From the NCBI GenBank assembly GCA_025357835.1, contig JANYLM010000130.1, positions 1 through 64,000 of the forward strand: a stretch of 64,000 nt of DNA. The letters run 5' to 3'. Within the stretch, counting starts at the first letter, position 1. Each line of letters opens with the position of its first letter. The notes below the pieces were generated by a model that had not been told where the DNA came from, made no database searches, and worked only from the letters and a program-made list of their open reading frames with translations. The position numbers and the translations under genes are program-made. Positions 1-64,000 of this stretch are shown here, one piece after another. Source of the stretch: Gammaproteobacteria bacterium (GTDB lineage: Bacteria; Pseudomonadota; Gammaproteobacteria; Steroidobacterales; Steroidobacteraceae).

Positions 1-21
1 TGTTTTATCGGCGCAAGGCTT

Positions 22-954
22 TTGAATTCGACTCTAACATTGAATCTTAGTATGGCATTTGCTTGCGCGCTTCTTGGGCTATGGTGGCGCGAATTCGTTC
101 GACAGACACATTTTGTAAATTTGCGATACGAGCGCGCACTCCATATCGATGCCATTTACTGTCTGGCGACTTCCTTAGCATTGGCGATTATTGTCGCGAT
201 GACCAAACTGAATACGACTGCGGTGTTTTGGTGCATGGCATCTGGGGCGGTAATTTCGACGGCAATCCCGCTGTTTTTGATGCTTCGTGGCGTTCAATTC
301 AACGCGTCGGCAATCAGACGAGATGTTGCTCTATCTTGGCACGTGGGGCGGTGGGACGTGGCCGGTTCCATAGTTACTTGGGGTTATGCGCAAAGCTATA
401 TTTATTTTGCGGCTCTCCATGGAGGGTTGGATGCAGCAGCCGAAATTTCCGCCGGTCGACTGTTAGGCATGCCGTTGGCGCTAGTGTGGGCTTCATATGC
501 GAACGTCTTACGCCCTAGAGCATCACGACTTCTCGCAACCTCATCGAACGAGAGAGCTCAACAATTGGCGGTGCAGTCTGCTTTACTGGTCATAGGCCTC
601 TCGCTGGTATACGCGTTGATTGTTTTTGCCCTGATTCCGCAACTGGCGTCCACGCTCTTTGGTGGAAAATTCCCGAGGCTTAGAACAATATCTATGTGGT
701 GGATCGCATATTTTACGTTGACGGGCATCAGTACCGTGGCCGTAAGCGTGTTGCGCAGCGCGCTACAGTTTCAACAAGTGTTTCACCGACAAGTTATAAA
801 TTGCGCACTTGCAGTGGTACTTCTTACGGGTAGCCTGGAGTTTGCAGCTTTAGAATCGCTCGTCGTGGCGATGGTCATAGTGGAGGCTATCTCCGCGGCG
901 CTTCTTTGGCGAGTCGCCAAATCCGCTATATCGCGACATCAACAAGCCCCATAG
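22..954 (+). CDS. Wzx-like polysaccharide flippase / oligosaccharide transporter, probably 5'-truncated by the window edge
   Basis: Polytopic hydrophobic protein with the C-terminal pattern of polysaccharide flippases (GRLLGMPLALVWASYANVLRPRASRLLA); adjacent to EPS genes. Confidence 0.65.
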   Translation: MNSTLTLNLSMAFACALLGLWWREFVRQTHFVNLRYERALHIDAIYCLATSLALAIIVAMTKLNTTAVFWCMASGAVISTAIPLFLMLRGVQFNASAIRRDVALSWHVGRWDVAGSIVTWGYAQSYIYFAALHGGLDAAAEISAGRLLGMPLALVWASYANVLRPRASRLLATSSNERAQQLAVQSALLVIGLSLVYALIVFALIPQLASTLFGGKFPRLRTISMWWIAYFTLTGISTVAVSVLRSALQFQQVFHRQVINCALAVVLLTGSLEFAALESLVVAMVIVEAISAALLWRVAKSAISRHQQAP

Positions 955-1141
955 TCCAATTGCATTGCTAAACATCCGTAGAGTGCCTCGGCCGGAAAAT
1001 CCCATTCGTTTTAGAGCCGTGACACTCATGTCATCGCCATGCAATTGCGTTTTGGTATGTTCGAACTCAACCTGAAGGCTAAGTGTCTGCCGGTTACCGC
1101 TATCAAGGGCGGTTTTGCAGGATATGACCAGGAGTAGCGCG

Positions 1142-1975
1142 ATGATTAGGAAGTCAGTACTCGTAGCGGCATCCACATTTATAGGGTTGCTTGAATTGGC
1201 TAGCGTTAATCCCGCTCGTGCGGAGGTGATCACCTATCTCGCAACTGGGACAATAGCCCGGGTTACAGGAAGTTTTTCACAGCCTGTGGCCACTGGCGAC
1301 ATTTGGACTTTGACATACAGTGAATTGTCCAATGCGCCGCCAGATACTCCGATTACTACTCCGGGAGGTGCTACGAGCGGGACGCTTGGCCACTACTCCA
1401 ATCAGTTAGGCTGGACGCTCACTGTTGCTGGTAGCACTGTGTACTCCACCGGCGGCGCGCAGACGCTTGGCGGCACGACCATTAGTGTCTACAACGATGT
1501 GTCATACCTAACACTGCCGAATTTGCCGACAAGCCACCTCGATGAGTACGTTACTACCGTTAACGATCTGTCCGCATACTCTTCGCCATTTGTCAGTCTC
1601 GCTGCCTCGGCCACAACTGTTGCTCCCGCGGCGCCCCCAAGCCTCTTCACATCATCGTCACTTCCGAGCTCCGCCATAAATATCGGGGCCACCGATACCA
1701 GCAGCATAACTATGAATTCTGGCGTGCCTGGGGTAGCTTTTTACGGGACGGTGATGTCCAAAGTACCCGTACCGTTGCCTGATTCCGTGTGGCTGCTCTT
1801 GGCGGGTCTGTGCGGTTTCGCGGCGACCGTTCGGCATATAGAGATCGATCAGGTTGTGGGTTTTGATCACCGCCGCGACATCTCGATTGACGAACTCGCT
1901 GCCGTGATCGTGCACGACTCGCGGTTTGGCGTCTTTGACCGCTTCGAGCGCCGCCTGCAGCTCGAGGGCGACTGA
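1142..1975 (+). pseudogene. VPLPA/PEP-CTERM-type secreted protein; extreme C-terminus replaced by IS3 sequence
   Basis: Signal peptide MIRKSVLVAASTFIGLLELASVNPARA; C-terminal VPVPLPDSVWLLLAGLCGFAATVR sorting-signal-like segment, then read-through into antisense IS3 transposase from about 1836. Confidence 0.7.
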
Positions 1976-2518
1976 TTGGCCGTCGAGGCTGATGAGCAGT
2001 TTGTGGTGCACGATGTATCGGCTGTAGGCATCGACAAAGCTCAGCAAGAAGTAGAACCGGGCGGCGACCCATACGTACATGACGTCGGTATGCCATTGTT
2101 GATTCGGTCCATTGGGCCGGAAGTTGTATTCGCCGCTCGAGACCGTCGAGCGTTTCCAGCGCGATAACAGATCGGCATCGCTCAACACACTGTAAACTGT
2201 GCTCTCCCCGACGCAGGCCACTCCCGCATCGACCATCATCCAGGTGAGCTTCCGATAACCGATCTTCGGGTACTGCAGGGCAAACTCGCAGATCCCGGCT
2301 CGCTCCTCGGGCAGCACCTCGTACACGCGGCAGGGTTGGCCAGCCCGATCCTCGAGGCTCTCACGCTTCCTCCAAGCGTAGAAGACGCTGCGCGGCACGC
2401 CCAGAGCAGCGAGTGTCCGATACACCCGCCACCCCGAGCGTCGTTTGGTTTGCTCAACGATCTGCATCACGGCCGCTTTCGTCTCCGCCGGTACCCGGAA
2501 TAAATCTTCCAGCTTCAA
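1658..2518 (-). pseudogene. IS3-family transposase OrfB, truncated; residues after HNLIDLY are not transposase
   Basis: NQQWHTDVMYVWV...VVHDHGSEFVNRDVAAVIKTHNLIDLY integrase core; final DDE Glu segment (HPESNG..ERF) absent. Confidence 0.85.
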
Positions 2519-2880
2519 ATCCTTTTTTTTAACTCCAGGTTCTCCGCCGTGATCTCTGCGATCACCGCACGCATCCGTTCAATTTCCGCCTTGTGCCGAG
2601 CTTCGGGATCGTCCTTACGCGGCTTTCGCTGCGCATCGCGCTTCAGCGCTACCGCCGAGCCGCCCTTGGCCACCGCCCGCCATCGATACAGCACCGAGGG
2701 CGATAGGCTGTGACGCCGGCACACCTCGCTCACCGTCACGCCGGGCTGGTCCGCCTCGCGTAGAATCTCTAGTTTCTGGTCAGCCGTAAATCGTCGATGT
2801 TCTCGTTTGCTCATCCACTTCGCTCCATCTGCGGGACGCCCGCAGCAGCTCGAAGTCTCTCATTTCCGCGCTAGCATTTT
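1836..2880 (-). mobile_element. Truncated IS3-family insertion sequence (orfA intact, orfB 3'-truncated); outer boundary approximate
   Basis: HTH_Tnp_1-like orfA, rve-domain orfB and A8G slippery site; orfB homology stops at about 1836-1842 inside the neighbouring gene. Confidence 0.8.
2515..2814 (-). CDS. IS3-family transposase OrfA
   Basis: MSKREHRRFTADQKLEILREADQPGVTVSEVCRRHSLSPSVLYRWR HTH_Tnp_1 pattern. Confidence 0.9.
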   Translation of the reverse strand: MSKREHRRFTADQKLEILREADQPGVTVSEVCRRHSLSPSVLYRWRAVAKGGSAVALKRDAQRKPRKDDPEARHKAEIERMRAVIAEITAENLELKKRI

Positions 2881-3186
2881 GTCCAGAAGTCGCTGAAGCT
2901 ACACAGCTGCGTGCAGCGATTGCGAAGCGATCAGTCAAAAATATCCCTCAATGGAATACGTACTTGCCCACCGACTGCGTGAGAACAATGGTCAGATCGG
3001 GCTGGAATTACACCACCTAATCCAGGCGCGACGAGTGAAGAGATTCAGACGCACGGACTGGAGACGCGAACAGTGGCGGCGGCGAAGCCGTAGTTAACTA
3101 ATCCCGTTGTATTACCCAATACCGTGACAAGCTTAGCCTGACCAAAATGCGACCGGCCTTTGTATCCCCGGAACGAGGATACTCAT

Positions 3187-3819
3187 TCACTTCCGAGCCA
3201 CGAAGATATCGTGCTCTACGTGCCATTGAAGATGATGGTCTCGTGCCCAGTTAACTAGGTAGTCGATAGGCGGGTAGGCCGAGAACTCAGGCAACTGCGG
3301 ATCAAAGCAGCGAACGTCATCTATGAGCACACAAACTTGTTTCAAACGGTCTAGATGCTCACCAATGTTTTTAAGTTCATCGACTATGGGGGTATCCCGC
3401 TGACCTTTAAAAGTTGGGCCGGCCGAGTAGTGGCCATCGAGCCAGAAATTGACGTCTCCGCTTATCATGGGAAGTAGCTTCGGAAACTCGCTTTCACTGG
3501 TGCTGTTCAGAATCACAACGTTCTTGAAGTCCTTAAAATAATTCACCGCATTCTTGAATAGCGTGGGTTCCGGCTCGATGCTGTACACCTTCATAGCGTG
3601 CTTCGAAAGAAAGTGAGTCGTCTGACCCAAGAAGGTCCCCGTTTCAATCCAGGTGGCACTAGGTATGCCGTTTCGAAGTAGGCACGCTTGTTTGATGAAG
3701 TGCGGGCTCGGCGATGCAAATTGTCTCTTAGCCCACTGAAGGTAGCCCCTTACGAGGCTCAATAGCCTATACGGATACGAGTACCTAATCATTGATTGCA
3801 TTGCATTGCATTGTCTCAA
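3187..3819 (-). CDS. Class I SAM-dependent methyltransferase-like protein
   Basis: WIETGTFLGQTTHFLSKHAMKVYSIEPEP motif I-like region; located in EPS locus. Confidence 0.55.
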   Translation of the reverse strand: MRQCNAMQSMIRYSYPYRLLSLVRGYLQWAKRQFASPSPHFIKQACLLRNGIPSATWIETGTFLGQTTHFLSKHAMKVYSIEPEPTLFKNAVNYFKDFKNVVILNSTSESEFPKLLPMISGDVNFWLDGHYSAGPTFKGQRDTPIVDELKNIGEHLDRLKQVCVLIDDVRCFDPQLPEFSAYPPIDYLVNWARDHHLQWHVEHDIFVARK

Positions 3820-3917
3820 TAGGAATTTGGACTTCGATCTCTAACTACAGAACTTTGTCTTACTACTGTGACAATTGAAATACAGAATAGGCTGCAACTG
3901 GAATCGGGAGTCCTCGA

Positions 3918-4688
3918 ATGTCTATCGATTTAAGATCTACTACCCCGCAAATGATTTTCAGGGCGATGGGGCTCATTGAGCGCGCGTTTGCTTACTCACG
4001 GGGCCGAGGATATGGCGCCACATCAGTGGACCAGGAAATAAAGCTTGCTTTTCGGATGGCAAAGGCAACTCCTCGGCTTGCAATAGACATTGGCGGAAAC
4101 GTAGGGAAGTACACGGCGGGCTTGCGAGCAAGGGCACAAGACCTTGAGATCCATGTTTTTGAGCCCTCTGCAACGAATATTGCAAAGTTGAGGGAGCGGT
4201 TCGGAGAGGACCCGAAAGTGGCGCTCGTCGAAAGTGGGTTATCCGATCGGTCTGGATCCGCAACTCTCTTTTCAAACGCGCCGGGATCAAGCCTCGGAAG
4301 CCTTACGAAGCGAAATCTTGATCATTTCGACATCGCTTTCGAGTGCAAGGAGATGATACATACCATGAGGTTCGAGGACTATTGGACGACCGTTTTGAGT
4401 GGACGGCAACTGGATATCGTCAAGATCGATGTGGAAGGTCACGAACTTGCCGTACTGGGCGGGTTCGGCCAGGCGTTATCGGCGACGCGGGTTTTACAGT
4501 TTGAGTTTGGTGGATGCAATATCGACACGCGTACTTACTTTCGAGACTTCTGGTATTTCTTTGCGGAAAGAGACTTCGATTTGTACCGTGTTACACCAAT
4601 CGGGGCCGAAAAAATCGGTCGATATCGCGAAAGCGAAGAGGTGTTCACCGTGACGAATTACATCGCGCTAAATCGGGCTATGCATTGA
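3918..4688 (+). CDS. FkbM-family methyltransferase
   Basis: AIDIGGNVGKYTAGLRAR...VFEPSATN...VKIDVEGHELAVLGG typical FkbM motifs. Confidence 0.85.
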   Translation: MSIDLRSTTPQMIFRAMGLIERAFAYSRGRGYGATSVDQEIKLAFRMAKATPRLAIDIGGNVGKYTAGLRARAQDLEIHVFEPSATNIAKLRERFGEDPKVALVESGLSDRSGSATLFSNAPGSSLGSLTKRNLDHFDIAFECKEMIHTMRFEDYWTTVLSGRQLDIVKIDVEGHELAVLGGFGQALSATRVLQFEFGGCNIDTRTYFRDFWYFFAERDFDLYRVTPIGAEKIGRYRESEEVFTVTNYIALNRAMH

Positions 4689-4878
4689 ATTTCGCCGGAA
4701 ATAGCCGGAAATATCGTCAGGATAGCGCCATCAATCCGCTTTGTGATCATTCTTCAATGACTACGGCACATAGCCGTTAGTGGTTTTTGGGTAGGGCGCG
4801 AGCGACTGCGCCCCACGTGTCACATTCCTGAAATGTAAAACACGCTGAAATAGCGCTCTAAGATCGGGAGCTAGATGA

Positions 4879-6474
4879 ATGATCATGCAGAATACTCAGG
4901 AGGTGCCCCTAAACTTACAGGCTTGGCGCCTTCCGCTTGGGATGGTTGCCGTCGCGCTCGGTGTAGCAGCAGCCGTTATGTACCTGTTCTGGGATGGCCT
5001 TACTTACATGTGGGGCACTTGGATGATTACCCCGGAATACAGTCACGGAGTGCTCATTCCGTTCGTCAGCGCATTTCTAATTTGGCAAAATAAAGATCAA
5101 ATCGAGAGACTGCCGATGACCGGAAGTTGGGGGGGGCTCGTTTTGGTTACCCTCGGTGGCTTGATGCTCATCATCGGCCAACTTGCAACGGTCTATACCA
5201 TCGTTCAATACGCGTTCATTGTCACAGTAGTCGGTCTCGTACTCGCGCTTTCAGGGAGTCAGGCTTTCCGCCTTTTTGCGATTCCCCTCGTTTTTCTCTC
5301 CTTTATGGTGCCTCCGCCCTATTTCGTGCTCCACAATTTATCGACCAAATTGCAATTGCTGTCGTCCGAATTCGGCGTTTGGTTCATGCGGTTGCTCGAT
5401 ATCAGTGTTTTTGTCGAAGGCAACGTGATCGATTTGGGGGGCTACAAGCTCCAAGTGGCTGAAGCCTGCGATGGCCTGAGATATCTCTTTCCAATGATGA
5501 CCTTGGGTTTCCTATTCGCCTATTTTTATAAGGGCGCGATGTGGAAGAGACTCTTCGTGTTCGCTTCGAGCTTTTTTATCACAATTTTCATGAACAGCTT
5601 TCGCATCGGCACGATCGGTGTAATGGTCGAACACTGGGGCATTGGCATGGCGGAAGGATTTCTGCACGAGTTCCAAGGCTGGGCGGTATTTATGTTCAGC
5701 GCCGTGCTTCTCATTGTTGAAATCGTGCTGCTCAATCGCATCGGTCATGAGGCCGGAACGTGGCGACAGCTATTCGGAATTGAATTTCCCGCACCAACAC
5801 CGAAGGGATACTCGGTGCGCGATCGCACGATGCCCCGGCAATTCCTCGGCGCCGCAGCGCTGTTGCTGCTGTTTATGACGATTTCATTTGCTTTGCCGCG
5901 GCCAGTGGAAAACGCACCCCGGCGCGCCGCGTTCCTTGCTTTTCCAATGGAAATCGGCAAATGGAGCGGGCGTTCGCAAACAATGGAAGGCGTATATCAG
6001 AATGCTTTGAAATTGGATGATTATCTGCTGGTCGATTACAACGACGGTATTGGTCCGCCGGTCAATTTGTATATCGCCTACTACAGCTCGCAGCGTAAAG
6101 GCGAGGCCGTTCATTCCCCAAGATCCTGCCTTCCCGGCGGCGGATGGCAGTTTCGCGGTTTCGATCAGCGGACGCTGCAGGAAGTGAAAATCAACGGTGA
6201 GCCGCTCCGGGTGAATCGAACCTTGATTGAACTCGGCAACCAGCGTCAATTGGTCTACTACTGGTTCCAGCAACGTGGTCGCGTCATTACCAACGAATTC
6301 GCGGTCAAATGGTATTTATTTTGGGATGCACTGACACGCCACCGCACTGACGGAGCATTGGTCCGTCTGATCGTGGCGCTGCCGCCGGCAAGCAACGAAT
6401 CGGAGGCCGATCGCCGGCTGACGGACCTGGCAGGTCGCATTGCGCCGACACTAACCCAATTCGTGCCGAATTAG
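4879..6474 (+). CDS. xrtD: Exosortase (XrtD/VPLPA-CTERM-specific type) with C-terminal EpsI domain
   Basis: Polytopic N-terminus with VAEACDGLRYLFPMM (Cys), MNSFRIG (Arg), FLHEFQGW (His); EpsI-like HSPRSCLPGGGWQF and YWFQQRGR. Confidence 0.85.
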   Translation: MIMQNTQEVPLNLQAWRLPLGMVAVALGVAAAVMYLFWDGLTYMWGTWMITPEYSHGVLIPFVSAFLIWQNKDQIERLPMTGSWGGLVLVTLGGLMLIIGQLATVYTIVQYAFIVTVVGLVLALSGSQAFRLFAIPLVFLSFMVPPPYFVLHNLSTKLQLLSSEFGVWFMRLLDISVFVEGNVIDLGGYKLQVAEACDGLRYLFPMMTLGFLFAYFYKGAMWKRLFVFASSFFITIFMNSFRIGTIGVMVEHWGIGMAEGFLHEFQGWAVFMFSAVLLIVEIVLLNRIGHEAGTWRQLFGIEFPAPTPKGYSVRDRTMPRQFLGAAALLLLFMTISFALPRPVENAPRRAAFLAFPMEIGKWSGRSQTMEGVYQNALKLDDYLLVDYNDGIGPPVNLYIAYYSSQRKGEAVHSPRSCLPGGGWQFRGFDQRTLQEVKINGEPLRVNRTLIELGNQRQLVYYWFQQRGRVITNEFAVKWYLFWDALTRHRTDGALVRLIVALPPASNESEADRRLTDLAGRIAPTLTQFVPN

Positions 6475-6481
6475 GCACGAT

Positions 6482-8122
6482 ATGCTGTACGGCATGCCCT
6501 TTCTGATGGCCATGGTGGTAACCATGGCTTGGATGCCGGTATTCGCACGTGTCGCGCATCATTGGGGCGTGGTTGACAGGCCGGGTGCGCGAAAGGTGCA
6601 TGCCGCGCCTATCCCGCGCATCGGTGGCATCGCCATGGTCATCGGCGTCATGGTCGCGGCACTCATCGTGATTCCCCTCGAACCTCGAGATTCATGCTTC
6701 CTTCTGGCGGCAGCTGTGCTCGCCTGCTTCGGAGTGTTGGATGATCGCTTCGATTTGGACTACCGCGTCAAGCTCATCGGTCAGCTCCTGGCGGTCTTGA
6801 TCGTGGCTATCGCGGGCGGCACACAAATTCAGTCGATTACTCTCGACGAGCGGATATGGCTGCCGCAATGGGTTTCTCTGCCCCTGACTGTGGTTTTCCT
6901 GGTGGGCATCACCAACGCCATCAATCTCGCGGACGGACTAGATGGATTGGCCGGAGGCACGACCTTCCTGTGTCTCGGTGCTGTCGCGATGTTGGCCCAC
7001 AGCAGCGGGCAACTCGTCAGCGCAGCGCTCGCAATGGCATTCGCGGGCGCAGTTCTTGGCTTTCTGAGATTCAACACGTTTCCCGCTACGGTTTTCATGG
7101 GCGATGCCGGTAGCCAGGTGCTCGGTTTTGCCGTGGGTGTCCTAAGCCTGCGGGCCACGCAGAGCAGCGATAGTGCGGTAAGTGCCGCTTTGCCGGTGTT
7201 GCTGTTGGCTCTGCCGATTCTCGACACGTTAAGCGTGATGGTGCAGCGAGTTAGTGAAGGCCGCTCGCCGTTCAGCGCAGATAAGAATCATATTCACCAC
7301 AAACTGCTTCAGTTTGGGTTCGACCATCACGAAGCGGTAATGGTGATTTACGCAATTCAAGCCGATCTATTCTTGATGGCTTACTGGCTGCGATTTGAGT
7401 CCGATCTGACGATCATCTCGGTCGTCACAATCTTTTTTATTGCGTCTCTCGTGATCTTGCAGACTGCGACGCGACGCGGGTGGCGATTCCGCCAGGGAAG
7501 CGCGGCCGGTTCCGACTCTCCTTTGTCGCGGTTTCTCGCTAAAATGCGTCAACCGGAATATTTGCCGCGATGGTCCTATGGCGCCGTTGCCGTCTCGGTT
7601 GGTGTTTATGCCAGTTTAATTCTGGCTAGAGCCGCTTCATTCGGCGGGGATATCCAAATTCTGCTGTTGGCGCTGCTCGCGGTCACTGTGATCTTGCTTG
7701 CCGTCCTGCGCGCTAAGCCGCTTAACATAATCGAAAAAGCTACTCTGTATGTTACGACGGCGGTGCTTGTGTACCTTGATAGTGCCGTGCTCCCCGAGCA
7801 TCACATGTTTGCGGCGCTGGGTTGGGCGGCAGTTTTGGTTGCAGGCGGCGGGACCGCAATGCGATTGCGATTGTCCCCGGACCGACGCTTCGTTTTGACG
7901 CCTTTGGACTTGATAGTCTTATTCGTTGCTCTTGTGGTTCCCAGCCTGCAGAGCAGTTTGGCGTTGCCGCACGGCAGCGCGGCCGGAATCGCCAAACTCG
8001 TGATCTTGTTTTATGCGCTCGAAGTGCTGCTTAGCCGCGTAAGCCTGGGCGTGGTGTGGTTGCGCTTGGCGACCGCGACGGTGTTGCTCGGACTGACGCT
8101 TAGGCCGCTTATCCCACTCTGA
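6482..8122 (+). CDS. WecA/MraY-family undecaprenyl-phosphate sugar-1-phosphate transferase with extended C-terminal membrane region
   Basis: DRPGARKVHAAPIPRIGG, NAINLADGLDGLAGG, VFMGDAGSQVLGF, SADKNHIHHKLL motifs. Confidence 0.88.
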   Translation: MLYGMPFLMAMVVTMAWMPVFARVAHHWGVVDRPGARKVHAAPIPRIGGIAMVIGVMVAALIVIPLEPRDSCFLLAAAVLACFGVLDDRFDLDYRVKLIGQLLAVLIVAIAGGTQIQSITLDERIWLPQWVSLPLTVVFLVGITNAINLADGLDGLAGGTTFLCLGAVAMLAHSSGQLVSAALAMAFAGAVLGFLRFNTFPATVFMGDAGSQVLGFAVGVLSLRATQSSDSAVSAALPVLLLALPILDTLSVMVQRVSEGRSPFSADKNHIHHKLLQFGFDHHEAVMVIYAIQADLFLMAYWLRFESDLTIISVVTIFFIASLVILQTATRRGWRFRQGSAAGSDSPLSRFLAKMRQPEYLPRWSYGAVAVSVGVYASLILARAASFGGDIQILLLALLAVTVILLAVLRAKPLNIIEKATLYVTTAVLVYLDSAVLPEHHMFAALGWAAVLVAGGGTAMRLRLSPDRRFVLTPLDLIVLFVALVVPSLQSSLALPHGSAAGIAKLVILFYALEVLLSRVSLGVVWLRLATATVLLGLTLRPLIPL

Positions 8123-8217
8123 GAGCCCCGGCCTTATTGACCGCTTCCGGGCCGACGTCACGGGAACGTCATGTGACGTGACTACACTTTTCGGCCAATC
8201 CCATTCGGAATTCAACG

Positions 8218-10647
8218 ATGCCGACCCGTATTGCCGCCGCGCGATTCCTGTCCATTGGTGTGCTCAGTGTCGTAACGTTTGCGTTGTGCGCCTGTGGCGG
8301 CGCGCAAGAGCGAAAGGCGCGGCATCTCGCCAAGGGGCAAACCTACCTCGCCGACGGCAATTTCGACAAGGCGCGCGTTGAATTTCAAAATGCACTGCAA
8401 ATTGCCCCCGCTGATCCCGAAGCAAGGTTCGCGATGGGGGTCGTGGATGAAAAGCTAGCGAAAACACGTGAGGCAGCCCAGTTCTATCAGGGCACTATCG
8501 ATGTCAGTCCGGACCACCTGGGAGCGCGCACCAACCTGGCGCGCTTGTATATTTTCTCGGGAATCACTGATCGAGCATTGGAATTGATCAGCCCCTCTCT
8601 GGAGAAGCACCCGGACGATTCTGAGCTACTGACTCTGCGCGCGGCCGCCCGGGTTCAGCAAAAGGACCTTAGCGGCGCCCAGGCGGATGCAGAACGCGCA
8701 GTCGAACTAGACCCGAAAAACCAAGATGCGGTCGGAACCCTGGCGGGTGTTTATACATCGACCAAGGCCGTCGATAAAGCGCAGGCCCTATTGGAATCAT
8801 CGATCGCGAAAATACCGGAGACGGTGGATTTGCGGTTGGCGCTCGCGCAAGTATATGCGGGTGAAAATCGCACCGCGGATTCGGAACGGATCTTATTGGA
8901 CCTGGTGAGATTGCGACCCACCGATAAGGCGCACCGCATTCGCCTCGCGCAGCTCTATGCGCGTCAGAATCAATTGGACGCGGCGGAGCACGCGCTGAGA
9001 GATGGCATCAAAGCTATACCGCAGGATCGGGAACTGAAGCTCTCGCTTGCGGAGTTCCTCGCCACCCGCAGGAGTCCGGCGGCCGCCGAGAAAGAGCTCA
9101 AAGCCATGGTGATCGCGGACCCAAAGGACTTCGAAATGAAGTTCGCATTGGCGAAGTTTTATCAGGTCAACCGCCAGCCGGCCCTCGCAGAAGGCATTTA
9201 TCAGCAGGTTATCGATGGCGAGAAGCTCGACGCAGCGGGTCTCACGGCGCGCGACCGCCTCGCGGAATTGCGCGCTCAGCGCAATGACGTAGCGGGCGCG
9301 CAGGTACTGATAGGCGAAGTATTGGCCAAGAGTCCGCGCGATGACGATGCCTTGGTTTTGCGCAGCAATATCGCCATGGCGAAAAGAGACCCTAAATCCG
9401 CGATTGCCGATTTGCGCACCGTGTTGCGCGATCAGCCCAATGCCATCGGCGTGCTGCGGACTTTGGCGCGCGCCCATCTGGCCAATGGCGAGCCTGCGAT
9501 CGCCGAGGAAACTATGCGCCGCGCGGTTGAGGCGAATCCAAAAGACGCTGCCTTGAGATTGGATTTGGCGCAGCTACTGGCGCAGCTGGGCAAGCCCGAG
9601 CAAGCTAAGCCCATCGTCGCCGAATTGGTGAAGGAGCAACCCAATAACATCCCAGCGTTGGACGTATTGTTTCGCGTCAGTGCGTCCATGAAGGACTATG
9701 TTACCGCTCGGTCCGCCGCCGAAGCCATTGTCACTACACAGCCGAAAGCGGCTGACGGCTTTTTTTACGAAGGCATGTTGGCCGAAACCGAGAAGCGAAA
9801 TGACGACGCATTGCGGTTGTACGACCAAGCGGTGGATCTGCAGCCGGAGGCGCTCGAACCACTGCAGGCGGAGATCAGGATGCTGGTCGCTGCCAAGCGG
9901 GTACCAGAGGCTATCAAACGACTTGACGCCTTGATCGCGCGGGTCCCAAGCAAAGCCTTGGCGCCCAACATGAAGGGCGAATTGCTGCTTGCACAGGGCA
10001 ATCCGAGCGATGCACAAGCTGCTTTCAAGCTAGCGATTGCGCGTGCGCCGAAGTGGTGGGAGCCCTACCGTGGGGTGGCGTACACCCAGTTCGCGGCCAA
10101 AGACTCGGATGCCGCGCTGGCTACCTTGCGTAGTGCGCAATCCTCGGTGGACGAGCCGAGTAAATTGAGCTTTGAAATAGCCTCATACTTCGAGCGAACC
10201 GGAAAGCCGGAAGAAGCGATTCGTCAATATGAGGACGTGATTCGCCGCGACCCCCAGTCCGAAGTGGCGGCAAATAATTTGGCCATGTTACTCGTGACAT
10301 TTGAGAAGGATGCGGCCAGTCTCGACCGGGCCAAATCCCTGTCCGCCCGATTTTCCGATTCGTCGAATCCTTCTTATTTGGATACCTACGGCTGGGTATT
10401 GTTCAAGCACGGCGAGGCAGCGGCCTCGATGCCAGTCCTCGAGCGCGTCGTATTGAAGGTGCCCGACGCGCCCGTGGCGCTGTATCACTTGGGAATGGCA
10501 CAGTCCCAGGCCGGTCGCCCAGCGCAAGCGGTTGATAGCCTCACGCGAGCTGTGAAGTCCGGGGCGAAATTCTCAGGCTTCGATGAGGCCAAAGCGACGC
10601 TCGACAAGCTGGCCACGCCAGCGGCCAACGCGCCGTCCAAGACGTGA
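8218..10647 (+). CDS. prsT: PrsT-like TPR-repeat lipoprotein of the PEP-CTERM system
   Basis: Lipobox ALCAC followed by about 800 aa of TPR repeats; immediately downstream of exosortase and glycosyltransferase. Confidence 0.78.
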   Translation: MPTRIAAARFLSIGVLSVVTFALCACGGAQERKARHLAKGQTYLADGNFDKARVEFQNALQIAPADPEARFAMGVVDEKLAKTREAAQFYQGTIDVSPDHLGARTNLARLYIFSGITDRALELISPSLEKHPDDSELLTLRAAARVQQKDLSGAQADAERAVELDPKNQDAVGTLAGVYTSTKAVDKAQALLESSIAKIPETVDLRLALAQVYAGENRTADSERILLDLVRLRPTDKAHRIRLAQLYARQNQLDAAEHALRDGIKAIPQDRELKLSLAEFLATRRSPAAAEKELKAMVIADPKDFEMKFALAKFYQVNRQPALAEGIYQQVIDGEKLDAAGLTARDRLAELRAQRNDVAGAQVLIGEVLAKSPRDDDALVLRSNIAMAKRDPKSAIADLRTVLRDQPNAIGVLRTLARAHLANGEPAIAEETMRRAVEANPKDAALRLDLAQLLAQLGKPEQAKPIVAELVKEQPNNIPALDVLFRVSASMKDYVTARSAAEAIVTTQPKAADGFFYEGMLAETEKRNDDALRLYDQAVDLQPEALEPLQAEIRMLVAAKRVPEAIKRLDALIARVPSKALAPNMKGELLLAQGNPSDAQAAFKLAIARAPKWWEPYRGVAYTQFAAKDSDAALATLRSAQSSVDEPSKLSFEIASYFERTGKPEEAIRQYEDVIRRDPQSEVAANNLAMLLVTFEKDAASLDRAKSLSARFSDSSNPSYLDTYGWVLFKHGEAAASMPVLERVVLKVPDAPVALYHLGMAQSQAGRPAQAVDSLTRAVKSGAKFSGFDEAKATLDKLATPAANAPSKT

Positions 10648-10691
10648 ATTTTTCAAGTCGTTCCACTTAATTCGAGAAATCGGAGTATTCG

Positions 10692-12746
10692 ATGAATCAA
10701 AGACCCTCGCAGGGATTCTTGGCGTTTGCCGTGGCGTGCTGCGCGTTCTGGGACGTCGCTCACGCGGCAGACCCCTTGCCCGCGGAGACGCGACTCGTTG
10801 CAGCTAGCAATGCCCCGGTGACTTTATATGGGACTGCCTCCAACCAGCCAGCCTCATTCACCATCGCAAACCCCGAAGACCTCGTCGTCACCCTGACCGA
10901 TCTGAAAATTCCCACTGCGCTGGCTTCTGCCGGCGTCGTGGTGACTCAGGCGGGCGCCATTGCAGGTAGCGCGCTGCTGGCCGCTCCGGCGACTACGGCG
11001 ACGGTTTCGCTTCCTGCCGCCAATGGGAACTACACGCTGTACGTCTTCGGTGTTCCGGACTCCGCGGCTAGCGTCGGTACGTTTACCGCTTGCGTGGCGC
11101 CGAAAGCCAACCCATCTAATTGCATCCAAGGAGCATCACTGTCGGGGAACATCACCTCGCAATCCACGGCCAAAGACCCGACGGTGTCGACTTTGAGCAC
11201 CAACCTGAGCGTCACGACGTCGGGCTCGTACACGTTCACCTTCGCCGATTTGCAATTTCCGGCCGCATTGAGCACGCCGCCTAGCGTGGTCTTGTCTCAA
11301 GGCAGTACTGTCATCTTCCCACCAGGGCAGACCACCAACCCCGCGATTACCTCCGGCACCTCCCTGAACTTGAGCGCCGGTACTTACACCGTTTTTGCCA
11401 TTGCCCAGGCAGATCAGACAATCAAGTCCGGCTTGTACGGCATCACCATCAGCGGCCCCGCGGGTGTTGCGCCTCTATTGAATGCTGCCATACCCGTCGG
11501 ACTCTCGAATGCTGCGGCATCGTTCAATAATCCCGCTGCACAATCCGTGACGCTCAAGGTTACGGACTACGGGTTCCCCGGACCTCTTGCGAGCGGGAGC
11601 GCGCTGTTGACTGCTGGGGGCAGTGCTCTGGGTACGGCCAGCGCCGCCGGCGGTGCGGCAAGCTTCGCGGCCCCGGCGGGAACTCTCCAGCTCTGGACCT
11701 ATGGAAACGCGGGTGCCACTGCCGGCACCTTCAGCGCCGATGTGTCGGCGGGATCGACAGACTTGTACACGGCTGCGCAAGGCATTCAAGCTGCTGCGGT
11801 CCCTTCGACTTATGCGTATGCATTCGTTGTGCCGCAGCCGCTATTGGCGGGCGCCTATCAGGCCACCGCGGCAGATCTGCAATTCCCTTCGCAACTGAGC
11901 GCCGTGTCGTTTGCGGTCGCACAAAGCGGCTCAATCGTAAAGCAGTCAGCCGCCGCTGGGACGGTGAATTTCACGGCCATCGCTGGGACGGCGATCCTAT
12001 TGGTCAGTGCGCAGGCACCCTCCGCGGGCAGCGCTTCAGGCAGTGGTCTGTTCGACGTCAATCTGCAGACCAGCGGAACGTCTGCACAGCTGGTGTATGA
12101 CAAGACCCAGCGGGTGGGCAATGCCACGCTGTTCGATTCACAGACACTTACCGTCGGTGTGAATGCCAGTTTTGATGTGAGTTTGACCGATCTGAAATTT
12201 CCAGCACAATTTAGCAACTTAGCGCTGGTGGTCTCGCGCGGTGCTGAATTTCTGGGCAAGGCCTATGGCGGGGGCTTATTTACGTTTCCCGCGTCTCCCG
12301 GCACTTATCAGTTGACCTTCGTCGCCACCCCTGCCACCCAGCCCCCGCAGCAGGTAGGTCTCTACGGTGTTTCGATCGTTTACTCCCCACCGGCGATCAC
12401 GCTGTCTTCCAGCGCGACGACGGCGGTCACGGGCACCGCCATTACGCTGAGTTGGAGCGCCACCAATGCAGTGAGTTGCGCGGCCAGTGGTGGCAGCTGG
12501 ATGGGCAGCAAGAACACGAGCAGCGGCACAGAGTCCGTCGTTCTGGATGCGACGACGACCTATAAGCTGGCTTGCACGGGTGACGGCGGTACAACGTCTC
12601 AATCGGTGACTGTTGCCGCCACAGCGAAACCATCGAGTTCAGGGGGCGGCGGCGGGGCGCTAGGTCTCGGTTTCCTTGCGCTAGGAAGCGCGCTGGCGAG
12701 CATACGCATGGTCAGATATACGCGACGAGACAAGCGCCAAGCCTAG
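10692..12746 (+). CDS. Secreted protein with five about 105-aa tandem repeats, an Ig-like segment and a GlyGly-CTERM-like tail; function unknown
   Basis: Signal peptide; repeats marked by DLKIPTAL, DLQFPAAL, DYGFPGPL, DLQFPSQL, DLKFPAQF; C-terminus SSSGGGGGALGLGFLALGSALASIRMVRYTRR. Confidence 0.75.
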   Translation: MNQRPSQGFLAFAVACCAFWDVAHAADPLPAETRLVAASNAPVTLYGTASNQPASFTIANPEDLVVTLTDLKIPTALASAGVVVTQAGAIAGSALLAAPATTATVSLPAANGNYTLYVFGVPDSAASVGTFTACVAPKANPSNCIQGASLSGNITSQSTAKDPTVSTLSTNLSVTTSGSYTFTFADLQFPAALSTPPSVVLSQGSTVIFPPGQTTNPAITSGTSLNLSAGTYTVFAIAQADQTIKSGLYGITISGPAGVAPLLNAAIPVGLSNAAASFNNPAAQSVTLKVTDYGFPGPLASGSALLTAGGSALGTASAAGGAASFAAPAGTLQLWTYGNAGATAGTFSADVSAGSTDLYTAAQGIQAAAVPSTYAYAFVVPQPLLAGAYQATAADLQFPSQLSAVSFAVAQSGSIVKQSAAAGTVNFTAIAGTAILLVSAQAPSAGSASGSGLFDVNLQTSGTSAQLVYDKTQRVGNATLFDSQTLTVGVNASFDVSLTDLKFPAQFSNLALVVSRGAEFLGKAYGGGLFTFPASPGTYQLTFVATPATQPPQQVGLYGVSIVYSPPAITLSSSATTAVTGTAITLSWSATNAVSCAASGGSWMGSKNTSSGTESVVLDATTTYKLACTGDGGTTSQSVTVAATAKPSSSGGGGGALGLGFLALGSALASIRMVRYTRRDKRQA

Positions 12747-12892
12747 TAAAACCGGGACACAGCGTACCCGGCACCGGCCGCCGGTCGCTGTTGCTAAATT
12801 GTAACGCTGAGGAACGATTTGCTGTTACACGCATTCATTATGCTTCGTCACAAGTAACCAAAATCGCGAATGATTCGCAGCGTGCGCAGACC

Positions 12893-13618
12893 ATGAATTA
12901 CAGAGACTACGTGAAATCGACTGTTGTGCCCTTGGGCCTGACTCTGGTGCTCGGCGCGACAGTAGCCCATGCCGACCTGGTGACCCCCGTTGGCACCAAT
13001 CAGCCTCTGATCTTGGCTCTCAGCTGGTCCGCAACCGGTGCCGGCACGCGGTCTCCAGCGACAATTACGGGTGACCCCACCACCACGTCGGGACCTGTCA
13101 AAGTCAGCGATCTGACGGGCAATCCGGCAAGCAACTACAGCTTCACCAACAGTTTTTCGGCGGCAAACGGCGCTTACGCCGCCGGCACGCTTCAGGGGCA
13201 GAAATACAATTTCGTTGATACTTACGTGATTGATATTCCGACTGCTCAGGCCAGTGCGTACATCTTTTCCTTGAACCTAACACAGCAGCTGGGTATTCAA
13301 AATCTGACCGCGCGCCTGTACGACTATTCCGCCGGTGGTGTCCAGAATCTGACCATCGGCGGAACTGGCGCCGTCAATGGTGTAGTTGCGGGTCCGTGGT
13401 CGCCCGAAGTCAACGGGGTGGTTTCCTCCACCCAGCTGTTGGCAGCGAACGTGACTAGCGGTGAATACGTACTGCAGGTAGTGGGCCTGGAAACGGGTAC
13501 CCAAAGCGGCATGTACAACGGAAGTTTGGCGGTTACGCCGGTACCGCTGCCGGCTGCACTGCCGTTATTGCTGTCGGGGTTGGGCGGTCTTGGTCTTTGG
13601 GGCCGTCGCCGCCGCTGA
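12893..13618 (+). CDS. VPLPA-CTERM sorting-domain secreted protein
   Basis: Signal peptide MNYRDYVKSTVVPLGLTLVLGATVAHA; C-terminus TPVPLPAALPLLLSGLGGLGLWGRRRR. Confidence 0.88.
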   Translation: MNYRDYVKSTVVPLGLTLVLGATVAHADLVTPVGTNQPLILALSWSATGAGTRSPATITGDPTTTSGPVKVSDLTGNPASNYSFTNSFSAANGAYAAGTLQGQKYNFVDTYVIDIPTAQASAYIFSLNLTQQLGIQNLTARLYDYSAGGVQNLTIGGTGAVNGVVAGPWSPEVNGVVSSTQLLAANVTSGEYVLQVVGLETGTQSGMYNGSLAVTPVPLPAALPLLLSGLGGLGLWGRRRR

Positions 13619-13701
13619 GCTTTCGCCGGGCGTGCCGACAGGGGCGCAGGCATCTTCCACCCGTTAGACGCGCTCGCCCAGAGCGGACATACTCTCAAAC
13701 G

Positions 13702-14604
13702 ATGAAGTGTGTCTATCACCCGTCGTACTCCATCGCCTTGCCGCCCGGGCATCCTTTTCCGATGAGTAAGTATTTCGTGCTCAAGGACCAGCTCATTGCG
13801 GAAGGGATACTGTCAGCCGACGATATTCTGCAGCCGGCGCCGCTCGACACCCCCACTCTGGAGCTGGTGCATACGCGCGAATACTTGGCCAAGCTGGCGG
13901 CATCCGGCCTAACCGCGGCGGAGCAACGGCGTCTCGGCCTGCCTTGGTCGGAGGCGCTATGGCAAAGATCTTGTCTCGCTTCGGCGGGGACTCTGTTGGC
14001 GGCCCGCGCGGCGCTGGAGCATGGATTGGCCGGCAATCTGGCCGGCGGCACGCATCATGCCTTTGCCGATCATGGCGAGGGATTCTGTGTGCTCAACGAC
14101 GTCGCTATCGCCATACGTAAGTTGCAATCGGAGCGCGCCATCGAGCGGGCCGCAATCGTCGATCTCGATGTCCACCAAGGCAACGGCACGGCCGCCATTT
14201 TCGAAGCGGTGGACGAAGTCTTTACGTTCTCCATGCACGGGGAGCGGAACTATCCCATGGCGAAGATGCGTTCCAATCTGGACGTGCCCCTGAATGATGG
14301 GGCGGGCGACGACGAGTACCTCGAGGCGCTGCAGAGGCATTTGCCGATCGTGCTCGATACTGCTAAGGCCGATATCGTCTTCTATCTCGCCGGCGTGGAT
14401 GTGGCCGCCGGCGACCGCTATGGCAAACTGTCGCTCACGGAGCAGGGCATACGCCGCCGTGATCGATCGTTGATCGAGGCGGTGCGCGGTCGTGGTCTGC
14501 CTTTGACTATTGTGTTGGCGGGAGGCTATGCGGCGACGCGAGCGCGTACCGCCGAGTTGCATGCGCATGTATTTCGCGAATCGGTGGCCTACGAACGGAG
14601 GTGA
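13702..14604 (+). CDS. Histone deacetylase family protein (acetylpolyamine amidohydrolase / HDAC-like)
   Basis: LAGGTHHAFADHGEGFCVLNDVAIA, AAIVDLDVHQGNGTAAIF, VFYLAGVDVAAGDRYGKLSLT motifs. Confidence 0.92.
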   Translation: MKCVYHPSYSIALPPGHPFPMSKYFVLKDQLIAEGILSADDILQPAPLDTPTLELVHTREYLAKLAASGLTAAEQRRLGLPWSEALWQRSCLASAGTLLAARAALEHGLAGNLAGGTHHAFADHGEGFCVLNDVAIAIRKLQSERAIERAAIVDLDVHQGNGTAAIFEAVDEVFTFSMHGERNYPMAKMRSNLDVPLNDGAGDDEYLEALQRHLPIVLDTAKADIVFYLAGVDVAAGDRYGKLSLTEQGIRRRDRSLIEAVRGRGLPLTIVLAGGYAATRARTAELHAHVFRESVAYERR

Positions 14605-14665
14605 CGAGGTGTTCTATCTGGCGGGCGTGGGCGTGGTTGGCGGTGACCGCAATAGCAAACTATAG
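14603..14665 (+). pseudogene. HDAC paralogue relic (DEVFYLAGVGVVGGDRNSKL*)
   Basis: 21 codons matching DIVFYLAGVDVAAGDRYGKLS of the adjacent HDAC gene. Confidence 0.75.
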
Positions 14666-14717
14666 AACGAATGGCGGTAAACGACATTGAGGCTTTAAAC
14701 AAAATGAGGGTTGCATC

Positions 14718-15140
14718 TTGACCGTGTCCATGCGCCCCGCGCACAAGATTCGCATTCACTGCCCCATATTGCAGGAGACCTACGCCGCGCTGCTCGAGGG
14801 AAATCTGGACGCGCTTGAGAGCGACCCCGTAGCGGCCAAAATGCTGGCTATTATCCGGGGCCATAATCCTCTGGGAGATTTCGATCTCTACCACGGAGTG
14901 TTCGAGTTGTCCTTCGGGGTGGAGGGCTTCACGGCCACGGACCGGGCGCAGCCCACCGCGGGTGAGCCGGGCCGCGCCACGCTGTCGCCGACGGTCATTA
15001 TCACCACCTATGTGGATGCAGCGGCGAGCCGAGCCGAGGTGGCGGCGGTGATCGAGGATCTGGTCCGTGCCCATCCCTGGGAGTTGCCGGTGATCGAATT
15101 GTCCGATGCCGTGGTTCAGTTGGTTCAGCGCCGCGAATAG
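14718..15140 (+). CDS. Small conserved protein, possibly CutA/NIF3-like fold; function unknown
   Basis: C-terminal VAAVIEDLVRAHPWELPVIELSD resembles the HPYE.P motif of this superfamily. Confidence 0.4.
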   Translation: MTVSMRPAHKIRIHCPILQETYAALLEGNLDALESDPVAAKMLAIIRGHNPLGDFDLYHGVFELSFGVEGFTATDRAQPTAGEPGRATLSPTVIITTYVDAAASRAEVAAVIEDLVRAHPWELPVIELSDAVVQLVQRRE

Positions 15141-15169
15141 AGTCAATGGTTTAAAAAATGGCATTTTAC

Positions 15170-15187
15170 AAATGGGAATTCCCATTT
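15170..15187. promoter_or_regulatory. Perfect 18-bp palindrome, candidate TA operator
   Basis: AAATGGGAATTCCCATTT equals its own reverse complement; 12 bp upstream of the AbrB ATG. Confidence 0.65.
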
Positions 15188-15199
15188 TATATTGCCATT

Positions 15200-15474
15200 A
15201 TGAGTACGACAGTTACCCTCGACAAGGCAGGCCGAGTCGTTATTCCCAAAACGCTACGCGACGACCTGCAGCTTGCACCGGGAGACATACTTGCCCTGGA
15301 GTCTGACGGGGACAGTGTGGTGCTTCGCCCAGTGGTTCGGCTTCTGCGTTACGTAAGAAGCATGGCATTTGGGTGTTCCGCGGCGGGCAGAAGCTCTCCG
15401 GTGTTGAAACGAACAGGGCGATCGAGAGCCTACGGCGAGAGCGGGACCGCGCAGTGCGCGGTTCTTCGGAGTGA
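15200..15474 (+). pseudogene. AbrB/MazE-type VapB antitoxin with a 1-nt frameshift near 15334
   Basis: MSTTVTLDKAGRVVIPKTLRDDLQLAPGDILALESDGDSVVLRPV in frame, then GSASALRKKHGIWVFRGGQKLSGVETNRAIESLRRERDRAVRGSSE* in another frame. Confidence 0.82.
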
Positions 15475-15896
15475 AAGCCTTCCTGGACACCTCCGTGCTG
15501 GTTGCCACCTTTTACGGGGACCACGAGCATCACGAATCGAGTTTCGGTCTCTTTCTAAAGCAGGGACGCTCTACGGGCTGCACGGCGGCGCACTGCTTGG
15601 CGGAATTTTACTCGGTAGTGACAGGGAAGCCGGGCAAGGGGCGAGCAAGTCCCGATGAGGCTCTGCTTTTTCTGCGAGACGTCCGCGAGCGCTTGACCTT
15701 GGTCACGCTCGACGAAAATGAATATTTCAAAGTACTCGATGAAGCCGCTTCAGCCGGTATTATCGGTGGCAGCGCTTACGACGCGATCGCCGCGCATTGC
15801 GCTCTGAAAGCCAAAGCACAAACTATTTACACTTGGAATATCAAGCATTTTAACCGTCTCGGCGAGAATGTTGCTTCGCGCGTCAGACAACCCTAG
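15471..15896 (+). CDS. vapC: VapC-family PIN-domain toxin
   Basis: VKAFLDTSVLVATF, LAEFYSV, AYDAIAAHCAL, TWNIKHFNRLG; GTG start overlaps antitoxin stop. Confidence 0.88.
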   Translation: MKAFLDTSVLVATFYGDHEHHESSFGLFLKQGRSTGCTAAHCLAEFYSVVTGKPGKGRASPDEALLFLRDVRERLTLVTLDENEYFKVLDEAASAGIIGGSAYDAIAAHCALKAKAQTIYTWNIKHFNRLGENVASRVRQP

Positions 15897-16063
15897 GAGC
15901 CCGTTTTCAAGGCACCACTGATATTGATGCCTACGAGCACTAGTCATCTTTCGGCGAAGCGTCCCGGCTGATGTCCGGGCGGCCTTCTTTAGGAGTGCCT
16001 GAGGCGGTCGATAGCAAAGCCGGAGTAGGTAAGGGGCGGCCGGAAGCGTGATCTTGCGCCGTG

Positions 16064-16081
16064 GTATAACCGGGGTTATAC
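16064..16081. promoter_or_regulatory. Inverted repeat, candidate operator of the RHH/MazF module
   Basis: GTATAACC-GG-GGTTATAC immediately before antitoxin ATG at 16088. Confidence 0.55.
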
Positions 16082-16087
16082 TGTACG

Positions 16088-16333
16088 ATGAAGACCGCAA
16101 TCTCCATTCCCGACGTCATTTTTGAAGATGCCGAGCGTATGGCAAAACGTCGCGGCATCTCGCGGAGCGAGCTGTATGCGAAAGCGGTCGCTGAGTATCT
16201 CAATGCCGAGCGCTTCCAGGGCGTTCGTGAACGCCTTGATTCCATCTACGGCGATATCGACCCGCAAGTTTCGAGGCTCGATCCGGAGCTGGCCCGCCTC
16301 CAATACGCCTCACTTGATAAGGACGAGTGGTAA
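16088..16333 (+). CDS. Ribbon-helix-helix antitoxin (MazE/CopG-like)
   Basis: MKTAISIPDVIFEDAERMAKRRGISRSELYAKAVAEYL. Confidence 0.85.
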   Translation: MKTAISIPDVIFEDAERMAKRRGISRSELYAKAVAEYLNAERFQGVRERLDSIYGDIDPQVSRLDPELARLQYASLDKDEW

Positions 16334-16671
16334 TGCGGCGGGGCGAAATATGGTGGGCTTCGCTCGGCGATCCTAGCGGCTCAGGCCCAGGCTATCGCCG
16401 GCCCGTCGTCATCGTGCAGGCCGACGATTTCAATGACAGCGCAATACGCACTGTCCTTTGCGTATCGGTGACCTCGAATTTACGGCTCGGTGAGGCGCCC
16501 GGAAATGTCCGACTGGCGCGCCGCGCAAGCGGGTTGGCCAAGGACTCCATCGCCAATGTGTCCCGGGTGATCACCACCGACAAGCAATTTCTAACGCAAC
16601 GTATCGGGCGATTGGCGCCTACGACTTTGCGCGATATCGATGCCGGTCTGCGGCTGGTTCTGGCGCTGTGA
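16333..16671 (+). CDS. MazF/PemK-family endoribonuclease toxin
   Basis: MRRGEIWWASLGDPSGSGPGYRRPVVIVQADDFN; overlaps antitoxin stop (TAATG). Confidence 0.92.
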   Translation: MRRGEIWWASLGDPSGSGPGYRRPVVIVQADDFNDSAIRTVLCVSVTSNLRLGEAPGNVRLARRASGLAKDSIANVSRVITTDKQFLTQRIGRLAPTTLRDIDAGLRLVLAL

Positions 16672-16707
16672 TTCCTTAGGTAGCCTTCGGGCCGAGTATT
16701 CGCCCGT

Positions 16708-17178
16708 CTAGAAGCGAAACCCCAGCCGCCGATACACATCGGCCAGCAGCCATAGCGGCCCAATCATCAGGAACTGGAGGTCTTTGAAGAAGGACGGGCG
16801 CTTGCCTTCGACGGCGTGGCCAATGAACTGGCCAATCCACGCGACCACGAACAAGAACACGCAGATGCTCCACAACGGCACGCCATCCAAGTGATCGAGT
16901 CGGCCCAGGGACCAGAGAAAGGCGAGCAGCGGCGGCAGGGCGCCAAGCGCTAGGCGGATGGACAGCATCGCGTAATACAGAAGAGCGCCGAGCACTGTGA
17001 AGCTGGACCAGTTCGCGGCCGGATACGCGTTCCGAATGCTGCCCGGAAAGGGCAGCGACCATAGGAGCCCGAGGACACACCAAAGGATCACCGGCACGCA
17101 AATCCAATGCAGGGCCTTATTGGTGGGGTTGCGGTGGCTCTCCCCATAGTCATCGAGCCATTGAGTGGCTGTGCGCAT
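16708..17178 (-). CDS. Mpo1-like (DUF962) membrane protein
   Basis: WLDDYGESHRNPTNKALHWICVPVI, WIGQFIGHAVEGKRPSFFKDLQFLMIGPLW. Confidence 0.88.
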   Translation of the reverse strand: MRTATQWLDDYGESHRNPTNKALHWICVPVILWCVLGLLWSLPFPGSIRNAYPAANWSSFTVLGALLYYAMLSIRLALGALPPLLAFLWSLGRLDHLDGVPLWSICVFLFVVAWIGQFIGHAVEGKRPSFFKDLQFLMIGPLWLLADVYRRLGFRF

Positions 17179-17272
17179 TCATATCGACGCTACTCTGGTG
17201 CGGGCCGGGATTCAAATTGCTATTTGCCTCTCGAAACCAGTTCCTCCATAATGGAGGCATTGCGGAGGGACT

Positions 17273-17503
17273 ATGGCAACGTTGAATATCAAGAATCTGC
17301 CCGACAGCCTCTATAAGAAACTGCAGGCCCGCGCCAAGCGCGAGCGACGTTCGCTGGCGCAGGAGGTAACTCATTTATTGTGTCGTGCCGTCGAAACATC
17401 TAAACCACTGTCGATTCTGGATCTCAAAGGCCTGGGAAAGGAGCAGTGGCAGGGTGTTGATGCTGCGTCGCATGTGACAGAGGAACGCAACGCTTGGGAT
17501 TGA
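17273..17503 (+). CDS. FitA-like antitoxin
   Basis: MATLNIKNLPDSLYKKLQARAKRERRSLAQEVTHLL. Confidence 0.82.
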   Translation: MATLNIKNLPDSLYKKLQARAKRERRSLAQEVTHLLCRAVETSKPLSILDLKGLGKEQWQGVDAASHVTEERNAWD

Positions 17504-17937
17504 TGGAAGACGTGGGCCACGGAGCCATAGGCGTCGACACAGCCGCATTCATTTACTTCATTGAAGAGGATGCGCGATTCCTGCCGATCATTGAGCCGCT
17601 TTTTCGCGAAGCGGATCGCGGGCGCTGCACCCTGGTAACCTCCGCACTAACGCTACTGGAAGTGCTGGTTGTCCCGTACCGAGCCGGAAATCGTTTGCTT
17701 GCGGAACGCTACGAGAGTTTGCTGACTCGGAGTCGTGGGATTCGAGTCGTGGACATTTCTCGCGATCAGCTACGCGTTGCCGCGCAATTGCGTGCGACCA
17801 CCTCGATCAAGACACCTGATGCATTACAGGTAGCCGCAGCTCTATCCGGGGAATGTGCGAATTTCGTCACTAATGATCGCCGGATTCCAGCCTTACCGGG
17901 ACTGAAAGTACGACTGCTTGGCGCATACGCCTCTTAA
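17503..17937 (+). CDS. PIN-domain toxin (VapC/FitB-like)
   Basis: AIGVDTAAFIYFIEE, LTLLEVLVVPY, IKTPDALQVAAAL, NDRRIPALPGL; TGATG overlap with antitoxin. Confidence 0.85.
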   Translation: MEDVGHGAIGVDTAAFIYFIEEDARFLPIIEPLFREADRGRCTLVTSALTLLEVLVVPYRAGNRLLAERYESLLTRSRGIRVVDISRDQLRVAAQLRATTSIKTPDALQVAAALSGECANFVTNDRRIPALPGLKVRLLGAYAS

Positions 17938-17970
17938 AGGAAAAAGCCGGGTAGTTTGACCTGCCCGGCT
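17936..17970 (-). terminator. Rho-independent terminator downstream of rpoH
   Basis: AGCCGGG...CCCGGCT stem with a T-tract on the minus strand. Confidence 0.75.
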
Positions 17971-18003
17971 CATCGTCCTGCAACACAGTCTTCAGCCCCG
18001 CAG

Positions 18004-18873
18004 TTAAGCCGCTGCCATCAGCCCCTTGAGCTTGCTGATGGCGTTCGACTCGACCTGGCGCACGCGCTCGGCGGAAATTCCATACTCATCCGCCAGTTCG
18101 TGCAGGGTGGCCTTGTCGTCGGTCATCCAGCGCCGCTTCAATATACTGCGGCTGCGTTCATCGAGCTTCTCGAGGGCCATGCTGAGGCGTTCGGTGGAGT
18201 CTTCTTCCCACTCTTCGTTCTCGACCTCGACGGCGGGGTCGGCGTTGCTGGCCGGCAGGTACATGGCGGGCGAATAGGCCTCTTCCTCGTCGCTCTCGGG
18301 CGTCGGGTCGAAGGACATGTCGCGCGCCGACAGGCGTTGTTCCATTTCGCGAACATCGGCTACATCGACGCCTAGGTCGCGAGCCACCGCGGCGGTCTCG
18401 GCCTCGGACAGCCAGGCCAAATTCTTCTTCATCTTGCGCAAATTGAAGAACAGCTTGCGCTGTGACTTGGTGGTGGCGACCTTCACCAAGCGCCAGTTGC
18501 GCAGCACGTATTCGTGAATTTCGGCGCGGATCCAATGCACGGCAAAGGACACCAGGCGCACTCCCACGGTGGGGTCGAAGCGCTTGACGGCCTTCATGAG
18601 GCCCACATTGCCCTCTTGGACCAGATCGCCCATAGGCAGACCATAGCCCAAGTATCCGCGAGCGATATGCACCACGAATCGCAGGTGCGACAGGACCAAT
18701 TGCCGGGCGGCATCCAAATCGGCCTCGGAGCGAAAGCGAACCGCAAGCGCGACTTCGTCTTCCTTCGATAGAACCGGAATCTGGGACACGCGGTCTATAT
18801 AAGAGTCCAGGCTCCCGACCGGGCCCGCGAACACCAATCCGCTCGTTTGTTTAGCGACTAAAGCAGTAGTCAT
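18004..18873 (-). CDS. rpoH: RNA polymerase sigma-32 factor
   Basis: [66 protein letters not shown] RpoH box. Confidence 0.95.
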
Positions 18874-18982
18874 CAGCTCAAACCTCCCAATCCTATACGC
18901 GTGCCATGATAGCACTCCCAGGGTCAGACTGCTGATGTTACCGATAGTTCACATATTTGTTAAGTTGCTGAAAAACATAAAC

Positions 18983-19903
18983 TTATGTCGGCTCGATGCC
19001 GCGGATATGTCGCGTCGCAGCAAGCCACGAACCAAACCACGCTAGGATCACGGCCAGGGCCAACACGTCGAATGCGGTGGTGAAGCGCAATCCCTGCAAG
19101 TGAAACTGGCTGCCGTACAGCTTTGCCAGTCCATCCACCGGCTTGGCTAGAACGGCCACGGCCACGGCGACCAGCAACAGCGCGATTAACCCGCCGCCGA
19201 GGCCGTACCAGATACCGCTGTAGAGGAAGGGCCGCCGGGCGAAGCCGTCGCTGGCGCCGACCAATTTCATCACCTCGATTTCGGCGCGCCGATTCAAAAT
19301 GTCCAGGCGAATGGTGTTGCCCACGACCAGCACCACTCCCGCGCCCAGCAGGCAGCCCGTCAACAACACCACGCGCCGCAGGATATCCAGCATGGCATGC
19401 AGGCGCTTCACCCACTCGCTGTCGAGCTGCACGGTTTGCACATCGGCCATCGCGGCTATCGCCCCTTTAAGCGCAGCCGTGCCCTGCGGCGTGCTTGCCG
19501 GCAGAGCGGGCGTGACGATGAGGGTATCGGGCAGGGGATTGTCGCTGAGGGCATCGAGCGCCTTGCCAAACCCCGAATCATCGCGAAACGCAGCCAGTGC
19601 CTGCTCCGCTGTGATGACGCGCACCGCAGCGACATCGTCGCGCTGCCGCAGCTGCTTCGCGAGCGACCCCACGCGCACCGCGCTCGCTCTCTTGTCCATA
19701 TAGACCGATAAATCGAAGGCATCGTTCCAATTAGCGGTGGCCGTGCGCATATTGGTCAGGAACAAATTCAAGAACAGGGGCAGGGCTAGGGCCACGGCGA
19801 TCACGCCCATGGTCAGCGCGGTCGCGAAGGGTTGATTGACGATGCGGCCGAGCGATCCGACTAGCGTTTGCGCATGCCGCGCGAAATAGGCTTGGATATT
19901 CAT
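18983..19903 (-). CDS. ftsX: Cell division ABC transporter permease FtsX
   Basis: FtsX topology; adjacent to ftsE and ftsY. Confidence 0.93.
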   Translation of the reverse strand: MNIQAYFARHAQTLVGSLGRIVNQPFATALTMGVIAVALALPLFLNLFLTNMRTATANWNDAFDLSVYMDKRASAVRVGSLAKQLRQRDDVAAVRVITAEQALAAFRDDSGFGKALDALSDNPLPDTLIVTPALPASTPQGTAALKGAIAAMADVQTVQLDSEWVKRLHAMLDILRRVVLLTGCLLGAGVVLVVGNTIRLDILNRRAEIEVMKLVGASDGFARRPFLYSGIWYGLGGGLIALLLVAVAVAVLAKPVDGLAKLYGSQFHLQGLRFTTAFDVLALAVILAWFGSWLAATRHIRGIEPT

Positions 19904-19957
19904 CGTGCTAACTATCGAAGCCGATGCCGCGGCGCTGCATGGCAATGTTTTCGCGAT

Positions 19958-20641
19958 TCATTGAGGCTGCGCCGAGGTGGGCACGCCTGCGTCGGTCACG
20001 CGTCCGTCGCCCAAGACGATGCGCCGCGCGCCGAATTGCTCGATGAGATGCACATCGTGGGTGGCGATCACCACCGTTACACCCACCTCGTTGAAACGCT
20101 TGAACAATTTCATGACCTCAAGGGCGAGTTGTGGATCGAGGTTGCCGGTGGGCTCATCGGCGATGAGCAGAGTGGGCTTGGCCACTACCGCGCGCGCAAT
20201 GCCCACGCGCTGCTGCTCGCCGGTGGACAGTTCCAGGGGACGATTCTTCTCCTTGCCGAGCAGCCCGACTTGGTCCAGAGCCGCGCGCACGCGCTTGTCG
20301 ATCTCGCGCCTGGGCACACCGGCAATGATCAAGGGTAGCGCCACATTGTCCGCCACCGGCCGGTCGTGCAGCAGCTTGTGATCTTGAAATACCACGCCCA
20401 GATTTCTGCGAAATTGGGGAATACCGCGCGGTTTGACAGCGGCAGTGTTCTGGCTGTTGATGAATACCTGGCCGCGCGTGGGGCGTTCGATGAGCGCAAT
20501 CAATTTCAAGATGCTGCTCTTGCCCGCGCCGGAGTGGCCGGTCAAGAACACCAACTCGCCGTCATCGATTTTGAACGACACGCCGGCCAGGGCCTCCCGG
20601 CCGGTGGGATAGCGCTTGTGGACTTGGTCGAATCGAATCAT
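19958..20641 (-). CDS. ftsE: Cell division ATP-binding protein FtsE
   Basis: FLTGHSGAGKSSILKLIAL Walker A; LSTGEQQRVGIARA; LIADEPTGNLDP. Confidence 0.95.
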   Translation of the reverse strand: MIRFDQVHKRYPTGREALAGVSFKIDDGELVFLTGHSGAGKSSILKLIALIERPTRGQVFINSQNTAAVKPRGIPQFRRNLGVVFQDHKLLHDRPVADNVALPLIIAGVPRREIDKRVRAALDQVGLLGKEKNRPLELSTGEQQRVGIARAVVAKPTLLIADEPTGNLDPQLALEVMKLFKRFNEVGVTVVIATHDVHLIEQFGARRIVLGDGRVTDAGVPTSAQPQ

Positions 20642-21594
20642 GCGTCGGCGCCCGATTTCAGCAGGGCCGATACGAACTCCGATGCATTGAATACCCCGAA
20701 ATCATCGGCCTGCTCGCCCACGCCGACGAAGCGGATGGGAATTTTCAACTTTTGCGCAATGGCGAGCACCACGCCGCCCTTGGCTGTGCCGTCCAGCTTG
20801 GTGACCACCAAGCCGGTTACCCCCAATCCCTTGTGGAATTCTTCGGCCTGGGCGACCGCGTTCTGACCGATGGTGCCGTCCAGCACCAACAGCACCTCGT
20901 GCGGCGCGCCGGGATCCAAGCGCGCCAGCACGCGCTTGACCTTTTTGAGCTCATCCATCAAGTGGGTCTGGGTGTGTAAACGTCCCGCGGTGTCGGCCAC
21001 CAGCACGTCGATGCCGCGCGCACGCGCGGCCTGCAGGCCGTCGAAAATGACGGCGGCGGGCTCCCCGCCGCTTTGGCTGGCGACGATGGGCACCTGATTT
21101 CGCTCGGCCCAGACTTCCAATTGCTCGCGCGCCGCCGCGCGAAAGGTATCGCCGGCGGCCAGCATGACCCTGTATCCCTGGCCCAGCAGCCGATGCGCCA
21201 ATTTGCCTATGGTCGTGGTCTTGCCGGCACCGTTGATTCCCACCACCAGAATGACATAGGGCTTGATGTTCGGATCGATGACCAGCGGCTTTTCCACGGG
21301 CTTTAAGATGTCGACCATGGCCTTATGCAAAGCCTTGAGCAGCGCATCCACGTCGGCCAATTCCTTGCGCGCCACGCGCTTGTGCAGCTCCTCGAGAATG
21401 CGTTGCGTGGCCTCGGCGCCCACGTCGGCGGTGATCAGGCGGGTTTCCAGCTCATCCAGAATTTCCGCATCGATCTTGCGTCCCGGCAGAAGTTCAGCGA
21501 GGTCGGTGGTGAGCCAGGCGGGTCCCACGTTCAATTTGGCGCGCAGGCGCTTAAAAAACCCGCGCACCTGCGGGGTATCGGCTTCGTTCGTCAT
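20638..21594 (-). CDS. ftsY: Signal recognition particle receptor FtsY
   Basis: VVGINGAGKTTTIGKLAH, VADTAGRLHTQTHLMDELKK, TKLDGTAKGGVVLAI. Confidence 0.96.
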   Translation of the reverse strand: MTNEADTPQVRGFFKRLRAKLNVGPAWLTTDLAELLPGRKIDAEILDELETRLITADVGAEATQRILEELHKRVARKELADVDALLKALHKAMVDILKPVEKPLVIDPNIKPYVILVVGINGAGKTTTIGKLAHRLLGQGYRVMLAAGDTFRAAAREQLEVWAERNQVPIVASQSGGEPAAVIFDGLQAARARGIDVLVADTAGRLHTQTHLMDELKKVKRVLARLDPGAPHEVLLVLDGTIGQNAVAQAEEFHKGLGVTGLVVTKLDGTAKGGVVLAIAQKLKIPIRFVGVGEQADDFGVFNASEFVSALLKSGADA

Positions 21595-21596
21595 AG

Positions 21597-24458
<2,862 letters not shown>

Positions 24459-24632
24459 TCCGCCCGATCGCCCGCAGCGCGAACCGAGGCTCGCTGTTGC
24501 CTACAATTCACATTGTATTAATCGACAGCCGCCTCAAGACCTCGCCGACGACACAGGCTGCGTTCATCGTTTTGTAACGCAACCGGCGGAGCATCTCGAA
24601 TCCTACCCATCGCAACTAAAAGGATATCGGGC

Positions 24633-26258
24633 ATGCGTTGTCTCAAATTGGCCTTGGGGTCGTTAGGCGTTGCAGGTCTCGTCGCGGGCGCCAATCTGGC
24701 CTTAGCTGAAGATCACGAAGCGGGAGCTCACGTAGAGCATGTATTGCTCGTCAGCATCGACGGTCTGCATTCGCTGGATGTGGCGCGCTATATCCGCAAG
24801 CACCCAAATTCTGCGCTGGCTGAGTTGGCATCGCACGGAATCACGTATTCCAATGCCTCGACGCCGGCGCATTCTGATTCCTTCCCCGGGCTTCTCGCGC
24901 TGATCACTGGCGGTTCGCCGGTTTCTCACGATGTGTTCTATGACGTGAGCTATGATCGCGCGCTCTTCGATCCCAGCAACACCGCCTGCAGCGGATTGCC
25001 CGGCAATACAGTCGTGTTCGATGAGAGCATTGACCAATACACGACCGACAATGTATCCCTCAATGTCATCGATCCGGCCAAGCTGCCCCGCGGACGGGAT
25101 GCCGGCGGCAAATGCGTAGCCGTGTATCCGCACAGTTTTCTGAAAACCAACACCGTATTCGAAGTGGTGAGGGACAGCGGTCGTCGCACTGCATGGGCTG
25201 ACAAGCATCCTGCTTACGATCTCGTGAACGGTCCCAGCGGCCATGGAGTGACCGATCTGTATACGCCGGAAATAACCAATGTCGGCGGGTTTGACGCCAC
25301 GGCGAGCGTCGTCTGCACCGTGGAAAACGATAATCTCAAGGTCGCGGCCATCATCAATGAGATTCACGGCAAGACGCATGACGGCAAACCGGCTGGGTCG
25401 GTGCCCGGAGTGTTCGGTATGAATTTCCAAGCGGTGAGCGTTGGACAGAAGCTTGCACACGACGCCGCGGCTGCCAACTGCAACAAGGCCGCGGGCGACC
25501 GACTGCGCGGCAAATCGGGGGGCTACCTCGATGCCGCCGGCACGCCGTCCGAGGTGCTGGAATATGGCTTAGACAAGACCGATGCGGCGCTGGCTAGAAT
25601 GATCGATGCCTTGCAAGATGTGGGGCTGTACGAGTCCACCCTGGTCATCGTCAGTGCTAAGCATGGTCAATCGCCCATCGACCCCGCGAAGTCCAATAAG
25701 CCGGGCCATTTCGCGGATCTGGTCGCCAAGTTGCCGGCGCCGTCCAACGCGAACGATATCGCTGCAGCGGCGGCTATCTCCTCTGCAAACGGCTGCTCGA
25801 CAGGTCCTTGCGGCTTCCTGCAGGACGATGATATCGCCCTGATCTGGCTGCAAGATCAGAGTCAGACCCAAAATGTTGCGGACTACCTGAATAAGAACCA
25901 ACAGGCGCTGTTCATCGATTACGTCCTTGCGGGCGATTCGATGAAGTTGAAGTTCAATAGCCCGCAGAAGGACACCCGTACGCCCGATCTTTTTGTGCAA
26001 CCTCTGTACGGGACGGTATATACGGGATCGAGCAGAAAGAATGCGGAACATGGCGGGTTCAGCTTTGGCGACACCGGAGTCGGGCTGATCCTGTCGAACC
26101 CCGAACTGCCGGCGATCAAGATAAAGACGCCGGTGGCCACGTCGCAAGTAGCCCCGACGATTCTCGTTGCGCTGGGTTTGGACCCCGACGCGCTCGACGC
26201 GGTGCGCGTCGAGCATACGCAGATACTGCCGGGCTGGCGGCAAGAGCATCACCGCTAG
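24633..26258 (+). CDS. Secreted alkaline phosphatase / nucleotide pyrophosphatase superfamily protein
   Basis: HVLLVSIDGLHSLD, STPAHSDSFPGLLALITGG, SAKHGQSPIDP. Confidence 0.8.
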   Translation: MRCLKLALGSLGVAGLVAGANLALAEDHEAGAHVEHVLLVSIDGLHSLDVARYIRKHPNSALAELASHGITYSNASTPAHSDSFPGLLALITGGSPVSHDVFYDVSYDRALFDPSNTACSGLPGNTVVFDESIDQYTTDNVSLNVIDPAKLPRGRDAGGKCVAVYPHSFLKTNTVFEVVRDSGRRTAWADKHPAYDLVNGPSGHGVTDLYTPEITNVGGFDATASVVCTVENDNLKVAAIINEIHGKTHDGKPAGSVPGVFGMNFQAVSVGQKLAHDAAAANCNKAAGDRLRGKSGGYLDAAGTPSEVLEYGLDKTDAALARMIDALQDVGLYESTLVIVSAKHGQSPIDPAKSNKPGHFADLVAKLPAPSNANDIAAAAAISSANGCSTGPCGFLQDDDIALIWLQDQSQTQNVADYLNKNQQALFIDYVLAGDSMKLKFNSPQKDTRTPDLFVQPLYGTVYTGSSRKNAEHGGFSFGDTGVGLILSNPELPAIKIKTPVATSQVAPTILVALGLDPDALDAVRVEHTQILPGWRQEHHR

Positions 26259-26283
26259 CGGAATCCGTTGCGATAACCCCTGA

Positions 26284-26322
26284 CCTATTCACGCACCGCG
26301 GCGTCGGTGGCGCGTGAATAGG
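26284..26322. terminator. Stem-loop, likely transcription terminator
   Basis: CCTATTCACGC...GCGTGAATAGG, 11-bp perfect arms, just after the phosphatase gene. Confidence 0.5.
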
Positions 26323-26467
26323 TTCACGCTGGACTTAATGGGTGCAGGCGCCGCAACACCGAGTCCATCTCGCCTAAACCGAATGCGGCTGCGCCTTTCC
26401 AACACAAATGGAATCGTGTAGAACGGCGCTGCGGCCTATTCTTTCTGGATCAGAACAATAAACACCG

Positions 26468-28504
26468 ATGGACCGGGATCAGTTTTCCGTGATATGCCGA
26501 TTTTCCTTCCCGTGGCTTGCGCTGCTCGCCGTGTCGGCGGCGGCTGCCACAGTCGATGCCTATGGCCGACTGCCATCCATCGAGCAAGCTGCGCTTTCGC
26601 CGGATGGCTCGAAGATCGCGTTCGTGCGGACGACTCAGGACTTGCGCGTGCTCGCCGTCGTCGACGTCAACGAAGAGAAGTTTGTCGCGGGACTGCGAGT
26701 CGGTGATGTCAAGGTTCGCTCGGTGGAATGGGCCGACGACGACAACCTACTTGTGACGACGGCGTCCTCTTCGATGCCGATCGATCTCTCCGGTGAGCGA
26801 AGAGAGTGGCATCTGATGGCGGTCTACAACCTAAAAGCCAAGAAAATGTATGGGCTCCTGAATCACGTTCGAGGCGGCACACAGACAATGAACACCGTGT
26901 TCGGAGCGCCGGTGATTCAACGCCAGGGCAACGACACCCTGCTTTTTCTGCACGGCATTTACATCACGGACAAGACCGAATCGGCCCTGTTTCGCATCAA
27001 CTTGACCAACGATACCGAGACTTTGATCAAGCAAGGCAGCGACGTCACCAACGAATGGCTGGTGGATGACACGGGGGCGATCGTTGCGGAGCAGGACTAC
27101 ACGGAGAGGGATCGCCGGTGGGCAATCCGCCTTTTTCGTGACGGCCATGTGCAGCAAACCGTCTCCGGCATTGCGGCGATCGATGCGCCGGAAATGCTTG
27201 GCCTAAGCGCGGCAGGCGACGCCATCGTGGTTGCTCAATCGGAGGCCGGCGGGATCACGTGGAAAGCTCTATCGATCAAGGATGGCAGCTGGGGACCTGG
27301 GATTGCGGAGAACGAGTCCCTGACCAACTTGGTTTACAAGCATGGCAGTTGGAGAATGATCGGCTCCGCATTTGTCGGCGACAGCACGCAATATCACTTT
27401 GTCGATCCGGCAGTGCAAAATGGATGGGACTGGATCGTGCGCGTTTTCGGGTATCAGCGAGTCGAATTTGTCTCGGCGTCGGCGGACTATACAAAGTTTA
27501 TCGTTCAGGTCTTGGGAGCCAAATCCGGCTACGCTTACTATCTGGCCGATACCAAAGAGCATCTAACTCGACCTATCGGTAAAATCTACGACGATGTTGA
27601 GCAGATCGCCGAAGTGCGGCCCATCAAGTACGCCGCCGAGGATGGTCTGGAGATTCCTGCTTACCTGACGCTGCCGCCGGATCGGCCGGCGAAGAATCTG
27701 CCAATCATCGTGTTTCCGCACGGCGGGCCGGAAGCACGCGACATCCTTGCGTTCGACTGGTGGGCACAGGCGCTCGCAGTGCAGGGATATGCTGTGTTGC
27801 AACCGAACTACCGCGGCTCGGATCTCGGCAAAAAGTGGGTCGAATCGGGCTACAACCAGTGGGGCCGCAAGATGCAAACCGACTTGTCGGACGGCTTGCA
27901 CTACCTCGCGGCGCAGGGAATCGCCGACCCAAAGCGCGCGTGCATCGTCGGCGCGAGCTACGGCGGCTATGCTGCACTTGCAGGCGTGGCCATCCAGTCA
28001 GGCATCTATCGCTGCGCGGTTGCCGTTGCGGGCATTTCCGATCCGTCGAACTTCATGCGCTGGGTTATGCGCAAAGAGCAGTACGGCAGCAAAGTGGGAC
28101 TACGGTATTGGGAGAGATTTTTGGGTGTGGACAATCCGGGCGACAAGAGACTCGACGAAATCTCTCCGCTGCGCCACGCCGATCAAATCACCGTGCCGCT
28201 TCTGCTCATCCATGGGCGCGACGACACGACGGCATCAGGAAATCGCCCCATGACCTCGATAGCGAAAACCGCCTCGAACTTCAGTTGCGACGGCAGCTTG
28301 AGCCGCGCCACCTCTGCGTCGCGGGCGATTACGTTCCAGACATTGATTGGCTGGCTGAAACGCGGAGCCGCGGGGTTGCGCGAACTCGCCCCCTATGCCG
28401 CCATTGAACTGCTTCTGCCGGGAGGCTCGTTGATGGCAATGGGGCTTTGGTTGTTTCGGCGCAAAGCCAAAAGGAAGGCGTTTCGGCCGGCCACGGTCTC
28501 TTAA
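26468..28504 (+). CDS. S9-family prolyl oligopeptidase-like peptidase with an aberrant C-terminus
   Basis: beta-propeller plus FPHGGPEARD, GASYGGYAALAG, LLLIHGRDD; canonical His segment absent. Confidence 0.8.
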   Translation: MDRDQFSVICRFSFPWLALLAVSAAAATVDAYGRLPSIEQAALSPDGSKIAFVRTTQDLRVLAVVDVNEEKFVAGLRVGDVKVRSVEWADDDNLLVTTASSSMPIDLSGERREWHLMAVYNLKAKKMYGLLNHVRGGTQTMNTVFGAPVIQRQGNDTLLFLHGIYITDKTESALFRINLTNDTETLIKQGSDVTNEWLVDDTGAIVAEQDYTERDRRWAIRLFRDGHVQQTVSGIAAIDAPEMLGLSAAGDAIVVAQSEAGGITWKALSIKDGSWGPGIAENESLTNLVYKHGSWRMIGSAFVGDSTQYHFVDPAVQNGWDWIVRVFGYQRVEFVSASADYTKFIVQVLGAKSGYAYYLADTKEHLTRPIGKIYDDVEQIAEVRPIKYAAEDGLEIPAYLTLPPDRPAKNLPIIVFPHGGPEARDILAFDWWAQALAVQGYAVLQPNYRGSDLGKKWVESGYNQWGRKMQTDLSDGLHYLAAQGIADPKRACIVGASYGGYAALAGVAIQSGIYRCAVAVAGISDPSNFMRWVMRKEQYGSKVGLRYWERFLGVDNPGDKRLDEISPLRHADQITVPLLLIHGRDDTTASGNRPMTSIAKTASNFSCDGSLSRATSASRAITFQTLIGWLKRGAAGLRELAPYAAIELLLPGGSLMAMGLWLFRRKAKRKAFRPATVS

Positions 28505-28880
28505 GGATGGATCGGGCCAATTTGACGTACACCGAGCCAAGTCATATATTCGGCTCGGGGATAGTGTAATTGCGTCAAACAGAACCCGGCCGATGAGAAA
28601 GCCACCGTACTATCGTATGTCTCCGCCTGATTATGTCCCCATGCCGGGCTGCCGCTCCGCTATGGCTCGCATACGCATCGAAGGCCCCACCATTTCGGTT
28701 TCAGGTCGACAAATCTTACTTAACTCGGCGTCGATTTAAACGCCGAGGGGTCGCTCGGGCGGCAGGCATAGCTAGTCCAGCGTGTTCGCGCCAACTCCTC
28801 GATGATTCATTCGCGGATCAGTCACTGATCTTCGCTTTCATCATCCCTGCAGTGTTCGGGGATCAAAAGGGAGTAGCAAA

Positions 28881-30308
28881 ATGCGCTTATCAACAGAGAC
28901 TATTCTGGAGTCTTCGCGTCGGTATCTCGACATTATCGGCGGCAGAATCTTGAGCGAATCGGAGGCGCACTCGTTCATTAACGAGACGGTCGACGCCTAC
29001 GAAAAGCATGTGAATCGGGGCTTCATCGCCTACCGTAAGTCCGTGACCGAGGCGGGTCAATTCGCGGCATTGGAATGGGCCGGACAGGGTTCGATGGTGC
29101 GAGATTTGCTGGGACGCGAATACATCGATTGCCTTGGCGGCTTTGGGATATTCAGCGCGGGCGTCAATCACCCTCGTGTCGTCAAGGCGGTTACCGACCA
29201 ACTGCAACGAATGGCGCTGAATAGCCAGGAATTGCTCGAGCCGTGGCGTGCGGCCCTCGCGAAATTATTGGCTGGGATCACACCCGGCGATCTGGGCTGC
29301 AGCTTTTTTATCAATAACGGTACTGACGCGATGGAAGGCGCCATCAAGTTGGCGCGCCTCTACACAGGCCGCAATACCTTCTTGTCCACTCTCGGCGGAT
29401 TTCACGGAAAGTCCTTGGGGTCGCTGTCATTGATGGGCAAGGCGACGTTTAGAGAGCCCTTCCGCGCGGGTTTGCAAGATGTTCGATTCGCGCCCTATGG
29501 AGACGCAGATGCCTTGCAGGCGGAATTTGAAAAAGCAGAGGCGGTCGGCACGCCCATCGCAGCTTTTGTGGTGGAGCCTGTGCAGGGCGAGGCGGGTGCG
29601 GTCGTGCCGCCGCCCGACTATCTCCCGCGCGCACGAGAACTTTGCGATCGATACGGCGCCCTGCTGATTGTGGACGAAATACAAACCGGCATGGGCCGCA
29701 CCGGAAAATTGTGGGGCGTAGACCATAGCGACGTCGCTCCCGACATCATGTGCCTGGGCAAGGCCATCGGCGGCGGCGTGATGCCCTTGGCGGCTTTCGT
29801 GTCGACGCCGAAGATTTGGGAAGTGCTGGTGCCGAACCCCGTCATCCACTCGACCACATTCGGCGGCAATCCGATTGCGTGTGCCGCGGGAATCGCCGCG
29901 ATCACCGTGACGCTGGAAGAAGATCTACCAGGTCAAGCCGCGACCAAAGGACAACTCGTACTAAAGACTCTGAAGGAACTACAAGTCCGTTATCCCGGTG
30001 TGCTGACGGCGGTTCGTGGTCAGGGGCTTTTGATCGGTCTTGAATTTCCATCAGACGCCATCGGATATGCATTCGCCGCCGCCCTATTTCGTCGCCATGT
30101 GCTGGTGGCGGGCACTTATTCCAAAGCCAGAACGATCCGCATCGAACCGGCTCTGAATATACCCATGGCGCTTTTGCTCGAGATGCTGAATCGAGTCGAG
30201 GACGCGCTTCGGGAACTGGCGGCGTCGCGATCCAAATCGGAATTCCGCAGCGCCGGCACCGCGATCACCGCTGTCCCTGCCGCCGTGCTCGAGGCGGCGG
30301 ACGACTAG
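28881..30308 (+). CDS. Class III aminotransferase, putrescine aminotransferase-like
   Basis: FINNGTDAMEGAIKLAR, LIVDEIQTGMGRTGKLWGVD, CLGKAIGGGVMPLAAFV, TFGGNPIACAA. Confidence 0.87.
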   Translation: MRLSTETILESSRRYLDIIGGRILSESEAHSFINETVDAYEKHVNRGFIAYRKSVTEAGQFAALEWAGQGSMVRDLLGREYIDCLGGFGIFSAGVNHPRVVKAVTDQLQRMALNSQELLEPWRAALAKLLAGITPGDLGCSFFINNGTDAMEGAIKLARLYTGRNTFLSTLGGFHGKSLGSLSLMGKATFREPFRAGLQDVRFAPYGDADALQAEFEKAEAVGTPIAAFVVEPVQGEAGAVVPPPDYLPRARELCDRYGALLIVDEIQTGMGRTGKLWGVDHSDVAPDIMCLGKAIGGGVMPLAAFVSTPKIWEVLVPNPVIHSTTFGGNPIACAAGIAAITVTLEEDLPGQAATKGQLVLKTLKELQVRYPGVLTAVRGQGLLIGLEFPSDAIGYAFAAALFRRHVLVAGTYSKARTIRIEPALNIPMALLLEMLNRVEDALRELAASRSKSEFRSAGTAITAVPAAVLEAADD

Positions 30309-30365
30309 GGCGGCGCCGCGCCCCTGCGCTAGCGGCGGCCACGCAGTATGGATCGATCTCGGCGG

Positions 30366-31472
30366 TCAATGCGCCGGGAGATAGGCGATATCCAAGGGCG
30401 CTGCCGGCTTACCCAAGTAGATGCTTGCCACCCCGTCGGCAATTTGCCCCGGCTTCGCATCGCCGAGATTGGTCAGCACGACGACCGTGATACCGTCATC
30501 GACGTAGCGCGAGATCTGCGTCTCGAATCCCTGCCATTGCCCCTCGTGCTGCACCACAGAATGACCGTCCTTGGTTTCGATGAACCACCCAAACCCATAG
30601 TGACCGGGATTCGGTTTCCCGTTGCGAAGTTTTGCGACGGTCCACATCTGCTGCAAGCTCGCTTTCTTAAGAAGCCGGTCGGTGTAGAGCGCAGCGTCCC
30701 ACTTCGCGAGATCGAGAATGGAGAAATACAGACTGCCGTCCGCGGTGGTATTTAACGTCGGAGAAACCCACTCCTGGTTTTTCAATATGCCCTTGTCCAA
30801 ACGGTATCCCGCGGAGCGATTAGGAATGATGTCCGCCTCATTTATGATGCGGGACGTCGACATCCCGAGCGGCTTGAAGATTCTTTCCTGCAGGAAATCG
30901 CCGTAGAATTGGCCGGTCACCTTATGGATGAGAATGCCGAGCGTCAGGTATCCTAGATTGCTATAGCTCCAATCCGTTCCCGGCGGATATGCCAGGGGGA
31001 TTGCTCCGACGATCTTCAGGAGTTGGGCTTCTGTGTAATCCTGGCGCAGGTCGAAGTCTTTCGGATAGTCGGTGAAGCCCGCGGTATGACTCAGCAGCTG
31101 GCGAACCGTCACCTGGGTCCACGACGCGGGCGCTTCCGGAAAATACTTGGTGAGGGGATCTTCCAAGCCGACTTTGCCGGCCTCGACCAACATCATCACG
31201 GCGGTAGCGGTGAATTGCTTGCCCATCGAGCCGGACTGAAATATGGATTCAGGCGCGGTCGGCACTTTCAATTCGACATTGGACAGTCCAAAGCCTTCCG
31301 CGCGGATGGGTTGGCCCTGGCGCGACACGAGCAGCGCCAATCCGGGAATTTGCTGTTTCTTCATTTCGGCCCGCACGAATTGCCCCACGGCATCGGTGTG
31401 CTGATTCGACGCGAACGTCGGCGATGAAGAAACAACGGCCATGCATAAGAAGACGGTGCGAGCAAAGTTCAA
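30366..31472 (-). CDS. Serine hydrolase (class C beta-lactamase / penicillin-binding family)
   Basis: FQSGSMGKQFTATAVMMLVE (SxxK), YSNLGYLTLGILI (YxN). Confidence 0.88.
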   Translation of the reverse strand: MNFARTVFLCMAVVSSSPTFASNQHTDAVGQFVRAEMKKQQIPGLALLVSRQGQPIRAEGFGLSNVELKVPTAPESIFQSGSMGKQFTATAVMMLVEAGKVGLEDPLTKYFPEAPASWTQVTVRQLLSHTAGFTDYPKDFDLRQDYTEAQLLKIVGAIPLAYPPGTDWSYSNLGYLTLGILIHKVTGQFYGDFLQERIFKPLGMSTSRIINEADIIPNRSAGYRLDKGILKNQEWVSPTLNTTADGSLYFSILDLAKWDAALYTDRLLKKASLQQMWTVAKLRNGKPNPGHYGFGWFIETKDGHSVVQHEGQWQGFETQISRYVDDGITVVVLTNLGDAKPGQIADGVASIYLGKPAAPLDIAYLPAH

Positions 31473-31562
31473 AGGAAATCCTCCGATTGCTTAGTCAACG
31501 ACTGTGGGCAGTTTCGCATTAATTCGCCGCACCACCGCTGTTGTCAACCCGGCGCCCCGGTC

Positions 31563-32378
31563 TCAGTGTTGGCAGGTCGAGCACCAGTACGTGGAACGTT
31601 GGCCCTGGACGAATTGCTTAACGGCGGACTTGCAGACGCGACAGCGCTCTCCGGCGCGTTCATACACGAATAATTTCTGACGGAAATACCCGGGCGCGCC
31701 ATCGGCGTTGACGTAGTCGCGCAGCGTGGTGCCGCCAATTTTTATCGCCTCGCGGAGCACCTCTTTGATGGCCTGCGCCAGCGCCCGGGCTTCGCGGCGG
31801 GTGAGGCGCCCCGCCGCGCGCCGCGGAGCCACGCGGGCGCGAAACAAAGCCTCGCTGGCGTAGATGTTGCCCACCCCCACGACCAGCTGAGAATTCATTA
31901 TAAATTGCTTGATGGCCACGCTGCGCTTGCGGGTCACACGGTGCAGGTACCCGCCGTCGAATGCCTCGCCCAGGGGTTCGGGCGCCAGCTTGGCGAGCAG
32001 CGGGTGCAGAGCGGGATCGGTTTCAGTCCAATGTAAGCTGCCGAAGCGCCGTGGGTCGTGGAATCGCAGTACCCACCCGCCATCCACCCGAATGTCCCAG
32101 TGATCGTGGGTCTTGGGCGCCGTGTCGAGCTTGACCAGGCGCAGGCTTCCCGACATACCGAGATGCAGGATGACGGTGCCCGCGTCGAAGCGGATCAAGA
32201 TGTACTTCGCGCGCCGCTCGATGCCGCGTACGGTTTGGCCGCGAATGGCCGCTTCGAAGTGGGGGACGATGGGCCAGCGCAGGCGGCGCTCGCGCACGAC
32301 AACTTCGAGCACGCGACGCTCGAGCAGAGCAGGCGCTATGCCGCGTTTCGTCGTTTCTACTTCAGGGAGCTCGGGCGT
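31563..32378 (-). CDS. mutM: Formamidopyrimidine-DNA glycosylase; apparent ACG initiation codon
   Basis: (T)PELPEVETTKRGIAPALLERRVLEVVVRERRLRWPI upstream of the track ORF; C-terminal zinc finger CRVCKSAVKQFVQGQRSTYWCSTCQ. Confidence 0.9.
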   Translation of the reverse strand, partial: TPELPEVETTKRGIAPALLERRVLEVVVRERRLRWPIVPHFEAAIRGQTVRGIERRAKYILIRFDAGTVILHLGMSGSLRLVKLDTAPKTHDHWDIRVDGGWVLRFHDPRRFGSLHWTETDPALHPLLAKLAPEPLGEAFDGGYLHRVTRKRSVAIKQFIMNSQLVVGVGNIYASEALFRARVAPRRAAGRLTRREARALAQAIKEVLREAIKIGGTTLRDYVNADGAPGYFRQKLFVYERAGERCRVCKSAVKQFVQGQRSTYWCSTCQH

Positions 32379-32402
32379 GTGACAGCTCGGGCGGAGTAAA
32401 CG

Positions 32403-32558
32403 CTACTTGATCTTCGATTCTTTGTAAGCGACGTGCTTGCGCACGACCGGATCGAATTTCTTCGTTTCTAATTTGTCGGGATGCAGACGCTTGTTCTTCG
32501 TGGTCGTGTAGTAGTGACCAGTGCCCGCCGAGGAGACTAATTTGATTTTGTCGCGCAT
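32403..32558 (-). CDS. rpmG: 50S ribosomal protein L33
   Basis: [24 protein letters not shown]...[11 protein letters not shown]. Confidence 0.97.
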
Positions 32559-32568
32559 GAGTTGCTCC

Positions 32569-32805
32569 TTAAACCTTAACGCCCTTGGCGCGCAGATCCG
32601 CGACCACCACATCCACGCCGCGTTTCTCGATGGTGCGCAGGCCCCTGGTAGACACTCGGAGGCTCAGGAAGCGCTTTTCGATTTCCGACCAGAAGCGATG
32701 AGTGTGCAAATTCGGCAAAAACCGGCGCCGCTTGCGATTGTTCGCATGGGAGACCGTATTACCTGTTTTGGGGCCTTTACCCGTGACTTGGCAAACTCGC
32801 GACAT
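32569..32805 (-). CDS. rpmB: 50S ribosomal protein L28
   Basis: [34 protein letters not shown]. Confidence 0.97.
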
Positions 32806-32973
32806 GGCGTAAACCTTTAGACTTGGAAGCGTTGAACAGCCGCGCTTTATACCAGGCCATCTGCGGCCAGGCAAGGTCACGAACCTTTAATATTTAAAAT
32901 TCAATGGGTTACGAGATGACTCTGGCGAGCCTGCCATTCCCTGACTGCGCCACCGGCGGGGCGGAGTTTGCCC

Positions 32974-33906
32974 TTACGCCATGCCAAACGGCAGGTTCGG
33001 AGAGCTGATGACGCGATCACCCACCGTCTCACCGCGTGCGAACGCCAGCGCAGCATCGATGACTTCCGGTGCGTCCACTATTTTGTGGTGGCCGAGCCCC
33101 TGGGTGGTGAGCAGCCGCGCACCGGCCCAGTGGCGCGCATAGCGTTCACCTTCTTCCCAGGGCACTTCGCCATCGTCGAGATCATGCACGATCAGACCCG
33201 GTTGACCCAGCGCCGGAAGATGACGATGCACCTGCAGATCGCGCACGGCAATGCCGGTGCGCCGGTGCAGCAAGGTGAGGAAAGGCTGGTGCAGATGCTC
33301 GCCCAGATGCACGAACCGCAGGAAGCGAGCCGCCGCAGCCTCCATATCGGCCGCAGGCGCGAGCATGATCAAACGCCGCGCCCGCCACTGCTCGCCCTGT
33401 GCCAGAGCCAAGGCGGCCCCGCCAAGCGAATGGCCGATAGCCAGATCAGCGCTGCCGTAGTGTTGCCCCAGCGCGCGGACGGTGGCCACGAAATCAGGCA
33501 GAGTGCAAAGTTGCCCGGTACTGCGGCCATGTCCCGGCTGGTCGAAGCTGACCACGGCCAAGCCCAGTCCACGCAGCAGTTCCACCCACGGCAGAAAGCG
33601 CAACCCAAAACTGGACCAGCCATGCGCCAGCAGCACATAGGGCTGCGCAGCCGGATCGCCCCAGACATAGGTGGCGATGGTTTCTCCGTCCACTTGCAAC
33701 TCGCCTTGCCGCATTGCCTGATCGGGCAGCGCCGTCCTGGCGCGTTTGCGGCTGCTGGCGAATGGCGTCGCGAACAGGCGAGCTGCCTTCAGCACCGTGT
33801 GCTGCGGCGCCAGGCGGCCGCCGAGGGCGAAGCTCGCGCGCACGGCGCTCAGTTGCAACTTGGAGAGGGCAGGGTGTTTGCGGTGTGGGGGGTGCGCAGG
33901 GAGCAT
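32974..33906 (-). CDS. Alpha/beta hydrolase
   Basis: YVLLAHGWSSFGLRF, AIGHSLGGAALALA. Confidence 0.85.
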   Translation of the reverse strand: MLPAHPPHRKHPALSKLQLSAVRASFALGGRLAPQHTVLKAARLFATPFASSRKRARTALPDQAMRQGELQVDGETIATYVWGDPAAQPYVLLAHGWSSFGLRFLPWVELLRGLGLAVVSFDQPGHGRSTGQLCTLPDFVATVRALGQHYGSADLAIGHSLGGAALALAQGEQWRARRLIMLAPAADMEAAAARFLRFVHLGEHLHQPFLTLLHRRTGIAVRDLQVHRHLPALGQPGLIVHDLDDGEVPWEEGERYARHWAGARLLTTQGLGHHKIVDAPEVIDAALAFARGETVGDRVISSPNLPFGMA

Positions 33907-33924
33907 GATTTGGCAGCCCCGGGA

Positions 33925-34527
33925 TCAGGCATGGTAGCTGGCGAACAGGCGATCGATGGCGGTATTCGCTCGAGCATGGGCTTGCTCGAAACCGAATAGC
34001 CCCGCATCGTGGTGCAGGCCGAGCATCAGGGCATAGATCTCGAAGGCTAGTTGGGCGGCGTCGGTGTCATCGCGCAGGTGGCCCTCCGCCACCGCCTGCG
34101 CTATGGACTTCTGCAACTCGTTCCGCCACCCGGCCTGCTGGCTCACCACTGCATCGCGCAAAGCGCCCTCGCGGCCATCGTATTCGCTGGCCGCGGAGAG
34201 CAGCACGCAGCCGCTCTGGTATTTCTGCCCCCAGTCGACCCAACTCGCCACGATGGCGCGCAGGCGTGGCAGGCCGCGCGGCTGGCCCAGCGCCGGCAGA
34301 AGAACGTTCGCCGTGAAGCGGCGGGCGCCGAGTTCCAGCACAGCTAACTGCAAATCCTCGCGGGAACCGAAATGAGCGAACACGCCGCTCTTGGACATGC
34401 CCACGGCCTGCGCCAGGGTGCCGATGGACAAGCCTTCCAAGCCATCGCCGCAGGCGATGCCATAGGCATGTTCCAGAATGACTTCGCGGGTGGTGGCGCG
34501 CTTGGTGAGGCTGGCGACGGCGTTCAT
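33925..34527 (-). CDS. TetR/AcrR family transcriptional regulator
   Basis: REVILEHAYGIACGDGLEGLSIGTLAQAVGMSKSGVFAHFGSREDL. Confidence 0.9.
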   Translation of the reverse strand: MNAVASLTKRATTREVILEHAYGIACGDGLEGLSIGTLAQAVGMSKSGVFAHFGSREDLQLAVLELGARRFTANVLLPALGQPRGLPRLRAIVASWVDWGQKYQSGCVLLSAASEYDGREGALRDAVVSQQAGWRNELQKSIAQAVAEGHLRDDTDAAQLAFEIYALMLGLHHDAGLFGFEQAHARANTAIDRLFASYHA

Positions 34528-34767
34528 GCCCAATAGAATAGCACGACCGTTCGTTCTTTTATAGATGGAGCTCCGGCTCAGCGAATCGCTCAGCACCCCC
34601 GCCGGTCCCGAGGCTCATTTATAACGTACAAGTGTGATGGCCTGTGCACACCCCTCTAAGGAGCCGCCCGGTCTAACCCGTCGATCTTATAGCTCGCTTC
34701 GACGAAATCGCTACGTCCACAGTCGTCGTAATTTTGGGTGTTGTCCGCATCCGCACGGCAATCATCA

Positions 34768-35454
34768 TCAAACCAGCCCTCGCTCCGCCAGCGACACGCT
34801 GGCGCCGTCGCCAACGATGATGTGGTCCAGCAGGCGTATGTCGACCAGGCCCAGCGCTTCTTTGACCCGCTGGGTAATCAATTCGTCGGCCTGGCTGGGC
34901 TCGGCGACCCCGGAAGGGTGGTTGTGGGCGATGATCACCGCAGCCGCGTTGCGTTGTAACGCCAGCTTGACGATTTCGCGAGGGTGGACGCTGGCGCCGT
35001 CAATCGTGCCGCGAAACAATTCCTGGAATTGAATCAGGCGATGGCGCTTGTCCAGGTACAGGCAGCAAAACACTTCGTGTTCGAGGTCGCGCAGCTGCGA
35101 GCATAGAAAGTCGCGGGTGGCCCTTGGGCTGGCGAGAGAGGGGCCGGCGCGTAGGGTCTCCGACAGCTGCCGCCTGGCGAGCTCGACCGCTGCCTGTAAT
35201 TCCGCGAACCGAGCCAACCCAAGTCCACGCTCAGCACAGAATCTCTGCCTATCGGCCGCGATCAATTTGCGTAAGGAGTGAAAACTCTTGAGCACATCGC
35301 GCGCGAGGTCCACCGCTGAGTGACCGCGGGTTCCGGTGCGCAGCAAGATCGCCAGCAACTCCGCGTCCGACAGCGCAGCCGCGCCCTTTTCAAGCAGCTT
35401 CTCGCGCGGTCGTTCATCGCTGGGCCAGTCGCGAATTGCCATGCGGGCAAGCAT
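34768..35454 (-). CDS. radC: RadC/JAB-domain DNA repair protein
   Basis: [42 protein letters not shown]. Confidence 0.95.
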
Positions 35455-35515
35455 GGTCGGCCCAAGAACAACTCTCCAGCCGCATTTCGTTGGCGAGCGA
35501 CGAGATTGGCGCGGA

Positions 35516-35974
35516 CTAGCAGTGTCCCGAGCTGCCGAAGCCGCCTGTGCCGCGCGAGGTCGCCGAGAAATCCTCCACCACTTCGAATCCCACCTGAACC
35601 ACCGGCACGAACACCATCTGTGCGATGCGATCGCCTGGGTTGATGATGAAGGGCGCGGCGCCGCGATTCCACACCGACACCATCAGCGGTCCCTGATAAT
35701 CGGAATCGATCAGACCGACCAGATTGCCGAGCACGATGCCGCTCTTGTGGCCGAGCCCCGAGCGCGGCAACAGCACCGCGGCAAGTGCCGGATCACCTAT
35801 GTAAATCGAAACGCCGGTGGGAATCAGTTCGGCGGCGCCGGGCGCAAGCGTGAGCGCAGCGTCGACGCAGGCGCGCAAATCCATGCCAGCCGAACCGGCC
35901 GTCGCATGCTGGGGCAGGGGGAATTCTCGGCCGATGCGCGGATCGAGGATCCGCAGCTTGATTTTGCGTTGCAT
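35516..35974 (-). CDS. dut: dUTP diphosphatase
   Basis: [49 protein letters not shown]. Confidence 0.97.
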
Positions 35975-35978
35975 TCTT

Positions 35979-37256
35979 CTAGCGCCGTGCGCGCCGCGCG
36001 CGCACTCGTTCGCGCGGCATGGGGGTGGGTCGGCGCTTGCGTGTGCCCCGGCGCGGGCTGCCGTCCGGCGGCGGCAAACGCTGGGCGATGAGCGCGATGA
36101 GTTGGCGCGCGACTTCGATTTTCGGTCCGCGCGCCACCTCTGCCTTGCCGCCGGGCCAAATGACGGTGAGCGCATTGTCGTCGCAATCGAAGGCGATCCC
36201 TTCTCCGACCTGGTTGGCGGCAATCATGTCCAGCTTCTTGCGCTTGAGTTTGCTGCGCGCATTCTCCTCGACGTCATTGGTCTCGGCCGCGAACCCCACC
36301 ACGAAGGGTCTGTTGGCCATGTCCGCGACCGACTTGACGATATCGGGAGCAGGTTCGAGATCGAGTTTGACCGATAAGCCGTGCTTTTTGATCTTCTGTT
36401 TGGCGACGGTTACCGGCTGAAAGTCGGCCACCGCCGCGGCCGCGATGAACACGTCGACATCCGCCACTTGGCGGTGAACGGCTGAGTACATATCGCGGGC
36501 ACTTTCCACATTGATGCGCGTGATGCCGGCGGGCGTCGGTAATTGCACCGGTCCCGTGACGATAGTGACATGCGCACCGGCTTCGCGGGCCGCGTCCGCG
36601 ACGGCAAATCCCATTTTTCCCGAGCTGCGGTTGGTCAGATAACGCACAGGATCAAGGCGTTCGCGGGTCGGTCCGGCGGTGATCAATACATTGAGCCCCG
36701 CCAACAGCCCGGTGTTGGCGGCTGGTTCCAGCAGGCTTTCGGCCAGTTTCACGGGTTCCCACATGCGCCCCACACCGACCTCGCCGCAGGCTTGGTTGCC
36801 GGAATCCGGGCCGAGGATGCGAATGCCGCGCGAAATCAGGGTATTCACATTGGCCTGCGTGGCCTTGTTGGCCCACATCACCCGATTCATCGCCGGCGCG
36901 AGAACGATGGGTGCTTCAGTGGCGAGGCACAGGGTAGCCAATAAATCATCCGCCCGCCCACCCGCCAAACGTGCAATGAAATCCGCGCTCGCCGGCGCGA
37001 TCAGCACTGTCTGCGCCCAGCGCGCCAGCTCGATGTGGCCCATAGCCGCTTCCGCCGCGTCATCCCATAAATCGCTGCGCGCCGGCCTGCCCGATATCGC
37101 TTGAAAGGTCATGGGCGAGACGAAGCGCTGCGCCGCGCTCGTCATGACCACCTGTACGTCCGCGCCGCGCTCCATCAGCCGGCGCACCAGATCAGGACTC
37201 TTGTACGCGGCGATACCGCCCGTGACGCCCACTAAAATTCGAGTCTTCGGCGTCAA
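35979..37256 (-). CDS. coaBC: Bifunctional phosphopantothenoylcysteine decarboxylase / phosphopantothenate-cysteine ligase
   Basis: [65 protein letters not shown]. Confidence 0.96.
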
Positions 37257-37882
37257 CGGCTTACCTTCAGCTCTTTGAAGCGCGCGATGTCGCTTTCGAA
37301 TTGTTTACGCATTATCGCTTCCTCACTGCTCTTCTCGCGCAGGTTCTGTTCTTGCGTGCGGATGTCGTTTCCCAAGCGCACCAGGTCCTCGGCGATTTGA
37401 TCCGGCATGGCCGGAGCTTTGGCGGCACTGTTATAGGGCCTGTAATTCATGCTGCCGGCACGCAATTTCTTCATTTTCCCGTTCAACACTTCGAGAAATT
37501 GCGAAGTGACCTTGATTTGATCGGTCAGCAGCGTCACCCGCTGATCGCGCAAGCGTTCTATTTCCTGCACCGATCCATAGGTATTCAGCAAGTTGTGGTC
37601 GCGGTTGCGGCTCTGCTCGGCCTCGGACTTCTTTTGGTCGTCGTCGGCCAGTTGTTCGGGGGTCTTCTGGGCATCGAGACGATTGATCTCGACGCCCTGG
37701 GAATTGATGACTTGCTGCTCTTTCGCGGCGGACTCCGGTGGAATGTGATCGCCGTAGTGGGTAACCCCCTGCTCATCCACCCATTTGTACAGGGTGCGGC
37801 CGTTCGAGGTCCCGGACGCGAAACCCGGCGGGGCGAGCAGGGTCAGAACACAGAGCAGCCAAGCGACATTCTTCAAGCGCAT
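37253..37882 (-). CDS. DUF4124-domain secreted protein
   Basis: Signal peptide, then GRTLYKWVDEQGVTHYGDHIPPES. Confidence 0.8.
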   Translation of the reverse strand: MRLKNVAWLLCVLTLLAPPGFASGTSNGRTLYKWVDEQGVTHYGDHIPPESAAKEQQVINSQGVEINRLDAQKTPEQLADDDQKKSEAEQSRNRDHNLLNTYGSVQEIERLRDQRVTLLTDQIKVTSQFLEVLNGKMKKLRAGSMNYRPYNSAAKAPAMPDQIAEDLVRLGNDIRTQEQNLREKSSEEAIMRKQFESDIARFKELKVSR

Positions 37883-37944
37883 ATCCTCACGGGAAGCGGC
37901 GCTCATTGTGAGCGGAGCGCTCTGTCTTTTCCAGGGCCTGCGCC

Positions 37945-38595
37945 TCAAATTGCAAGCCCATAACGCTCCCGGTAGGCTTGCATGCGCTTAAGATCGTCGC
38001 CGCGCCCCTGCAGCGAAATATGGTGCATCAAATCGGCGAGATTGACGACTGAAATGACGGGTATTCCATACTGGTCGCGCACCTCCTGCACGGCCGACAA
38101 GCGGCTCTGCGGGGCGACTTCCTGACGATCCAACGCGAGCAGCACACCGGCCGGCCGCGCGCCCGCGCCGCGAATGATGTCGATGGATTCGCGGATCGCC
38201 GTGCCCGCCGTAATGACGTCATCCACGATGAGAACCTCCCCGGCCAAGGGGCCGCCGACGATGCTGCCACCCTCTCCGTGGTCCTTGGCCTCCTTGCGAT
38301 TGAACGCAAACGGCAGATTGCGGCCCGCCGATTCTGCCAGAGCCGCCGCGGTCACCGTGACCAAGGGGATGCCCTTGTAAGCCGGCCCGAACAGCATGTC
38401 GTACTTGACGTCGGAGGCCGTGATCGCCGCCGCATAGGCGCGTCCCACCGCGGCGACCGCGGCGCCGGTGTTGAACAGGCCGGCATTGAAAAAATACGGA
38501 CTTTCGCGGCCCGACTTCAGCGTAAAGCTGCCGAATCTCAGAACCCCGAGCCGCATGCACAAATCGATGAAGTCACTTTGATATGCCAAGGTCAT
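37945..38595 (-). CDS. pyrE: Orotate phosphoribosyltransferase
   Basis: [42 protein letters not shown]. Confidence 0.97.
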
Positions 38596-38611
38596 AGGGG
38601 CTGATATTATC

Positions 38612-39988
38612 GTGCGGGATGAGCATCGTCATGTTGAACGCGGGAAACGGGATCGGTCAAATAGCGACTGGGCCTATCGCCATGCCCGAAATTCACTCGG
38701 CGGTGGCGATACCGAGCCGCAGCGTTTGACCGTAGCGGCGAAGCCCACCCTGCTGCAAGCGCTCGGCGATAAGCGCATGGTGGCCGTTCTGCTATTGAGT
38801 TTCGCGTCCGGGCTGCCTTTTAATTTGACCGGATTCACGGTACAGGCGTGGCTGGCGTCCACCGGGCTCAGCATTAAGACCATCGGCATTTTTTCCTTGG
38901 TGGCGCTGCCTCTTAACTTCAAATTCCTGTGGGCGCCGTTACTGGATCGCTATTTGCCACCATTCTTAGGCCGTCGACGCGGCTGGATTTTGATCTTTCA
39001 GGCCTGCCTCACCGTGTGCATCGCCGTCATGGGTTTCTGCTCACCGACGAAGGAACTCTACGTGCTCGGCGCCATCACATTGTTCTTAGCCTTCCTTTCG
39101 GCGTCTCAGGACATCGTGATCGACGCGTATCGCGTGGACACCATTCCAGCCAGCGAGCGAGCCCTCGCTGCCGCGGCGACTGCGTTCGGTTACCGGACGG
39201 CGGCCATGCTGGCGGGCGCGGCGCTGGTCTATATCGCCGCCAGCGTCGGCTGGGAGCTGGCCTTTTTGGCGGTGGCCGGCCTCATGGCAGCCACCATGCT
39301 GGCGACCCTGTGGGCGCCGGAGCCGGACGCGCCAGGCCATGCGCCGCGCACCTTGGCGGATGCGGTCTGGCACCCACTGCGCGCACTGCTGCAGCAGCAA
39401 GGCATGTGGGGCTTTCTAGTGCTCATTTTGCTCTACAAGGTGGGCGACGCCCTGGCACTTAGCCTGTACAGCACCTTCATGATTAAGGGCATCGGCTTCA
39501 CACTGCATCAGTTGAGCATCGCCGGCAAATTGAACATGACCATTTCAACGATGATCGGCGTGACCTTCGGCGGCTGGGTCTATATTCGCTGGGGAACGTT
39601 TCGTTCGCTGCTGGTTTTTGGTATCGGCCAGGCATTGACCAATTTGCTCTACATGTGGCTGGCACTGGCCGGGAAGAAAGTCTGGTTGCTGGCGCTAGCG
39701 ACATCCTTGGATACCATGATCGGCGGCATGGGTCAGGCGGCGTTCGTCGCATTTTTGATGTCGCTGTGCTCCGCCGATTTCAGCGCGACTCAGTATGCTC
39801 TTTTGTCTGCGCTCGCAACCTTGCCACGCACCGTGACCGGAGCGATCGCTGGGCAACTTGTCCCGGTAATCGGCTGGGCAAATTTCTTCGTGGTCACCTG
39901 TATGGTAGCGGTGCCGGGGCTGATATTGTTGGTAATACTTCGCGGGCCCTTGAACGAACTAGCGGCGCGCGAAGCCGCGAAGGGCTAG
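38612..39988 (+). CDS. AmpG-like MFS muropeptide transporter
   Basis: [37 protein letters not shown]. Confidence 0.85.
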
Positions 39989-40027
39989 GCGTCGGAGCAA
40001 AGAGCCTGAGGAACAGCGCGGCAAAAT

Positions 40028-40363
40028 TCAGCGACGCATCGAGCGATCGTGCGGCGTGGACCACTGGCTGCGTGTGTTGTCCTCGAACTCACGATCCAGG
40101 TCTTCGGCTTCCATATCCACGGCGCCCGACCAGTCCTCCGGCGCATCGGCCGCATCGATGACTTCGTCGAGCAACTGCTCGTTCCAGGAATCGAATTCCA
40201 TTTCAGTGACGGTGCCGTCGAAGTACTGAATTTCAATGGTTTGGTCTTCGTCGTCGATTGCGACCACTTCAAAGAGTTCGTTGGTGCCACCCCGGTACCA
40301 TTGCCCAACGATCGGCCTGATTACGTTCATCTTGCCGCCTCCGAATGCCATGCTCAACCCCAT
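40028..40363 (-). CDS. Small conserved acidic protein (DUF6763-like)
   Basis: IVGQWYRGGTNELFEVVAIDDEDQTIEIQYFDGTVTEMEFDSWNE. Confidence 0.6.
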   Translation of the reverse strand: MGLSMAFGGGKMNVIRPIVGQWYRGGTNELFEVVAIDDEDQTIEIQYFDGTVTEMEFDSWNEQLLDEVIDAADAPEDWSGAVDMEAEDLDREFEDNTRSQWSTPHDRSMRR

Positions 40364-40567
40364 TCAACTCCCAATGAGTGATTCGCGCAATATGTAATTT
40401 TTGCGCGCAGCAGCATCACTAGTGATCCAACAACTCATCAAATTCTTCGCGGTCGCTGGCCACCATTTTGCTGACCGTCTGCGGGGTCGGTGCAAAGCCG
40501 CTGCTGTTCGCGCTGGCCGTGCGATTCATCATCGTCGGGCTTCGCGGCAGCTTCCTGATAGCCGCCG

Positions 40568-41275
40568 CTACGGCTGGGATGGCGTTGCCGCGAGTGCCAC
40601 GAGCTTCGTGTAAGCCAAATCCCACACTCCATGACCCAGGCGCGCGCCGCGCCGCTCAAAGCGGGTGGGCAGTCTGAAATCCGGGCGCGCCACATAGGTT
40701 GAGTCCGTGCTCAAAGAGGCGAGATGAGGGCTTGCATTGCACACGGCCAACATTTGCTCTGCATACTCCTGCCAGTCCGTGGCGAGGCGCAGCACCCCCC
40801 CGGAACGTAGCTTGGCCGCCGCCGATGCCACGAACTCAAGGTCGATCAGGCGTCGCTTGTGATGACGCTTCTTGTGCCAAGGATCGGGAAAGAACACCAG
40901 AATTTCATCGAAGGAATCGTTGCGCAGCTGCTCGCTCAACACCTCGACGGCGTCGTGACAGATGACGCGCAGATTGCGCAACTTCGCCTGCGCGGCGTGC
41001 AGCAGCAAGCGGCCCACTCCCGGGCGATGCACCTCGATCCCTAAATAGTCGATGTGAGGATGATTCTCCGCCAGGTTCCCAATTACTTCCCCCACCCCGA
41101 AGCCGATCTCTAGGCAGCGCGGCGCGCGGCGTCCGAAAATCGCGTCCAAGTCCAATGGGCGATCGCCCCGGTCCACGCCGTAGGATGGCCATAGCTCTGT
41201 GAGTGCGCGCTCCTGCGCGGGCGTCATGCGGCCGGCGCGCAGGACGAAGCTGCGAATATGGCGTTGTGTCTGCAT
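40568..41275 (-). CDS. trmB: tRNA (guanine-N7-)-methyltransferase
   Basis: IRSFVLRAGRMTPAQERAL, LEIGFGVGEVIGNLAENHP, FPDPWHKKRHHKRRLI. Confidence 0.96.
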   Translation of the reverse strand: MQTQRHIRSFVLRAGRMTPAQERALTELWPSYGVDRGDRPLDLDAIFGRRAPRCLEIGFGVGEVIGNLAENHPHIDYLGIEVHRPGVGRLLLHAAQAKLRNLRVICHDAVEVLSEQLRNDSFDEILVFFPDPWHKKRHHKRRLIDLEFVASAAAKLRSGGVLRLATDWQEYAEQMLAVCNASPHLASLSTDSTYVARPDFRLPTRFERRGARLGHGVWDLAYTKLVALAATPSQP

Positions 41276-41306
41276 GGGCGCGAAGTCTGCCTGATATCAT
41301 GCTTCG

Positions 41307-42851
41307 ATGCTTAAATCTTGCTGGAATGCGCAGTCGAGGTGTAAGAGCGGCGCATGGCCCGCGGCGGCGGTGCTCGCGTTCCTGATGTCCGGCTGCGTTG
41401 GCCTGCCGCGGCATGTGGAGAAATATCACAGCGAAGCACTTCCCGACGCTCAGTCAACGTCCCTGGGCCGCCTGGCGGCGGCGGAGCAGGGCAGCAATCT
41501 ATCGGGCATTCACTTGCTGAGCTCGGGCGAGGAGGCCTTGGCCGATCTCATCGCTCTCGCCGACCACGCCGAACGCACTCTGGACATTCAGTACTACATC
41601 ATTCACCAGGACGATTCCGCGCGCATGCTGCTGCATCATGTGCGGCTGGCGGCGGATCGTGGCGTGCGCGTGCGCGTCCTAGTCGACGACCTTAATACAG
41701 CGGGTGAGGATCGGCGATTCCTGCATTTGAGCGAACACGCCAATGTCGAGGTCCGGGTGTTCAATCCCTTTCCCGGCGGAAGATTCGCGATGTGGACTCG
41801 CTTCGTCGCCTCGGCAACCGACATTCGCCGCATCAATCATCGCATGCACAACAAATTGTTCGTCGCCGACAATGCACTGGCCATTACCGGCGGCCGCAAT
41901 ATCGGGGATCAGTACTTCACCCGCGATAAGTACTATAATTTCATCGATCTGGACGTGGTGGCGGCCGGCGCCATCGTGCCGGAGTTGTCGGCGTCGTTCG
42001 ATGCCTTTTGGAACAGTAAGTACGCCTATCCCATCGCGTCGGTCGCCTCGCCGGTGAGTGCCGAACCGGCGTCGCCGCCCATCCCCGACAATGGAACCGC
42101 GGCGAGCGTCGCCTGGCTGGGAGGCGAGCTGGATTCGGGAAAGGTGCAGCTCACCTGGGTGCCCGCAACGGTGCTCGCGGATCGGCCCGCGAAGATCGCC
42201 AGTGAGAGCTCTCCCGGCGAAGAGGTGACGTTCGCCAACGACCTCGCCACGCTGATGCTCTCCGCCAAACAAGAGCTCCTGGTGATTTCCCCGTACTTCG
42301 TGCCGGGCAAGGACGGCGTCGCCATGTTCGCCAAGCTCGTGGGCCAGGGTGTGCACATTCGGATACTCACCAATTCACTGGCGTCCACCGACTCGCCCTT
42401 GGTGCACAATGGATATTCGCGCTATCGCGTCGACCTGCTCAAACTCGGCGTCGAACTCTCCGAAATGCGGCCCAAGCTTGGCCAAAAGCGCGCCCGCTTT
42501 CATCCCTTTCGCAATTCCAATGCCAGCCTGCACGCCAAGGCGCTGGTGATCGACCAGAAAACCGTGTTCATCGGATCCATGAACATGGATGCACGTTCCG
42601 CGCGCACCAACAGCGAGCTGGGGCTGGTAATGCGCAGCAGCGAAATCGCGCGGCAGGTCACCAATCTGCTCGATGACATTAGTGCCGACGGAAGCTACCG
42701 ACTGCGGCTGGTCGATCACAGCAGGCAAATCGAATGGTCGAGCGGCGAGTCGGGATCGGAAAAGACTTGGTACACCGACCCGGAAACCACCCGCTTGCAG
42801 CGGTTCTCGCTGAAAGCCCTTGCGCCGTTCGCGCCGGAGGAGCTGCTGTGA
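41307..42851 (+). CDS. Phospholipase D / cardiolipin synthase-like lipoprotein
   Basis: Two HKD motifs: HRMHNKLFVADNALAITGGRN and SLHAKALVIDQKTVFIGSMN. Confidence 0.92.
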   Translation: MLKSCWNAQSRCKSGAWPAAAVLAFLMSGCVGLPRHVEKYHSEALPDAQSTSLGRLAAAEQGSNLSGIHLLSSGEEALADLIALADHAERTLDIQYYIIHQDDSARMLLHHVRLAADRGVRVRVLVDDLNTAGEDRRFLHLSEHANVEVRVFNPFPGGRFAMWTRFVASATDIRRINHRMHNKLFVADNALAITGGRNIGDQYFTRDKYYNFIDLDVVAAGAIVPELSASFDAFWNSKYAYPIASVASPVSAEPASPPIPDNGTAASVAWLGGELDSGKVQLTWVPATVLADRPAKIASESSPGEEVTFANDLATLMLSAKQELLVISPYFVPGKDGVAMFAKLVGQGVHIRILTNSLASTDSPLVHNGYSRYRVDLLKLGVELSEMRPKLGQKRARFHPFRNSNASLHAKALVIDQKTVFIGSMNMDARSARTNSELGLVMRSSEIARQVTNLLDDISADGSYRLRLVDHSRQIEWSSGESGSEKTWYTDPETTRLQRFSLKALAPFAPEELL

Positions 42852-42873
42852 CCGAAGCTAAGCGCCGCGGTAC

Positions 42874-43656
42874 TCAAGCGATTCGCAGCGTGTTCATGTA
42901 CTCCTTGACCTTGGCGCGAAATCCCTCGCTGCTGGTGACGGTGGCGCCGCCGGCCAGCACCAGGATGAAATCGCCGCGCAGCGTTCGGTTCACTTCTTTA
43001 ACATAGTTCATGTTGACGAGACAGGAGCGGCTGATGCGCAGCATGGGTTGCGAGCGCAGCGCCAGTTCTGCCTGCTGCAGAGTGCTGCGAGCGTGGAAGC
43101 TGTCCTTCGCCACCCGGATGACGACATAGTTGCGATCTGCCTCGATCAACTCCACCTGAGCGGCGTCGAGCACGTGGAGGCGGCCGCCGAATTCCGCCAG
43201 CAGGCGCGGCCGCTCCTCGGTCGATTGGCGCGGGCCGAGTTCCAGTTGCGCCAGTAAGCCGGCCAGCAACGCTTGCCGCTCGTTCACCCCGGAGTTCGCA
43301 TGGCGGGGCCGCACGCGCCCCAAGGTTTTGCGAAAGCGATCCTGATCGAAGGGCTTCAGCAGGTAGTCCACCGCGCTTACTTCGAATGCCTCGACCGCAT
43401 AGGTGTCATAGGCGGTGACGAACACCAGCGATGGCAGCAGCGACGGCTCCAAAGCGCGCGCGAGTTCAATGCCGCTCAGCGGGTCCATTTGAATATCGAG
43501 GAACAGCAGTTGCGGTGTTTGCAATCGAATCGCGGCGAGCGCTGCGATGCCGTCGCCGTACTCGCCTACCACGTGCAAGTCGCCTTCCGCCGCGCAGTAT
43601 TCGCGCAAGGTGCGGCGGCCGGCTTGCTCGTCATCCACAATGATGACGTCCATCAT
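42874..43656 (-). CDS. LytTR-family response regulator
   Basis: MMDVIIVDDEQAGRRTL...LLFLDIQMD; C-terminal LytTR region ISRSCLVNMNYVKEVNRTLRGDF. Confidence 0.92.
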   Translation of the reverse strand: MMDVIIVDDEQAGRRTLREYCAAEGDLHVVGEYGDGIAALAAIRLQTPQLLFLDIQMDPLSGIELARALEPSLLPSLVFVTAYDTYAVEAFEVSAVDYLLKPFDQDRFRKTLGRVRPRHANSGVNERQALLAGLLAQLELGPRQSTEERPRLLAEFGGRLHVLDAAQVELIEADRNYVVIRVAKDSFHARSTLQQAELALRSQPMLRISRSCLVNMNYVKEVNRTLRGDFILVLAGGATVTSSEGFRAKVKEYMNTLRIA

Positions 43657-44837
43657 GCGTCGGCCAAGGCCGGCGCCGGCCGCGGCTCGCGCGCGGGCGA
43701 GTGATGAATCGCCGGCATGGCGATTTCGCTGCGCCACTGGCCGTCGATCCCCTCGGCGGTAAGGAAGGCCCTCCCCTCGAACTGAACGGCGAGGCGTTCG
43801 CGGACATTGTAAATGCCGATGCCATCCTCGCCCATCGGCTTGTCGGGTCGCATGGTATTGAGGACGGACAGAGTCAGCACATCCAGCGACATGCGCGCCG
43901 TGATGCGCACGGACACTCGTCCTTGATGGCCGGCCATCCCGTGGACTACGGCGTTCTCGACCAGCGGTTGCAGAATCAGGCTCGGCACCCACACGGCTGG
44001 GATTTCCGCCGCCGCCGGCAAATCTACGCTTAGACGGTCTGCGAAGCGCCGCTGCTGCAATTCCAAATACAGTCTGACGAATTGCAATTCATCGCTGAGC
44101 TTCGAAAAGTCGCGCTCTCCGGCGTTCAGCAGTCGGCGCAGCAAATCCGCCAGCTGCACCACCATGGACTGTGCGCCCTTGGGGTCCCATTCGATATGGC
44201 CGCGAATGGTGTGCAGCAGATTGAATAGAGTGTGCGGCGACAATTGCATGCGCAGCGCCGTCAGGCGGGCGGCGCTCCACTCGCGTTCCAGCGCCGCGAG
44301 CCGCAGTTCGGAATTTCGAAATCGCGTGTACAGCGCCAACCCCGTGATTAGCGCCAGCCCGAATCCATAGGTCGGCAGAAAAGACACGAAACTGGCCAGC
44401 CACAGCGAGAGAAAAGATGGGTCCAGCCATGGGGCGCTGGAGGTGTGCGTCAGCGCCATCTCATGCCATTCCTCCCGTCCCAGGGTCATTTGCGAAATGA
44501 GCATGGCCGGATAGGCGATGGCCGCGAACGCAGCGCCGAGAATCAGCTGCATGGGCAGCGCGATCAACAGCGGACGCCACTGAATCCGCAGCGACCCCCA
44601 AAAAGACACCAGCAAGATGGGCAGTAGCAGCAAGTGCTGCAGGAGGCGCGCATCCCATGCGGCAAACAGCATGACATTGGTACTACGCGACATACCCAAG
44701 CGCATGCTGTACGCATACAAGATGTTTGACAGGGCCACGTAGATCCAGAACAGGCCGGCGATGCCCAGAAACTGCCGCAAGCTCAAGCCCCCGGCAAAGC
44801 GCCGGGTTGAAGTTTCCGCCGTCCCGAGTCCGATCAT
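43653..44837 (-). CDS. LytS/AlgZ-type sensor histidine kinase
   Basis: LRMQLSPHTLFNLLHTIRGHIEWDPK His_kinase motif; GIGIYNVRERLAVQF. Confidence 0.9.
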   Translation of the reverse strand: MIGLGTAETSTRRFAGGLSLRQFLGIAGLFWIYVALSNILYAYSMRLGMSRSTNVMLFAAWDARLLQHLLLLPILLVSFWGSLRIQWRPLLIALPMQLILGAAFAAIAYPAMLISQMTLGREEWHEMALTHTSSAPWLDPSFLSLWLASFVSFLPTYGFGLALITGLALYTRFRNSELRLAALEREWSAARLTALRMQLSPHTLFNLLHTIRGHIEWDPKGAQSMVVQLADLLRRLLNAGERDFSKLSDELQFVRLYLELQQRRFADRLSVDLPAAAEIPAVWVPSLILQPLVENAVVHGMAGHQGRVSVRITARMSLDVLTLSVLNTMRPDKPMGEDGIGIYNVRERLAVQFEGRAFLTAEGIDGQWRSEIAMPAIHHSPAREPRPAPALADA

Positions 44838-45003
44838 GGTGGCAAGCCTAGCTCAATTAAGGGGGTAAATGCAGGGTCCGACGCCGTGCTACGGGACGAA
44901 ATCGTCACTGGCCGGGACGACCTCGACGCTGCGCGGCAGACCCCAATGGCTGTCGGCGCGTCTTATAAGCGCGTCCCCAAACTTCCTTTCACTGGAGATT
45001 GTC

Positions 45004-45366
45004 ATGAGTCATTTCATCACCACGGGCGCCGTCGGACGGGCAGCCAAAGTCGCCATGCTGTTGCTGGGCGGTCTCGCGGGCCTTGCGGCTGCCGGCGTCG
45101 CCGGCGCCTCCGTCGCCAACAAGGACGTGAGCAGCATGGTCGTCAAGTACAGCCGGGACAGCATCTCCACCGAGAGCGGCGTGAACGAACTCTATAGCCG
45201 AATCAAGCACGCAGCCAAGCAAGTCTGCCCCGCCGCCTCGGGTCTCGATCTTGGCGCTCTGCAGCGGGTCGAAGAATGCCGGCGAGAGGCCGTCGCCAGG
45301 GCCATACGGAACATCGACAATTCACGGCTGGCAGCGGTGTACGCCTCTCGCACGAGAAACGGCTAG
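45004..45366 (+). CDS. UrcA family protein
   Basis: VKYSRDSISTESGVNELYSRIKHAAKQVCPA...CRREAVARAI. Confidence 0.82.
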   Translation: MSHFITTGAVGRAAKVAMLLLGGLAGLAAAGVAGASVANKDVSSMVVKYSRDSISTESGVNELYSRIKHAAKQVCPAASGLDLGALQRVEECRREAVARAIRNIDNSRLAAVYASRTRNG

Positions 45367-45380
45367 GTGGGTTGCAGTTC

Positions 45381-45422
45381 GGCGCGGCCGGCTAGGCGCG
45401 GCCGGCTAGGCGCGGCCAGCCG
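45381..45422. repeat. 14-bp tandem repeat GGCGCGGCCGGCTA (two exact copies plus one degenerate)
   Basis: 45381-45394, 45395-45408, then diverged copy. Confidence 0.85.
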
Positions 45423-47844
45423 TAGGGTCAAGCGAAACGGTGCGGTGCACCACCGTGAGATCGCCATCCTGCGAGCGGGTCGCGTTAACTGTCCTTGCGT
45501 GCTGCAAGGTCGACCCTTCCGGAAGGGCATAGCTCTGGTCGAATACTTGGACCGCCACCGGCAATCGCCCCGCCGCATCGATGCTGAATTCCACGCCGCC
45601 GGCCGGTAGCGAAACGACGTCGAGAACGGTTGCGCCGCTTCGCAGCTTGCTCAGTTTGGTCCGCACTGGGCCGGCCGCCGTCGTGAAGGTAACCTCCGCC
45701 ACATGAGCGCTTGCCGGAAATACCACAAGCACTTCGGGCGCGCCGCGCGCGGAGCGCAGATGCAACTCGAACCGAGTTGTGTAGCCTGCGGGTTGAGCAG
45801 ACGCGGGGCTCGATGCCGTGGGCTGAGACGCCGGTTTGGGTTGTGAAGCTGACTGTAGCGGTATTGCGGGGCTCGGCTGTGCGGTCAGCGACAGCTCCGG
45901 GGCTGGGAGTGCAGGCTGAAGCGGCTGTTTCGGTGCGGCCGCGTAGAACGCAAGAGTTTCGCTGCCGGCAAAGCGAGAATGCGGCACGGGATCGAAGAGC
46001 GCCGCGGCGGCAAGTTCCGCAGGCAGTTGCAATGAGTCGCACAGGGCCAGATAGTGTGATTCGCCCGTGTCGGCATCCAACCAGTACTCTACATTGATCC
46101 GCTGCGGCCATTCAGCCGAATAGGTGGGCAGGCACAGCGTGATCAGCACGCCGCCCACCGTCATTACGGCGCTGGCCGTGATGACCCACCGCCGTGTGCG
46201 GTTGCCCGCGATCGCCAGCAGCGGTAGTAGGGCGGCCGTTCCCAGGCAGAGCATTAAGGTCGTAACAGGCCAGGCCAAACTGCCGAGAGCCGTGTACAGG
46301 AATCTCAATTGCGGAAATACGGCCGCAAACAACATCAGTGCGGGCAGGAGGGCGGCGACGTCGATAGCCCATCGCGGCGTCGCGCGCGATTTCATCAAGC
46401 GCAGTGTTAACGGTACTGCAGCTATTGCCGCGGCGGCGGCGGTCACGAGCAACACAAAGCTCGCGCCCGGAACGAGGCAGGCGCTGGCGACGTCCAGCAG
46501 CGCGCCGAGCAGCATCGCAGCTATCCAAAATCCACAGAAGCCGGCACGCCGCGCCAGCCATGCGCTCGTGCCGCCCGCGACGAGCAGGGCAATGGCCGCG
46601 GCCGCCAGGTCCATGGGCAAGGGCTGCGAGATCCAGGACGAGCCGCTCAGCGGCGGCACCTTGCCGACGGCGATGGTTACGGCGACCAGCCCTGTGCACA
46701 GCGCCACGCCCAGCACCAGCGTGCAAAGCGTGCCCACGGCGCCCCAGGCGATTTCGCGCAGGCTGACCGCTCCCTGGCGCAACAAAACAAGCGCTTCGGC
46801 CAGCAGCAGGGCCAGCGACAGAAGCGCCGCCCACGGCGTGAATTCTGATGGCCAGGCGATGAGCGTGCGCGCAAAGCCGTCGAAGAAAACCGACTCCGCG
46901 ATGGGCGGGTGCAAGTTCGTGGAATTCGCCAGCGCAGAGACTGTAGCCAGAGCATTGTCGCCGTGGTGCTGCAGGCTGCCTGCGTCGACATTCGCCGCAT
47001 TGTCGAGCGGCGTGTGATAGCGCCCGACATTGCCGATGAAGGCGAAATTGAATCCCTGATAGGCTGCCGTCTTGAATACCGTGAAATCCGTGTCGTTCGG
47101 TAGCAGCTTATACACGACGTAGTACAGTGAATTGGTGAACGGCCGCGCGATCGCCGATCCATACAGGCGCATCAGCCAGGTATTCGCGGTGCCGGTCTCG
47201 AACATCAGGCTGGGACCCGAGGTGCCGCGCGCGTCCAAATTGACCGCGGCTTTCACCTGTCCAGACAGGGGATGCGCGCGCACGAACAACAACGCGCCGA
47301 GCAATCCCGCTTCCTCGCCGTCGGTGAGCAGCAGAACGATGGGATGCAGCGGCGCAGGCCGCGCCGCCAGGATGCGCGCGATTTCCAGCACGGCCGCGAC
47401 GGCGGCGCCGTCATCCGAGGCGCCGGGTCCGGCCGGCACCGAGTCGTAGTGTGCCGCCAGCAGGACGACATCTTTATCCTCGGAGCTGCTGCCGAGTTTG
47501 GCGATGATATTGACAGGGCTGCCGCACACCCCGTCATTGCACACGAATCCGGATTGCAATTCGGGCGAGTATCCCAGTGCCGACAAGCGCTTGACGATAG
47601 CTTCGCGCACTCGTGTGTTGGCTGGGCTGCCGATGGCATGCGGTACGCCATCGCCCACCAAATCCTGCAGAATGGCCTTGGCGCGATAGGCCGAGAATGT
47701 GCCGGAGGGGGCATCCGGCCCCAACGGCGCGGGCGGGTTATAGGCGGCGAGGGTGGCGGCCAGCAACAACGCAATTCCGGCGAGCGCCAGCATCAGTCCA
47801 CGATCGCCGGCCGCAGACGTTGGCTGTGCGCCGTTGAGAGTCAT
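45406..47844 (-). CDS. M28-family membrane peptidase
   Basis: [46 protein letters not shown], then multiple TM helices. Confidence 0.9.
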
Positions 47845-48398
47845 GATCGACTGGGGGATGGGTCTTGCTTTTCAGTCTCGTAGCGCTTGATGCCGTCCAG
47901 TATCTCCGCATGCGCGACGTCGACGCCGGCCCAACCGATGACCTTGACCCACTTGCCCGCCTCGAGGTCCTTGTAGTGCTCGAAGAAATGCTGAATCTGC
48001 CGCAGGCGCATCTCCGGCACGTCGGCAATGGATTTCCAGTGCTCGAACAAGGGACATATTTCGTCCGTCGGGACCGCCAGTAGTTTGGCATCGCCGCCGG
48101 ACTCATCGTCCATGCGCAGAACTCCAACCGCCCGGCAGCGCACCACCACTCCGGGCAACAAGGGAAAGGGCGTGTGCACCAACACATCGACGGGATCGTC
48201 ATCGTCCGCGATGGTTTGCGGCACGTAGCCGTAGTTCGCGGGATAGTGCATCGCCGTCATCATGAAGCGATCCACGAACAGCGCTCCGGACTCCTTGTCT
48301 ACCTCGTACTTGATCGGATCCGCATTCATGGGTATCTCGATGATCACATTGAATTCTTGCGGGACTTTCTTCCCGGCCGTCACATTATTGATGCTCAT
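47841..48398 (-). CDS. ppa: Inorganic pyrophosphatase
   Basis: [40 protein letters not shown]. Confidence 0.96.
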
Positions 48399-48463
48399 CT
48401 AACGTCTATTCCAAGATTTTGCGGGCGAAGTGCGCCGGCCCACATAATAACCTCATGTACCAC

Positions 48464-49807
48464 TCAGTCGATCGCGATCGAGCGCGGCTGATTGCCGGTA
48501 CCGAAGGGCGAAAGGCTGACGGGCGTCAGCACACCGGTGGTGCCGGCGACGGCATACACGGAAATGTCATTGGAATTGTCGTTGGCGACATAGGCGAATT
48601 GGCCGGAGGGATCGAGCACGATGGCGACGGGGAGGGCGCCCGCGGCCGCGGGCGAACCCGATAGAATCAAGGCGCCGCTGCTCGGCGTGACGGAATACGT
48701 GGCTACCTGGTTAATCGCGGTGACATTCGTGGCATACACGTAGCGGCCTGCTGGGTCGACGGCCAGCGATTCGGGGCTGGTTCCTGTTGTCAACGGCGAG
48801 CCGGCTATGGATGTCAGGCCGCCCGTTGTTGCATTGATCGAGTACTGCGAAATGCTGGCCGCTCTTTCGTTGGCGACGTAGGCGAAGGTTCCTGCCGCAT
48901 CGACGGCAATCGACAGTGCGCCGGGGCCGGCGTTGAATGGAGAGCCGGAAATTGCGCTCAAAGAGCCGGTAGCCGAATCGATGGCCAGCACTGCGACATT
49001 GCCGTCGCCGAAGTTCGTGACGTACAAAAAATTACCGCTCGGGTCGATCTTCAATGAAGCCGGTTCCGCGCCGACGGTGAACGGCGAATTGACCAGCGCG
49101 GTCAGCACGCCTGTGGAGCTATTGATGGCATAGGCCGACACACTGTTCGAGGCGAAGTTCGCCACGTAGAGATAGCGGTCCGCGGGATCAACGATGACGG
49201 CATCGGGGCCGCTGCCGGTCGGGCTCGGAAATCCGACGGCGGTCAGTGCCCCGGTGGACGTATCGATTGAATACACCGAAACATTGTTTGAGCCGCTATT
49301 TGCGACAAACAAGAACCGGCCGTTCGGGTCCACGGCCAGCGACACCGGGGCCGTGCCCGATACCGCGAACGGCGAGCCGCCGAGGGGCGTCAGAAAGCCG
49401 GTGGCTGAGTTTATGGAATACGCCGACAGATTGTTGGAGAGTTGATTGGCGACGTAGGCAAAGCGCCCGGTCCGGGTGCATGAGACAATCACATTGGTGA
49501 CATTGGCCTTGTCGATGGTGCCTGAACCATTGCGTACGGTGCAGGTCTGCGATGGATTGGACGGTTGTGTCCTGACCGTAACCGAGTAAGTGTTGCCGTT
49601 CTTGATGCCGCCCGCGAAGGTGAATGCGCCGTTCGACGACAGCCCTAAGTCATGGCGCGAATTGTCCTGGAGCACCAGACCTTGACCCGTGAGGCCGGTC
49701 AGGGTGCCGCCCACCGAGTATTTATTGCCGATATTGCAGCCCACTAGGGCGATCGCGGCTGTGACGACGGTCATCCATGAAAATGTTTTCACGTACAGGC
49801 CCCCCAA
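48464..49807 (-). CDS. Lactonase/YVTN-type beta-propeller lipoprotein
   Basis: Lipobox ALVGC; about 45-aa repeats FAYVANQLSNNLSAYSINSATGFLTPLGGSPF. Confidence 0.85.
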   Translation of the reverse strand: MGGLYVKTFSWMTVVTAAIALVGCNIGNKYSVGGTLTGLTGQGLVLQDNSRHDLGLSSNGAFTFAGGIKNGNTYSVTVRTQPSNPSQTCTVRNGSGTIDKANVTNVIVSCTRTGRFAYVANQLSNNLSAYSINSATGFLTPLGGSPFAVSGTAPVSLAVDPNGRFLFVANSGSNNVSVYSIDTSTGALTAVGFPSPTGSGPDAVIVDPADRYLYVANFASNSVSAYAINSSTGVLTALVNSPFTVGAEPASLKIDPSGNFLYVTNFGDGNVAVLAIDSATGSLSAISGSPFNAGPGALSIAVDAAGTFAYVANERAASISQYSINATTGGLTSIAGSPLTTGTSPESLAVDPAGRYVYATNVTAINQVATYSVTPSSGALILSGSPAAAGALPVAIVLDPSGQFAYVANDNSNDISVYAVAGTTGVLTPVSLSPFGTGNQPRSIAID

Positions 49808-49911
49808 GAGTTGTTCATAGCGGTGACTACAAGACAGCGGTTTCCTGAAATCATTCTACCCCTTCCACTGCGGCCTACCCCCCGATCCGGAGGCAGGATA
49901 AACTGCCCGCA

Positions 49912-51024
49912 ATGACTACCACGCGGATTACCTCGGCGGCCGCGCAAGCTATCGCGGTCGCATTGCAGCTCGATTACCTGTCCATCGACACGCTTGCATC
50001 ACGGCCCCCTTCGTGGTGGCAGAATGTCTTGGGCGTGGTGGGCTTTGAGAAGCGGCCGGTCATCGTCGGGGGGCGAGTGCCCGTGGCCGCCTGCATGACC
50101 CCGCCCTTAGGCAAGAATGACAATCTTTGCGAGGTCTGGCGGGTGGCTGGACCCTCGATACAGTTATCGAATGGGGCGGCTACGCACAGCCGAGTGCATT
50201 ATCGGTACTGCGACGATCTGCTGTTCGGCTCCATCACTATCGATGAGCGCTTGCTCGAGGCAGGAAGCAGCGTCCAGGGAGGGACCGACGACATCGGCGT
50301 CGACGCCGGCGCGCTGCTGCGGGCGACCGAGGTCGCCTACCAGGAGATTTTCGCGGTGCTCCAGGAAACCGCGCATCTGCACCTGATTCGCATTTGGAAC
50401 TATCTGCCGGAAATCAATCGCGAAGCCGACGGCGACGAGCGCTACCGGCTGTTTAATTCGGCGCGCCAACTGGCCTTTCGCAATTCGGGCCAAGCGACCG
50501 TGGGCACCGTGCCCGCGGCCTGCGCCCTGGGCTCGCCCGCGGGCAGCCCAATTTCCATTTATTTTCTGGCCGCTCGGCGGCAGCCGACCATGATCGAAAA
50601 TCCGCGGCAGACCAGCGCCTATCACTACCCGCCGAAGTTCGGCCGGCATAGTCCGATCTTTTCGCGAGCCTGCGTGTTGAATGAGTCCGTGGGGACGAAT
50701 TTGTTCGTGTCCGGCACCGCCAGCATCGTCGGCCACGAAACCATCCATCAGGGCGACGTCGGCGCGCAGACTCGAGAGACCATGGCCAACATAGACGCCC
50801 TGTTGGACGAGGCGAATCGAGTGGTGGGGCCGGCGCGCTACTCTCGCGATGGACTGAAGTTCAAAGTCTATGTGCGGCGGCCGTCGGACCTCGGTGCCAT
50901 CGAAGGGGCACTGTCGAGGTCACTGCGGCCTTCGACCTCCATCGTGTACTTGCAAGCGGACATTTGCCGCGAGGACTTGCTGGTGGAAATCGAGGCCACA
51001 GGCGAGTCGGGCGGCACCCGGTAG
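49912..51024 (+). CDS. Chorismatase / XanB2-like protein
   Basis: LIRIWNYLPEINREADGDERYRLFNSARQLAF, ENPRQTSAYHYPPKFGRHSPIFSRA, LFVSGTASIVGHETIHQGDVGAQTRETMANI. Confidence 0.83.
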   Translation: MTTTRITSAAAQAIAVALQLDYLSIDTLASRPPSWWQNVLGVVGFEKRPVIVGGRVPVAACMTPPLGKNDNLCEVWRVAGPSIQLSNGAATHSRVHYRYCDDLLFGSITIDERLLEAGSSVQGGTDDIGVDAGALLRATEVAYQEIFAVLQETAHLHLIRIWNYLPEINREADGDERYRLFNSARQLAFRNSGQATVGTVPAACALGSPAGSPISIYFLAARRQPTMIENPRQTSAYHYPPKFGRHSPIFSRACVLNESVGTNLFVSGTASIVGHETIHQGDVGAQTRETMANIDALLDEANRVVGPARYSRDGLKFKVYVRRPSDLGAIEGALSRSLRPSTSIVYLQADICREDLLVEIEATGESGGTR

Positions 51025-51207
51025 CGGGTATCGTCCGCGGTATCCGCGACGCATGTTAATCTAACGTGAGTATTTCTTAAATGGTCGGGGGGAGATCATG
51101 CGTGCATGGGTATTAGGTGCCTGTGGTGCTGCGGCGTTGGCCGCGTCGGTGTGTGCAAACTCTGTGGATAAGGCGGCCAAGAACCCCGATAATATCGCGG
51201 TGGCACT

Positions 51208-51627
51208 GTGAACCCCGGCAAAGCGACCGGCGGCTCCGCGGCGCAGGCGCCGATCGAGTATGCAGACGCTTCGCCCGAGGTGCGCGCGGTGTACGACGAC
51301 ATCATGGCGACACGCAAAACCGACTGGGTTAACAATTACTGGAAAGTTCTGGCGCACCATCCGTCCTCGTTGCGGCGCATGTGGGCGAATTCCAAAGAGG
51401 TCATGGGTCCCGGCGCTCTCGATCCGCTCACCAAGGAACTCATTTACATGGCGGTCAGCGTGACGAATGCCTGCCGCTACTGCATTGCCTCGCACGGCGC
51501 CGCCGCGCGCAGCAAGGGGATGACGCCCGCACAACATGCAGAGCTCGTGGCAATCATCGGGCTCGCGAACGAGACCAATCGTCACGCGGTCGCGCTCGAT
51601 TTGCAGATCGACGACAGGTTCCGTTAG
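51208..51627 (+). CDS. Carboxymuconolactone decarboxylase / AhpD-family protein
   Basis: LTKELIYMAVSVTNACRYCIASHGAAARSKGM (CxxC-xxx-H). Confidence 0.88.
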   Translation: MNPGKATGGSAAQAPIEYADASPEVRAVYDDIMATRKTDWVNNYWKVLAHHPSSLRRMWANSKEVMGPGALDPLTKELIYMAVSVTNACRYCIASHGAAARSKGMTPAQHAELVAIIGLANETNRHAVALDLQIDDRFR

Positions 51628-51642
51628 TCCGAGGGTTTCGCA

Positions 51643-52041
51643 ATGAATACAGTCAACGCAATGAATACCATCGACGCCACAGTCGCGAAGCACTACCGCT
51701 GGGCGGAATTGCCCGCCGAGCCGATGAAAGGTTCCATTACGCGGAAGCTGATTACCAGTGAGCGCATGATGATTGCGCATGTGTTTCTCAAGAAGGGCGA
51801 TGATGTGCCTCAGCACTCGCATGAGAATGAGCAAATTACCTACATTCTGGAAGGCGCTCTGCACTTTTGGCTGGGGGAGAAGGGCGAGCGCGAACTGACC
51901 GTGCGCGCGGGCGAGGTGCTGGTGCTCCCCTCCCACCTGCCGCATCGTGCTTTGGCCCTCGAGGACACGCTTGATGTGGACGTGTTCAATCCACCGCGAC
52001 AGGATTGGCTCAATGGCACCGATGCCTACCTCCGTCGCTGA
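51643..52041 (+). CDS. Cupin-domain protein
   Basis: VPQHSHENEQITYILEGALHFWLGEKGERELTVRAGEVLVLPSHLPHRALAL. Confidence 0.9.
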   Translation: MNTVNAMNTIDATVAKHYRWAELPAEPMKGSITRKLITSERMMIAHVFLKKGDDVPQHSHENEQITYILEGALHFWLGEKGERELTVRAGEVLVLPSHLPHRALALEDTLDVDVFNPPRQDWLNGTDAYLRR

Positions 52042-53122
52042 GGCGGTTGCGATGGCCGGTTATCACGTCGCGCCCGGCGTCGGCGCCGCATTGAAGCAGT
52101 TCGTGCTGCCGGAAAAGCTCGGCTTCGGCCTCGTGGCCGCACCGCTCATGTTCTCGGCCGAATGGTCCGATGGTAACTGGGGGCGCGGCGAGCTGCTGCC
52201 TTACGGGCCGATCGAGATCCTGCCCGGCGCACGAGCGCTGCAGTACGCGGAACTGGTGTTCGAAGGATTGAAGGCTTACAAGGTGGGCGAGGCGGGCCCG
52301 AACTTGTTTCGCCCACGCGAAAACTGGCAGCGCCTGGCGCGCTCCGCGCAGCGGCTGTCCATGCCCGCGGTATCGGAATCGGTGTTCTTCCAGGCCATCG
52401 AGGTGATGGTGGGGGCCTGCCACCGCCTCATACCGCGCGAGTCGGGGCGCTCCTTGTACCTGCGTCCCTTCCTATTTGGCACCGAGGCGGGGTACTTGCT
52501 GCGCAATTCCACCACCTTTCGCTTCATGGTCATCGCCAACCCGGTGGAGATCTATTCTTCGGGGCCGATGCGCGTGGCGATCGAGCGTGATGACGTCCGG
52601 GCCGCCGTTGGCGGTGTCGGCACCGCTAAGGCGTCAGCGAATTACGCGGCCTCGCTGCGCGCGTCGAACGCCGCGGTGGCGCGCGGGCTCACCGTGGCTC
52701 TGTGGCTCGACGCCCGAGAGCAGCGCTTCATTCAGGAACTTTCCGGCATGAATCTGTTTGCCGTCATCGGCGGCGAATTGCACACGCCGGCGCTGGATGG
52801 TGCCATTCTGCCCGGAATCACGCGGGACTCACTGATAACCCTCGCTCAGCATCTTGGATTTAAGGTGCATGAACGGCCCTTGGCGATCGATGATTTGCTG
52901 GCGCAGATCGTGAGCGGTGAATGCACCGAGGTTTTCGCCTGCGGCACCGCCGCCATCCTAAGCCCCATCGGCCTGCTGACCGATCGCGATCGGCGCGAGT
53001 ATGTTCCCGTGCAAATCGATTCAGCCGCGGCGCAATTGCGGGAAGCCCTGCTCGCCATTCAAGAGAGGCGAGCGCCCGATCCGTTCGGGTGGACGCGCGA
53101 TGTGGCGCCGCTCACGTTGTGA
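52022..53122 (+). CDS. ilvE: Branched-chain amino acid aminotransferase (class IV)
   Basis: QYAELVFEGLKAYK, GGVGTAKASANYAASL, IQELSGMNLFAVIGG. Confidence 0.9.
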   Translation: MPTSVAEAVAMAGYHVAPGVGAALKQFVLPEKLGFGLVAAPLMFSAEWSDGNWGRGELLPYGPIEILPGARALQYAELVFEGLKAYKVGEAGPNLFRPRENWQRLARSAQRLSMPAVSESVFFQAIEVMVGACHRLIPRESGRSLYLRPFLFGTEAGYLLRNSTTFRFMVIANPVEIYSSGPMRVAIERDDVRAAVGGVGTAKASANYAASLRASNAAVARGLTVALWLDAREQRFIQELSGMNLFAVIGGELHTPALDGAILPGITRDSLITLAQHLGFKVHERPLAIDDLLAQIVSGECTEVFACGTAAILSPIGLLTDRDRREYVPVQIDSAAAQLREALLAIQERRAPDPFGWTRDVAPLTL

Positions 53123-53137
53123 ATCAGCGGGTTGCCC

Positions 53138-54400
53138 TCAGTGGATCTGAGGGCGCCTTACGATTTTGCCGTTCTTCATGACGAAATCGATCTTGCGCAG
53201 GTTTTCGATGTCATTGAGCGGGTCTGCGGGCATGGCGACCAGGTCCGCACTCAAGCCCGCGCCTATGCTGCCTCGCTGCTTATTTACCCGTAGAAGTTCC
53301 GCGGCATTGCTGGTCATGGCGCGCAGAATTTCGATGGGTGGAACCCCGGCCACCCGCCACACGGCGAGGTAGTCGAACATCAGATCCGCTCGCGTACGCC
53401 CGGGCATGTCGATGACGGTATCGGTGCCGAAGGCCATGCGCACTCCGATTCGGTGCGCGCGCGTGAGCCGGTCGATGATCTTGGGCGCGAGCACGGCGGG
53501 CTCGGGCAGAATTCCCCCAGAGGTGCCGACGATGTCCAGGTGCGCACGTGGAAAATCGGTGCCGACCAGAAAGATACCCTTGTCCTTCATGCGCTTGAGT
53601 TGCGCATCGGTGAGGTCGAAGCCATGTTCGATGGAATCCACCCCAGCTTCGATGGCGTTCTCGAGCGCATCGCCGGCGTACACATGGACCGCCACCGGAA
53701 TGCCTGCGCGGTGAGCCTCATCGACCGCAGCGCGTAACTCTTCAATTGAATAGTGGTAGGGATTGTTGTCGGCCACCAGCTTGATGACGCCGGCTCCGTA
53801 GTAAATATTGGTGCGCACCGCCTTGCGTATTTCGGCGGGACTATCGGCGTCGATGTACTCGAATTGCCAAAATGGACCCTGCCGCGGCGGAATGTCGCGC
53901 GATTGGCCGCCGAAGGGCGCGATGATTTTGCCGGAATCGATGATGGTGGGACCGTCGAACCACCCCGAGTCGATGGCGCGGCGCACATCGCTCATGGCCC
54001 ATTCGGCGCTGTTGCCCACATCGCGCAGGGTGGTGAATCCCGCCTGCAGCACCGAGGCGGCATTGTGCAGGCCGCGCAAGCCGCGCAGGGTGGAACTCTG
54101 ATTCAAGTAAAAAGATTCGAACGGCGCGCCTCCGGCGATTTCGGTCAGGGTCATGTGACTATGCGCGTCGATGAGGCCGGGGCTGACCCACTCATGCGAT
54201 AAATCGATGACCTCGGCGCCGGCGGGAATCGCGACGCCGGCGCCGATGGCCTTGATCTTGCCGTTCTCCACCAGAATGACTTGGTCCTTGGCACTGCCGC
54301 CGTGCGCCGGGTCGACCACCGTCCCGGCGCGAATCGCCACCACTTGCGCGAACGACGGCGAGGTAAGCAGCAGAAGTAATGCGGCGCACAGCGTTTTCAT
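53138..54400 (-). CDS. Secreted amidohydrolase family protein
   Basis: VSPGLIDAHSHM, AVHVYAGDALENAIEAGVDSIEHG, FGTDTVIDMPG. Confidence 0.9.
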   Translation of the reverse strand: MKTLCAALLLLLTSPSFAQVVAIRAGTVVDPAHGGSAKDQVILVENGKIKAIGAGVAIPAGAEVIDLSHEWVSPGLIDAHSHMTLTEIAGGAPFESFYLNQSSTLRGLRGLHNAASVLQAGFTTLRDVGNSAEWAMSDVRRAIDSGWFDGPTIIDSGKIIAPFGGQSRDIPPRQGPFWQFEYIDADSPAEIRKAVRTNIYYGAGVIKLVADNNPYHYSIEELRAAVDEAHRAGIPVAVHVYAGDALENAIEAGVDSIEHGFDLTDAQLKRMKDKGIFLVGTDFPRAHLDIVGTSGGILPEPAVLAPKIIDRLTRAHRIGVRMAFGTDTVIDMPGRTRADLMFDYLAVWRVAGVPPIEILRAMTSNAAELLRVNKQRGSIGAGLSADLVAMPADPLNDIENLRKIDFVMKNGKIVRRPQIH

Positions 54401-54403
54401 GGG

Positions 54404-56770
54404 CTAAAACTTGTAGCTGAGGTGCACCTTGAACCATCGCGGCATGCCCGGATAGGACTGAGCCAGGTTGTTCACGCCGTTATTGTCGAAGCCCATGGTG
54501 GCGTAATGCTTGTCCGTCAGGTTCTCGAGCGATGCGCCCACCTGGATCTTTCCGCTCTGTGTGAGATAGTTCAGGCGCGCATTCGCAAGTCCATAGGAAC
54601 CCTGGCGAATATCCGGGATGTCAGCGACGCCGAACCAGAAGCTGCTCAGGTAATTGCCGTCGACTTGAGCGGACATGTGCCCGCCGAATGCCGGCCAGGT
54701 ATAGCGAGCCATGGCATTGCCGCTCCAACGCGGGGCGTTGCTCGGAATGTAGTCGCCGGGAACGCCGGTGCCGCGTGCATCGATGTTGGTGATGATGGAG
54801 TCCACATAGGCGGCGCCTAGTCCCAGGCGCAGGCTCTCGGTGGGCGCGTACTCGATTTCAAACTCTGCGCCCTTGTTCTTCGCGGGTGCATTGCGGATCA
54901 GCTGGGCCACCGCAAATAGATAGGTCAATACCTGGTTGTCCTTGTAATCGTAGTAGTAGGCCGCGGCGTTGAAGCGCAGCTTATGTTCCAGCCACTCGGA
55001 TTTGACGCCCAATTCGAAGGCATTCAGCTCTTCGGGCTTGATTTCCAAGGCGTTGAGCAGCGCCGGCGTGCTGATGGTATTGGGGAATAGCGGCGCGTTG
55101 AAGCCGCCGCCCTTAACCCCGCGGTTGTAGCTCAGGTAGGCGAGTAGGTCGCGCGTGAAGTGCAGGTCCATTTCGGCTTTGCCGCTGTACAGATTGCTCT
55201 TCAAGGCGTTGCTGTAGTTGTACAGCGCCATCCCCGGAACCGGAGTCAGTTGCACCACTTGATTGCCGACATTGTTCTGCGGGAACAGCTCCAGCGGGTA
55301 CCAATTGAAGTTGTAGTCCTTTTTGTCGTAGGTATAGCGTCCCCCCAGGGTGAATCCCACCAGGTCGGTCATGCGATATTCGGCCTGCGCAAAAACGGCT
55401 TCGGACTTGGTCACCAGGCTGTAGGGAACCCGGGTCTGAGGAATGCCGCCGTCGGTTCCCGGCACGCTCGGGAAAGGCCAGCCGCCGCTGGGATTGGTCG
55501 GCGTGATGAACTCATTTGCAAAGAAGTTGAAATTTCCGTCCCAACCCTCGTAGTAGTTGCCATCGATGCGCAGCGCATAGGCACCGGCGGTCCAATTGAG
55601 CTTGTCATCGCCGCCGTTGAGGCGCAGTTCGCCGGACTCTTGGTTGACGTTGCTGCCGTTGAAGAACTGGAACCAGGTTTGCGGCGTGGTGTCCGAGTCC
55701 TCGGCATAGTTCTTGGTCAGCTTCTGATAATCGCCGATGGCGGTCAGCCTCGCAAAGCCCAAGTCCTGGGTGTATTTGGCTGTGAAGCCGCTGGTAGAGA
55801 TTCTCGCATATCCCTGAAAGTTGCCGTAAGTGGAGAAGGCGCCCGACCCGGGGTAGCCGGTGCACGGCGTGGCATTCGTGCCGTTGGTGCACGGTCCATG
55901 GTTGCCGGGGCCGTAGCCGATGTCGCCGCCGGCCGGCAGGAAGGTGTCGATGCCGTTGCCTATCGAGTGCGTCGTACGGGATTCCCATGCACCCGCAGTG
56001 ACGTCCTCCTTCGAGACGCGCGCAATGAACAGCAGGTCGGACTTGTCGCCAAGCTTGAACAGCAGCTGGCCGCGCAGGGCCCAGTCGTTGCCGTTTTCGG
56101 AATTCTGGCCGCCGGCGGCTCCGAAGTGCGTGAATAGTGGATCGTAGTGATTGCTTTCGAAAGCGATGCGGCCATCGACGCCGTCCCATAGCCGGCCGCT
56201 GACCGCGCCTTCCACACGAAACAAATTGTGCTGGCCGGTCGTGACGTCGACGTAACCCTCATATTCATCGGTGGGCCGGCGCGAGACGAACTGCGCCAAG
56301 CCACTGGTAGCGTTGCGTCCGAACAGCGTGCCTTGCGGACCCCGCAGTACTTCGACTCGGTCGATATCGAAGAGGGAGAAGGCCAATCCCGCCATTTGAC
56401 TCACGTAAACATCGTCAACGTAAATGGCGGCGGGGCTCTCCTGGTGATCGGCGAAGTCATTTTGCGTGATGCCGCGAATCGACAAGGTAAAGGAGGAGGG
56501 GCCGTTCGGTTGCGTCAGCACCACGGCGGGCATGGACTTGGTGATGTCCGTCGCAGTGACGGCACCGAGCGCGATCAGGTCGGCTCCGGTGATCGCCGAC
56601 AGCGAGATGCCGACGTCCTGCGAGTTCTGCTCGCGTTTCTGGGCGGTGACCACGATTTCCTCGAGGGCCCCGGAAGAAGTAGATGCCGTCTGGGCATTTG
56701 CGTTAAGTGTGGTCGCGACTAAAGCAGCGGCAAAGGCAATGCGTTTAGCGCTGGTGAGTATGCTCAACAT
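54404..56770 (-). CDS. TonB-dependent receptor
   Basis: LEEIVVTAQKREQNSQDVGISLSAITGADL plug; C-terminal beta-barrel ending WFKVHLSYKF. Confidence 0.95.
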   Translation of the reverse strand: MLSILTSAKRIAFAAALVATTLNANAQTASTSSGALEEIVVTAQKREQNSQDVGISLSAITGADLIALGAVTATDITKSMPAVVLTQPNGPSSFTLSIRGITQNDFADHQESPAAIYVDDVYVSQMAGLAFSLFDIDRVEVLRGPQGTLFGRNATSGLAQFVSRRPTDEYEGYVDVTTGQHNLFRVEGAVSGRLWDGVDGRIAFESNHYDPLFTHFGAAGGQNSENGNDWALRGQLLFKLGDKSDLLFIARVSKEDVTAGAWESRTTHSIGNGIDTFLPAGGDIGYGPGNHGPCTNGTNATPCTGYPGSGAFSTYGNFQGYARISTSGFTAKYTQDLGFARLTAIGDYQKLTKNYAEDSDTTPQTWFQFFNGSNVNQESGELRLNGGDDKLNWTAGAYALRIDGNYYEGWDGNFNFFANEFITPTNPSGGWPFPSVPGTDGGIPQTRVPYSLVTKSEAVFAQAEYRMTDLVGFTLGGRYTYDKKDYNFNWYPLELFPQNNVGNQVVQLTPVPGMALYNYSNALKSNLYSGKAEMDLHFTRDLLAYLSYNRGVKGGGFNAPLFPNTISTPALLNALEIKPEELNAFELGVKSEWLEHKLRFNAAAYYYDYKDNQVLTYLFAVAQLIRNAPAKNKGAEFEIEYAPTESLRLGLGAAYVDSIITNIDARGTGVPGDYIPSNAPRWSGNAMARYTWPAFGGHMSAQVDGNYLSSFWFGVADIPDIRQGSYGLANARLNYLTQSGKIQVGASLENLTDKHYATMGFDNNGVNNLAQSYPGMPRWFKVHLSYKF

Positions 56771-56997
56771 GGAATCCCCTCAAATTAGTGGACCGAATCG
56801 AAACCACTGAGACGCAAATGCAAGTGCATTCGAGTCAACGCACGCGATTTGCAGTGGATATATGCACAATAGACAATGAACGGCCGTCAAGCAATCTATT
56901 CCAGCCGTTGCGGCTAATAAGCTACAACTTGATGATATATACATAGAACAATGCGGCATCGCCAGATGCATAAGACCAACCCCACAAGGAGACACTC

Positions 56998-58641
56998 GTG
57001 AGCACGACTCGTCGAGACATGATCAAGACTCTGGCGGCATTGCCGCTGGTTCGCCTCAGCCGCGCAGAGCCCGATGCAATCCTTTACAACGGGTTGGTTA
57101 ACACGGTGCAGCCGGCGAACCCGGAGGTCACCGCGGTAGCGATTAGCGAGGGCCGGATCCTGGCTGTCGGCGCGGACCGGGAAGTGCTGGCGCTGGCGGG
57201 AAAGAACACGCGGCGCGTCGATCTGGCGCGCCGGCGGGTTCTGCCGGGTTTCAATGATGCGCATGCGCATCCCTGGCTGGGTGGAATAGGGCAGCTCAAG
57301 AACGTGGCCTGCGACAAGACTACTATCGAGGAGATTCTGGCGGCGCTGCGGGTGCGCGCAGCTGAAACGCCGCCGGGGCGCTGGGTGCAGGGCTATCTCT
57401 ATGATGATGGCAAGACGCCGCGTCCGTTGACGCGCGCCGATCTTGACGCCGCGGTTCCTGACCATCCGGTGATAGTCGCTCACCGCGGCGGCCACACCGC
57501 CTACGCGAACTCGCTCGCATTGAATCTGGCCGGCGCTACCGCGACCACGCCGGACCCTCCCGGGGGCCGTTTCGAGCATAGCCAAGACGGACAGTTGAAC
57601 GGCCGGGTTGCGGACAAGGCCATGCAGGCGGTACTCGACAAAATCCCGGACGAATTGACTCGCGACGATCACCGGCGCAGCGTCGCTCTCATCTCCAAGC
57701 TGTATGCGAGTTTCGGCGTGACTTCGGCCTGCGAGGCGCTTGCGACCCCCGATGCCTTACAGGGATACCAGGACGCACGGGACTCGGGTGAGCTCCTGTT
57801 TCGCGCGTACTGCCACATGGATGTTGCGTATTTGGATCGCTACATCGCGGCGGGATTGCACACGGGGTTCGGCGATTCCATGGTCCGCATCGGCGGAATC
57901 AAACAGTTTGCCGATGGCTCCATTTCCGAGCGGACCGCGTGGTTGGCCGAGCCCTATTTCGGAATGCCGAACTATTTCGGCGTCGAAAGCGGCACTCGGG
58001 AAAGTCTGTATGCGAACTCACGCAAGGCGTGGCTGGCCGGATTTCAGCTCGCGACGCACGCCAACGGTGAACGCGCCATCGATCGTGTGCTGGGTGTGTA
58101 CGAGCAGCTACAGAAAGAATCGCCGCGCCGGGACCCACGCTTTCGGTTGGAGCACTGCACGGTGGTGACGCCGCAGCTCATCGAGCGGATGCGCGCCGTG
58201 GGCGCAATTCCGATTCCCTTCGCGGGCTATGTAAATTTCCACGGCGATGTCATGCACTTCTATGGCGACGAGCGTACCAACCGCATGTTCGCGTACCGCT
58301 CCTTCATCGATGCGGGTTTGCGCCCGCCGACGGCCTCGGACTATACCGCCAGCCCGCCGTCGCCCATGCTCTGGATGTACTCCATGACGACGCGGCGGGA
58401 CCCGACCGGCCACGTCTGGGGCGCAGCACAACGCATCACTTTGCCCGAGGCAGTACGATCAGCGACCCTCGACGGCGCCTATGCCTCCTTCGAAGAGCAC
58501 GACAAGGGCACCCTCGAACCCGGGAAACTGGCAGATCTCGTGGTTCTCAAAGACGATCCATTCACCGCACCCGCGGAACACTGGCTGGACATCAAGGTCG
58601 AGCGAACCATGCTCGGCGGGAAATGGGTGTACGAGTCGTGA
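56998..58641 (+). CDS. Amidohydrolase, YtcJ/exoenzyme-like
   Basis: VLPGFNDAHAHPWLGG, LATHANGERAIDRVLGVYE, GTLEPGKLADLVVL. Confidence 0.9.
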   Translation: MSTTRRDMIKTLAALPLVRLSRAEPDAILYNGLVNTVQPANPEVTAVAISEGRILAVGADREVLALAGKNTRRVDLARRRVLPGFNDAHAHPWLGGIGQLKNVACDKTTIEEILAALRVRAAETPPGRWVQGYLYDDGKTPRPLTRADLDAAVPDHPVIVAHRGGHTAYANSLALNLAGATATTPDPPGGRFEHSQDGQLNGRVADKAMQAVLDKIPDELTRDDHRRSVALISKLYASFGVTSACEALATPDALQGYQDARDSGELLFRAYCHMDVAYLDRYIAAGLHTGFGDSMVRIGGIKQFADGSISERTAWLAEPYFGMPNYFGVESGTRESLYANSRKAWLAGFQLATHANGERAIDRVLGVYEQLQKESPRRDPRFRLEHCTVVTPQLIERMRAVGAIPIPFAGYVNFHGDVMHFYGDERTNRMFAYRSFIDAGLRPPTASDYTASPPSPMLWMYSMTTRRDPTGHVWGAAQRITLPEAVRSATLDGAYASFEEHDKGTLEPGKLADLVVLKDDPFTAPAEHWLDIKVERTMLGGKWVYES

Positions 58642-58826
58642 ACGAGCGCGGCTGGCGAAGCGTTGGCTGCGGCAAATGCCGTGCCGGCGTTGCGCGCAAG
58701 ACGGCGGCGGAGCCGTAGGCAGCGCCGCCTCTCCCATTCGCTACAACCAAATCGGATACCCGGTCAAACCTGGTTTTTCGCCCAGGTTCCGTTTTCCGAG
58801 GAAGGCGCATAGAATCGTCACCTGCA

Positions 58827-58900
58827 GCGGGCGTCGTATAATGGTAATACCCAAGCTTCCCAAGCTTGAGCCGTGGGTTCGATTCCCATCGCCCGCTCCA
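58827..58900 (+). tRNA. tRNA-Gly(CCC)
   Basis: GCGGGCG...CGCCCGC acceptor stem, CAAGC-TTCCCAA-GCTTG anticodon arm, TTCGATT T-loop, encoded CCA. Confidence 0.95.
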
Positions 58901-58932
58901 CTCTGCAGCCAACGCCGGCCAATGCCAGCCAA

Positions 58933-59334
58933 CTAGACTTTGACGACTTTCAGGATGCGTTTCAGTGCGCCAAAGTCGGATGGATTGCGCGTGTAGAGTG
59001 GCAGTCCATTGGCCGCAGCCGTCGAGGCTATGAGCAAGTCTGCGAGGCGCGCCCTGCTGGACTGTCCGGCAGCCCGCGCGGCCGCAAAGACCCTTCCGTA
59101 CATCCGCGCCGAATCCGCATCGAAAGGCAGTGGATCCCATGTAGCGGTCGCCCACTGCAAGCGATCCTGGCGCCGGGCACGCTCATCTGAATTTTCGGTG
59201 GCATGAGGGCCCGACGCGAGTTCGGCCAACGTAACCGAGGTGATCGCCGATTCATCCGGAAGTCGCTCGGCGGCAATGATGTCATGATCGATCAGAACCG
59301 ATGTGTCAAGAACACCGCGACTTGCTTCAGCCAT
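58933..59334 (-). CDS. VapC-family PIN-domain toxin
   Basis: GVLDTSVLIDHD, VTLAELASG, RLADLLIASTAAANGLPLYTRNPSDF. Confidence 0.9.
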   Translation of the reverse strand: MAEASRGVLDTSVLIDHDIIAAERLPDESAITSVTLAELASGPHATENSDERARRQDRLQWATATWDPLPFDADSARMYGRVFAAARAAGQSSRARLADLLIASTAAANGLPLYTRNPSDFGALKRILKVVKV

Positions 59335-59578
59335 AAGTGTGGGGGTTAACTACGGCATCGAGATCTGCACGGAATTGCGCGGCGTCGATCCGTGCCGCGT
59401 TTCCCGACGCATCCGCGATGGTCGCGCGCGGCACGAAGCGACGTCGTTTGATCGGCCGCAACTCCCCGACGGGCGTGCCGTTTCGGCTCACGATGACAGT
59501 TCGCCCGGCCTCCACCTCACGGAGCACTGCGCCGGACTCATTGCGAAGTTCTCGCTGAGTGATGGTACGGATTTTCAT
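59327..59578 (-). CDS. Phd/YefM-type antitoxin
   Basis: MKIRTITQRELRNESGAVLREVEAGRTVIVSRNGTPVGELRPI; overlaps toxin start. Confidence 0.92.
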   Translation of the reverse strand: MKIRTITQRELRNESGAVLREVEAGRTVIVSRNGTPVGELRPIKRRRFVPRATIADASGNAARIDAAQFRADLDAVVNPHTYG

Positions 59579-59756
59579 GGATCGAAGCGTAGCACAGCGT
59601 AGCATTTCGTAGCAAGAGCGCCGATTGCGGGCCGCACCAGGATTTCCCGATCTATCATCAACGCGCAAGACGCCGACGCCCCCATAATGGATAACGGACA
59701 TTGCCGCATCCTCAGTGGGATACCCGAGTAACAATATCTTCGCCATCGGGTGGTCA

Positions 59757-61001
59757 ATGAGATACCGGTACCGAGTCGGTGTGTTGCTGTTCCTGTTTGC
59801 GATCATCACGTATGTAGATCGCGTTTGTATTTCCGTTGCAGGGCCTCGCATCCAGGATTTCTTGCATATCGGTCCCCGTGAATGGGGATGGGTCGTGGGT
59901 GCCTTCGCCATTGCTTATGCTGTCTTCGAATTTCCGGGTGGTTGGATGGCCGATCGATTCGGACCGCGGCTTGTCCTCACCCGAATCGTTTTGTGGTGGT
60001 CCCTATTTACCGCGCTCACGGGCGCCGTTTCAAGCCTTCCGCTTCTGCTGGTGACAAGGTTTGCATTTGGTGCAGGGGAGGCCGGTGCTTTCCCAAACGC
60101 AGCGGCCAGTATTGCTGCGTGGTTCCCGGCGAGCGAGCGTGGGCGAATGTTCGGCATTCTTTCCATGGCGATGCAGATGGGAGGTGCGCTGAGCCCACTG
60201 CTTGTCCTGCCCATCCAGGCGCGCTACGGATGGCGGGCCTCGTTCTATATCTTTGCTCTCGTCGGCGTCGCATGGGCGGCAGTATGGTTCGTCTTATTCC
60301 GGAATACTCCCGGAGAAAGGGCCGGTGTCACATCGGCAGAACTGAGAGAGATTGGTACGGCCGACCGTTCCGGACATGGGATCCGATGGGGAATTGCCGC
60401 CCGCACGGGAAACTTTTGGGCCATCCTTTTAATGGCCTTGAGTTTTGGTTACGGAAACTACTTCTTCGTCGCCTGGCTGCCGACGTATTTAGTGAAAGCG
60501 CGTGACTTCAGTGAAGGAGACCTACTGCTCTCGGCGTTGCCATTTGTCTTTGGTGCGTGCGCTAATGTGGCGAGCGGCATTACGAGCGACGCGCTTCTTG
60601 CGCGGCGGGGTTTGAAAGCCGCCAGGCGCTGGGTGGGAATAACTGGCCTTGGCAGCGGGGCACTATTTGCGCTGCTTGCCACGCTCACACACTCCAAGCT
60701 TGCCACACTGTTGCTGCTTTGCCTAAGCTTCGCCGGTATTTGCTTCAATCAGTCGATAACTTTTCCCGTCTGCATCGATGTCGCCAGGAAAGCGCCCGGG
60801 TCAATGGCGGGAGCCTTGAATACTGCAGCATATGTGGGCGGGTCTCTGTCTGGCGTTCTGTTTGGCTATATCGTAAACGTCTCCGGCAGCTATGACCGCC
60901 CACTAATCTTAATGGCGGTTGTGCTTGGATTCGGCGCGCTGATGTGGCTTAGGATCGATCCGACGCGGCAGTTGATCCCGGAAACGACGCTGCAAGCGTG
61001 A
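59757..61001 (+). CDS. MFS transporter, anion:cation symporter-like
   Basis: ITYVDRVCISVAGPRIQDFL, GAGEAGAFPNAAASIAAWFPASERGRMFGI. Confidence 0.9.
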   Translation: MRYRYRVGVLLFLFAIITYVDRVCISVAGPRIQDFLHIGPREWGWVVGAFAIAYAVFEFPGGWMADRFGPRLVLTRIVLWWSLFTALTGAVSSLPLLLVTRFAFGAGEAGAFPNAAASIAAWFPASERGRMFGILSMAMQMGGALSPLLVLPIQARYGWRASFYIFALVGVAWAAVWFVLFRNTPGERAGVTSAELREIGTADRSGHGIRWGIAARTGNFWAILLMALSFGYGNYFFVAWLPTYLVKARDFSEGDLLLSALPFVFGACANVASGITSDALLARRGLKAARRWVGITGLGSGALFALLATLTHSKLATLLLLCLSFAGICFNQSITFPVCIDVARKAPGSMAGALNTAAYVGGSLSGVLFGYIVNVSGSYDRPLILMAVVLGFGALMWLRIDPTRQLIPETTLQA

Positions 61002-61290
61002 GTTGCAGGCACTCCCGCGCCGGAAATGCCGTGACGGGCGAACAACCGACAGTCGCCTCATCATGCCGCAAATTGCCAAGGGCTTCCCAGCGAATGCTCG
61101 ATTTGTGATTTCCGTATAGCTGCCCTTGACGAGCGTCCGGTCGGGGTCGAGAGGGAGAATTCACCAGTGATACCCGCAGCTCAAGAAAGCGCGGGAGGCG
61201 GCAGTAAACCAGAGGGTTGATCTCGCGGCCGAGAAGCGGACTGTCGCGACCCGCCGAACCAGGTTCCGGGAGGGTCCGCTCCCTAACAGT

Positions 61291-61647
61291 TCAGCGGGCG
61301 ATACCGAGACTCGATGCCACCGCGTTAAGTCGTTTATCGACGGACCATAGCCGGCAGCCCTCGATTGCTGCGGCGGCGAGCAGGTGAACGTCTACATAAC
61401 CGATGCCACGACCGTGGATCTCTCGCACACGGATGAAGTTCATGACCTCGTCGTGTTCAGCGACGTCTACCGAGCGCAGTTGTTGCAGCAGTTCGAGCGT
61501 TGCCTTGCGGTTCGAGAAGTTGCCGCAGGCGAGCTCACCCACGATGAAGGGATGCATTACAACCTCGCTGCGACGGAGACTCTGGCCAAGTTCGGGCAGG
61601 CCCTTGCGAAAGTGGTCAATCCAAACTGACGTGTCGGCGAGAATCAT
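61291..61647 (-). CDS. vapC: VapC-family PIN-domain toxin
   Basis: MILADTSVWIDHFRKG, GIGYVDVHLLAAAAIEGCRLWSVDKRL. Confidence 0.93.
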   Translation of the reverse strand: MILADTSVWIDHFRKGLPELGQSLRRSEVVMHPFIVGELACGNFSNRKATLELLQQLRSVDVAEHDEVMNFIRVREIHGRGIGYVDVHLLAAAAIEGCRLWSVDKRLNAVASSLGIAR

Positions 61648-61844
61648 GTCGCCTTTGCAGAGCGCCTTCTCGGCACCGATTCGAGTTGCGGCTGAGTGCC
61701 GCCAAGCTTGGCAAGCCGCAAGGCGCTTTCTCGCTCGATGAGCGCCTTCAGCCCTTCCCGTAGCACCGTCGAGCGATCAAGGCCTCCGCTGAGTTTCATC
61801 GCCCTGGCGAGCAAGTTATCGTCAAGTGTAACCGTGGTGCGCAT
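61644..61844 (-). CDS. vapB: VapB-type RHH antitoxin
   Basis: MRTTVTLDDNLLARAMKLSGGLDRSTVLREGLKALIERESALRLAKLGG. Confidence 0.92.
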   Translation of the reverse strand: MRTTVTLDDNLLARAMKLSGGLDRSTVLREGLKALIERESALRLAKLGGTQPQLESVPRRRSAKAT

Positions 61845-62040
61845 AGGGTCCTTCAATCACGTGCATGGATTATAGCACCATTTGATGCGTGAAAATGTGG
61901 CGGTAAAGTCGGTGAAACGCGCAAAAACAGCGCGGCCCAATCAGTGCCTCAATATCGTCGGTGGACTTCTACGCGCGAATTCATTCGTCTGCAGACCTAT
62001 AGTTTTTCAACAGAATCGGTCGGGCACGTTTGGCCGAGAA

Positions 62041-62076
62041 TAGCGACGTCGCGAGCACACAGTCGCGACGTCGCTA
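62041..62076. terminator. Perfect 14-bp inverted repeat, likely terminator or protein-binding site
   Basis: TAGCGACGTCGCGA-GCACACAG-TCGCGACGTCGCTA downstream of the 62091 gene. Confidence 0.55.
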
Positions 62077-62090
62077 AGTTACGACTGAGG

Positions 62091-62729
62091 TTACTTGTTA
62101 GCTCGAGTCGTGAACCAGATCTGCGGTTGGCCTTTGACGCCAGCGCTCTGCATAGCGGTCTTGAGTTCTGCTGACGCTGCGAATGCCTTCGCCGCGGCTT
62201 GCGACGCAAAGTCGTGGTAAGCAGTCACGTCATTTGGGTTATCGGTCGCTTGATAAACGGCCTGCGCCAGTACGCCCATTTTTGCAGCGGTTGCCTGAAA
62301 GGCATCGTAGGCCTTGCGCCATGCGGCGTAGTCGGTCACTTCATGGTGCACGAACATTCTTACGTGGCTCGCCTTACCCGATGCTCCGGACGTCATCACT
62401 GTGTACCAAATAGTCGGCGCGCCTTTAACGCCGGCACCCTCCATCGCAGCTTTAAGCTTGTCGGATGCCGCGAAGGCCTTCGCCTTTTGTTCAGATTTAA
62501 AGTCGTGCACAACCGTGACGTCATTCGGATCGTCCGTCGACTGGTAGAGCGCCTGCGCAGTAACGCCCATTTGTCGCTGCGTCGCACGGAACCCGTCGTA
62601 TTCTTTACGCCACTTCGCGTAGTCCGTTACCTCATGCCGTACGAACATGCGTACGCCAGCGGCTTCCACCGGCGTCGCGATTGATAAAAGACCAAGCGAC
62701 AACGCGCTGATCAACAAGAATGAACGCAT
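62091..62729 (-). CDS. Secreted protein with two tandem copies of an about 95-aa domain (dimeric alpha/beta-barrel-like)
   Basis: VRMFVRHEVTDYAKWRKEYDGFRATQRQMGVTAQALYQSTDDPNDVTVVHDF and VRMFVHHEVTDYAAWRKAYDAFQATAAKMGVLAQAVYQATDNPNDVTAYHDF. Confidence 0.75.
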   Translation of the reverse strand: MRSFLLISALSLGLLSIATPVEAAGVRMFVRHEVTDYAKWRKEYDGFRATQRQMGVTAQALYQSTDDPNDVTVVHDFKSEQKAKAFAASDKLKAAMEGAGVKGAPTIWYTVMTSGASGKASHVRMFVHHEVTDYAAWRKAYDAFQATAAKMGVLAQAVYQATDNPNDVTAYHDFASQAAAKAFAASAELKTAMQSAGVKGQPQIWFTTRANK

Positions 62730-63198
62730 AGAACCTCCCGAGTTATAAATTGCTTATGAGTACTGTCGTCAGTATTGCGCACCGCAATTGGACATTAGTA
62801 GTATATCTTGACGGAACAACCTTGGATCGTCGTCCGTCCGCTGCGACTGGCTATACCGACTCCGAATGCCCCATTCAACTACGAGGTGGCTGTGCCTGTC
62901 TTGGTTCAATCCGCTAATGTATTGCGCATTAAGACGACTACATTTTGACCAGGACCTGGCCTGGGATGCCCAGGTACTCGACGGACCGAGGCGGCGCCCG
63001 TATGTGGACGCTCTGCTCAAGACACGGCTGTCTGTCGACTCGGCGGCGCAGCCGCCGTCCGGATGTCATTGGCAAGCAGATCACCCGTTAAAGAAGAGAA
63101 TCACCCTGCCTAGGCGTCCATCCGCCAGTTTCTCACGCCGCGTGTCCAGCCCTGGAACAAGGGCAAACTGGTCGGTCAAAAGGCGCTAGACTTGTGAT

Positions 63199-64000
63199 GT
63201 GAGCACGCCTGCATACCCGCCTGTTCAACGCTGGTTGGCGTTCGTCACGACGGCAATGGTTGCGGCAGTGCTGTGTTGTCAGGGTGGCTGCGTCGCCACC
63301 AAATACAAGCTCGCCAAAAAGAACACGCCGCCCGTACAACTTCTGAATGTTCCCTTTCCACCCTCAGCACCGCTGCAACCGACGCTTGCTGCACTAATTT
63401 CTTATGGCGGTCCCGGTTCGTGGAAGCGTGAAGCGTTGTGGGATGAATACGTCGTCACGCTCCAGAACAGCGGCGAGCGACCGGTCACCATTGATTCTAC
63501 GACGCTGACAGACTCGGATGCTTTGGTCATCGCAGCAGGTATCGATCCGTGGGCGCTCGAAAAGCAGAGCAAGCTCCTGGAGAAGCAGTACCGTGCTAGC
63601 GGTCTTGCCTTCGTTCGCACTGCCGGACCTAGCGTGCTCATCGTCGGTGCAGGCGCGGCGGCGGTTGCGGCCACGACGAGTTCGATTTTCGTATCGGCCG
63701 CTGCTGCCGGCGCGGCCCTGGCTGCGGTGGTCGTCCTGCCGGTCTACTACGGCACCGTGTTGGGTATCAATCACCACAACAAGAAAGCCGTCATGGCTGA
63801 ATTCACGCGCCGGCGGCTACCGCTGCCGCTAACGCTGGCACCGGGCGAGACGCGCAGCGGGAGTGTGTTCTATCCGACGGTGCGAAACCCCCGTTCTCTC
63901 GAGTTGCATTGGTCGAGCGAAACCGGTAGTGGCCTAGTTGCATTGCCACTCGACTTTCTGCACGGGCTGCACGTGCCGGCCGTACCGCCAGCCGCTGCAC
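63199..64000 (+). CDS. Lipoprotein-like protein with a hydrophobic Ala/Val-rich central segment, truncated by window end
   Basis: Open reading frame from GTG to window edge (absent from the ORF track): VSTPAYPPVQRWLAFVTTAMVAAVLCCQGGCVATKYKLAKKNTPPVQLLNVPFPP... Confidence 0.6.
   Translation, partial: MSTPAYPPVQRWLAFVTTAMVAAVLCCQGGCVATKYKLAKKNTPPVQLLNVPFPPSAPLQPTLAALISYGGPGSWKREALWDEYVVTLQNSGERPVTIDSTTLTDSDALVIAAGIDPWALEKQSKLLEKQYRASGLAFVRTAGPSVLIVGAGAAAVAATTSSIFVSAAAAGAALAAVVVLPVYYGTVLGINHHNKKAVMAEFTRRRLPLPLTLAPGETRSGSVFYPTVRNPRSLELHWSSETGSGLVALPLDFLHGLHVPAVPPAAA

What the first reader, a model, noticed from the sequence alone, without database searches (positions are those of the whole stretch)
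4879..13618. Compact exosortase (XrtD-EpsI fusion) / VPLPA-CTERM export locus coupled to EPS synthesis
In one strand-uniform run: exosortase with Cys/Arg/His motifs fused to EpsI, a WecA/MraY-type glycosyl-1-phosphate transferase, a PrsT-like TPR lipoprotein, an unknown repeat protein and a VPLPA-CTERM protein, with a flippase and a second VPLPA-type gene upstream. Exosortase/PEP-CTERM systems are known; the assignment to XrtD follows from the VPLPA tails. The locus has two apparent cognate substrates plus one non-VPLPA secreted protein of unknown role, and may form a dedicated sorting and EPS unit.
Basis: partly seen in the sequence, partly recalled or inferred. Interest (0 to 1): 0.72.

Follow-up and report, generated by a model that had tools for sequence, protein, structure and literature searches.

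The report
Exosortase locus carrying rhombosortase-type surface protein
This is a real, ordinary XrtD protein-sorting gene cluster tied to surface polysaccharide, but it also carries a conserved, undescribed repeat protein whose tail looks made for a different sorting enzyme (rhombosortase), so two C-terminal sorting routes seem to be paired in one surface-building unit.

Summary
4879-6474 is XrtD (TIGR04152, 560.5 bits against a cut-off of 400) fused to EpsI, and it is the only exosortase found in this 94%-complete draft genome. It is followed by a GT4 glycosyl-1-phosphate transferase, PrsT, a five-repeat protein ("REP") and a VPLPA/FxDxF protein.

Two corrections. The upstream VPLPA gene has lost its 3' end to an IS3 remnant, so the locus has one intact VPLPA substrate; the genome has one more elsewhere. 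The "flippase" fragment matches no family.

The new part is REP. It matches no confident known family, but is conserved beside XrtD/PrsT. In 217 genomes of its family, REP occurs in 25, of which 22 also have XrtD (p=5e-19). All aligned REP tails are glycine run + hydrophobic stretch + basic residues, without VPLPA or PEP. All 25 REP genomes encode rhombosortase (126 of 192 others do). Among XrtD genomes, REP+ are 22/22 rhombosortase-positive and REP- 5/11 (p=4e-4), with joint absence on several branches of the XrtD tree.

Most likely, XrtD sorts the VPLPA protein, while rhombosortase plus type II secretion anchors REP in the same polysaccharide-associated surface layer. The curated GlyGly-CTERM model does not recognise the tail, and processing is untested.

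The parts
4879..6474 (+). XrtD, VPLPA-specific exosortase (531 aa) with fused EpsI domain (aa 325-528, about 5851-6462); predicted catalytic Cys197 (5467-5469), Arg242 (5602-5604), His263 (5665-5667)
   Evidence: TIGR04152 560.5 bits, cut-off 400; PF09721 and DUF3485; C197/R242/H263 invariant in 14 XrtD; only exosortase found in the genome
6482..8122 (+). Polyprenyl-phosphate glycosyl-1-phosphate transferase (GT4, WecA/MraY superfamily), 546 aa
   Evidence: PF00953 130 bits; TIGR02380 182 bits, below the 326 equivalog cut-off
8218..10647 (+). PrsT-like TPR lipoprotein (809 aa)
   Evidence: TIGR02917 323.6 bits, cut-off 312.2; LCAC lipobox-like N-terminus by eye
10692..12746 (+). REP (684 aa): signal peptide, five homologous beta repeats (D1 10824-11111, D2 11163-11465, D3 11475-11795, D4 11799-12080, D5 12081-12377), Ig-like domain (12381-12635), Gly linker and tail
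   Evidence: No confident NCBIfam or Pfam match; repeats by hhalign; AlphaFold2 mean pLDDT 81; conserved beside XrtD/PrsT
12642..12743 (+). GlyGly-CTERM-like tail of REP: GGGGG, hydrophobic stretch, Arg/Lys-rich end (aa 651-684)
   Evidence: Same layout in 11 of 11 aligned REP proteins, three glycines invariant; helix 660-677 after a low-confidence linker; not recognised by TIGR03501
12893..13618 (+). FxDxF-family VPLPA-CTERM protein (241 aa from the ATG at 12893), the intact XrtD substrate of the locus; sorting signal 13541-13615
   Evidence: TIGR03370 30.2 bits, NF038126 53.7 bits; six-frame 33.8 bits
1115..1975 (+). Damaged VPLPA-type gene (probable start ATG 1142); VPLPDSVWLLLAGLCGFAATVR then fused out of context into IS sequence at about 1837-1845
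   Evidence: TIGR03370 23.1 bits as protein, 26.8 in six frames; junction read in the sequence
1840..2814 (-). IS3-family remnant (orfA 2515-2814; orfB lacking its C-terminal part)
   Evidence: rve domain PF00665; ORFs; no other near-full-length copy in the genome
3918..4688 (+). FkbM-family methyltransferase, possibly part of glycan modification
   Evidence: TIGR01444 66 bits, cut-off 37.7
22..954 (+).
   Evidence: No family match that supports the name

Best explanation
This is an XrtD/VPLPA-CTERM sorting locus attached to envelope or exopolysaccharide synthesis, with a built-in second cargo that belongs to another sorting route. XrtD recognises the VPLPA tail of the 12893-13618 protein in the inner membrane, cuts it and passes it on for surface display (inferred from the family). 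PrsT and GT4 serve export of the partner and glycan lipid-carrier chemistry (inferred). REP is exported by Sec, held by its C-terminal helix, cut at the glycine run by the genome's rhombosortase, given a lipid-type anchor and moved out by the type II secretion system, to act as a rod-like, multi-domain beta protein in the same polysaccharide-associated surface layer (inferred; linkage, tail layout and co-occurrence are shown).
For: XrtD, PrsT and VPLPA assignments over curated cut-offs. Synteny XrtD-GT4-PrsT-REP, often with a VPLPA gene, in relatives; REP within 10 kb of XrtD in 15 genomes. Of 25 REP genomes 22 have XrtD, against 11 of 192 others, p=5e-19. Every aligned REP ends Gly-rich + hydrophobic + basic, without VPLPA/PEP. 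Rhombosortase in 25/25 REP genomes against 126/192 others, p=6e-5; within XrtD genomes 22/22 against 5/11, p=4e-4. The joint absences fall on several separate branches of the XrtD tree. In the XrtD loci of G252/G253, which lack rhombosortase, XrtD and PrsT remain and REP is absent. Own rhombosortase 127.8 bits (cut-off 84), beside gspJ/K/L and a gspM-like gene. In Vibrio cholerae rhombosortase cuts the GlyGly-CTERM protein VesB, which is then modified and exported by T2SS (PMC6219818, PMC13393428).
Against: TIGR03501 does not recognise the REP tail (one of 11 members, E=1.9), so GlyGly-CTERM membership rests on layout and co-occurrence. REP is not next to rhombosortase. Genomes are mostly drafts, the phylogenetic sample is small, and two of the six rhombosortase-negative XrtD genomes are under 80% complete. 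Two rhombosortase-positive genomes (G003, G038) have XrtD-locus sequence without REP. The role of REP and the polysaccharide link are inferred.
Confidence: 0.7

Rival explanations
1. XrtD itself processes both tails: the glycine-rich tail of REP is an unusual XrtD target, so the locus is a self-contained one-enzyme unit.
For: REP is encoded in the XrtD cluster and follows XrtD across genomes; the general layout motif-helix-basic is shared by all such signals.
Against: REP tails have no VPLPA/PEP motif. Six XrtD-positive genomes without rhombosortase all lack REP. Three REP-bearing genomes lack a detected XrtD (G005, G053, G262; drafts) but have rhombosortase. Similar Ig-plus-glycine tails occur on other proteins in genomes without XrtD.
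Confidence: 0.13
2. The REP tail is only a transmembrane anchor, not a sorting signal; the rhombosortase correlation reflects shared ancestry.
For: The curated GlyGly-CTERM model fails; rhombosortase is common in this family (151 of 217), and its presence in relatives is clustered.
Against: The glycine run at the helix border is invariant although the helix itself is not; the within-XrtD association is p=4e-4 and joint absence occurs on several branches.
Confidence: 0.14
3. Ordinary XrtD locus with an unrelated neighbour: REP is not functionally tied to the exosortase system.
For: A few REP genes are not beside XrtD (G125 46 kb, G034 40 kb away, G005 on a separate contig).
Against: 22 of 25 REP genomes have XrtD (p=5e-19); REP is usually next to PrsT even when XrtD is not adjacent.
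Confidence: 0.03

Closest known systems
XrtD / VPLPA-CTERM exosortase system (TIGR04152, TIGR03370)
   Same: Exosortase subfamily, EpsI fusion, VPLPA tail on the neighbouring secreted protein, PrsT and glycan genes nearby
   Different: Carries a conserved second cargo (REP) without a VPLPA/PEP tail
Rhombosortase / GlyGly-CTERM system (TIGR03902, TIGR03501; PMC3237569, PMC6219818)
   Same: Rhombosortase in the genome over cut-off; REP tail has Gly-rich motif, hydrophobic helix, basic end; T2SS genes beside rhombosortase
   Different: REP is encoded in an exosortase cluster, not beside rhombosortase; tail not recognised by the curated model
XrtA/PEP-CTERM and PrsT floc-forming systems (Aquincola, PMC9850573; Haft 2006, PMC1569441)
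   Same: PrsT next to a C-terminally sorted protein within an EPS context; in Aquincola prsT and pepA were involved in floc formation
   Different: Another exosortase class (from general knowledge, not tested here); no REP-like protein was noticed in the passages read; no RpoN -24/-12 site seen here beyond chance

Membership tests
XrtD (TIGR04152) | Score above the curated cut-off and best among exosortase subfamilies | tested here: met
   560.5 bits vs cut-off 400; next best XrtW 338 (below its 425)
XrtD (TIGR04152) | Exosortase Cys-Arg-His residues | tested here: met
   C197, R242, H263 invariant in 14 proteins
XrtD (TIGR04152) | EpsI domain fused to the C-terminus | tested here: met
   TIGR02914 152.5 bits aa 354-528; PF11984 209.9 bits
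XrtD (TIGR04152) | VPLPA-CTERM substrates in the same genome | tested here: met
   Three over cut-off in six frames, one of them damaged
XrtD (TIGR04152) | Cleaves VPLPA tails | not testable with these tools
   Needs a mutant and protein analysis
VPLPA-CTERM protein (12893-13618) | TIGR03370 above cut-off at the C-terminus, N-terminal signal peptide | tested here: met
   30.2 bits vs 25.35; signal peptide MNYRDYVKSTVVPLGLTLVLGATVAHA read by eye
VPLPA-CTERM protein (1115-1975) | Complete tail with basic end at the C-terminus | tested here: not met
   Tail runs into IS3 remnant; 23.1 bits as protein, below cut-off
GlyGly-CTERM (REP) | TIGR03501 above cut-off | tested here: not met
   No hit for the window protein; one of 11 members at E=1.9; related NF038115 in three members, best E=0.034
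GlyGly-CTERM (REP) | Tripartite tail: Gly-rich motif, hydrophobic helix, basic cluster | tested here: met
   11 of 11 aligned members; helix 660-677 in the model
GlyGly-CTERM (REP) | Co-occurrence with rhombosortase | tested here: met
   25 of 25 REP genomes; p=6e-5 overall, 4e-4 within XrtD genomes
GlyGly-CTERM (REP) | Cleavage by rhombosortase and T2SS export | not testable with these tools
   Needs wet-lab work
Rhombosortase (genome contig C15) | TIGR03902 above cut-off | tested here: met
   127.8 bits vs 84
PrsT | TIGR02917 above cut-off | tested here: met
   323.6 bits vs 312.2

The most novel reading that the evidence does not exclude
Exosortase and rhombosortase act as a coupled pair in one surface layer: REP, delivered by rhombosortase and type II secretion, is a dedicated scaffold or receptor for the XrtD-sorted VPLPA protein and its polysaccharide, so that each cargo needs the other system to be placed or to work.
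Probability: 0.25. Interest if true: 0.7.

Novelty: new variant of a known kind. Interest (0 to 1): 0.5.

Why it matters
Exosortase systems have known substrates but largely unknown partners and purpose. A conserved protein family that sits in XrtD clusters yet carries what looks like another enzyme's tail gives a concrete partner to test, and links two surface-sorting routes that are usually described apart (only five papers in the searched library name both enzymes). This genome also offers a small system, with few VPLPA genes and one detected exosortase, of the kind in which deletions could be read cleanly.

Tried and rejected
REP repeats as FxDxF-type domains: profile comparison gave only a weak local match outside the repeats, so not supported. 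Pfam and NCBIfam for all REP members: only scattered weak Ig-like or beta-sandwich hits. PDB sequence search with the REP profile: none. PDB fold search: long chains of Ig-like/beta-sandwich domains at query TM 0.09-0.13, not specific. AlphaFold of the VPLPA protein: poor (pLDDT 51), not used. RpoN -24/-12 promoters as in Aquincola: 11 matches in the window against 14.7 expected by chance, not used. Promoter scan: at chance level, not used; the terminator scan exceeded shuffles (20 vs 11.0) but was not interpreted. Looking for other copies of the IS to fix its edge: only a diverged fragment. Literature on XrtD or VPLPA by name: nothing relevant in the open library; Haft 2012 not held.
Full report
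CHECK OF THE OBSERVATION. The gene run is real and all on the + strand. The 531-aa product of 4879-6474 scores 560.5 bits against the XrtD model (cut-off 400); the next subfamily, XrtW, reaches 338 and fails its own cut-off. The C-terminal half is EpsI/DUF3485. In an alignment of 14 XrtD proteins, C197, R242 and H263 are invariant, in the contexts EACDGLRY, NSFRIG and LHEFQGW. A six-frame search of the host genome (4.05 Mb, 148 contigs, 94.4% complete) finds no other exosortase. Downstream are a GT4/PF00953 glycosyl-1-phosphate transferase, PrsT over its cut-off, a protein without any family (REP, 10692-12746), and a VPLPA-CTERM protein of the FxDxF family starting at ATG 12893.

The second VPLPA-type gene (ORF 1115-1975) is damaged: its coding sequence reads VPLPDSVWLLLAGLCGFAATVR and then, at about 1837-1845, runs into an IS3 orfB on the other strand which itself lacks its C-terminal part. 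Over the whole genome three VPLPA tails pass the cut-off in six frames: the intact one here, this damaged one, and one on contig C84; the general PEP-CTERM model adds no further convincing case. The "flippase" at 22-954 has no family match that supports the name and is cut by the contig start.

WHAT REP IS. REP has a signal peptide (by eye), five homologous repeats of about 95 aa (all pairs align by profile at 97.5-99.2% probability), an unrelated Ig-like domain with two cysteines, a glycine-rich linker and a hydrophobic tail with a basic end. AlphaFold2 on an 11-sequence alignment gives mean pLDDT 81: a chain of beta domains, a low-confidence linker at 650-659 and a helix at 660-677. Sequence and fold searches against the PDB give no specific relative. 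The Ig-like domain with a similar tail recurs on other proteins of these bacteria, as a sorting suffix would.

REP BELONGS TO THE XrtD LOCUS. In relatives the order XrtD-GT4-PrsT-REP is kept, often with a VPLPA gene next. In 217 genomes of the family, REP (strong matches to the profile, E up to 1e-68; a few are cut by contig ends) is in 25, XrtD (E up to 1e-60) in 33, and 22 share both, p=5e-19. In 15 of them REP lies within 10 kb of XrtD. Three REP genomes lack a detected XrtD (G005, G053, G262); in G053 the REP gene is on a short contig beside PrsT. In a scan of 84,980 species genomes, only ten loci match most of REP; all are gammaproteobacterial or unclassified proteobacterial metagenome bins, and the remaining listed matches cover mainly the Ig-like domain; records of the window's own or a very near genome may be left out there.

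REP TRACKS RHOMBOSORTASE. All aligned REP tails have a run of glycines, a hydrophobic stretch and arginines or lysines, with no VPLPA or PEP motif. This is the layout of GlyGly-CTERM, the signal for rhombosortase (PMC3237569). The host genome has a rhombosortase over the cut-off (127.8 bits), and its gene lies beside type II secretion genes gspJ, gspK, gspL and a gspM-like gene. All 25 REP genomes have rhombosortase over the cut-off, against 126 of 192 others (p=6e-5). Within the 33 XrtD genomes the split is 22 of 22 with REP and 5 of 11 without (p=4e-4). On a maximum-likelihood tree of XrtD the six genomes lacking both need four changes, at least three of them forced by well-supported branches. 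In G252 and G253 XrtD and PrsT are present and REP is absent, while a congener, G148, has REP and rhombosortase. Of the five XrtD genomes with rhombosortase but no REP, G257 and G271 have the locus cut by a contig end near the expected REP position, and in G137 XrtD itself is split over two contigs; G003 and G038 appear to lack REP in the locus.

LIMITS. The curated GlyGly-CTERM model does not recognise these tails, so I do not file REP as a member by that test; I claim that it works like one. The tests are co-occurrence counts on mostly draft genomes, related to one another, and the Fisher values ignore that relatedness; two of the six XrtD genomes without rhombosortase are under 80% complete (G101, G242). 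The REP cut-off was chosen after seeing the gap in the score list. Nothing here shows cleavage, anchoring, export or a polysaccharide.

MECHANISM, WITH STATUS. Shown: gene content, order, conservation, tail layout, co-occurrence, presence of XrtD, rhombosortase and T2SS genes. Inferred from known families: XrtD acts on the VPLPA tail; rhombosortase cuts at the glycines, after which the protein is modified and exported by T2SS, as demonstrated for VesB of Vibrio cholerae (PMC6219818; PMC13393428); [quoted passage not shown] Speculative: REP is a rod-like scaffold for the VPLPA protein or its polysaccharide. EPS context in relatives: AsnB-type amidotransferase, glycosyltransferases related to XrtA/HpsP types, a Wzy_C protein, an acyltransferase.

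VERDICT. A genuine XrtD locus, ordinary in its core, with a conserved undescribed component that appears to tie a rhombosortase-type cargo to an exosortase unit. In the open library searched, five papers name both enzymes; in the two of them that I opened, the passages read show no such linkage.

Noticed in passing
L105:11002-14795 (same place as L073:15390-19183, genome G004): Directly after REP lies an 875-aa protein with tail DDAPLPPWATVALALGLLLLATRR, a 172-aa small exosortase-like protein (XrtM-like 64 bits, below cut-off; exo_archaeo signature over cut-off) and a 215-aa protein: perhaps a second, dedicated sortase-and-target cassette in the same locus.
   Followed up: partly
L092:6737-13220 (host contig C15): Rhombosortase gene beside gspJ, gspK, gspL and a gspM-like gene of type II secretion, a linkage that suits the sorting-then-export order.
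   Followed up: partly
Many genomes of the family, e.g. G005:C47:1596-1985, G122:C266:2381-2731, G035:C1:71637-71984: Ig-like domain plus the REP-type tail recurs at the end of proteins otherwise unlike REP: perhaps a widespread sorting suffix missed by the curated model.
   Followed up: partly
L199:2325-6728 (genome G241): REP and PrsT-like sequence in one 1467-aa open frame, a possible fusion or read-through.
   Followed up: no
window 15158-16671 and 17494-17937: Small ORFs that look, by eye, like AbrB/PIN, CopG/MazF-like and PIN toxin-antitoxin genes downstream of the locus.
   Followed up: no
window 13597-14604: ORF that reads by eye like a histone-deacetylase-family enzyme; it flanks the sorting locus in several relatives, but no NCBIfam match was found.
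   Followed up: partly
G104, G204, G291: A second, shorter XrtD-like match (230-268 bits) in XrtD-bearing genomes, on the same contig as XrtD in G104 and G204; nature not examined.
   Followed up: no
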